Positions 1 through 33,624 of a DNA stretch of 33,624 nucleotides are shown piece after piece. Location: the IMG/VR virus record IMGVR_UViG_3300030399_000056, positions 1-33,624 of that record; one strand, 5' to 3'. Every line of letters starts with the position of its first letter. The stretch's first letter is position 1. A model generated the notes under the pieces. It searched no databases. It was not told where the DNA came from and saw only the letters and a program-made list of their open reading frames with translations. This DNA comes from a virus. The translations under genes and the position numbers were made by a program.

Positions 1-460
1 ATCAGGCTACGGTGCAAACAGCGCAACATCGGGCGACCGTGCAAACAGCGCAACATCGGGCTACGGTGCAAACAGCGCAACATCGGGCTACGGTGCAAAC
101 AGCGCAACATCGGGCAGATATGCAAACAGCGCAACATCGGGCTACGGTGCAAACAGCGCAACATCGGGCAGATATGCAAACAGCGCAACATCGGGCGACC
201 GTGCAAACAGCGCAACATCAGGCTACGGTGCAAACAGCGCAACATCGGGCGAGGGTTGTATTTCCGCAGCGTTAAACGCTAACGGAAAAGCAAAAGCATC
301 TTTAGGATCTTTTATTGTTTTAGCTGAATACGTAGACGATAACAAAGGTTACGAATTATGGAAACCTATAGATGTTAAAGCCTTTAAGGTTGATGGCAAA
401 AAAATAAAAGCTGATACGTATTACAAGTTGGTTGACGGTAAGGCAAAAGAAACTGAATAG
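1..460 (+). CDS. Nonapeptide-repeat phage protein, C-terminal part (5' end outside window)
   Basis: Reading the frame that ends at the TAG at 458-460 gives an open frame back to the left edge (first whole codon at base 2). It holds nine tandem 9-residue units of the type SGYGANSAT, then a non-repeat cap of about 72 residues beginning SGEGCISAALN and ending KAKETE. From memory this layout matches phage repeat proteins in which units like ATGxxGAAS stack into a solenoid closed by a C-terminal cap (some carry an N-terminal DUF7666-type domain); the N-terminus is not here, so that cannot be tested. The ATG-initiated frame at 12-275, which reads MQTAQHRATV repeats, is a shadow: it dies inside the cap and gives a low-quality translation. 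Function is unknown; a structural or host-interaction role is inference. Confidence 0.75.
   Translation, partial: SGYGANSATSGDRANSATSGYGANSATSGYGANSATSGRYANSATSGYGANSATSGRYANSATSGDRANSATSGYGANSATSGEGCISAALNANGKAKASLGSFIVLAEYVDDNKGYELWKPIDVKAFKVDGKKIKADTYYKLVDGKAKETE
2..244 (+). repeat. Nine tandem 27-bp coding repeats
   Basis: Nine head-to-tail 27-bp units with an almost invariant core (GCAAACAGCGCAACATCGGG) and one variable 6-base slot that reads TACGGT, GACCGT or AGATAT. In protein the slot is YG, DR or RY. The unit length is a multiple of three, so gain or loss of units keeps the frame. Confidence 0.9.
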
Positions 461-488
461 TTTTGACTACTCTATTCTTTCTACTATT

Positions 489-509
489 GGCTATCTTCGG
501 ATAGCCTTT
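489..509 (+). terminator. UUCG-capped hairpin after the repeat protein
   Basis: A perfect 7-bp stem, GGCTATC / GATAGCC, closed by a TTCG tetraloop and followed by only three T. It sits between the stop at 460 and the next start at 529. It could end the upstream transcript, but the short T tract makes a processing or stability hairpin equally possible. The bases that follow (TTTGGTGGTAAAAG) recur after another UUCG hairpin at 13403-13427. Confidence 0.55.
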
Positions 510-528
510 GGTGGTAAAAGATAATACT

Positions 529-699
529 ATGGCAAAGAACAAAAAAGAAAAATTACCAACTGATATTGTATCGCTACCTGTTTATATGACAAGTGCTAAA
601 TATGATGAATTTAACAAACTATGCAAAGCCGACCGTATGCCTATGACTAAAATAGCCGAGGCTGAAATTGACAAGTACATCGCCCGTAAAACCAAATAA
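529..699 (+). CDS. Small ribbon-helix-helix-like protein
   Basis: 56 residues, starting MAKNKKEKLP. A basic N-terminus is followed by a short strand-like segment (VSLPVYMT, about residues 14-21) and two predicted helices (SAKYDEFNKLCKAD and MTKIAEAEIDKYIA). This strand-helix-helix order is that of MetJ/Arc/CopG DNA-binding domains, so a small dimeric DNA-binding protein is suggested; no profile search was possible. The ATG at 529 is preferred over the TTG/GTG at 508-511, which fall on the flank of the upstream hairpin. It opens a run of small plus-strand genes. Confidence 0.6.
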   Translation: MAKNKKEKLPTDIVSLPVYMTSAKYDEFNKLCKADRMPMTKIAEAEIDKYIARKTK

Positions 700-706
700 C
701 CCCAAC

Positions 707-1039
707 ATGGAAACACAGAAAAAGGCGGAAGAAAAACAAGCATATTGGAATATAATTGACAATACGTTGTTCGGTGCATTTCATACTGGTAGAACAAATC
801 CTGATAGAACATTCCATGAATGGCAAAAAGATAATGGTGTTACCGATAGCATTTACAATGCAATGGAAGAGCATTTTTCAGGCTATAACGAAGCGGCTAA
901 AAGGCTCTATACGGATGATGAAGTTTTGGCGATAATAGAAAAGGTAAATCAAGACACGGTTGAAAGAGAGGCAAATATTTATTGTTCCAATTATTTCGAG
1001 CCTCACAACCCAACAACATATTTAAAAAATAAAGTATGA
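707..1039 (+). CDS. Hypothetical protein, 110 aa
   Basis: Starts METQKKAEEK, 7 nt after the previous stop. Largely helical and soluble, with no membrane segment and no motif I recognise. The middle (TDDEVLAIIEKVNQDTVERE) reads as an amphipathic helix. The stop overlaps the next start as ATGA at 1036-1039, a sign of translational coupling. An upstream in-frame TTG at 668 lies inside the preceding gene and is unlikely to be used. Likely an accessory phage protein; no function can be assigned. Confidence 0.6.
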   Translation: METQKKAEEKQAYWNIIDNTLFGAFHTGRTNPDRTFHEWQKDNGVTDSIYNAMEEHFSGYNEAAKRLYTDDEVLAIIEKVNQDTVEREANIYCSNYFEPHNPTTYLKNKV

Positions 1040-1242
1040 AAGGTTTAGAACGCATAGGTATAGTTGAACATGGTAAAATAACCCTGTTTACGAAAAATGA
1101 AGTTGCCGAGGCTTGCGACCAAACAAAAGCAGAAACGATTGAGAATGTGCTAAAAGCAGTGCAATCAACCATAGACAGAACTCACGTATTAGTTTTGGCA
1201 TCGGACTTAACGGACTTACTAACACAAATCAAACAATTATGA
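1036..1242 (+). CDS. Hypothetical protein, 68 aa
   Basis: Starts MKGLERIGIV. The short N-terminal hydrophobic stretch is not long enough for a membrane segment; residues about 22-45 (NEVAEACDQTKAETIENVLKA) look helical. Its start overlaps the previous stop (ATGA) and its own stop overlaps the next ATG at 1239, so it is one link of a tightly packed operon. No family recognised. Confidence 0.6.
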   Translation: MKGLERIGIVEHGKITLFTKNEVAEACDQTKAETIENVLKAVQSTIDRTHVLVLASDLTDLLTQIKQL

Positions 1243-1450
1243 CAGCGAAAAAACTTAAAGGGCAAAAGGACGGTAATTGCAACCGAACTGATTGTCAAAA
1301 ACCAGTAGGAGTTATTATAACTTTTCTACCCGTAAATGGTACTGCCCCGATTGTGCCATTAAAATTAACCGATTAAACCATTTTGAGTCTATGCAAATGT
1401 TTGGACATGAATTATGTATTGAACACCCTGATACCACCGATCTAATTTGA
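1239..1450 (+). pseudogene. Small zinc-ribbon protein broken by a one-base frameshift
   Basis: The frame from ATG 1239 reads MTAKKLKGQKDGNCNRTDCQ, then loses sense and stops at 1374-1376. From about 1313 the frame one base back (-1) continues convincingly as YYNFSTRKWYCPDCAIKIN and then FGHELCIEHP, ending at TGA 1448-1450, 2 nt before the next gene. Joined, this is a zinc-ribbon protein of about 70 aa, with a first cysteine pair CNRTDC and a second CPDC. The break fits loss of one T in GAGTTTATT. It may be a true mutation, a consensus error or, less likely, programmed frameshifting. The family resembles small zinc-finger proteins of Bacteroidota phages, from memory. Confidence 0.7.
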
Positions 1451-1452
1451 TT

Positions 1453-1707
1453 ATGACACCGAAAGAGAAAATAGAAAAGTTGTTGGAGGATAGGTTAGGT
1501 TATAAAAGTATCCGTTCTTACACACATGATGAGATTATCACAGCCATGCAACTTGCATACAACAGGGCTATTGAAGATGCTGCGGAGAGCGCAACAATGG
1601 TCTACCATGACGGATACACCAAGAATAATTACCCAACTAAACACCATCAATCGGGTGCTGATAATATACAGGTCGACAAACAATCCATTTTAAAATTAAA
1701 GATATGA
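1453..1707 (+). CDS. Hypothetical protein, 84 aa
   Basis: Starts MTPKEKIEKLLEDRLGY and carries the segment SYTHDEIITAMQLAYNRAIE, a helical pattern common in small phage accessory proteins. The C-terminal third is polar and probably disordered. ATG 1453 is preferred over TTG 1447, which overlaps the preceding stop. The stop overlaps the next start (ATGA, 1704-1707). No function assigned. Confidence 0.6.
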   Translation: MTPKEKIEKLLEDRLGYKSIRSYTHDEIITAMQLAYNRAIEDAAESATMVYHDGYTKNNYPTKHHQSGADNIQVDKQSILKLKI

Positions 1708-1946
1708 GCGAAGAAACCAAAAACTACACCCGAATAAAGTTTATCAATTGCGCTTTAGAATACACGTGGACTATTTGTGAGTTTAGCGATATTAAAAGCC
1801 AATTAGAGGCTATCGAGGATGAATGGGGGCATTTCGAGCCGAACTTTGAGCCTGAATATGGCAGACCTCGCATATCTATTACGTTATTACAATTAACCGA
1901 TGATGAATACGAAGCCTTTGTAAAACAAATGGAGGAGAACGCTTAA
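1704..1946 (+). CDS. Hypothetical acidic protein, 80 aa
   Basis: Starts MSEETKNYTR. Soluble and acidic, with a central stretch rich in E, F and P (DEWGHFEPNFEPEYGRPR). No known motif. Translationally coupled to the upstream gene through ATGA. The sequence GGAGGAG at 1931-1937, near its 3' end, could serve as a Shine-Dalgarno for the gene at 1948. Confidence 0.6.
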   Translation: MSEETKNYTRIKFINCALEYTWTICEFSDIKSQLEAIEDEWGHFEPNFEPEYGRPRISITLLQLTDDEYEAFVKQMEENA

Positions 1947-1947
1947 A

Positions 1948-2204
1948 ATGAAAACATTTCACATAAAATTAGCTCCAATAATCGGGATAGGTTACTGGAA
2001 AGATGTTTACGAGGTTATACCCGGTGGTTACACTCACAACATTATACTTCCATTTGTAAGAATACAATTCGGCTATTTACCAACTTTAAAAGAATTAAAC
2101 CATGAAGCGTAACCTACACGCATGATTTAACACTACCATCCAAAGATGGTGCAGTATTATATATTGATGGAACAACTTTAATTTTACCTGATACAATAAA
2201 ATGA
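1948..2204 (+). pseudogene. Small phage gene, probably frameshifted at about 2105
   Basis: From ATG 1948 the frame gives 54 aa (MKTFHIKLAP ... LKELNHEA) and stops at 2110-2112. The frame one base back is open from 2106 and reads SVTYTHDLTLPSKDGAVLYI ... PDTIK, ending in a TGA at 2202-2204 that overlaps the next ATG as ATGA. That is the junction type of this operon, so I infer one gene of about 86 codons with one A lost from a GAAAGC run. The alternative is that the 54-aa protein is complete and 2113-2200 is a relic. No membrane segment or known domain. Confidence 0.45.
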
Positions 2205-2398
2205 AAAAAGGTTCCAAACTAATAAACGGCGAAATAGTAAAAGCCAAGGTGCCGACTTTGAATGATAGGGTAAGTTCGGTGATTGCACTGATTGATGAAG
2301 CATATACTGAAAACGAAGAAACAGAAGGATATATACCAATTAGTCGGTGCCTCTTACAAGCCAAGATATTGTTAAACGAATTAAACCAATTGATATGA
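2201..2398 (+). CDS. Hypothetical protein, 65 aa
   Basis: Starts MKKGSKLING. Apart from a basic N-terminus it looks helical (NDRVSSVIALIDEAYTENEE, then SRCLLQAKILLNELNQLI). The arrangement recalls short phage proteins of unknown function. It overlaps the next start (ATG 2395) by 4 nt. Confidence 0.6.
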   Translation: MKKGSKLINGEIVKAKVPTLNDRVSSVIALIDEAYTENEETEGYIPISRCLLQAKILLNELNQLI

Positions 2399-2703
2399 AC
2401 CATTTTACCACTTTAGACCGTTTATTAACAGTAGCTGTTGAAATCATTTTTATTTTTTTTATCCTTTATTTTAGCAATATTAAATCTGTTTGCTTTACTA
2501 ACCATATTAATCAAATGAACAATTCCCGCATCTTCACCAACAAAAACGCCTTGATCCTAATGGCAATCCTAATATGCTGTTTAGCGGTATGGTTACAGTA
2601 TCATCCGAAATATCAGCCGATACAACCTGTAACCGACCGCTTTGAAAAGAGTTTGGATAGTGTGATTAGGGTTGATAGCATAAGGGCGGTTACAAATCAT
2701 TAA
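2395..2703 (+). CDS. Small two-pass membrane protein
   Basis: 102 aa from ATG 2395. A first hydrophobic helix (LLTVAVEIIFIFFILYF, about residues 10-26) and a second (ALILMAILICCLAVWL, about 52-67) precede a polar tail with an amphipathic end (RFEKSLDSVIRVDSIRAV). An alternative start at ATG 2515 would leave 62 aa with one membrane segment; the upstream open frame and the ATGA overlap with the previous gene favour 2395. Role unknown; a holin- or spanin-like function is possible but not supported by motif. Confidence 0.55.
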   Translation: MNHFTTLDRLLTVAVEIIFIFFILYFSNIKSVCFTNHINQMNNSRIFTNKNALILMAILICCLAVWLQYHPKYQPIQPVTDRFEKSLDSVIRVDSIRAVTNH

Positions 2704-2762
2704 ATAAATATTTAACTTTACATAAAAACAGCCGACCGCCTGAAAATGCGGTTATAAAGAAT

Positions 2763-2969
2763 ATGAAAGTTGCGCATTATACAGGGCGATTAACCAAAGC
2801 AGGCAGAATACCGAGTGGAATTGAAATAACTATATTATCATTGCTAAAAGAAACCGAAGGCAAGAACGATAAAGTTAAAAAACAATCACAAAAACGAGCA
2901 GATAGGCAAGAAGCTTATAAGCTAATTCAAACATTACCAAAAGCTATCAAAACAATTTACATTAACTAA
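2763..2969 (+). CDS. Small basic protein, 68 aa
   Basis: Starts MKVAHYTGRL. Strongly basic, with a lysine/arginine-rich middle (KKQSQKRADRQEAYK) and a helical end (LIQTLPKAIKTIYIN). This would suit nucleic-acid or membrane-surface binding, but no family is recognised. A weak hairpin, ACCGC / GCGGT, lies just upstream at 2735-2752. Confidence 0.55.
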   Translation: MKVAHYTGRLTKAGRIPSGIEITILSLLKETEGKNDKVKKQSQKRADRQEAYKLIQTLPKAIKTIYIN

Positions 2970-3004
2970 CACCCATCGGCGTATAGGTAGCCGTTAAAAA
3001 TAAA

Positions 3005-3484
3005 ATGAGCAACGTACTAACATTCATCGAAGACCTGCCTAAAGAACTGGCAGAAGATGTAACATCAATTTTTAACAAGGCAGAAGCAGCCTACAAAAAA
3101 CTTAGCCCCGAAGTACAGGCGGCATTAAAAAACGGCTCGGGCATACTTGCCACAATTAATGCAGACCTAACTGGCCCCTATGCAACCGTATTAGCTGCCA
3201 TTACAGCAAAGTTTGGCATAAATGAAGCAGATGTTATCAGTGTAATGGCGGGGCTTGCCAAAGCCTTTAATATAGCCATTGCAGACACATCGAGCGGCAC
3301 GGCTTTATTAACAGCCTTGCAAGGATATTTAGGCGGCTTAGGCGGTTATTGGGCTGATATATGCAACGCAGGTGCAAGTATAGCCGCAACCATATTAAAT
3401 GGCGGCAATGAAATAACTATCGCCATGAACGTGGTAAAATACGTTTATTTGGATTTGGTTAAACCGTTGTTTTCTGCGGGTTAA
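3005..3484 (+). CDS. Hypothetical phage protein, 159 aa, alanine/glycine-rich
   Basis: Starts MSNVLTFIEDLPKELAEDVT. The N-terminal half is helical; residues about 50-125 alternate small and hydrophobic residues (GPYATVLAAITAKFG, ALLTALQGYLGGLGGYW, AGASIAATIL), and the C-terminus is hydrophobic (AMNVVKYVYLDLVKPLF). I recall similar proteins in Bacteroidota phages without a known role. The glycine- and alanine-rich helices could associate with membranes. It ends 27 nt before a structured terminator at 3512-3582. Confidence 0.65.
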   Translation: MSNVLTFIEDLPKELAEDVTSIFNKAEAAYKKLSPEVQAALKNGSGILATINADLTGPYATVLAAITAKFGINEADVISVMAGLAKAFNIAIADTSSGTALLTALQGYLGGLGGYWADICNAGASIAATILNGGNEITIAMNVVKYVYLDLVKPLFSAG

Positions 3485-3511
3485 GCCGATATTGGCGAAG
3501 TAAGATAAAAA

Positions 3512-3582
3512 GGCATCCATATACCATACAATGGTAAGTTAAAACGTTTTGGCAGTAAAGTCTGCGATGGATGCCCTTTTTT
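3512..3582 (+). ncRNA. Branched RNA structure ending in a T-run (terminator or small RNA)
   Basis: An outer 9-bp stem, GGCATCCAT (3512-3520) with ATGGATGCC (3567-3575), encloses two further hairpins: TACCAT-ACA-ATGGTA (3522-3536), and GCAG / CTGC (3552-3555 with 3562-3565). A run of six T follows directly. The last part acts as an intrinsic terminator for the gene ending at 3484. The internal arms are more than a terminator needs and make a multi-branched fold, so a stable small RNA or 3'-UTR product is possible. Pairings are read by eye; no energy calculation was made. Confidence 0.55.
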
Positions 3583-3593
3583 AAAAAACAAAA

Positions 3594-3674
3594 GTGCCGA
3601 AAGTAAAATGGTACAGCCACGAAGCAATTCAGCGAGTGCAGCATGTAAGGATGCGTTATTTTATGGATGGGTAA
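3594..3674 (+). CDS. Possible 26-residue peptide with GTG start
   Basis: Between two terminators an open frame from GTG 3594 gives VPKVKWYSHEAIQRVQHVRM and then RYFMDG, stopping at TAA 3672-3674. After the stop the same frame continues as TGWAEIHLKPISGIVLGAVY to a TGA at 3735-3737, so a longer ancestral product cut by a nonsense change is possible. The peptide composition looks like real coding sequence, unlike the overlapping ATG frame at 3608, which gives a cysteine/arginine-rich translation. No Shine-Dalgarno is visible. Confidence 0.35.
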   Translation: MPKVKWYSHEAIQRVQHVRMRYFMDG

Positions 3675-3760
3675 ACAGGATGGGCGGAAATCCATTTAAA
3701 GCCTATAAGCGGCATTGTACTTGGCGCTGTTTATTGAGACCCTTACCCTCACACTTTTTA

Positions 3761-3786
3761 AGCCGTTCCGAAAGGGGCGGCTTTTT
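3761..3786 (+). terminator. Rho-independent terminator with GAAA tetraloop
   Basis: A 9-bp stem, AGCCGTTCC / GGGGCGGCT (two G.U pairs), closed by GAAA and followed by TTTTT. It ends 17 nt before the HNH gene and should isolate that gene from the small-gene operon upstream. Confidence 0.8.
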
Positions 3787-3803
3787 AAAGAAAAAACTAA
3801 ACT

Positions 3804-4430
3804 ATGAGCGATATAGAAAGACTTTTTGACAATATACCTGCTTTCAAACCTAAAAACAAAGCCCAGCGCAATGAGGATAGGCGAAATAAGCTATTTAGCA
3901 AAACGCAGCCAGTTGAATTAGATGAATGGTTTGTATATTTAGTTGACGGAGAGAAGTGGTACTTCAAAGCATCGCAGGATTTAGCCATACTTAAAATGCA
4001 CCATGATGTTGAGTTTTTAGGTATAGGCAGGCCAAATAGGGCGGTTCATAAAATAGCGATTAATAATGAAATAAAAGAGATAAAGTCTAAATTATCGGTT
4101 GCTTATATAGCCCCTAAAAAAGTAAATTACCAAAAAGACTATGGGCGCTGTTGTTATTGCGAGGTGCAATTAACGTATAATCATATCAAAGACCCTACCC
4201 ATAAAACACGTGAGCATGTTATACCAAAAAGTAAGGGCGGTAAAATAATAAAACCTTGTTGCTTTGAATGTAACCAAGAAAAAGGCGGCTTGATGCTACA
4301 TAGCTATATACAATTCCTTAATTACCGATTAATGGAAGTTAGCCCAGATGAATTGGTTAAGTTACAGCGTAAAATTAAGAACGCCAATAAAATAGCCATT
4401 GAAATAGCTACCCTCGGTACTATGCCTTAA
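3804..4430 (+). CDS. HNH endonuclease
   Basis: 208 aa. The C-terminal half holds a zinc-bound HNH core: CCYC at residues 116-119, the EHVIPKSKGG segment with E137-H138, then CCFECNQEK at 152-160 carrying the second cysteine pair and the asparagine. This is the beta-beta-alpha-metal nuclease fold, which cuts DNA. The N-terminal 110 residues are basic and unassigned, perhaps DNA binding. It stands alone behind a terminator and converges with the holin-like gene at 4435, the typical position of a free-standing homing-type nuclease. A role in packaging seems less likely because no terminase is near. Confidence 0.85.
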   Translation: MSDIERLFDNIPAFKPKNKAQRNEDRRNKLFSKTQPVELDEWFVYLVDGEKWYFKASQDLAILKMHHDVEFLGIGRPNRAVHKIAINNEIKEIKSKLSVAYIAPKKVNYQKDYGRCCYCEVQLTYNHIKDPTHKTREHVIPKSKGGKIIKPCCFECNQEKGGLMLHSYIQFLNYRLMEVSPDELVKLQRKIKNANKIAIEIATLGTMP

Positions 4431-4434
4431 CTCA

Positions 4435-4737
4435 CTAAGCCGTCGGCGCATTATCAGTAGGCTGGTTAACAGGCGTAACCGTGGTGGCGGTTGTTGTGGT
4501 TTGGCTGTTTGCCGCTAAATTGGCTGCTGCATCGTCTTTTTTACTTGCGCCTTGAGAGTAACCATAGTAGTATGATACAACCGCAGTTCCCAAAGATACC
4601 ATGGCTATTAAAGCCTGGCTATGAACCGTTGTATCGGTTGTGATTAACGTTACCATAAAAAGGTAAACAATTACACCTATAATTATTATAAGCCCTGTAA
4701 CGCTCTTAATGTTATCTGCAAGCCATGATTGTTTCAT
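4435..4737 (-). CDS. Holin-like two-pass membrane protein
   Basis: 100 aa from ATG 4737 (MKQSWLADNIKS). Two hydrophobic helices follow, about residues 14-32 (VTGLIIIIGVIVYLFMVTL) and 40-57 (ALIAMVSLGTAVVSYYYG), then a polar, Thr/Ala-rich tail. Short length, two helices and a charged start match class II holins or phage membrane proteins often annotated as holins. It lies close to, but divergent from, the methyltransferase and apart from the main lysis cassette. The upstream in-frame start at 4788 lies inside a hairpin and is unlikely. A good promoter sits at 4921-4953. Confidence 0.6.
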   Translation of the reverse strand: MKQSWLADNIKSVTGLIIIIGVIVYLFMVTLITTDTTVHSQALIAMVSLGTAVVSYYYGYSQGASKKDDAAANLAANSQTTTTATTVTPVNQPTDNAPTA

Positions 4738-4765
4738 CCCCAAACCTACAAAATTATCCCGAAAT

Positions 4766-4803
4766 AAAAAAGCGGTCGTGTACGCCAAGTACCCATAACC
4801 GCT
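4766..4803 (-). terminator. Terminator-like hairpin inside the holin leader
   Basis: Read on the minus strand: AGCGGT ... ACCGCT (6 bp, 4803-4798 with 4776-4771), with an inner GTAC / GTAC pair, then six T (4771-4766). It lies between the minus-strand promoter (4921-4953) and the holin start (4737). Transcription must pass it, so it may act as an attenuator or define the 3' end of a small RNA. Confidence 0.55.
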
Positions 4804-4916
4804 AATTTACACAGCCTTTACGGTTTAGCCGCCGTTGCTTTGGTGTGTGTGTGTGGTGCTAAGTGCCTACTAAAAGGTGTACCGTAATACATAGCCCCGT
4901 TTCAGCACCCATGCTT
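4771..4916 (-). ncRNA. Candidate small RNA or regulatory leader upstream of the holin gene
   Basis: A strong Bacteroidota-type promoter and a terminator-like hairpin bound a stretch of about 145 nt with no convincing gene; the only frame from an early ATG is 17 codons long. On the minus strand it contains GGTGCT pairing with AGCACC at its 5' end (about 4911 to 4857), a CA dinucleotide run, and CGG / CCG. The arrangement suits a phage small RNA or a 5' leader that controls holin expression. No known riboswitch was recognised. Confidence 0.4.
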
Positions 4917-4920
4917 GTTG

Positions 4921-4953
4921 CAAATATACCACCCATCCCCCCACATTTGCAAA
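4921..4953 (-). promoter_or_regulatory. Bacteroidota-type promoter reading left (holin side)
   Basis: On the minus strand, TTTG (4953-4950), a 21-nt spacer, then TATATTTG (4928-4921). This matches the -33 TTTG and -7 TAnnTTTG consensus exactly. Start of transcription is expected near 4915. Confidence 0.75.
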
Positions 4954-4977
4954 TTTGAAAAGGATTTTGTAGATTAG
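4946..4977 (+). promoter_or_regulatory. Bacteroidota-type promoter reading right (methyltransferase side)
   Basis: TTTG (4946-4949), a 20-nt spacer, then TAGATTAG (4970-4977), one base off TAnnTTTG. Transcription would start near 4984, leaving a leader of about 15 nt before ATG 4999. Its TTTG is the left half of TTTGCAAA, whose right half is the -33 box of the leftward promoter. Confidence 0.6.
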
Positions 4978-4998
4978 GGGTTTAAAACAACCACAAAA

Positions 4999-5637
4999 AT
5001 GAAAGTATTAGAATTATTCGCCGGTTCTCGGTGTATTGGTAAAGCAGCCGAAAAATTAGGTCACGAAGTATTTAGCGTAGATTGGACTGCATACGAAGAT
5101 ATTAATATGGAAATAGATATTGAATATTTAACTCCAGATCTAATAAAATTTGTTCCTGACCATATCCACGCCTCGTTTGATTGCACCACCTATACCATAG
5201 CAGCAATAAGCACACATAGGAATGACATAGAACCTAAAAGTGATTATGCTAAAAAATGTGATAGAGTTAATCAAAATGTGTTAAAACTAATTGAATATTA
5301 CCAAAAGCTAAATCCTAATATAACGTTCACAATTGAAAATCCTCGTGGTATGCTTCGTAAAATGCCATTCATGTTGCCATTGCCTCGGTATACAATTTGG
5401 TATTGCCAATACGGAGATGATAGGGCAAAGCCGACCGATATATGGACTAATTTAGACTGGACACCAAAGCCTGTTTGCCATAATGGAAATAAGGGCTGTC
5501 ACCACCAACCGGCTCCAAGAGGAAGCAAAACAGGCACACAAGGTAAAAAAGGCAGTTACGAACGCAGCAAAATGCCTGAATTATTGTGTGATGAGTTGAT
5601 GGGATTGATAGGTAAGCCAAAAGAAACCACCGATTAG
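4999..5637 (+). CDS. DNA (cytosine-5) methyltransferase-like protein, short phage type
   Basis: 212 aa. Motif I for S-adenosylmethionine is ELFAGSRCIG near residues 5-14, followed by the acidic VDW at 27-29. The catalytic-loop motif is FDCTTYT with C62, in place of the usual PC motif, and ENPRG at 113-117 stands for motif VI. KPTDIWTN (144-151) is a family signature as I remember it. Normal C5 enzymes run 320 aa or more with a target-recognition domain; this one lacks that region, as do many phage homologues. No restriction enzyme is next to it, so protection of phage DNA from host cleavage, or base modification, is the likely job. It is a single-gene unit with its own promoter and terminator. 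Confidence 0.8.
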   Translation: MKVLELFAGSRCIGKAAEKLGHEVFSVDWTAYEDINMEIDIEYLTPDLIKFVPDHIHASFDCTTYTIAAISTHRNDIEPKSDYAKKCDRVNQNVLKLIEYYQKLNPNITFTIENPRGMLRKMPFMLPLPRYTIWYCQYGDDRAKPTDIWTNLDWTPKPVCHNGNKGCHHQPAPRGSKTGTQGKKGSYERSKMPELLCDELMGLIGKPKETTD

Positions 5638-5664
5638 GCTCGTGGTTGTGCCTTTCGGTTCTTA

Positions 5665-5696
5665 GCCGGTCTATCTTCGGATATTCCGGCTTTTTT
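5665..5696 (+). terminator. Rho-independent terminator after the methyltransferase
   Basis: GCCGG / CCGGC stem, a small internal loop, then TATC / GATA capped by TTCG, followed by six T. The T-run supplies the stop codon (TAA, 5697-5695) of the convergent muramidase gene. Confidence 0.8.
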
Positions 5697-6243
5697 AGGA
5701 AATATAGGGAGTGAGGCGGGAGAGCCAATCAGCAATCCATTCTTTATTGTTACTTGCTTTATACCTCGCTTCACGTAAAGTATTTATTTCGTCGTAATAA
5801 GCCACAGGATTGATTGAGTTAATGGCCGCAAGTGTTTTACTGCCTATTTGTCCATCTACAATTACAGGTACATGCAATGCGTTACAAGCAATCTGCATAA
5901 AACGTGCTGCAATTCCTGATCCTTGATTAATTGAACAATCGTAGCATGTGTTGGCGACTTGTTGATCGTTCACCTCGTCCAGTGATAAAACATCCCAGTA
6001 ATTTACCTTAAAGAAAGATAGTATCATGTTTTGTAGTTCGGTATCGGCATCAAAAATAAGATTTAATTGATGTGGCGTTAATTGTGGGCATCTATTCAAT
6101 ATATTGTCAACAATAGTCCATCCCTGCCATTTAGGATTTTGCGACCTGTCAACCCCATTTATTGTTTGCGCTTCTCCAATACCCGGATTATACCCATATT
6201 CAGTTTTACCTGTTATTGCCTGCGCTTCGTTAAAGTTTGCCAT
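5695..6243 (-). CDS. Endolysin, GH108-type N-acetylmuramidase with peptidoglycan-binding C-terminus
   Basis: 182 aa from ATG 6243 (MANFNEAQAI). The N-terminal part matches glycosyl hydrolase family 108: the catalytic glutamate is expected in TEYGYNP (E15), followed by the conserved DRSQNPKWQGW (32-42), FFKVNYWD (77-84) and the NQGSGIAARFMQ helix. The end (DGQIGSKTLAAINS ... LREARYKA ... WLSRL) fits the PG_binding_3-type tail. It cleaves the glycan backbone of peptidoglycan at lysis. No signal peptide, so a holin must release it; holin-like genes are near. The upstream in-frame extension to 6270 overlaps the DUF5675 gene and is not needed. Last gene of the lysis operon. Confidence 0.85.
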   Translation of the reverse strand: MANFNEAQAITGKTEYGYNPGIGEAQTINGVDRSQNPKWQGWTIVDNILNRCPQLTPHQLNLIFDADTELQNMILSFFKVNYWDVLSLDEVNDQQVANTCYDCSINQGSGIAARFMQIACNALHVPVIVDGQIGSKTLAAINSINPVAYYDEINTLREARYKASNNKEWIADWLSRLTPYIS

Positions 6244-6266
6244 AAGTTTATTTCTAAATTTTCTGT

Positions 6267-6647
6267 TCAAAATAAATCTACATAAGTTATTGTACTTTCA
6301 ATCCCATCGGCACAATCAGCAAAAAAAGCCGTATAAAATTCGGTTACAGCCACCCATGAATTTGTTATGTCTTCTAAACTTTCTATATTATCGGCTAATC
6401 CTAAACAACCTTTTACATCTTTTACGGTGTTTGCTATATGTAATTCTATGCCCTCAAAACCGGGAACGTTATTAACAAGTGGTACGTAAAAGTTATGATC
6501 AGGTGAAAAATAACGGGTTAAGGGATAGGTGCCGGGCGGAATACATTTAAGAATTTCAAGGCCGTAATATTTCAATCTACCATTTATTTCAACTGCACTA
6601 ATTGTATCATCTTTGGTTTGGGTTAACCTATTCACTGTGACCTGCAT
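6267..6647 (-). CDS. DUF5675 family protein
   Basis: 126 aa starting MQVTVNRLTQTKDDTISAVE. It has the DUF5675 pattern: a small beta domain with IPPGTYPLTRY, then VNNVPGFEGIELHIANT and KGCLGLAD. Biochemical function is unknown; members commonly sit beside phage lysozymes, as here, 23 nt upstream of the muramidase, which suggests a part in cell-wall breakdown or its control. No signal peptide. Confidence 0.8.
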   Translation of the reverse strand: MQVTVNRLTQTKDDTISAVEINGRLKYYGLEILKCIPPGTYPLTRYFSPDHNFYVPLVNNVPGFEGIELHIANTVKDVKGCLGLADNIESLEDITNSWVAVTEFYTAFFADCADGIESTITYVDLF

Positions 6648-6670
6648 GTTTTATGTCTTAAATTTACGGT

Positions 6671-6739
6671 TCATTTACCCGTTTTAATAGTTATAGTTCC
6701 GAAATCAAGCTTTACTATAAATATCCCCATTGTTGTCAT
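6671..6739 (-). CDS. Possible 22-residue peptide
   Basis: ATG 6739 opens MTTMGIFIVKLDFGTITIKT and two more residues before TGA at 6671-6673. It is alternating hydrophobic and polar, in the 104-nt gap between the secreted nuclease and DUF5675 genes. No motif and no supporting ribosome site. It may be chance. Confidence 0.2.
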   Translation of the reverse strand: MTTMGIFIVKLDFGTITIKTGK

Positions 6740-6751
6740 ATCGTATGTTCG

Positions 6752-7351
6752 CTAATTCTTAACAACCTCATAGGTCGTAAAAAGTTTACTATTAACGGTT
6801 GTGGTGTTAGGCACGACCCATTTTTCATAATGATTTGAGTACCAAATTTCTTTAATGCAGTTAGCAGGTATTGTTACCCTATCAATTCCCATATAACCCT
6901 CAATGCCTTGCCAATATATCTTAACTTTTACTGAACCGTATTTAACAGCTAATTGCCTTACGTAATTTTCAATAGCAAGCCAAGTTAATCGGTTGTCTTG
7001 TGGTGTTTGGGGGAATATATTGTCTTGACCGAATGAGTTGTATTCATCGGTTACCGACCCGTTTTCGTCCGAGGCGTTACATAAATGACCTTGATCGTAG
7101 CCCGATTTGGCATAATCCCTATCTTCGTTAACCATATTACCAACAACGTGGAATGAGGGCAAACGGGGTGCAACTTTCTTATGTGGTTTAGCAAAATATA
7201 CCACACTATCAGGGATAAGTGTTTTTGTGTTCCAGTAGGTTGTGAAGCCGGGATATACGTGTTTGACTTGCTGCCCATTACACCATTCAGCATTTATAAT
7301 AAGCATAAGCCAAGCAATAAGTTGGCAGATTATTCTAAGTGGTTTTTTCAT
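6752..7351 (-). CDS. Secreted DNA/RNA non-specific endonuclease (NUC1/EndoG type)
   Basis: 199 aa. Residues 1-26 form a signal peptide (basic MKKPLR, hydrophobic IICQLIAWLMLII, polar exit). The beta-beta-alpha-metal motif is DQGH at 86-89 (consensus DRGH; Arg is Gln here) with the catalytic H89, followed by CNASD, then NIFPQTPQDNRLTWLAIENY, which provides metal-binding and structural Asn residues and the WxxxE pattern (W124, E128, R132). Such enzymes digest DNA and RNA without sequence preference. It is embedded in a phage lysis operon and overlaps the upstream gene by 17 nt. Export implies action in the periplasm or outside: clearing host DNA at lysis or excluding rival phage DNA are both guesses. 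Confidence 0.85.
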   Translation of the reverse strand: MKKPLRIICQLIAWLMLIINAEWCNGQQVKHVYPGFTTYWNTKTLIPDSVVYFAKPHKKVAPRLPSFHVVGNMVNEDRDYAKSGYDQGHLCNASDENGSVTDEYNSFGQDNIFPQTPQDNRLTWLAIENYVRQLAVKYGSVKVKIYWQGIEGYMGIDRVTIPANCIKEIWYSNHYEKWVVPNTTTVNSKLFTTYEVVKN

Positions 7352-7532
7352 TTTTTACGTAATTTATAAAACAAAGATATTCTTTAAATCCAATTCTATG
7401 AAAATATTTATATATCCAAATGTGCGATTTTCGTGTTTTAATATCTTTCATCCCAGCCAAATAATGCAAGCCTAACACAAGGGCAAGCCAAACTAAAATC
7501 GTAATGAAAATCAGTCTGACAAGTGATTTCAT
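7335..7532 (-). CDS. Small single-pass membrane protein, 65 aa
   Basis: Starts MKSLVRLIFITILVWLALVL; the N-terminal helix (about residues 4-27) is either a membrane anchor or an uncleaved signal. The rest is basic (KTRKSHIWIYKYFHRIGFKE). It overlaps the nuclease start downstream and, through ATGA, a 25-residue membrane peptide upstream. A spanin- or pinholin-type role would suit the context, but no signature shows it. Confidence 0.55.
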   Translation of the reverse strand: MKSLVRLIFITILVWLALVLGLHYLAGMKDIKTRKSHIWIYKYFHRIGFKEYLCFINYVKNEKTT

Positions 7533-7606
7533 GGTTTTTTACCGTTACTCATAAATAGTGTGGCAGAGCATAATAACACTAAAACAATTATAGTTATAGC
7601 TATCAT
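7529..7606 (-). CDS. 25-residue membrane peptide
   Basis: ATG 7606 reads MIAITIIVLVLLCSATLFMS then NGKKP and stops at TGA 7531-7529, which overlaps the next ATG at 7532 (ATGA). One hydrophobic helix with a short basic end. The coupling to the next gene and the clean membrane pattern support it as a real micro-protein in the lysis cassette. Confidence 0.45.
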   Translation of the reverse strand: MIAITIIVLVLLCSATLFMSNGKKP

Positions 7607-7688
7607 TTTTGGAGATTATATGTGTTAGAAATATCCCGTTGCTATTAAAATTCTGATGTTGTGTTTTGGTTTCATGGTATAAGACCTA

Positions 7689-7985
7689 CTACAATTTTCC
7701 TAATTTATTCATAATCCCATCAAATCTATCATCCCAATGCTTTCTATCACTCTCACGATATTCAAACAACGTGCTAATTTTGCTATTTTGATCTGCAAAT
7801 ACCTTATCTAAAGTTTTGTTCACAGAAGCCTCCGCAATCTTTTCTATAAATTCCGTCTTTTCCTCCTTTTTGGATTTAAAGTAAACATCAATATACTTAA
7901 AAAAAGCTATCAAAATGGTTATACACGGTGTAAACACCTCTATTAGCGTAGACCAATCAAAGAGTGGAGGTGGTGTATCTGTCAT
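7689..7985 (-). CDS. Membrane-anchored helical protein, 98 aa (holin-accessory-like)
   Basis: ATG 7985, MTDTPPPLFDWSTLIEV. One hydrophobic segment (about 12-33, STLIEVFTPCITILIAFF) is followed by a long charged, coiled-coil-like stretch (KSKKEEKTEFIEKIAEASVN onward). This one-helix plus coiled-coil plan is seen in XhlA-like and other phage lysis-accessory proteins. The in-frame Met codons further upstream lie inside the preceding gene. It begins 4 nt after that gene's stop. Confidence 0.55.
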   Translation of the reverse strand: MTDTPPPLFDWSTLIEVFTPCITILIAFFKYIDVYFKSKKEEKTEFIEKIAEASVNKTLDKVFADQNSKISTLFEYRESDRKHWDDRFDGIMNKLGKL

Positions 7986-7989
7986 TGTA

Positions 7990-8358
7990 TCAATCCTCGA
8001 AAGTTTCATATTTAACGCCAAAATATAAGATTGCTATTGATGCTACCAATATCGTGCCGTTAAAGGTGTATAAATATAATCTATGGTTGGGCAAAATATC
8101 ATATAGTGTTAGAGCAAAAAATAAAAAGTTTATAATCAAAGAGAATTTACAAATGGTATTGATCTCAAATTGAGAGCATGATTTATAACCAAATATATCA
8201 AAATAAGTCAGGAATGACAAAATGATTGCCGTTGTCAGGTAGAATAGACCCTTAATAACCCTCATCTCCCACGTACCAAAGAATAATTCGTATAGATATA
8301 CTTCATACACCCCCACATTAATCAAGAGTGCAAGTAGGCTTAAAACACCCCATTTCAT
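7990..8358 (-). CDS. Multi-pass membrane protein, about 122 aa
   Basis: From ATG 8358 (MKWGVLSLLALLINVGVYEV). Four hydrophobic helices are visible: LSLLALLINVGVYEVYL, GLFYLTTAIILSFLTYFDIF, SLIINFLFFALTLYDIL and GTILVASIAILYFGV. Size and topology suit a holin or anti-holin; no family is recognised. Starts at 8376 or 8382 are possible but would overlap the 38-aa gene upstream further. Confidence 0.55.
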   Translation of the reverse strand: MKWGVLSLLALLINVGVYEVYLYELFFGTWEMRVIKGLFYLTTAIILSFLTYFDIFGYKSCSQFEINTICKFSLIINFLFFALTLYDILPNHRLYLYTFNGTILVASIAILYFGVKYETFED

Positions 8359-8362
8359 ATTA

Positions 8363-8479
8363 TCAGCCCACGTCATCAACACATTTCTGTAATGATTGAC
8401 TCCATACCTGTCCCTGCGGACATTTCGGAGGTGGGTTTTCTTTCGGTTGTGCGACTTTTGTTGTTTTTTTCTTTGCCAT
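8363..8479 (-). CDS. Small lysine/proline-rich protein, 38 aa
   Basis: ATG 8479, MAKKKTTKVAQPKENPPPKC then PQGQVWSQSLQKCVDDVG, stop at 8363-8365. A basic N-terminus leads to a two-cysteine motif CPxGxxWxxxxxxC that recurs, as I recall, in tiny Bacteroidota phage proteins. It follows the fibre gene by 18 nt. Function unknown. Confidence 0.55.
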   Translation of the reverse strand: MAKKKTTKVAQPKENPPPKCPQGQVWSQSLQKCVDDVG

Positions 8480-8497
8480 GATATGTTTTTTAAAGGA

Positions 8498-11400
8498 TTA
8501 ATACATTACAATTCTTGCACCGGCATCAAACGTTATACTACCAATCCCAGTTGTTAATGTTGTTTTAGCTGTAATAACAGTACCATTTTTACACCTGATT
8601 TTACCACTGCTAAATGAATTATTTCCTATTGCGCTTATGCTGCTTAATGTTATTGTTTGAGCAGTGCTATTCTCATCTGTGTAGGTTATTTGAGCCTCTA
8701 TAACATCAGTTGTAACCGCAGTAACGTTTATATACCCCGACACATCAAAAGTAGCCGTGGAAGCCCCTACAGTGAATGTGGTTATATTACCTGCTGCACT
8801 TTGAGAAGTTAAATCTGCCGTTCCTTTTATCTGTGGTGTTAAAGCGATAGCCGCCTGTATAGCAGCCATTGTTGCTATTTGTGTTGTATTGGTTGCTACT
8901 GCGGCTGTTGGAGCCGTTGGAATACCACCTAATGTAAGATTGCCACTTGTATTAATACTTACATTGGGACTCCCATAAAAATATCCATTAATGCCGTTCT
9001 TACCGATGTAGGCACCATACCCTGCATCCGTTCCGGCCGTGCCACCTACTTGAAAATCACCCGTTGCTCCGTAAATTTCAGCCTGCGCCACTGGTGTAGT
9101 GTTGCCGACAAATACAATATCCCTATTTGCACCTGTAGCCCTGCTCTGTAAAACAAGATTGCCTGCTGTAAGAAATGGGTATACGCTACCGGAGCTTGCC
9201 GACCCGTATATCAATGGTGTGGTGGATGTGGTGTTAAATGCAGACACCCCAAAGGAGAAAGTAGCCGTTGTACCAATAGTTTCAGAAGTGGTGTTTATGT
9301 TACCATTCACCTGTACCAAATCTGCACCATTGTCGGTACTTGTTCCAAATAGAAAATGCCCAGTCCCTGTAACCGCACCCCGTAATGTAGGGGTTGTACC
9401 AGTAACAAAATCAATATCCCGGGCTGTACCGTCCGATCTACTTTCTAACTCTAAATTACCTGCGGTTAAAAAAGGATAGGAAACGCCTGATGCCAGCGTT
9501 GAATATATAATAGGTATTGGTAACCCACTTGGGAAGGCCGCTTCGCTACTGGCAAAACTTAAATATGGCGTCACATTACCGTAGTTAGTGCAGGTTACTA
9601 AACTGTCAAGTATAGCGGTTTGGTTATTGAATGTGTTTGTTACCGCATCAAACTTTATTCCATTTACATTGGTTGCTTTAAAACTGGCATAAGTACCAAC
9701 GTTCGTTACTGTATTCCCAGTGAAGTTAACGTTGTTTATGTTTCCGGCAGCAAATCCGGTTATCACTACATCATTAGCGTTATCGGTTGTATCACGCGAT
9801 ATTTGATTATTCTGTATTAACGTGTTAGCCAATGTAAATCCCGAAGCATTGGATATGTTTATTGCATTATTTTTAAAATCTTCAATACTGTTATTTTGGA
9901 TTTGAACATCGGCTGTAGTTGAGTTTGATACAAGAACAATAGCGTTGGCTTTATATCCATTTCCACGCTCCCCCACGCCAATATGGAATTTATTGTTCTT
10001 AATTCTCAACCCCCCTATAAACGCTCCATAAATATCATCGGCGGTAGATGATCTTGAACTGTTGAACCAGTTATCGTCAATATCGTTATCTCCCTCGTCG
10101 TTTATAGTATTGGAGAGATACATATTATACTGTATATCATTTACGAACTGACAGCCTTCTACACGACTTTCATTAAGGGATAGCGTATAAAAATTGTCAT
10201 AGAAATATCCAATAAAAACATTATTCATTCGGAATGAGTTACCGTTTGCAGCGATATAGACACCTGCACCCGCCGTAGGCGTTGTAGTACTTGCATTTTT
10301 TATCGTTATGCCCTCTATACTTACACCTCTGCCGTTGGCTATATAAAAGGCGTTTGCTGTTGGACTTGTCTGAATAATAACAGATGTACCCCCCGCATAT
10401 ACACCTACCGGGCTTGTGCCAACCGAACCGGAATACGGGGCTAAACCGCCGTTACCAAGAATATGGGTAAACGGATTGACATTCAGCGCCCCCGATATAA
10501 TATATTTATGACTTGGAAAGTACACTGTTGCACCTGCAGCGGGAACGGCTGATAAGGCGCTATTTATGGCCGTTGTAACATCGGTAACACTGTCTACATA
10601 TCCGACTGGTAGATAATCGCCAACATTGATGTATATTTTTGATTGAACGCTTGCACTATCCGCCAGCGTCGAAGCAGCCAAATAAGGAAATTTATAAACC
10701 GCCGTCCCGGGATAATTTGAATATTCGCTACGGGTATATCCAGTTGCCAAATTCTTATATGACATTCGGTTGTTATAGCTAAATAAATATGTGCCCGTTG
10801 ATCCGGTGGTAGCCGGAATAGCGGTTTGGTTACTAAGATACGTGGCACCAAATGTTGGTGTTGATGATAGCCCTATCGGTTGTGGTGTGCTTAAAGTCAC
10901 CGATCCAGTTGCCGAAGAAGCTATTATTTCATTTGCTGTGCCTGTTACCGAATTAACTACTGTACCCCCCACTATACCGCTAGGTAAATCAATCAATCTA
11001 ATAAAATCGTTATTATTTACCGGAGTTGAATACCCGGCGACCTCGGCTGAAAATTGAACTGGTAAATTAACATCTAATGTTCCAGTACTTACAAATACAT
11101 TGGGGGTATATTTTAAAATATTATCGCTTCCCGCTATCAAAAAATTGTAAGTGTTAGCACTCGTAGTACTAAATCCCGACTCAAATTGTGTGGCTTGTAC
11201 TGTTCCATTAACATTTTGGTTGCCTGTAAAAAAATTATTTCCTAATAAACGTGGCGATAATGCGCTTAGGCTATCAGCGTAATGGGTAGCTGCTATGCCC
11301 GGATGCGTATTAAAGTACGTTATAGTAGGGAATAACACATTACTATCCGCTAAAGACACATAATTATTCTTCAGCCACGCCCTGTTAACTAACTCGAACC

Positions 11401-11560
11401 ATTTTGTATTTTGATATGCCCATGTAGTAGTATCGCCACTTAGGACTTGCTGATAGGACGTTACAGGTTTAGCTACGGGGGCGGTCGGTGTCGGATCTGT
11501 CTGCCCCATTACAGCGAACGGGATGCATAGGAGGATGAAAAGTGTTAATCGCTTAAACAT
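8498..11560 (-). CDS. Tail fibre / receptor-binding protein with right-handed beta-helix
   Basis: 1020 aa. Residues 1-19 (MFKRLTLFILLCIPFAVMG) read as a signal peptide, unusual for a virion part. A Ser/Thr/Asn-rich N-terminal region leads, from about residue 325, to a pectate-lyase-like beta-helix: it opens DVTTAINSALSAVPAAGATV-YFPSHKYIISG and continues with Asn-rich coils such as IQNNSIEDFKNNAINISNAS up to about 650. Two related blocks follow (YPFLTAGNLELESRSDGTAR and YPFLTAGNLVLQSRATGANR, about 90 aa apart), then a collar-like C-terminus with a final beta domain. Such proteins bind or degrade surface glycans. It heads the lysis cassette. Confidence 0.75.
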   Translation of the reverse strand: MFKRLTLFILLCIPFAVMGQTDPTPTAPVAKPVTSYQQVLSGDTTTWAYQNTKWFELVNRAWLKNNYVSLADSNVLFPTITYFNTHPGIAATHYADSLSALSPRLLGNNFFTGNQNVNGTVQATQFESGFSTTSANTYNFLIAGSDNILKYTPNVFVSTGTLDVNLPVQFSAEVAGYSTPVNNNDFIRLIDLPSGIVGGTVVNSVTGTANEIIASSATGSVTLSTPQPIGLSSTPTFGATYLSNQTAIPATTGSTGTYLFSYNNRMSYKNLATGYTRSEYSNYPGTAVYKFPYLAASTLADSASVQSKIYINVGDYLPVGYVDSVTDVTTAINSALSAVPAAGATVYFPSHKYIISGALNVNPFTHILGNGGLAPYSGSVGTSPVGVYAGGTSVIIQTSPTANAFYIANGRGVSIEGITIKNASTTTPTAGAGVYIAANGNSFRMNNVFIGYFYDNFYTLSLNESRVEGCQFVNDIQYNMYLSNTINDEGDNDIDDNWFNSSRSSTADDIYGAFIGGLRIKNNKFHIGVGERGNGYKANAIVLVSNSTTADVQIQNNSIEDFKNNAINISNASGFTLANTLIQNNQISRDTTDNANDVVITGFAAGNINNVNFTGNTVTNVGTYASFKATNVNGIKFDAVTNTFNNQTAILDSLVTCTNYGNVTPYLSFASSEAAFPSGLPIPIIYSTLASGVSYPFLTAGNLELESRSDGTARDIDFVTGTTPTLRGAVTGTGHFLFGTSTDNGADLVQVNGNINTTSETIGTTATFSFGVSAFNTTSTTPLIYGSASSGSVYPFLTAGNLVLQSRATGANRDIVFVGNTTPVAQAEIYGATGDFQVGGTAGTDAGYGAYIGKNGINGYFYGSPNVSINTSGNLTLGGIPTAPTAAVATNTTQIATMAAIQAAIALTPQIKGTADLTSQSAAGNITTFTVGASTATFDVSGYINVTAVTTDVIEAQITYTDENSTAQTITLSSISAIGNNSFSSGKIRCKNGTVITAKTTLTTGIGSITFDAGARIVMY

Positions 11561-11573
11561 GGCTTAAAGATAA

Positions 11574-11605
11574 TTTGAAAAAACGATATATAAAACGTAT
11601 ATTTG
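11574..11605 (+). promoter_or_regulatory. Bacteroidota-type promoter for the plus-strand accessory operon
   Basis: TTTG (11574-11577), a 20-nt spacer, TATATTTG (11598-11605): an exact match to TTTG-N20-TAnnTTTG. Transcription would begin near 11612, about 11 nt before ATG 11623. It lies in the divergent gap with the fibre gene. Confidence 0.8.
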
Positions 11606-11622
11606 CGTATACAAATGGAAAT

Positions 11623-11871
11623 ATGAAAGAAGCAAATAGCCACAACGACATGAATGAAATTTTAGAGCAATACCAAAACGACTTTATAGATGATGAATAC
11701 GTCTTATTTAAAGACTACACCATGCTACAATTAAAAACTATATTTTATAGCCTGCCAACTGGCGCAAGCGGCGGCGGTAATTTACCACGTGGTTACGCCT
11801 CGCTTAAAAAAGCTATTGACATGCATAGGCATTACACTTCAATTAAATTGAGCAACTCGCCAAAAAAATAA
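11623..11871 (+). CDS. Hypothetical protein, 82 aa
   Basis: First gene of the rightward operon, starting MKEANSHNDMNEILEQYQND. The TTG-initiated extension to 11575 would fall inside the promoter and is rejected. Acidic and helical at the N-terminus; the loop LPTGASGGGNLPRGY followed by ASLKKAIDMHRHYTSIKL is reminiscent of small nucleic-acid-binding phage proteins, but no family is certain. Confidence 0.65.
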   Translation: MKEANSHNDMNEILEQYQNDFIDDEYVLFKDYTMLQLKTIFYSLPTGASGGGNLPRGYASLKKAIDMHRHYTSIKLSNSPKK

Positions 11872-11876
11872 ATAAA

Positions 11877-12341
11877 ATGGTTACGCAAATATTAAACAAT
11901 ATAACCTATCAGCCACTGCAACATAGAAAGTATTGTACGGCTTGTAAGCAGACTTTGCCAATTGCTTCATATTCATTGAATAAGCAAAATATAACCACAG
12001 GGCTGCACTGGATATGTAAAAAGTGTCAAAACAAAAAAAATAAAGATTGGAAAACCATTAAGGGTATAAAAACATATATCTATACAATATCTAATCCTGT
12101 TTCTAAACAAATAATATACATAGGTAAAACTAAAACACACGATCCTAATAATAGGAAAGTAAGCCACTTTAATACCCCGAATTCAACTCCCATATCTAAT
12201 GAAATTTTTTATTTAAAATCTCAAAATATAACTCCCTTATTTGAAATAATAGATATAGTAGACGATGAACTATCCCTCTTTTTGGGAATTCTTTTATATT
12301 CAACTAATAAAAACATGGGGGTTCAATTTATTGAACGTTAA
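11877..12341 (+). CDS. Zinc finger plus GIY-YIG-like nuclease
   Basis: 154 aa. An N-terminal zinc module has CTAC (20-23) and CKKC (47-50), spaced by LPIASYSLNKQNITTGLHW, the pattern common at the start of phage HNH and GIY proteins. The second half starts KTYIYTIS (65-72), then IIYIGKT (79-85) and R93, matching the GIY-YIG signature and the conserved Arg. The family's last motif (Glu and Asn) is not obvious, so activity is uncertain. It follows the previous stop by 5 nt. Probably a mobile, homing-type gene. Confidence 0.65.
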   Translation: MVTQILNNITYQPLQHRKYCTACKQTLPIASYSLNKQNITTGLHWICKKCQNKKNKDWKTIKGIKTYIYTISNPVSKQIIYIGKTKTHDPNNRKVSHFNTPNSTPISNEIFYLKSQNITPLFEIIDIVDDELSLFLGILLYSTNKNMGVQFIER

Positions 12342-12357
12342 GTATAATAAATAACAT

Positions 12358-12537
12358 ATGAGTGAAATACAAAACCTAATCAACGGAAAGTTTACCCAAA
12401 AATGGGTAGCGGAAAGGCTTTACCCTAATTTGCCTATAAAATCAGCTATGGCAAAACTAAGCAGCAAGCTAAGGAATGCCCATGGGCGTAAGCTAAATGC
12501 TGATGAAATAAAAAAAATTGAAATTATTTTACAATAA
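12358..12537 (+). CDS. Small helical protein, 59 aa, possibly HTH-like
   Basis: ATG 12358, MSEIQNLINGKFTQKWVAER; later LPIKSAMAKLSSKLRNAHGR and ADEIKKIEIILQ. The stretch TQKWVAERLYPNLPIKSAMA resembles a helix-turn-helix that picks up DNA. Basic and compact, it lies 16 nt after the GIY-YIG-like gene. Recognised by composition, not by a firm family match. Confidence 0.55.
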   Translation: MSEIQNLINGKFTQKWVAERLYPNLPIKSAMAKLSSKLRNAHGRKLNADEIKKIEIILQ

Positions 12538-12539
12538 TA

Positions 12540-12570
12540 TTTGGTATATTAAAATATACATGTATGTTTA
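12540..12570 (+). promoter_or_regulatory. Possible promoter
   Basis: TTTG (12540-12543), 19 nt, TATGTTTA (12563-12570), one base off TAnnTTTG. A start near 12577 would leave ATG 12594 as the first usable start and would exclude ATG 12564. Confidence 0.4.
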
Positions 12571-12593
12571 CATCACAATCAACAACAAGTATT

Positions 12594-12884
12594 ATGAAAA
12601 CAGCACAAATAGACATTTTAGCGGTAAATAAAAAAGGCAGTACTTATACCGTTGATTATTGGGATGAATCATGTGAAAACGAAAATAATGTTACTATGCA
12701 GATTAGTGAGGATTCATTGGTTAATCACATTGTACAAAATGAGCTAAACCACGAAACATTTATCAATTATCGTATGCAAAACCCCGAGTGCGATGGCATG
12801 GATGAGCGTTATATTAACCCTTTTGAGTACTTAGCTGATAATACTGATTTTGTTTTAACAGATTACATAACCGCTAATTCATAA
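12594..12884 (+). CDS. Hypothetical acidic protein, 96 aa
   Basis: MKTAQIDILAVNKKGSTYTV opens a beta-rich start, followed by acidic, Asn-rich sequence (DESCENENNV) and a helical middle (SLVNHIVQNELNHETF). The in-frame ATG at 12564 lies in the promoter-like box, so 12594 is preferred. No family recognised. Confidence 0.6.
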   Translation: MKTAQIDILAVNKKGSTYTVDYWDESCENENNVTMQISEDSLVNHIVQNELNHETFINYRMQNPECDGMDERYINPFEYLADNTDFVLTDYITANS

Positions 12885-12887
12885 CCA

Positions 12888-13034
12888 ATGAACTATCAAC
12901 CACTATTCGACAAATCAATCTACATGGCTGATTGCGCTTTTGAAGCAGGCGACTGGAAAATGTTCTTTAAGTATATGAAATTGCATAACGCTTTGGTGCA
13001 ACGGAAGATAAAGAGTTTTGGGAGAAATATATAA
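12888..13034 (+). CDS. Small hypothetical protein, 48 aa
   Basis: ATG 12888, MNYQPLFDKSIYMADCAFEA then GDWKMFFKYMKLHNALVQRK; stop TAA 13032-13034. Aromatic-rich and mostly helical, basic at the end. It starts 3 nt after the previous stop, which supports it as a real gene in this tight operon. No function known. Confidence 0.5.
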   Translation: MNYQPLFDKSIYMADCAFEAGDWKMFFKYMKLHNALVQRKIKSFGRNI

Positions 13035-13050
13035 ATTAAATCAAATAGAT

Positions 13051-13362
13051 ATGAAAACAGAAATATATAAACGTACCGATTCTGAAATAGAAAAAGCGGT
13101 TGAATTATTAGAAATCAATAAATCGGAGTGTAAACATTACAATATGTTTGGCTCTGATAATTGGGCTAAACATGATGTTAGAATTGACACCATTAAAAAT
13201 AAACGTTCAGAAGATTATGTGTATTCCAAATACCCATCAGCAAATGAAGAAGATGAAGAGGATATGGAATTGCATGATTTATGGCTCGCTGGAATGTCAG
13301 GACTTGAATATTTACGTGGTGAATGCGAAATAGAACACTTGTTGATACCTATTAAAAAATAA
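13051..13362 (+). CDS. Hypothetical acidic protein, 103 aa
   Basis: MKTEIYKRTDSEIEKAVELL starts a helical N-terminus; a very acidic run (NEEDEEDMELHD) lies near residues 70-81. ATG 13051 is chosen over TTG 13018, which overlaps the previous gene. Last protein gene before the non-coding block that leads to the tmRNA. Confidence 0.55.
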   Translation: MKTEIYKRTDSEIEKAVELLEINKSECKHYNMFGSDNWAKHDVRIDTIKNKRSEDYVYSKYPSANEEDEEDMELHDLWLAGMSGLEYLRGECEIEHLLIPIKK

Positions 13363-13402
13363 CCAAATTGTCTGGTGGGGAATACTACCGCGCCTCGGTT
13401 TA

Positions 13403-13427
13403 GCCTAACGTTCTTCGGGACTTAGGC
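13403..13427 (+). other. UUCG hairpin followed by TTTGGTGGT
   Basis: GCCTAA, bulged C, GTTC, loop TTCG, GGAC, TTAGGC. It is followed (13428-13440) by A then TTTGGTGGTGAAAG-like sequence, almost the same as the segment after the UUCG hairpin at 489-506. Confidence 0.6.
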
Positions 13428-13584
13428 ATTTGGTGGTGAAAGCAGTGAGTAAAGGTTTCTCCCGTAGATATACGGATGCCGTTCGAATCGGAAAAGTAAG
13501 CGGATGCGCTGAAAGACTATGGTAGTTCTTGGGTTCGATTCCAATATGCGTTCTGCATATGATAAGGTGATAGTTTAGGTTTAT

Positions 13585-13617
13585 AGCCTGCCCGATCTGC
13601 GATAGTGACGGCAGGCT
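13585..13617 (+). terminator. Stable hairpin just before the tmRNA
   Basis: An 8-bp stem, AGCCTGCC (13585-13592) with GGCAGGCT (13610-13617), then TAATTT. It ends 6 nt before the tmRNA 5' end. It could terminate upstream transcripts weakly or serve as a processing or stability element for the tmRNA precursor. Confidence 0.5.
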
Positions 13618-13623
13618 TAATTT

Positions 13624-13916
13624 GGGGATGACTGGAATTGACGGGATAGAGAATGATAATGTTACAGTAGCACAATGGTATTATAGTGCTTATAATGTAT
13701 ACCAAATAATAATCGATAACTCTAACGAGTATCGCATGGCAGCCTAAGAGGCAAGAAGCGACAATCAATAGTTTACCTGAACTTAAAACAGGTTGGTGGA
13801 TTCTCAACCCTAATCGGTTGACCCTTTAATAAGCAGCTATGCTCTAAATAGCTAAACTGTAAGAAATACATTGTTGTTACTATGACTGGACGAGGGTTCG
13901 AATCCCTCCATCTCCA
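13624..13916 (+). ncRNA. ssrA: Phage-encoded tmRNA (one-piece), tag DNSNEYRMAA
   Basis: The 5' end GGGGATG (13624-13630) pairs with CATCTCC (13909-13915), giving an acceptor stem with the G3.U pair that AlaRS requires. The D-like region is ACTGGAATTGACGGG. The T-arm is GAGGG-TTCGAAT-CCCTC (13892-13908), followed by discriminator A13916; CCA is not encoded. A pseudoknot precedes the tag: AGCAC / GTGCT (13669-13673, 13686-13690) interlocks with GGTATTATA / TATAAT...TACC. The tag frame starts at GAT 13715 after TAATC and reads DNSNEYRMAA, TAA at 13745-13747. Downstream hairpins include ACCTG / CAGGT, TCAACC / GGTTGA and AGCTAT / ATAGCT. It rescues stalled ribosomes and marks their products. About 293 nt; shorter than most cellular tmRNAs. 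Confidence 0.9.
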
Positions 13917-13926
13917 CAGAAACATT

Positions 13927-13960
13927 AGGGCGGTGTAGCGCAAGGCAAAGCCGCCCTTTA
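13927..13960 (+). terminator. Terminator after the tmRNA
   Basis: AGGGCGG (13927-13933) pairs with CCGCCCT (13951-13957), followed by TTAATT. The T tract is short, but the position 10 nt after the tmRNA 3' end fits termination or 3' trimming. Confidence 0.6.
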
Positions 13961-13990
13961 ATTGGAGGATAAAAAAGGAAAAAAAAATAT

Positions 13991-14632
13991 ATGAAGAAAT
14001 CAGAAAGTGCTTTAGCTACCCATTTTATTGATAAATATCTTTTAGATCATGAAGTGTTTAAAGAAGTGCCTTGTGGTGGTATTATTGATATTGTTACACT
14101 TAAACATAATATTATTACAGCTTTTGAGGCTAAAACTTCTTTTAGTTTTGATGTTATAGAGCAAGCTGTTAAAAACAAAATGTTTGCCAATTACTCTTAT
14201 GTACTGATACCAAGAACAAAAAGTCGCTCATTCGCATATCAAATATGTAAAGAATATGGTATAGGTATAATTGAGGTTTTATGTATGAATGATGGTGAAA
14301 TGGGACAGCCTTATGAAACGCTTGCCCCCAAATTAAATCGTAAAATAATTAAACCAAAATTGGCAGAATGGCAAAAAGAAAATACAGCAGGTGTGCAATC
14401 TGGTCGTATAACGGCCTTTAGCAATACGGTCACAGAGATAACAAAGCACTTGCAAAGGAAACAAGGTAAGGATTTATCTAAAAATGTTTTATCCATTGTT
14501 AAACATCATTATGGCTCATTAACCAGTGCTAATAGTAGTTTAATGGGCATGGTTAACAGGGGCGTTATTAAAGATTTTTATTTCGAAAAAGGTTACATGA
14601 TTTTAACACCCCCTAACGGGCGGTTATTTTAA
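13991..14632 (+). CDS. PD-(D/E)XK-like nuclease-fold protein, 213 aa
   Basis: The N-terminal half shows the restriction-nuclease core: E5 in helix one (KKSESALATHFIDKYL), D33 in GGIIDIV, then E46-A-K48 in ITAFEAK, with a following helix (SFDVIEQAVKNKMF) and strand (YSYVLIP). The spacing fits the E...D...ExK site of this superfamily. The C-terminal half (about 120-213) is basic and may be a winged-helix DNA-binding part, with SIVKHHYGSLTSANSSLMGM near its end. DNA cleavage or repair is the likely role; the substrate is unknown. It follows the tmRNA terminator and GGAGG at 13964-13968. Confidence 0.6.
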   Translation: MKKSESALATHFIDKYLLDHEVFKEVPCGGIIDIVTLKHNIITAFEAKTSFSFDVIEQAVKNKMFANYSYVLIPRTKSRSFAYQICKEYGIGIIEVLCMNDGEMGQPYETLAPKLNRKIIKPKLAEWQKENTAGVQSGRITAFSNTVTEITKHLQRKQGKDLSKNVLSIVKHHYGSLTSANSSLMGMVNRGVIKDFYFEKGYMILTPPNGRLF

Positions 14633-14651
14633 GATTAAGAAAAAAGAGAAA

Positions 14652-15059
14652 ATGGAATTAACAGAAGAGCAAATAAAACAGATCAATAACGAATGTCCTT
14701 ATAATCAAGGCATATTCTTTGAACCATACGGTATACCTATTGGAATTAAAGAAAAGGTTATTTATTGCCGATATGAAACAGGTGGCTATAGTGGCGGTTC
14801 TTGTTGGGATGATAGCGACCCGCAACCATATAATGAAGAACCACCATCTGACAGAATGAAAGTTCTTGATTTGGTTTTGGCTGAAATATGCCCTAACATA
14901 AGTTATCTTCATTACAGAGCAATAACAGGGCTTATACATGACAATAACGAGACGGAACATGAGTATTATGGCAACTCAACAGATTGGAAAGTCGAGTACA
15001 TTAAGTTATCTGAATTGTATGCCCTTATCAACCAATTAAACATTACTGCAAAAAGTTAG
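14652..15059 (+). CDS. Conserved phage hypothetical protein, 135 aa
   Basis: MELTEEQIKQINNECPYNQG. Marked by YETGGYSGGSCWDDSDPQPY near residues 41-60 and EYYGNSTDWKVEYIKLSELY near the end; I recall the same two blocks in proteins of many phages without known function. Soluble and acidic. It lies 19 nt after the PD-(D/E)XK-like gene. Confidence 0.65.
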   Translation: MELTEEQIKQINNECPYNQGIFFEPYGIPIGIKEKVIYCRYETGGYSGGSCWDDSDPQPYNEEPPSDRMKVLDLVLAEICPNISYLHYRAITGLIHDNNETEHEYYGNSTDWKVEYIKLSELYALINQLNITAKS

Positions 15060-15065
15060 GAAAAG

Positions 15066-15299
15066 ATGGGCGATAAATTAACCAAAATAGAAGTACTTGA
15101 CATTGATATGGGCAAGCACTTAGAACACCACGATAACCATGGTTTTGTATTATCGGAAGGAAACGATAGCGTTTATTTTAGCTACGATGATGCCATTAAG
15201 ATATGCAAATTTATTGCTGACCGACCGAGAGTAGACTACGCCTGCATAATGGTTAAAGGCGATATTGAACAGAATATATTTAAAAAGTGGGTTAAATGA
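15066..15299 (+). CDS. Hypothetical protein, 77 aa
   Basis: MGDKLTKIEVLDIDMGKHLE. Mixed alpha/beta pattern (GFVLSEGNDSVYFSYDDAIK, then ICKFIADR). It follows the previous stop by 6 nt and ends 1 nt before the DUF1643 start. No family recognised. Confidence 0.6.
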   Translation: MGDKLTKIEVLDIDMGKHLEHHDNHGFVLSEGNDSVYFSYDDAIKICKFIADRPRVDYACIMVKGDIEQNIFKKWVK

Positions 15300-15300
15300 T

Positions 15301-15783
15301 ATGAGTGATTTATTTAATAGAGAAGATAATGCTTTATTTTCATCAGATAGGGTGCATAGAATTTGGTTATCTCGAATTTGGGATAAAGAAAAGCCGAGAG
15401 TGATGTTTATAGGTTTAAACCCGTCTACTGCCAATGAAACATCTAACGATCCAACAATTAGGCGTGTTCAATCAATGGCTAAGTCATGGGGTTACGGAGG
15501 CGTGTATATGATGAATCTGTTTACATTCATATCAACCGACCCTAAAAAGCTAAATATCAAACAGGGTAACGTAAATAATGCTGATGGTTGGTTAATGGAT
15601 ACAGCCAAAAAATGTGATAAAGTAATATTTGCATGGGGTAACTTCAATGTATTTGGTAGAGATGAAGAAGTTAAAAAGCTGTTTCCGAATGCCTGCGCTT
15701 TATTTATCAATAAGAACGGAAGTCCTAAGCATCCACTTTATTGCAAGTCGGATATTCAACCAATACCTTTTAACCTTTCCTAA
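15301..15783 (+). CDS. DUF1643 family protein
   Basis: 160 aa from ATG 15301. It shows the DUF1643 core in order: RIWLSRIWD, then VMFIGLNPSTANETSNDPTI, SMAKSWGYGGVYMMNLFTF, KVIFAWGNF and the C-terminal GSPKHPLY. The family occurs in phages and bacteria; its biochemical role is not established, though the NPSTA and HPL motifs suggest an enzyme related to the uracil-DNA-glycosylase-like fold. The start at 15265 would overlap the upstream gene and is not used. Confidence 0.85.
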   Translation: MSDLFNREDNALFSSDRVHRIWLSRIWDKEKPRVMFIGLNPSTANETSNDPTIRRVQSMAKSWGYGGVYMMNLFTFISTDPKKLNIKQGNVNNADGWLMDTAKKCDKVIFAWGNFNVFGRDEEVKKLFPNACALFINKNGSPKHPLYCKSDIQPIPFNLS

Positions 15784-15805
15784 CCCCATAAACGGCATAA
15801 AGAGG

Positions 15806-16162
15806 ATGAAAAGTCATAAAGATTTAGAATTGCAAATACACATGGCAAAGCGCCTAAAAGAGTTAAGAAACATGGCGGGTATATCACAAGATGATTTAGC
15901 TTTTACAGTTGGGTTAACACGTGTAAGTATAGCCAACATGGAGAGTGGGGAACATGGTTTTACATGTATGGTTTTATTGAAAATAGCAAAGGCGTTAAAT
16001 GTGCTTCCAACGGACTTGCTTCCAAATGAAAAAGACTTTGAAGTTCCGATTAAAAGTCGAACCGAATTTCTAAAGACCAAAACTCAAAAACGTATTGCTT
16101 CGCTTGAAGATAAGTTAAGAGAATTAAAGGCTATGCAAAGCACTATAATTAAACCTATTTAA
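15806..16162 (+). CDS. Xre-type helix-turn-helix regulator
   Basis: 118 aa from ATG 15806, with AGAGG just upstream as ribosome site. The HTH_3 domain covers about residues 14-72: MAKRLKELRNMAGISQDDLA, then TVGLTRVSIANMESGEHGF and LLKIAKALNVLPTDLL. The C-terminal 40 residues form a basic coiled coil (TKTQKRIASLEDKLRELKAM). It probably binds operator DNA as a dimer. The long ORF that reaches back into the DUF1643 gene is an artefact. No operator could be identified. Confidence 0.85.
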   Translation: MKSHKDLELQIHMAKRLKELRNMAGISQDDLAFTVGLTRVSIANMESGEHGFTCMVLLKIAKALNVLPTDLLPNEKDFEVPIKSRTEFLKTKTQKRIASLEDKLRELKAMQSTIIKPI

Positions 16163-16187
16163 CCTAACCATTATCGGTAATAAAATT

Positions 16188-16550
16188 ATGGAAAAGAAAG
16201 AAAGTAATAGGATTATAGCGGAGTTCGACGGCTGGGTATATGTTCCTACTTCTGAAAATGAATTTACTAATGAGCATTATGAAAAGAGCGAAGATTGGTG
16301 TAGTATCAATTCATTTATATACGACACTTCCTGGAACGCATTAATGCCGGTAGTTGAGAAGATAATCACACATGAGTACGATAATGGTGAAGATCATGCA
16401 TATTTAAGAACATTTGGTAAATCAACAATAGACGGCAAGTTTTTAGTTAGGTTTAATCGATGCCCTGTATATGAAGGCAAAACTTTGATTGATGCTACAT
16501 ATAATGCAGTGATAGATTTTATTACAAGCCCTAATTTTTTATCCCTTTAA
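16188..16550 (+). CDS. Conserved phage protein, 120 aa
   Basis: MEKKESNRIIAEFDGWVYVP. The blocks SFIYDTSWNALMPVVEKI and the final LIDATYNAVIDFI match a widespread small phage protein type known to me only as hypothetical. Acidic, with no membrane segment. It follows the Xre gene by 25 nt. Confidence 0.65.
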   Translation: MEKKESNRIIAEFDGWVYVPTSENEFTNEHYEKSEDWCSINSFIYDTSWNALMPVVEKIITHEYDNGEDHAYLRTFGKSTIDGKFLVRFNRCPVYEGKTLIDATYNAVIDFITSPNFLSL

Positions 16551-16561
16551 CTTAACTAACC

Positions 16562-16870
16562 ATGCAAAATAACCCAACACCCGAAAAGGAAGAAAGTGTA
16601 GAAGAACTGGCAAATAAGTATGCAGGCGGTAAGGATATTTATTGGTATGATGAAGACCTTAAACCATACCCAATACGAACACATGCAAAAGATGGCTTTA
16701 TCGCTGGCTACAACGCCCACAAACAGCGCATGGGTGAAGTGGTAAAGGAAGCCCTACAAGCCGGATATTCCGTACTTACGGGCAATGAAACTCCTAATGA
16801 ATTGGATTTGGTTATAAGGGCTATAAAACTGGTTGCTGATGCCCTACCACAACCCCCTAAAACAACTTAA
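16562..16870 (+). CDS. Hypothetical protein, 102 aa
   Basis: MQNNPTPEKEESVEELANKY. The stretch KDGFIAGYNAHKQRMGEVVK resembles a motif common in short phage proteins with an AKDGFxAGY helix. The C-terminus is Pro-rich. Function unknown. It starts 11 nt after the previous stop. Confidence 0.6.
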   Translation: MQNNPTPEKEESVEELANKYAGGKDIYWYDEDLKPYPIRTHAKDGFIAGYNAHKQRMGEVVKEALQAGYSVLTGNETPNELDLVIRAIKLVADALPQPPKTT

Positions 16871-16891
16871 CACACCATACGAAGATTTATT

Positions 16892-17140
16892 ATGAAAATA
16901 AAACACATTAATCCAGTTGAATTTAGCTATGACTTTTACGACGACAAGGGCAATGGATATAATATTGAAGACTTAGATGGTAAAAAATTACGTGATATGA
17001 ATAGTATTCGTACAATTAGGGTAATGAATATGGAGCAATTAAAAGTTTATCTAAAAGAAAGAGTGCCTACTTTTACGGACGATGATTTGCAACAAATAAA
17101 AGATAACTACTGCAACACCAAAACCCAACTCCCCGGTTGA
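16892..17140 (+). CDS. Hypothetical protein, 82 aa
   Basis: MKIKHINPVEFSYDFYDDKG. Beta-rich start, then helical (MNMEQLKVYLKERVP). Last gene of the plus-strand operon. Its final 34 nt overlap the 3' end of the convergent virion gene (17107-17661), and no terminator is visible between them. Confidence 0.6.
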   Translation: MKIKHINPVEFSYDFYDDKGNGYNIEDLDGKKLRDMNSIRTIRVMNMEQLKVYLKERVPTFTDDDLQQIKDNYCNTKTQLPG

Positions 17141-17661
17141 TTACAAGTCGCCGTCGTAATTAGCCCCCCACTCGTAACAAAAGCTAACTGTGGTTGATTA
17201 GCATCGTACTCACCTGATGAAGATGAATAGAAAGAGTATATTGGCAATCCGTTCCCAAATAACTCGGCATAAGTTTTGGTATACTCTGGCACAATATCGG
17301 TCTGCCAGTTTATTGTTAACGTATCAGTAAAAGCTATTCGGGCGGTAGTAGAGGCAACTATTGTTTCAGTTACATCGATAACGACCCCTGGATTTTGAGC
17401 ATTAGGGTCTGTTGCACCGCCTGCGTATGTTCCGACAAAATAGTTCATACATGAATAAGCGGATTGAAAGCTACTTGACGAATTATCGCCAATACCATTA
17501 AGCCATGAAACAAGGTTTATATTGACCCATGCTTTTATTGATGGTATCCAGTCGGCAAATAAAGAACCGCCTTGCAATGATACAATATTAGCATCAACCA
17601 TATTGGCTAATTTCAACTGTGCGGTTAAAATCTGTTCCGATACATTAGGGGGTACTGCCAT
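17107..17661 (-). CDS. Virion-type hypothetical protein, 184 aa
   Basis: MAVPPNVSEQILTAQLKLAN. The N-terminal helix is followed by Ser/Thr/Asn-rich, beta-type sequence (DVTETIVASTTARIAFTDTL, FYSSSSGEYDANQPQLAFVT). Composition and position at the downstream end of a three-gene cluster suggest a minor structural or tail-surface protein. No family recognised. Its start lies 1 nt from the previous stop. Confidence 0.55.
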   Translation of the reverse strand: MAVPPNVSEQILTAQLKLANMVDANIVSLQGGSLFADWIPSIKAWVNINLVSWLNGIGDNSSSSFQSAYSCMNYFVGTYAGGATDPNAQNPGVVIDVTETIVASTTARIAFTDTLTINWQTDIVPEYTKTYAELFGNGLPIYSFYSSSSGEYDANQPQLAFVTSGGLITTATCNQPGSWVLVLQ

Positions 17662-17662
17662 A

Positions 17663-18142
17663 TCATACTAATTGTATTACTGCGGATTGATTAACATATA
17701 CATTGGCTGCAATTATAGCCCTATTGGCTTGTGCTGCTCCTTCAAGTCCTGCTAAGTTAGCACGTAACGCATCTGCCAAAGCAAGTTGGCTGATAACCAA
17801 GTTTAAATTGTTATTCACACAGCCACAGTTAGAGGCGTTGTAAACAAGCTGGTATGTTTGCCAATAAAACCCTTGAGAAACCCAATACACATCAGTAATC
17901 CACGGACTGCCTGAAACGTTATCAGTAACAACACATTGAAAATGAAACCATGCATCTGCTGTATAAGTGTATATTTGAGTTAATGAAGCACCCATAGTAA
18001 ACGTTTCAAGAACATTACCATTAAAGTCATATACAGTTAACACACGAGATGAAACTGTGCCATAGCTGCCCGTATCAGTGTATAGCGCCTGCCCTCCGTT
18101 TAGCCCGTACTGGGTTACTGTCCCTGATGGTGTGCTTGCCAT
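17663..18142 (-). CDS. Virion-type hypothetical protein, 159 aa
   Basis: MASTPSGTVTQYGLNGGQAL. Beta-rich first two-thirds (SSRVLTVYDFNGNVLETFTM), then a helical Ala-rich end (LALADALRANLAGLEGAAQA). Start and stop overlap neighbours by one base (TAATG type). Probably a small virion or tail component; no motif. Confidence 0.55.
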   Translation of the reverse strand: MASTPSGTVTQYGLNGGQALYTDTGSYGTVSSRVLTVYDFNGNVLETFTMGASLTQIYTYTADAWFHFQCVVTDNVSGSPWITDVYWVSQGFYWQTYQLVYNASNCGCVNNNLNLVISQLALADALRANLAGLEGAAQANRAIIAANVYVNQSAVIQLV

Positions 18143-18471
18143 TATACTGTTGCCCCCGCTATATATTGAAGAACGCTATAGTTTGCATATATGTCAGGAA
18201 TAGAGATAATGATATTAAGCGTATCGCTATTTGCTGCGCCTGCTGGTATCTGATCGAATACCCATGAGTAAACGGGCAGTCCCTGTACGTAAGCATAGCT
18301 AAAAGTAGTCGTTTCAAAGTTGAAAGCCGCCGATGTCGTTAAATCATATACGCTAACAAGATTTTCCTTATTTAAAGAAAAGTTAATAACGTTACTTATC
18401 GTAAGTGTTTTGGTAGATGCCGTAAAGGCAGCAACATAAATATTGTTCTTTTGACCTACTAAAATATTCAT
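18142..18471 (-). CDS. Virion-type hypothetical protein, 109 aa
   Basis: MNILVGQKNNIYVAAFTAST. Almost wholly beta in pattern. It has the best ribosome site in the window, AAAGGAGG centred at 18477-18484 and 5 nt before the ATG, fitting a highly expressed late gene. A possible promoter lies at 18491-18521. It starts a three-gene cluster that ends at 17107. Confidence 0.6.
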   Translation of the reverse strand: MNILVGQKNNIYVAAFTASTKTLTISNVINFSLNKENLVSVYDLTTSAAFNFETTTFSYAYVQGLPVYSWVFDQIPAGAANSDTLNIIISIPDIYANYSVLQYIAGATV

Positions 18472-18490
18472 TGTTGCCTCCTTTTTTTGA

Positions 18491-18521
18491 TAAAGATAAA
18501 TATTTAAAATGAAATTCCAAG
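18491..18521 (-). promoter_or_regulatory. Possible late promoter for the 18471-17107 gene cluster
   Basis: On the minus strand CTTG (18521-18518), a 19-nt spacer, TATCTTTA (18498-18491). Each box is one base off TTTG and TAnnTTTG. It lies just upstream of the strong ribosome site. Confidence 0.4.
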
Positions 18522-18532
18522 AGTAAAAATGA

Positions 18533-19801
18533 CTACCATTCTATGCCTATTTTTTTACCCTTATCAATAACCTCTTTAATTTCACCTATACATTTAGTAT
18601 TTATTTCAATCTTGCTACCACTTACCTGATCTGCATATTTTTTTACTTTCTCTATACAATCGTCCAAACTATCCCCTATTGCCACAACCGCCCCTACATT
18701 ATCAAAGTTTGGGTATTTGGGTATAACACAATGAATATCATTAATAATGGCGTAATTCCTTAGCTTCACCCATCGGTTAATACTTTTTGGATAACGAACA
18801 GACTGCCAAGTATTCTCAGCATCCGAACTATCGATCATTATTTCGATACCATATCGTGCTTCATATACAGGCTGTATAAGTATGCCTTCAGAACCATACC
18901 ACATTATTTCATCGAGGTTTGATAGCATTTCGCACATAACCTCACTTGGTGGAGAACCAAATCGACAAGTTATGTCTATTATCTTAGCATCTTTGTCTTT
19001 ACCGCACCTCCCCTCAGTATGAAAAAAATTTCTATATCTAAAATCAGCAAGCGTTTTTGATATCTTATCGTTAAATTCTTTTATAAGCGGTGAAAATTCT
19101 TTATATGTTTTTACCTTACCAGCCCATGCTACGTCTTTTTTCTCATATCCAACAACTGTTTTATTAGGGAACTGCCCATCTATTGAATACCCATCATACC
19201 CAAACTCAACAACATCCTTACCACTGATAGGACTTTCAATCAAAAATTCATAATCATGCTTTGATTTACTTAATTTCTGATCTATTTTATCTAAAGTTTC
19301 TTCGCTTTCTTCGTATGTTTTGGAGTGCCAAGTTTCGTGATCCCCCCGATACTCATTTATTTTAACGTACCTATCATCATGTTCTTTTAAATGGTTACGT
19401 AATGCTTTTGTACCAATAACAGTTTTTACTTCTGGCCTCGATAGTCCTAACTTTTTAAATAACTCATTGGCTTCTCCCCTAAACCGTTCAATCCTGTCAC
19501 CTTGCCTGCTTCCGAATACACGTTTACCTAACTTTTCAAGATGTAACTGAATATCCCCATTGTAAAGACCAGGGAACACAAACAAATCTATCTCATCTAT
19601 TATCTCCCAAAAATCAGATACCCTTGTTACATTCGGTATGCCAGTACCAATCATATCATCTTGCGATTTTGGGTAATCACTTTTCCAGTCTGTAAAAAGG
19701 TATACATGCTTGAAGTCACGAGCCAAACGTTCACAAATGAACATGAATAAACCTGCGTCATACACGCATACTACTTTCGTCTTAAGGTTAACTTTATCCA
19801 T
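18533..19801 (-). CDS. ATP-grasp enzyme, PurD-like, in the virion gene cluster
   Basis: 422 aa. The N-terminal part has an alpha/beta start (VVCVYDAGLFMFICERLARD) and GIPNVTRVSDFWEIIDEIDL. Next come GKRVFGSRQGDRIERFRGEA, a lysine-bearing strand VKINEYRGDHETWH, ESPISGKDVVEFGYDGYSID with acidic ATP-contacting residues, and the metal-site-like DITCRFGSPPSE (276-287). This order matches ATP-grasp ligases of the phosphoribosylamine-glycine ligase type. Such enzymes join a carboxylate to an amine or thiol using ATP. No purine genes are near, so purine synthesis is doubtful; a modifying role on a phage or host substrate is inference. It is coupled by one base to an acidic peptide gene. Confidence 0.7.
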   Translation of the reverse strand: MDKVNLKTKVVCVYDAGLFMFICERLARDFKHVYLFTDWKSDYPKSQDDMIGTGIPNVTRVSDFWEIIDEIDLFVFPGLYNGDIQLHLEKLGKRVFGSRQGDRIERFRGEANELFKKLGLSRPEVKTVIGTKALRNHLKEHDDRYVKINEYRGDHETWHSKTYEESEETLDKIDQKLSKSKHDYEFLIESPISGKDVVEFGYDGYSIDGQFPNKTVVGYEKKDVAWAGKVKTYKEFSPLIKEFNDKISKTLADFRYRNFFHTEGRCGKDKDAKIIDITCRFGSPPSEVMCEMLSNLDEIMWYGSEGILIQPVYEARYGIEIMIDSSDAENTWQSVRYPKSINRWVKLRNYAIINDIHCVIPKYPNFDNVGAVVAIGDSLDDCIEKVKKYADQVSGSKIEINTKCIGEIKEVIDKGKKIGIEW

Positions 19802-19920
19802 TATTTCATAAATTCATCGCTTGTTTCATCGTCACTCCATAATTCGTCGTCCAATGTATCTATCCCCTCTGTTGGTACACTAAACTCCTCATCTGGTTCA
19901 TAATCTTCAGGATTTTTCAT
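19801..19920 (-). CDS. Very acidic 39-residue peptide, coupled to the ATP-grasp gene
   Basis: ATG 19920, MKNPEDYEPDEEFSVPTEGI and DTLDDELWSDDETSDEFMK; the stop TAA (19803-19801) shares a base with the ATP-grasp ATG. Sixteen of 39 residues are Asp or Glu, interspersed with Ser and Thr. It overlaps the 3' end of the 55-aa gene upstream by 14 nt. It may simply be a small acidic accessory protein; a substrate role for the ATP-grasp enzyme is speculative. Confidence 0.55.
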   Translation of the reverse strand: MKNPEDYEPDEEFSVPTEGIDTLDDELWSDDETSDEFMK

Positions 19921-20074
19921 CATCTCCCAAATTTACTTTTAATAATTCATAAATACTATCTACAACAGCCTTTTGTTTATCGGTGGCAATAGTGATTAAT
20001 CGCTCTCCGTTTGGGAACTCTGTGAATGCTACTGCTTCGTGGATGGAATAGATGGTTTCGATGGTTAGTCTCAT
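19907..20074 (-). CDS. Small hypothetical protein, 55 aa
   Basis: ATG 20074, MRLTIETIYSIHEAVAFTEF then NGERLITIATDKQKAVVDSI; stop 19909-19907. Short beta-helix mix with an acidic end. Its ATGA overlaps the stop of the 929-aa protein (20071-20074), a sign of coupling. No family. Confidence 0.55.
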   Translation of the reverse strand: MRLTIETIYSIHEAVAFTEFPNGERLITIATDKQKAVVDSIYELLKVNLGDDEKS

Positions 20075-22860
20075 TTGCTCACTTTCTCCCTTAATCCCGG
20101 TACGCCGGTTTCCAAATCTTCTTTAAGGTATTTGCCTAAACCTTGTTTGTTATTTGGTTTTCGGGTATTTTGGTTCATGGGTCTGAATGTTATAGGACTG
20201 CCATTTTTAGTATCTGTAACCTCTGCAAGCTGATTTAAAAAAGATGGGGTTACTTCCCCTTTTACAACATCGCCAACATACTTATTAAAAGCAGTTGATC
20301 TTCCACTTAATAATGCATCTGATATTTGTTTAGCGCCTTCTGCTAATGGTATGTTTTCAGATACCCCACTTGCTGTCCCTAAAAATGCGCTTTCAAACCT
20401 ATCATCCTTGTTCAAATTTTTATCTAATAATTTCCTAAATGTAGCACCAATTTGCATAGCTTGAAAAACGGGATGCTCTGTCATCCATATAGGTATTTTA
20501 GCATCTCCTATCATGAATTGGTCAGGATTAGCTTTGCTCTTGCTTTCTTTATATCCTTTTTGATAATAGCCGCCAATATTTTTAGGTGGAGCAAAAAATC
20601 CAATCGCTAAAGCCGCTCCCCCTACGCTCCCCCGTTTTAAATTTTTTAGGACTATATCAGCCTCGTCGGGACTTAATTCGCCCATACCCTTATGCATGAA
20701 TTTCGCTAATTTAATAGCACCTGCTTCTTTTAGAGCCGATGAGGCATATACGCGCCCGACTTTGGCTAACCCTGCTGTTAACCCAAATGAGTATCTTAAA
20801 GTTTCTGCTGCTATATTTGATGGAACCTTAACAAATGGGAATAGAACCCTCGCCAACCCTCCAACAAACTTAGAGTATGGGTTATCTCTCGTTTCTAAAT
20901 ATTTAACCGATTGTTCATAGGCGTTTGATAAATGGTTGTCGCCCATAAAAATAGCCTTTTCCGCATCTTTATAAGCATCCAGTCTATATCTTGCATCAAT
21001 GATAGGGTCTGTGATGTCCACGCCAGCCTGTATGCCCTTAGCCAGTCTTTTGGCGTATGACTTTTCCCAAATAAATCGCTTAACAGGCGCTTTAATAGCA
21101 GAGTGGATATGTCCAAAAAATTCGGCTGCCTCTGCGGGAAGTTTGCCATTTTTTCCATACAATGCGGATATGTCTGATTGTTTTCCTTTTGATGAACGAA
21201 TTTCATCATAAGCATCTTTCATCCCTTGTGTAGCCGCCCTCGCATAGGCTTGGGTAAAATTCTTTACAGATTTGCCCTCTGTTATTTCATTTGCTGCCTT
21301 ATTTTCTTTTCGAGATACAGAGCCTTCATAGGAAGATTTATCAGCTATTTTCTTAAATACCTTGCTAAATCCCCAACCTACACCCTCTTGAACTGGCTCT
21401 AACCCAGCTGTTGTAAGTCCAGCAAGACCCAATTTACCAATCACAGTAACAGATGCCAACTTTGCCTGTCTGCCATATTTTACAATAAGGTTGCCTATTT
21501 TTGAAGCAGCCCCCTTTTTAGAGTTGGCAATATCTTCCATCCGCTTATTCAACTTCGCCTGTTCCCTGTTTATCTCTGCACGAATATGCAGGTAGTCATT
21601 ATCAACCTGTATTTTGGAGTAAACCTTTTTCTCATAGTTGCCCGATTTCAGGTCGGCAAGTTTCGTTTCCTGCCGTTTCTTTGCTGAGGAAAGCCGTTCG
21701 AAGTTCTTTTCATGCAGGTACTTATCAAATTCGTTTTTAATAGCATCCTCTACATCGTCCCTGTGTATGCCGTCGTATTTATCTTTAAAATGTTCATTAT
21801 ATATTTTATCGGCTACCTGCGCAATGCTTACAGCGCCATCCATAACGTAGTTACGGGCGAGCTTAGCAAGTGTTGGCAACATCTCAATGGGTATCTTATT
21901 AGCCCCTGCCGTCTTTAGGCTATTACGTGCGATTGTATGCAATTCGGCAACCAAATCTTCCCGTTCTTTACGTAGTGATGCTTTGGTGGTGGTTCGCTTG
22001 GCTCTCCTATCCTCAAATTCGGCATTTCGCTTAACCTCTGATATGGTATTTTTATCAGATAGCTTACGTATTTGTTCCTCTCGGTCGGCAAGTTGATTTT
22101 CAAGGTTGGCAATGCGTTTTGAGTGTTCGGCTAATTTGGATTTAGTCGCTTCATCTACATCTTCCCCACCATTGAATAATTTGGCACGGCGAAGTAGTGT
22201 AGCAAGTGAATAATCTGATTTCATCAGTTGTCGCCTGTATGCCAATGACCGCCCTGCAACATTACCCGCTAATTCAGTAGCCTTTCGGTTCTGTTCAAGT
22301 AGGTCTTCGTTACGTGAGTATTCGGCTTGATTTTCGGCGTTATGTGTTGGGTCGGTATCGTTTAATATAGCATTTTGTCTGTTATTCAACCGTGTTTTAT
22401 GATATAGCAAAGCCGCCTCGTCTTCTGCGGTTACGGATTTTTTCTTACCTGAAATAATATCTTTTGCGAGGTCGTTAGGGTCTGTTTCACCGCTATCAAC
22501 CATGCGCTTGCCCTCTTTGTCAATATCGGCAAATGATTTACGTTCACGGGCTATGTTTGCATCCCGTTCTTCCGCTACATCGGCATTTCGGATGCCCGTT
22601 AGTCTTTCTTCTTTTTCTTCACCCGTACTGGCAGTTTCTTCCCTTTCGGAGTTTCCTTTTGAAACTCCTTCGCTATCTTCGGCTTTTGGCTGTACAGGTA
22701 GACTCTCTGCGCTCGACTTTTGAAAGGCATAATCTATTGATTTAAGATATTTTTGATTATTTTTTTCCTGTTCATCAGATAAATCCAAATTAGATATTAA
22801 ATCCTTTATGAACTTTTCTTTAGGTATTTCCTCACCTGCATATTTTACGGTGCAACTCAT
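20071..22860 (-). CDS. Large virion/ejection-type protein, 929 aa
   Basis: MSCTVKYAGEEIPKEKFIKD opens with a short beta module typical of mid-protein segments in phage polyvalent proteins. Residues about 60-460 are highly charged and helical. A Gly/Ala-rich stretch (TVIGKLGLAGLTTAGLEPVQ, about 475-495) and a later one (SVGGAALAIGFFAPP, about 755) could enter membranes. The C-terminal half, with DARYRLDAYKDAEKAIFMGD and SKFVGGLARVLFPFVKVPSN, resembles large internal virion proteins that leave the capsid with DNA. It starts at the end of a homing endonuclease gene, and may be the C-terminal part of a split protein. Role inferred, not shown. Confidence 0.6.
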   Translation of the reverse strand: MSCTVKYAGEEIPKEKFIKDLISNLDLSDEQEKNNQKYLKSIDYAFQKSSAESLPVQPKAEDSEGVSKGNSEREETASTGEEKEERLTGIRNADVAEERDANIARERKSFADIDKEGKRMVDSGETDPNDLAKDIISGKKKSVTAEDEAALLYHKTRLNNRQNAILNDTDPTHNAENQAEYSRNEDLLEQNRKATELAGNVAGRSLAYRRQLMKSDYSLATLLRRAKLFNGGEDVDEATKSKLAEHSKRIANLENQLADREEQIRKLSDKNTISEVKRNAEFEDRRAKRTTTKASLRKEREDLVAELHTIARNSLKTAGANKIPIEMLPTLAKLARNYVMDGAVSIAQVADKIYNEHFKDKYDGIHRDDVEDAIKNEFDKYLHEKNFERLSSAKKRQETKLADLKSGNYEKKVYSKIQVDNDYLHIRAEINREQAKLNKRMEDIANSKKGAASKIGNLIVKYGRQAKLASVTVIGKLGLAGLTTAGLEPVQEGVGWGFSKVFKKIADKSSYEGSVSRKENKAANEITEGKSVKNFTQAYARAATQGMKDAYDEIRSSKGKQSDISALYGKNGKLPAEAAEFFGHIHSAIKAPVKRFIWEKSYAKRLAKGIQAGVDITDPIIDARYRLDAYKDAEKAIFMGDNHLSNAYEQSVKYLETRDNPYSKFVGGLARVLFPFVKVPSNIAAETLRYSFGLTAGLAKVGRVYASSALKEAGAIKLAKFMHKGMGELSPDEADIVLKNLKRGSVGGAALAIGFFAPPKNIGGYYQKGYKESKSKANPDQFMIGDAKIPIWMTEHPVFQAMQIGATFRKLLDKNLNKDDRFESAFLGTASGVSENIPLAEGAKQISDALLSGRSTAFNKYVGDVVKGEVTPSFLNQLAEVTDTKNGSPITFRPMNQNTRKPNNKQGLGKYLKEDLETGVPGLREKVSK

Positions 22861-23582
22861 ACAAATTTAAAATTATACCCTTTATAACTTTCCTTTTTAT
22901 TATTGCAAATAAAACTAATTTGGTGTTTATAATTTCTGAATGTTTTATGAATCGCCAGTTCGTGGCAATTAAATAATTGGCGAACACATTCGCATATAGA
23001 ATTATATTTTATGTTATTGTTTATACAAAGCACTTGTTTTGAATGTGGCTTTGTGTTATAAGTGTTTTCCCTATGAGATTTTGATAGTGGAACATTTTTC
23101 TTTGCTTCTGATATTAGCAATTTGGAAGCATTCTTATGCTTACGCCCTTTCCAAGTTGTATTCCCTGTAAATCTTTCGCTAACAATCTTTTTTTGTTCGT
23201 TAGTTACTATATAACCGACTGCGTTTTTATTTCCAATCATTTTATTAGAAATAGCCGTTTTTTGTTCAGTGCCCATATTAAACCCACCATCGCCACCATC
23301 TGTTAAATTAACTAAAGTTCCTTTAGTTAAATCCGACCGACCATACAGTTCTATAAATTCTTTTTCTTTCAGAAAAATCAACTCCAAATTATCACTCTCT
23401 ATTAATATATCAACTCGATATTGAGTTTTATTTATAATATTTATCCATCGGCTTGTACGTTGTGATTTTTTAAAAGCCCTTTGATAATCTTGTTCAAAAC
23501 TATTCCTAAAGCGTCTTGTGCCAATTCCTATATAAAATGGTTCATTTTTATCAAGTCTAATATGCCTATATACGAAATACAT
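22857..23582 (-). CDS. GIY-YIG homing endonuclease with NUMOD repeats
   Basis: 241 aa from ATG 23582 (MYFVYRHIRLDKNEPFYIGI); ATG 23591 is possible but overlaps the preceding gene. GIY-YIG signature: VYRH (the GIY position) at 4-7, FYIGIGT at 16-22, conserved Arg in RRF, and Glu in LEKEF-like helix FLKEKEFIELYG. After it come NUMOD3-like DNA-binding repeats (GTEQKTAISNKMIGNKNAVG; TNEQKKIVSERFTG) and a NUMOD1-like segment (SKQVLCINNNIKYNSICECV). It cuts DNA to copy itself into alleles lacking it. It sits exactly between two virion genes, overlapping the downstream ATG by 4 nt. Confidence 0.85.
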   Translation of the reverse strand: MYFVYRHIRLDKNEPFYIGIGTRRFRNSFEQDYQRAFKKSQRTSRWINIINKTQYRVDILIESDNLELIFLKEKEFIELYGRSDLTKGTLVNLTDGGDGGFNMGTEQKTAISNKMIGNKNAVGYIVTNEQKKIVSERFTGNTTWKGRKHKNASKLLISEAKKNVPLSKSHRENTYNTKPHSKQVLCINNNIKYNSICECVRQLFNCHELAIHKTFRNYKHQISFICNNKKESYKGYNFKFV

Positions 23583-23584
23583 TT

Positions 23585-25666
23585 TTAACAATTAATCTTT
23601 AATATACCACTTTTTTCTAATTTACGCAAATAAGCCTCAATATTTACCGTATTTAAATTGTCCTTCAATCTTGATAAATCTTTAGGATCTGATTTTTCAA
23701 AAAGGTCTGAATATTTTGGCTCTTGAATGGCATTATCTTGTGGTTTAACAACAGGCGGCTCATCACCGCCCGTTAAATTCAGCTCTTTCCGCCCTTCATC
23801 ATCGCTCCCGCTTTCTTGTACTGCGGGTTCATTTTCCCCGACGGTTTGCCCGGTTTTACCTTCATTTTCAGCTTCGGTGGACTGTCCACTTTCCCGCCCA
23901 GTGTTCTTACTTTCATTTTGATTTGTTTTTGATGTACGTTCTAAATTTTCTAATTCATATCTGGTCGGGTCGATTTCTTCCCGCTGGCCATTCGTTGTTT
24001 TGAAAAACTTACCATCCTCTTCACCTGTTCCCTTTGAGTATGTAGTCCGCTCTCCTGTAACAATATTACGCAATTTATCGTTTGCTTGTTCGATTTTATC
24101 GGATAAATAAGTTTCCTGTGCGTTTGGCAGGTCTGCGAGGGATGGGTCGAGGGTTTCTTTTTGAGCCTGCACCTTAGCCAACCTATCCTGTAAGTCGTTT
24201 CGGTTCATTACCAAATCAACCGCATCTGCTTTTTTATCGGGTGCAATATTGCGTGGCAATGTTTTCGCTGCATCCGCAATAGCATCAACATGTTTTAACG
24301 TAGCATCCGTTTGTTCAGGTGTCCACTCATTTTGTTGAGCGTGTTTGGTTAGTTTTTGCTTAAGGTCTGAAACATTCTTTTCCGATGGGTCATTCATTAA
24401 TGATTCAGCCACATCGTTTTTATAACCTGAATTTGGAAATAGTTTACTTAATGCGCCAATAGCGGGCAAAGCAGAAAATATTGGTGCATCTTGTGTTAAT
24501 GCTTTCATTTCACCACTTGCAAGGTCGCCTATATTCTCATTGAATACGGGCTTGTCGTTCAAAGCATCAACTGCTTTATGCAATCCGAAGTTAGCTACAT
24601 TTAGTTTAGTAAAAGTCTTCGCTGTTTCAAGGTGATGTGACATAGCCTCAATAGGCGCTTGTTCAAACTTTTGGGCGAACTCTTGCGCCTTACCTGATAG
24701 CAGCGATTTAAAAGCACCCACTTCCATATCCTTCCCCGCCGCATCTTTTAAGGCATCTGCCGCTATTCCTGACACAATGGTCGATTTTGCTGCATTTGGT
24801 ACCTTAGCCCCGTTAAAAACATCCGTTAATAGTAGGTTTACCACACCTGACCCTTGTATTAATGCTTCTTTGGCAACAGGATTGGATATGTTAAGTTTAT
24901 TAGCCAAATCACTACCCTGACCCAAACCTTGCAAATACATCATAGCTTTTGGCGCATCTGCGGCTTCACCACCTGCAACAGCCGGGGCAAATTCTGCCAT
25001 CATGCCTGCGGTAGACAATATGCGCCCACCCGTACCTTTCTCCATCCTATCCTGATCGGCCTGCGTTAGCCCGTAATTAGCTAATTTATCAAGTTTGTCA
25101 AACGTATCTTTTGTTGGGTCGAAGCCTGTTATTGCCCCTGATGGATTAGTAGCTAAATTAGCTAAATGTGCAGCACCCTTTAAAACATCTAATGAGCCTT
25201 TGGTTGCCTTGCTTCCCAAATAAGCTACGGTGCCTAACGTTTTACCCATCGGTGTTTGCATGAACTTATAATGGTCTTCTACATCTTTGGGAGTTTGAAA
25301 TATTTCGGCTGATGGGGCAATAATATCCTTTGCCTTTTGCATAGCTGCTTTAGCCTCCGGGTTGAGTTGATTTATATTTTCATCTAAACGTGCCGATAGT
25401 TCATCCCTGTGCTGCTGTTGAGCTTGCGCATAGGCGTTATCCTGTTCGTTTAACCTACCTCGCTCCTTTGGGTCGGTAACAGGGGAATTAGTAAGCGGGG
25501 GGAAATTTTGGAAATTGTTTAAGCCATTGATGGATGAGGGAGGCGTAGATGGTAAAACGGGTGTAGAAGCTTTTTTTTTTACCTCATACTGATCCCAATC
25601 ATTCTGCTGTGGTGCAGTTTTAGCAGGTGTTTTTACTTCGTATTGACTCCAATCGTCTTGTGGCAT
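23585..25666 (-). CDS. Virion/ejection-type protein, 693 aa
   Basis: The N-terminus holds two copies of DW(S/D)QYEVK (residues 5-12 and 23-30), then a low-complexity Pro/Gln linker. Residues about 150-420 are Ala/Gly-rich and helical (GGRILSTAGMMAEFAPAVAG), a pattern of internal virion proteins that reach membranes. The last third is polar and acidic (SKNTGRESGQSTEAENEGKT). It ends in LEKSGILKINC next to a homing endonuclease, so it may be the first half of a protein continued in the 929-aa gene. A run of ten A (coding strand) lies near residue 31. Confidence 0.6.
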   Translation of the reverse strand: MPQDDWSQYEVKTPAKTAPQQNDWDQYEVKKKASTPVLPSTPPSSINGLNNFQNFPPLTNSPVTDPKERGRLNEQDNAYAQAQQQHRDELSARLDENINQLNPEAKAAMQKAKDIIAPSAEIFQTPKDVEDHYKFMQTPMGKTLGTVAYLGSKATKGSLDVLKGAAHLANLATNPSGAITGFDPTKDTFDKLDKLANYGLTQADQDRMEKGTGGRILSTAGMMAEFAPAVAGGEAADAPKAMMYLQGLGQGSDLANKLNISNPVAKEALIQGSGVVNLLLTDVFNGAKVPNAAKSTIVSGIAADALKDAAGKDMEVGAFKSLLSGKAQEFAQKFEQAPIEAMSHHLETAKTFTKLNVANFGLHKAVDALNDKPVFNENIGDLASGEMKALTQDAPIFSALPAIGALSKLFPNSGYKNDVAESLMNDPSEKNVSDLKQKLTKHAQQNEWTPEQTDATLKHVDAIADAAKTLPRNIAPDKKADAVDLVMNRNDLQDRLAKVQAQKETLDPSLADLPNAQETYLSDKIEQANDKLRNIVTGERTTYSKGTGEEDGKFFKTTNGQREEIDPTRYELENLERTSKTNQNESKNTGRESGQSTEAENEGKTGQTVGENEPAVQESGSDDEGRKELNLTGGDEPPVVKPQDNAIQEPKYSDLFEKSDPKDLSRLKDNLNTVNIEAYLRKLEKSGILKINC

Positions 25667-27159
25667 TATTGTTGTATTTGTGCATCAGGAAATTGTTGTC
25701 TAAACTCCCTTTGCCTGTTAAATGGTATAGCGAATATCCTTCCGTCTTTTGTCTTGAAATTTATCTTTGTGCCGCTTTGTTGCTGTTCGGTGTGTTGTGA
25801 TTGTTTAGCAGGTTTCACATTTCCCTGCTGTCCCTTTTCAATCTTATTCAACCTATCCAAATTAATATTTTGTTCTGCCGCCATTTGCGCTGTTTGTGCT
25901 GCGTAGTCATTGCCTGCCGGATTTATTTTATAAACTTTAGCAGGTGCAATGGTTTCAGGTTTTAATTTACCGCCGTCATTTTCATCATAAGGCTCACCCG
26001 GATTTTCTTTAGCCCATTTTGCTTTTTTATCAGCATTTTCAGCAACCGCTTTTTGGTCTATATGGGCAGGGAAACTAAATACATGTTCACCTGTGTTAGG
26101 GTCAATAGTTATATGTGGTTTATTAGTCCCGTATTGTCCTTTAGGGGCTAAATCCAACAACTTCTCTCCGCTACCAGCCTGCCCTGTTTGCATATTTTGT
26201 ATCAACTGCTGTGCAGGTGTTGGTTGGCTTGTATCTGTTTTTACAGGCCATGTGCCATATTTGTTATGGTACTGTATATCATCAAATGACGGTCTAACAG
26301 GTCTTTCCGGTGCAGGACTTTCATAACTTCCCGGTTTGGGTTTATCCTGAAAGCCTTTACTATCCCCCATATCGGTCATATACTGCCTGACACGCATCGC
26401 ATTCGTTTCGGCTTCGCTATTGCCTTGCAATTGCGGGTATCTATCTTGTAGACCTTTTTTAAAGTCATCATGGGCAGATGTGTAATTTAGCATATTATGA
26501 AATGCCCCATTTTCTCCGTCCATAAGTACGCCACGATTCTGTTCGGTATGATATACCGAACGTCCATCAGGTAGATTTTGTGTACCTACAAGTTTGCCAT
26601 TGTCCCATTGTGTTGGTGCGATAACGCTTTCTTTGAACTTTTTATAATCAGCATCCATTTTATCTGGATCAACTTTTCGCTCAATATCAAGGGGGGATGT
26701 AATCACGCTTCCGCTATTGATACCCGACTGTACACTTTGTTTATACTTATCAATGCTGTCATCAGAATAATTATGCCTATTTTTCATCAGGTCTAAACCA
26801 ATAGATTGCTCTAATTGCCCCTGTTTCTTACTCTGCCCAACAAAAGCATTTAACCTTCCTATCCCGTCCCTAACCTGCGCAATTGCCATAGCCTTTTTAC
26901 GTGGATCACGTTCGTTCTCCGCATCAATAGCCTGTTGTTTCCAATCGGAATATTGTTTATACGCATCCTGCCTGTCCGCATCGTTACGTAAGCCTGTCGG
27001 GTCGAATGAGGCGAGTGTGTCGTTAAGGTACTTATTATCTGCATCACGCTTCGCTTTTTGCGTAGCTACGATATTAGCGAATTGTTGTACACCGGGAGAT
27101 TGAGGGAATATTTGTGCGCCCCCAATATTTTCGCCTATATGAAGATTTCCTACACCCAT
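25666..27159 (-). CDS. Virion-associated protein, 497 aa
   Basis: MGVGNLHIGENIGGAQIFPQ. The N-terminal half is helical and Gln/Asp/Lys-rich (ADNKYLNDTLASFDPTGLRN), the C-terminal half polar with Pro and Gly, ending FAIPFNRQREFRQQFPDAQI. No membrane helix. Hydrophilic and repeat-free, it fits an internal or head-to-tail protein of a short-tailed phage. Start and stop each share one base with neighbours. No family named with confidence. Confidence 0.55.
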   Translation of the reverse strand: MGVGNLHIGENIGGAQIFPQSPGVQQFANIVATQKAKRDADNKYLNDTLASFDPTGLRNDADRQDAYKQYSDWKQQAIDAENERDPRKKAMAIAQVRDGIGRLNAFVGQSKKQGQLEQSIGLDLMKNRHNYSDDSIDKYKQSVQSGINSGSVITSPLDIERKVDPDKMDADYKKFKESVIAPTQWDNGKLVGTQNLPDGRSVYHTEQNRGVLMDGENGAFHNMLNYTSAHDDFKKGLQDRYPQLQGNSEAETNAMRVRQYMTDMGDSKGFQDKPKPGSYESPAPERPVRPSFDDIQYHNKYGTWPVKTDTSQPTPAQQLIQNMQTGQAGSGEKLLDLAPKGQYGTNKPHITIDPNTGEHVFSFPAHIDQKAVAENADKKAKWAKENPGEPYDENDGGKLKPETIAPAKVYKINPAGNDYAAQTAQMAAEQNINLDRLNKIEKGQQGNVKPAKQSQHTEQQQSGTKINFKTKDGRIFAIPFNRQREFRQQFPDAQIQQ

Positions 27160-27842
27160 TACTGTGCAATTTGATAATAAGGGATAGTTCCTTGTGGCGG
27201 ATTAGAGGCAGGCGGCGTAAATTGAGGGGCAGATGCTTGCAAATTAGGTAGCCCATAAGCCTGCCCGAAAGTAGGAGTTTGACCCTGTCCTGCATAAGCC
27301 GATATAGCCGTTCCTGCCAAGCTTGTAGCATCACTTGCAGCACCCATTAAGTTTTGTGTTCCTGCACCACGATAAGCCTGCATTAAATTGAAATTACGGG
27401 TATACTTATCGAACACATCGTTTTGCTGTTTAGCTAATTCCTGATCGCCATAGGCTGCATTTTGCTGTAATGAATAACGTTGATTATTCTGCCTTGCCGC
27501 TGCGTCCTCTGCGTTTAGGTTTCCAGTAGCTGCATTGGTTTGCCCTTGTATCTTGGCTATTGCGCCACTTGGGTTATTGGAATTACTTGCCGCTGCTATT
27601 GCCGCTGCCTGATTTGCTTGTATCTGATTGGTGGCGTTGTTGTATTGCTGTTGAGGCATGCCAATTTGTGCCATTTGTGCTGCAATATTCTTATTTTGAA
27701 GAAACTCGGCGGGGATATTGTAGGTCGGGTCTTTGAGATTTTTTTGAATTTGATTAGCTTCGTGGTCTTGGTGTAGACCCTCGTATGCTTTTAAACCCAA
27801 TCCTGCTACCGCAGTAGCACCACCTATAAAAACTGCGCTCAT
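27159..27842 (-). CDS. Gln/Asn/Ala-rich internal virion-type protein, 227 aa
   Basis: MSAVFIGGATAVAGLGLKAY has a glycine-zipper-like hydrophobic start. The middle is very rich in Gln, Asn and Ala (QQQYNNATNQIQANQAAAIA), and the end is Pro-rich (PPASNPPQGTIPYYQIAQ). Such composition is typical of T7 gp14- or P22 gp7-like ejection proteins, known to cross membranes during infection. That assignment is by composition and position, not by sequence match. Confidence 0.55.
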   Translation of the reverse strand: MSAVFIGGATAVAGLGLKAYEGLHQDHEANQIQKNLKDPTYNIPAEFLQNKNIAAQMAQIGMPQQQYNNATNQIQANQAAAIAAASNSNNPSGAIAKIQGQTNAATGNLNAEDAAARQNNQRYSLQQNAAYGDQELAKQQNDVFDKYTRNFNLMQAYRGAGTQNLMGAASDATSLAGTAISAYAGQGQTPTFGQAYGLPNLQASAPQFTPPASNPPQGTIPYYQIAQ

Positions 27843-28351
27843 ATAAATATTCCCTCGTCAAAATTAATCAATAATGGATTATAATACTCTTGAATTATAT
27901 CTGACATTATACTATCAAATATAACTTGCTTTTCCTCACTTTCCAAATTAAAAAAATCATTGGTAATTCGGTTGGTCGGATGATATGTAGTCCATGTAGT
28001 TTCCTCGTGTGTATATAGTACTCTTCGTGTTCCGGGATATGTGATACCTTTATGCCCTGCGTGGTATAATTCCTGTGTATCGCCTATGGTATTGTAGACA
28101 GTAATAGCCCCTTTAGTAACAACAAACGGATGGCAGGTCTTATGTATTCGACTGGTAAGCAAAGTGCCTTTAGGGAGCGTAATTTGCCGTATGTAAAGAC
28201 CCGGAGTGGCATCTTCAACCAAATCGCCCCATACCTTGTCCGGTAACGATGAAATATGTTCTTCAACCTTATTTATAGCGTCCCATTTTTGGTTAGCTTT
28301 GGTAGGATTGAAAAATATATCTAATAGTTTGCCTGCTTCTATTTCTTCCAT
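27839..28351 (-). CDS. Cupin-like phage protein, 170 aa
   Basis: ATG 28351, MEEIEAGKLLDIFFNPTKAN. The core is a double-stranded beta pattern: LYIRQITLPKGTLLTSRIHK, PFVVTKGAITVYNT, and GHKGITYPGTRRVLYTHEET ending in WTTYHPT. This matches small cupin-fold phage proteins found near structural genes. A metal site is plausible with the conserved His residues (HK, HEE, HP). Function unknown. The longer frame to 28408 overlaps the preceding gene and is rejected. Confidence 0.7.
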   Translation of the reverse strand: MEEIEAGKLLDIFFNPTKANQKWDAINKVEEHISSLPDKVWGDLVEDATPGLYIRQITLPKGTLLTSRIHKTCHPFVVTKGAITVYNTIGDTQELYHAGHKGITYPGTRRVLYTHEETTWTTYHPTNRITNDFFNLESEEKQVIFDSIMSDIIQEYYNPLLINFDEGIFI

Positions 28352-28352
28352 G

Positions 28353-29258
28353 TTACCTATTTCCGACCCACGTACGAGCGGTCTTAACCGCCAAACTAAA
28401 CAATTCAAGCGGGGTACTCCCGTCTACAGTTACCAATTCCACCGTAATGTAGTTGCCCCTCATTGGCGAACCCTCGATTGTACTTTCCAATTCATCCCCC
28501 TTAAAACTTGCACTATATACCCCATCATTGTTGTACGAAATAACAGTAGTCGTCCCATCCGTTAACGTTTCCTTTAAAAAATCGCTCTCGATCAAAGTCG
28601 TCACCTGTCCCGTTGGTGTAGTTATCCCCGACACCGTAGATACTAACAGCATATTTGCTTGGTACGATAATACTTCGTATGTATTAATAATTGTAGGGTT
28701 TTTAGCAAAAACAACCTTAATAGAGGACTGATATTTCGTGCCAAAGAAGTTATTTGTGTTAGATGAGCCATTTTCTGAGGCGTACAAAGCGCCATTTGAG
28801 GCAACAATTACCCTATCAAATATTGACCAGCCCCAATCAAGGTATAAAGTTCGGAAATCAGACCATCCTTTATCTTCCATCGAATAGGCTAAGGTTGTGC
28901 CAACGTTGTCCGAAATATTATGAATATTGAATGATTCTATGGCGCAAATGGCATTGGAGTAGAAAGACACGTAACCATTTGATGTCGGAGTAATCGTTTC
29001 TAATACTGCGCCCGATGTTGTGTATTCCGCCCCGTTACTGCCCGGCGATTGCATTTGCACGTACCCTGCTGATATGGATAATATAGAGTATGAAACTTCG
29101 TAAGTTTGGTTGGCGGTTACGGGGAAAGAAGCATTTGGAATGCTGCCTGCATTACAAGACGAGTGATAAGCCGTAACTCCATCTACAGTCCATCCCGTGT
29201 CACGGGATGCCGCAACAAGATCTACAACTATTGGCGTATTTTCAACTGCACTGTACAT
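28353..29258 (-). CDS. Structural beta-rich protein, 301 aa
   Basis: MYSAVENTPIVVDLVAASRD. Jelly-roll-like carbohydrate-binding look in the N-terminal half (ANQTYEVSYSILSISAGYVQ), then a C-terminal domain with FKGDELESTIEGSPMRGNYI and LFSLAVKTARTWVGN. I recall this C-terminal pattern in phage proteins encoded next to large tail or stopper proteins. It begins 1 nt from the stop of the giant protein upstream. Confidence 0.55.
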   Translation of the reverse strand: MYSAVENTPIVVDLVAASRDTGWTVDGVTAYHSSCNAGSIPNASFPVTANQTYEVSYSILSISAGYVQMQSPGSNGAEYTTSGAVLETITPTSNGYVSFYSNAICAIESFNIHNISDNVGTTLAYSMEDKGWSDFRTLYLDWGWSIFDRVIVASNGALYASENGSSNTNNFFGTKYQSSIKVVFAKNPTIINTYEVLSYQANMLLVSTVSGITTPTGQVTTLIESDFLKETLTDGTTTVISYNNDGVYSASFKGDELESTIEGSPMRGNYITVELVTVDGSTPLELFSLAVKTARTWVGNR

Positions 29259-29259
29259 T

Positions 29260-32200
29260 TTAACTTTGTGTTATAGTCATCGCACTAACATTATAAACAA
29301 ATGTAGTAATTACTGCCCCTACTCCAATACCATAAGTTCCATCTGCACCACCTACAACGGCGTAACCGCTATAAGGCGTAGAACTTAACTCCGTTCCACT
29401 AACTGACGGTAAATAAGTACCCGGCGAGCCTGTCATTATCATATTACTATCCGAAGCAGATTGATTTACATAAGAACCCCGCATCGTGCCCGAAGTGACA
29501 TCCCTGCCTGCTACTACAATTGTAAATGTAGGTTGAGAGGGGTATGTTGCGGCTAGTTTTTGTAAATTAAATTCAAACCTTCTTGTAGGTTGCGGAGGGT
29601 TAAGGTCGCTTGACAGCGCCCATGCGTTTGCTGCATCGGTGCTGCCTGTTGGGTAAAAGTTATGCCCAGTATAAACAGGTTGTTGGTATGGAATAATTGC
29701 CCCCGGTGTATTCACGTAGGCATAAACGTTTATGGTAGTAGTATCGAATATGTCAATTACCAATATACCTGTTGCCGCCTCAACTCCAAGTGTTGTTACG
29801 GTGAATGTTGCCGAAACGCCAAGTATGGTAAGTATACACGAGGTGATTGTGCTGTTCGATGCGCTTGACGTTACCTGAACGGTAATAACATCACCAATAT
29901 TAGTTGTACCCGGCGAAGATGTATATGCACCGCCATTAATGCTATATTGTCCCCCTGTAATACTTATTGGGTATGGCGCAACGTCTGACCCTGCCACGGT
30001 TATACTATTGGAAGTTTCTAATGTGCTTAACGGAGCGTTGTTTACCGGTGCAAAACTAAATGCATCTACAAATGCTGTTGTTACCGTAAACGTCCCGCTT
30101 TGCCCATCAACAGATAGTACGCAATCGGTTATGGAATTGTACGAGGCAGAACTTAGCACTTCGACACGTACCGTTGCGCCTGAGGGAACTGTACCCGATG
30201 TATTTACAAATGCACCTCCATTTATTGAATACGAACCGCCTGTAATAGAAATTGGTGCAGGAATAGTATTACCTGTAACTGTTATGGAGTTACTGATTAT
30301 TTCCGTGCTTAACGGTTGTCCTGTCTGCGCTGTAAAGGCAAATGGGCTAACCGCTGTCGTACCTGTCGTAACAGTAAATGTTCCTGTTGTACCCGATATG
30401 GTTAACGTACACGATGTTGATGTGTTTTCACTCCCCGAACTTTCTACTTCAACCTGTACGTTATCGTATAGATTAACCATCCCCGCTGCGCTTGTAAATG
30501 CACCACCGTTTATGCTATACATACCATCCGTAATCGATATTGGTACAGCAATATTTATGCCGGTAACCCCAATCGTATTAGATTGCAATTCAGTGCTTAA
30601 TGGTTGCCCTACCAAAGGCGCAAATGAGAATGGATTAACTGTCGTATCGCCACCCACCCATTGCAGGCATATATTCGGCGTTATGGCACCAGACCCGTTA
30701 TTGGCGGTAAATGTAGTCGTATCTGACCCGACATAGTTTGCTGTAGGCGTATAAGTAACCAATCCCGTTGTGTCATCATACGAAGCGGTACAATGCGCCC
30801 CGTTTGGGGTGGCTGATACATCCGAAGGTGTTATGATATAGTTATTATTTACCTGCCAATCTGCACCGAAAGGTATTTGTACGAGTATCCCCGCAACAGA
30901 CTGTATGCATAATATTGGTTCTTCGTAATAGTCATTATAAAACATGAATAACTTCTTACCTGCTGAATAAGCGACCTGTAAAGTAGACTTAAAAAACTTA
31001 CTCATCTTGGCAGACATGCTATCAATTCCAGATAGCGTTATCTCAAATGGTTCTGATTTTTGAGGGGATATAAAACCCATCCTATCTAACCTACGCCAAA
31101 AACTTTCTTTAGCCAGCCCAATACCAACTCCTTCTGCCGAATAACGCCCATTGTTGAGTAATTTATCAGAAATGGATAGCCCCGTTTGCTGGTCATTCAA
31201 TATTGTCCATGCATAGTTAACGGGAATATAAAACCAATCCAATTCCTGTCCAACGCATAACACATCTCCCCGCTGCTCTAATATTTGTATAGCCCCCTTG
31301 CTTGATGATGTCTGACCATTACCGTCACCATATATATCATCTGGGTAGAATCTGGTTAGACCATTGTTTTTACTACCGAGTATGTACGTCTGTGACGGTA
31401 TAATATCCGCCATTCTTTCGGTTTGCACCAACTCATCATCGTAAGTCCTTGCCCTGCCAAAACTATTATAAGCAGACGGGTAAAAATCTGAATAGTTAAA
31501 ATCGGTAGCTAAGGTTTGAATAGGGGTGTTTGTATATGGCTTTAAAGCATCATCAAACTGCCTTGTCTTATAATACACACCGCCGTCTACTATGTTACCC
31601 TGTAATACGCTAAACTGTCCATCAACTATAGGGAAACGCTCGCCGATCTCAAACCATTCTAAATCCTGTTGAGTGGTTGAATTAGCCTGAGTAATGAGTT
31701 GTGGTGAGTATAGGCGTAAGAAAACGTTTTTACCGTTAAGCACGCTATCATCAAAGTCAGCGGGATTAGGTTTCTCCACCTTAACTATATAGTTTCCCGC
31801 ATCATACCCGATAACCGATAGATTTACGCAGGGATCATTGATATAGGTAGGGGTCGTTCCTGTAAGGTAGTAATGCAACGTACACCTATCCCCTACAGCA
31901 AAATCATAAACTAGATTAGTTGATACGCCAACCTGAGAATAGCTATCGTTAAATAGCTTCAACGGATTTAGCGAAAAAGCTAATATATTACCCGTACTAG
32001 TCAGGTCGCCAAATGCTTTTGGCAATACGCTCCATGATTGCCCGTTATATGTGATATAATCACCTGTATTGTACGTATCTTCATTCCCTAGGTTAGTATA
32101 CCTTGCCGTGTCTGCGGGTGCGTCGGGGGTCGTTATTTGATATGTTGCGCCAACATTTTTCCCAATCATGTTAACGGCTAGTGTAGGCGTATTAGTTGCG

Positions 32201-33624
32201 GCGTCCCAACCACCTAAATACTGCAATGGTGTAGCAATCGTATCAAGCACTTTTATGACCTGTGGGGCTGTAATTAACCATTGGTAATCAATAGCTCCAA
32301 CAGGTGCTACGGGGTTGGTTATCTGCCATTGTATTTCAATGGCGTTACCCAAGACCTGCGCATAAGATGGGGTATTAACAACAAAGGTATTATCGGTATC
32401 AAGCGGAAAGAAACGCCCCCCTACAAAGTTTTCGCCGCCATCCCTGATGGATAGGGCGAGTTGATATGAGGTGTTGTCAAGGCACGAGGGTATAGAGTTG
32501 CTAACCGTAGCACCTTCGTAAAATAGTTCTATGGCAAATGTTTGACCGCCGTAATAAGATGCATCAATCCAGGTAATCGTGTAAAATCCGCCCCCATTAT
32601 TTACGTATGATCCATTTGGAAGGTTTTCAGAAATGGAGGCAACAACTGCCGCCAAGTTACCGTTCTGAGCAGACGGTACGGTATACGAATAGTTATGTAT
32701 AGATACGGCACTCCTGATGTCAGCATCTATAATAACAATCGTGTCCCCCGTACTTGGCGAACCTGATAGTGTAAAGGACATCACACGTTTATGATTCCCC
32801 GCTCCGCTACCTGATGAACCGGTATTTCGGTTTGTCATGGTTAACGGGTTTGTATACGTACCCGCCGGTATAGATATATTAGGATTATACCCCGCTGCGC
32901 CAACCGTCACAGGTATAGTAGGACGGGCGTATAGCGTACTAAAGTCGCCCAATGCAGCAATATTGCCATTAAGCAGTCCCCCTGCATTTGACGGCCATAT
33001 ATAGTCATAATCTAAAGCCGTTTCGTTTGGTGCAACAGGAATGGGTATTTCATTGCCTAACGAAGCGTAGTAGTAGGTATTGGTTGTAGGGTCATAAGCT
33101 TCGTAAATTTCCGTTTCGACCGATACGGTGGTGTTAGGCAAGGCAAGTACATACGCCCTATCCACGCTTTTGATAATCGAAAATACCGTTTCAGCCCCAA
33201 TTTGTCTGCCTATATTAATTGTACTTGCCCGTTCAGACCCGATGTTTACGCCAATGATGATGTAGTTATTTTGACCAACATCTGCGCCAAGTATAGGGGT
33301 GTTTTCCTGATATGGCACTATACGTTTGCTATGAGTACTCCATGCTGAAAAATTGTACTCTGCGTTTACGTATTGCACATTGAATACAGGTAGGTTGGAA
33401 TACCAATAATTTGCGGGTTGCCCTGCGAAACTACCATATGTTCCTGTTGCCGGAATAAGGCATTGTGGTTTAAGTAGGGATAAATCTTCCGCCGTTACCG
33501 TTCCATATCCACCTGCTGTAAGGGTAGTTAGGTTTGTGTACCCGACCTCCAATCCTTTAGCCCACCAAATTAGGTATATCTTGTTGATTAAAATACATTT
33601 GACTATATTCTGTGGATTGAGCGG
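29260..33624 (-). CDS. Giant virion protein with Ig-like repeats (5' end outside window)
   Basis: At least 1454 codons: the frame is open to the right edge, reading PLNPQNIVKCILINKIYLIW and then WAKGLEVGYTNL, so the TTG at 33552 is probably not the start. The first 700 residues are beta-rich with Trp/Tyr (SAWSTHSKRIVPYQENTPIL). Residues about 890-965 (from 33552) resemble a cadherin/Big-type domain (YTPTANYVGSDTTTFTANNG). Three Ig-like repeats of about 85 residues follow, then a C-terminal domain. It is likely a tail or surface structural protein that contacts the host. First gene on the minus strand inside the window. Confidence 0.7.
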   Translation of the reverse strand, partial: PLNPQNIVKCILINKIYLIWWAKGLEVGYTNLTTLTAGGYGTVTAEDLSLLKPQCLIPATGTYGSFAGQPANYWYSNLPVFNVQYVNAEYNFSAWSTHSKRIVPYQENTPILGADVGQNNYIIIGVNIGSERASTINIGRQIGAETVFSIIKSVDRAYVLALPNTTVSVETEIYEAYDPTTNTYYYASLGNEIPIPVAPNETALDYDYIWPSNAGGLLNGNIAALGDFSTLYARPTIPVTVGAAGYNPNISIPAGTYTNPLTMTNRNTGSSGSGAGNHKRVMSFTLSGSPSTGDTIVIIDADIRSAVSIHNYSYTVPSAQNGNLAAVVASISENLPNGSYVNNGGGFYTITWIDASYYGGQTFAIELFYEGATVSNSIPSCLDNTSYQLALSIRDGGENFVGGRFFPLDTDNTFVVNTPSYAQVLGNAIEIQWQITNPVAPVGAIDYQWLITAPQVIKVLDTIATPLQYLGGWDAATNTPTLAVNMIGKNVGATYQITTPDAPADTARYTNLGNEDTYNTGDYITYNGQSWSVLPKAFGDLTSTGNILAFSLNPLKLFNDSYSQVGVSTNLVYDFAVGDRCTLHYYLTGTTPTYINDPCVNLSVIGYDAGNYIVKVEKPNPADFDDSVLNGKNVFLRLYSPQLITQANSTTQQDLEWFEIGERFPIVDGQFSVLQGNIVDGGVYYKTRQFDDALKPYTNTPIQTLATDFNYSDFYPSAYNSFGRARTYDDELVQTERMADIIPSQTYILGSKNNGLTRFYPDDIYGDGNGQTSSSKGAIQILEQRGDVLCVGQELDWFYIPVNYAWTILNDQQTGLSISDKLLNNGRYSAEGVGIGLAKESFWRRLDRMGFISPQKSEPFEITLSGIDSMSAKMSKFFKSTLQVAYSAGKKLFMFYNDYYEEPILCIQSVAGILVQIPFGADWQVNNNYIITPSDVSATPNGAHCTASYDDTTGLVTYTPTANYVGSDTTTFTANNGSGAITPNICLQWVGGDTTVNPFSFAPLVGQPLSTELQSNTIGVTGINIAVPISITDGMYSINGGAFTSAAGMVNLYDNVQVEVESSGSENTSTSCTLTISGTTGTFTVTTGTTAVSPFAFTAQTGQPLSTEIISNSITVTGNTIPAPISITGGSYSINGGAFVNTSGTVPSGATVRVEVLSSASYNSITDCVLSVDGQSGTFTVTTAFVDAFSFAPVNNAPLSTLETSNSITVAGSDVAPYPISITGGQYSINGGAYTSSPGTTNIGDVITVQVTSSASNSTITSCILTILGVSATFTVTTLGVEAATGILVIDIFDTTTINVYAYVNTPGAIIPYQQPVYTGHNFYPTGSTDAANAWALSSDLNPPQPTRRFEFNLQKLAATYPSQPTFTIVVAGRDVTSGTMRGSYVNQSASDSNMIMTGSPGTYLPSVSGTELSSTPYSGYAVVGGADGTYGIGVGAVITTFVYNVSAMTITQS
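29790..30650 (-). repeat. Three tandem Ig-like domain repeats in the giant virion protein
   Basis: Each of about 95 codons follows F-F-P-LST, SN-I-V-G, PISI(T)GG-YSINGGAF, V-V-SS-S, C-L-I-G and ends (G/A)TFTVTT. The third copy is more divergent at its start. Coordinates are approximate to some 15 bases. Confidence 0.75.

Follow-up and report, generated by a model that had tools for sequence, protein, structure and literature searches.

A complete one-piece tmRNA gene in a phage of probable Bacteroidota host encodes a tag of a kind found in Bacteroidota cells

The window, i.e. the whole stretch of DNA analyzed here, is an IMG/VR virus record of 33,624 bases and represents a fragment. PHROG matches comprise a virion structural protein, a short tail fibre, an endolysin as well as HNH and homing endonucleases; further matches point to a DNA methyltransferase and to repressor families. 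In addition, a crAss muzzle C-terminal domain was detected just above the Pfam cut-off, and a tail protein with a pectate-lyase fold is present. The carrier is a tailed phage, probably with a host in the Bacteroidota. One homing endonuclease (phrog_314; 22857-23591, minus strand) is inserted between two large structural-side genes. In positions 1-250, the stretch of highest G+C content in the window (0.58), a unit of about 27 bases (AACAGCGCAACATCGGGCTACGGTGCA) is repeated in tandem; it encodes repeats of nine residues within an ORF that lies at the edge of the contig. L005 is a fragment of 6.7 kb from the structural region, nearly identical in sequence and lacking the tmRNA described below.

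Within the whole window ARAGORN called a single tmRNA, 294 nt long and with the tag DNSNEYRMAA* (Table 1). Its end lies one base beyond the one given in the initial annotation (13916), the extra base being the first C after the discriminator A13916. The gene belongs to a plus-strand run of small genes and is flanked by an ORF of 114 aa and by a protein of 213 aa that matches phrog_12193, a phage family of unknown function. For this 213-aa protein one viral relative was found, with no tmRNA call in its stretch read, and none was found in 297 genomes of the phylum by a search run without a positive control.

Table 1. Features of the tmRNA locus, with positions counted in the window.
Feature	Position	Strand	Basis
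Hairpin just 5' of the tmRNA (z -3.8)	13586-13617	+	Folding vs shuffles
tmRNA gene, one-piece (standard form), ssrA-like	13624-13917	+	ARAGORN; RF00023
Acceptor stem 5' arm GGGGAUG, pairing with CAUCUCC 13909-13915	13624-13630	+	Sequence, RF00023 alignment
D-loop analogue CUGGAAUUGAC	13632-13642	+	RF00023 alignment
P2 distal 5' arm UUACAGU, pairing with ACUGUAA 13856-13862 (7 bp)	13662-13668	+	RF00023 alignment
Pseudoknot 1 (H-type): S1 13669-13673/13686-13690, S2 13677-13681/13699-13703	13669-13703	+	Sequence inspection
Frame-setting sequence UAAUC, immediately 5' of the resume codon	13710-13714	+	Sequence vs PMC2481249
Tag reading frame GAU...GCC UAA, DNSNEYRMAA + stop (UAA, 13745-13747)	13715-13747	+	ARAGORN
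3' structural domain, reduced: ACCUG/CAGGU hairpin at 13775-13793; UCAACC/GGUUGA hairpin or small pseudoknot at 13804-13821	13775-13821	+	Folding, coordinates
T-arm GAGGG-UUCGAAU-CCCUC, perfect	13892-13908	+	RF00023 alignment, coordinates
Terminator-like hairpin GGGCGG...CCGCCC + UUUAAUU, 3' of the tmRNA (z -3.2)	13927-13957	+	Folding vs shuffles

The covariance model RF00023 matches over its full length (1-374) with 61.4 bits, clearly above the curated gathering score of 47 bits (E = 7.8e-22 for the whole window, E = 1.8e-25 in the per-genome search), and is the sole Rfam match in the window at curated thresholds. The tmRNA strand moreover has a more stable fold than its dinucleotide shuffles (z = -2.73). 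Chance is ruled out as the source of the match. Both ARAGORN and Infernal thus bear out the initial annotation, which had read a tmRNA gene from the letters, and the acceptor stem with its G3.U pair, the T-arm, the pseudoknot, the tag frame and the stop that it described can all be located. A permuted, two-piece form was considered and rejected: the corresponding model RF04321 reaches just 16.8 bits on part of its length, and the 5' and 3' ends stand in standard order.

The tRNA-like domain is that of a standard-form tmRNA, i.e. an acceptor stem of 7 bp carrying G3-U70, the alanine identity pair, and a T-arm, without an anticodon arm; the CCA tail is incompletely encoded at the 3' end (CAC AG). 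Weaker pairs continue the P2 helix in its proximal part, and the stems of pseudoknot 1 are AGCAC/GUGCU (S1) and GGUAU/AUACC (S2). The resume codon GAU at 13715 begins at the twelfth base past pseudoknot 1, which is the spacing found in E. coli (PMC2481249). The sequence preceding it, UAAUC, agrees at 4/5 positions with U85-A86-G87-U88-C89 (UAGUC) of E. coli tmRNA and retains U85 and A86, the frame-setting bases there (PMC2481249). As in other tmRNAs of the standard form, the tag closes with a hydrophobic residue and Ala-Ala ahead of the stop. A search for PK2-PK4 yielded one further small pseudoknot candidate alone, at 13791-13821. In its 3' half the mRNA-like domain is reduced, which accounts for the length of 294 nt. 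Since E. coli tmRNA remains fully active when its PK2-4 are replaced (PMC2481249), this reduction need not argue against function.

Regarding the flanks, the hairpin just upstream could be the terminator of an upstream transcript or a leader-processing element, while the T-run of the downstream hairpin is too weak for a consensus terminator scan. No promoter was found near the tmRNA gene, and ARAGORN called no tRNA adjoining it. The 260 nt upstream (13363-13622) contain no convincing gene, have a G+C content of 47% compared to 39% overall, and include a UUCG-capped hairpin as well as two T-loop-like strings, GTTCGAATC at about 13482 and GTTCGATTC at about 13532. An upstream tRNA-like array in this stretch was rejected, as ARAGORN returned no convincing tRNA at normal or lowered thresholds (95-50%). 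The stretch has no Rfam match and folds no better than its shuffles (z = -1.25). The earlier proposal that the gene sits among structured RNA is therefore borne out weakly, by the two short flanking hairpins and not by the rest of the 260 nt upstream.

To place the tag, we compared it with cellular tags sampled evenly across the phylum of a Bacteroidota MAG (n = 120); these counts rest on ARAGORN calls, a few of which are plainly wrong (long odd tags), leaving the main classes unaffected. The initial annotation had called the tag unusual, taking ALAA or LAA as the ending of cellular tags. For the Bacteroidota this does not hold: 49/120 tags end in -MAA and 7/120 in -RMAA, and in the order of one genome with an -RMAA tag (G178) the latter ending is found in 14/29 tags, among them DNSYSYRMAA, ANNYEYRMAA and ADNYQYRMAA. 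The C-terminal residues of the phage tag are thus present in cellular tags. ANNYEYRMAA (L336) shares its last six residues, EYRMAA, with the phage tag, and DNSYSYRMAA has eight of ten residues in common with it. The full ten-residue DNSNEYRMAA had no match among the cellular tags sampled, and a literature search for YRMAA and YAMAA strings returned nothing useful. Judged by its sequence, DNSNEYRMAA is an ordinary Bacteroidota tag, because tags ending in -MAA are common in cells of this phylum and -RMAA endings occur among them, and the suggestion that it is cleared differently is accordingly without support.

The 5' end of the gene also has cellular counterparts. A 21-mer comprising the acceptor arm, the D-loop analogue and the following GG is identical in three Bacteroidota MAG contigs (L130, L131, L132), where it lies in chromosomal tmRNA genes that each score above the Rfam cut-off. 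One of these genes, located beside prfB and holA-like genes, encodes the tag GDSNFAMAA, and in the order of that genome 46/56 tags end in -MAA. As a separate observation, in 12/41 genomes of the order of G178 neither RF00023 under strict filters nor the permuted model gave a match. SmpB is present in 11 of those 12 (G088, G170, G189, G222, G224, G227, G229, G230, G231, G232, G238); in these genomes the tmRNA gene may be missing from the draft assembly, intron-bearing or diverged.

That phages carry tmRNAs is already well known. Ten tmRNA phages were listed in 2014 (PMC4131195), a 2021 survey found 402 of 18,146 phage genomes with a tmRNA, stated there as 2.3% (PMC9004378), and a 2025 database holds 79 unique phage tmRNA sequences (PMC11915505). 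Such genes have been annotated in Cellulophaga, Chryseobacterium and crAss-like phages, and our pattern scan of IMG/VR returned dozens more, alongside prophage-borne host copies; a strict 5' pattern retrieved 3 contigs only, two of them with permuted tmRNAs. Like the window, the IMG/VR contigs L002 and L029 (GNTS[LY]AMAA) and L076 and L091 (ANTSAYALAA), the Cellulophaga phages Calle_1 and phi38:1 and mycobacteriophages such as Bxz1 (PMC4131195) carry a complete tmRNA. Tags ending in -MAA recur in phage tmRNAs (GNTSYAMAA, GNTSLAMAA, GEQVEMAMAA). Some of the compared standard-form phage tmRNAs are 297-301 nt long; hence the shortness that the initial annotation had stressed (293 nt) stands as a size but is shared with other phage copies. 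Only the conserved ends of these RNAs align with the window copy. In the phage collection no close relative matched past the conserved 3' end, and in a rough tree the window tmRNA groups with other phage copies, in clades supported at 0.81-0.89, and has a long branch.

Two further groups emerged from these comparisons. In crAss-like phages (L323, L324, L325, L327, L328) and Chryseobacterium phage MA9V-3 (L321) ARAGORN called permuted two-piece tmRNAs, with tags such as GNFYVTDYTRIAA, whereas the sampled cellular Bacteroidota genes were called as standard one-piece. The tmRNA of the window likewise differs from the circularly permuted two-piece RNA of phage Melnitz and of crAss-like phages (PMC9004378), with which it shares the phage-borne location. 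Other phage tmRNAs have long tags (18-27 aa by ARAGORN) with a shared core such as ANMNKVFSLL/ANMSKVFSLI ahead of the degron (ANAQIEANMNKVFSLLREEVAVAA); they are found in L020, L023, L052, L066, L069, L103, L114, L119, L322 and L331, i.e. IMG/VR contigs and the Cellulophaga phages Calle_1 and phi38:1. The conservation of this core beyond the degron suggests that such long tags may have a second job.

With the standard tmRNA (RF00023) the window copy has in common the acceptor stem with its G-U pair, the D-loop analogue, P2, PK1, the tag frame with stop and the T-arm. It is shorter than cellular standard tmRNAs of the phylum (347-407 nt), its region after the tag being reduced, and compared to the cellular -RMAA tmRNAs in the order of G178 (363-373 nt) its RNA sequence has diverged. 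Its covariance score is 61 bits versus 112-181 bits for cellular copies, and given this difference some decay may have occurred. One could thus ask whether the window carries an inert piece of host ssrA, be it a scar left at an att site by an integrating element or a functionless capture in decay. The gene ssrA is frequently used by integrating elements, prophages contain fragments of it (PMC9004378), and the score is low. We regard this as quite unlikely: the entire gene is present instead of a 3' fragment, its frame-setting bases, tag, stop, acceptor and T-arm are intact, no integrase was found among the larger predicted proteins scanned in the window, and the tree groups the RNA with phage tmRNAs and not with one host. 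Another possibility, which we consider doubtful, is a trimmed, fast-evolving phage lineage of tmRNA in which the host-type degron is retained but much of the pseudoknot domain on the 3' side is gone, an RNA adapted to win SmpB and stalled ribosomes from the host tmRNA in the course of infection.

A tag deliberately unlike that of the host, by which tagged proteins would be spared or cleared by another protease, might be argued from the unmatched full-length DNSNEYRMAA and from the long, odd tags of other phage tmRNAs. It is very improbable in view of the unchanged EYRMAA of cellular Bacteroidota tmRNAs, which includes the part read by ClpX, and of the frequency of -MAA in the phylum and its recurrence in phages. 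Least credible to us is a decoy whose main effect is to tie up SmpB or to compete with the tmRNA of the host, thereby holding back host rescue. For this there is a precedent in mycobacteriophage DS6A, whose tmRNA consists of the tRNA domain only; a tmRNA cut down to its tRNA-like domain inhibits that of the cell (PMC4131195, PMC11915505). While the window gene is indeed shorter than cellular ones, it retains the mRNA-like part, complete with a stop and a tag frame that is correctly set; a decoy could do without this part.

We therefore favor, with a probability of about 0.85, a complete, ordinary one-piece tmRNA of a tailed phage with a probable Bacteroidota host, acting in ribosome rescue through the host machinery. 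The gene holds all parts for alanine charging, SmpB binding, frame setting and a tag with stop; expression, charging, tagging and a benefit to the phage are what we infer from these parts. After transcription and trimming, the RNA would be charged by host AlaRS. As the record encodes no SmpB, host SmpB would be needed for its delivery to ribosomes that have stalled on broken mRNA, although SmpB could be encoded beyond the record, since the contig is a fragment. Such broken mRNA might arise from mRNA decay in infection or from RNA-cleaving defences of the host. The ribosome would then move to the tag frame, add Ala and DNSNEYRMAA, terminate and be recycled. Because the ending is normal for Bacteroidota cells, the tagged fragment would probably be directed to the usual ClpXP-type protease of the host. 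The phage would thus gain extra ribosome-rescue capacity and no new degradation code. In line with the initial proposal that the phage supplies its own trans-translation, the phage tmRNA is confirmed and the recycling of ribosomes appears as its most plausible role; roles of a similar kind, upkeep of the hijacked translation machinery or recycling of host proteins, have been proposed for another phage tmRNA (PMC9004378).

In conclusion, one more phage of probable Bacteroidota host joins the known carriers of a ribosome-rescue RNA. Tag endings need to be judged against the phylum of the host, where -MAA and -RMAA are ordinary in the case of the Bacteroidota, and a phage tag that appears odd by the standard of E. 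coli is no evidence for a new degradation route.
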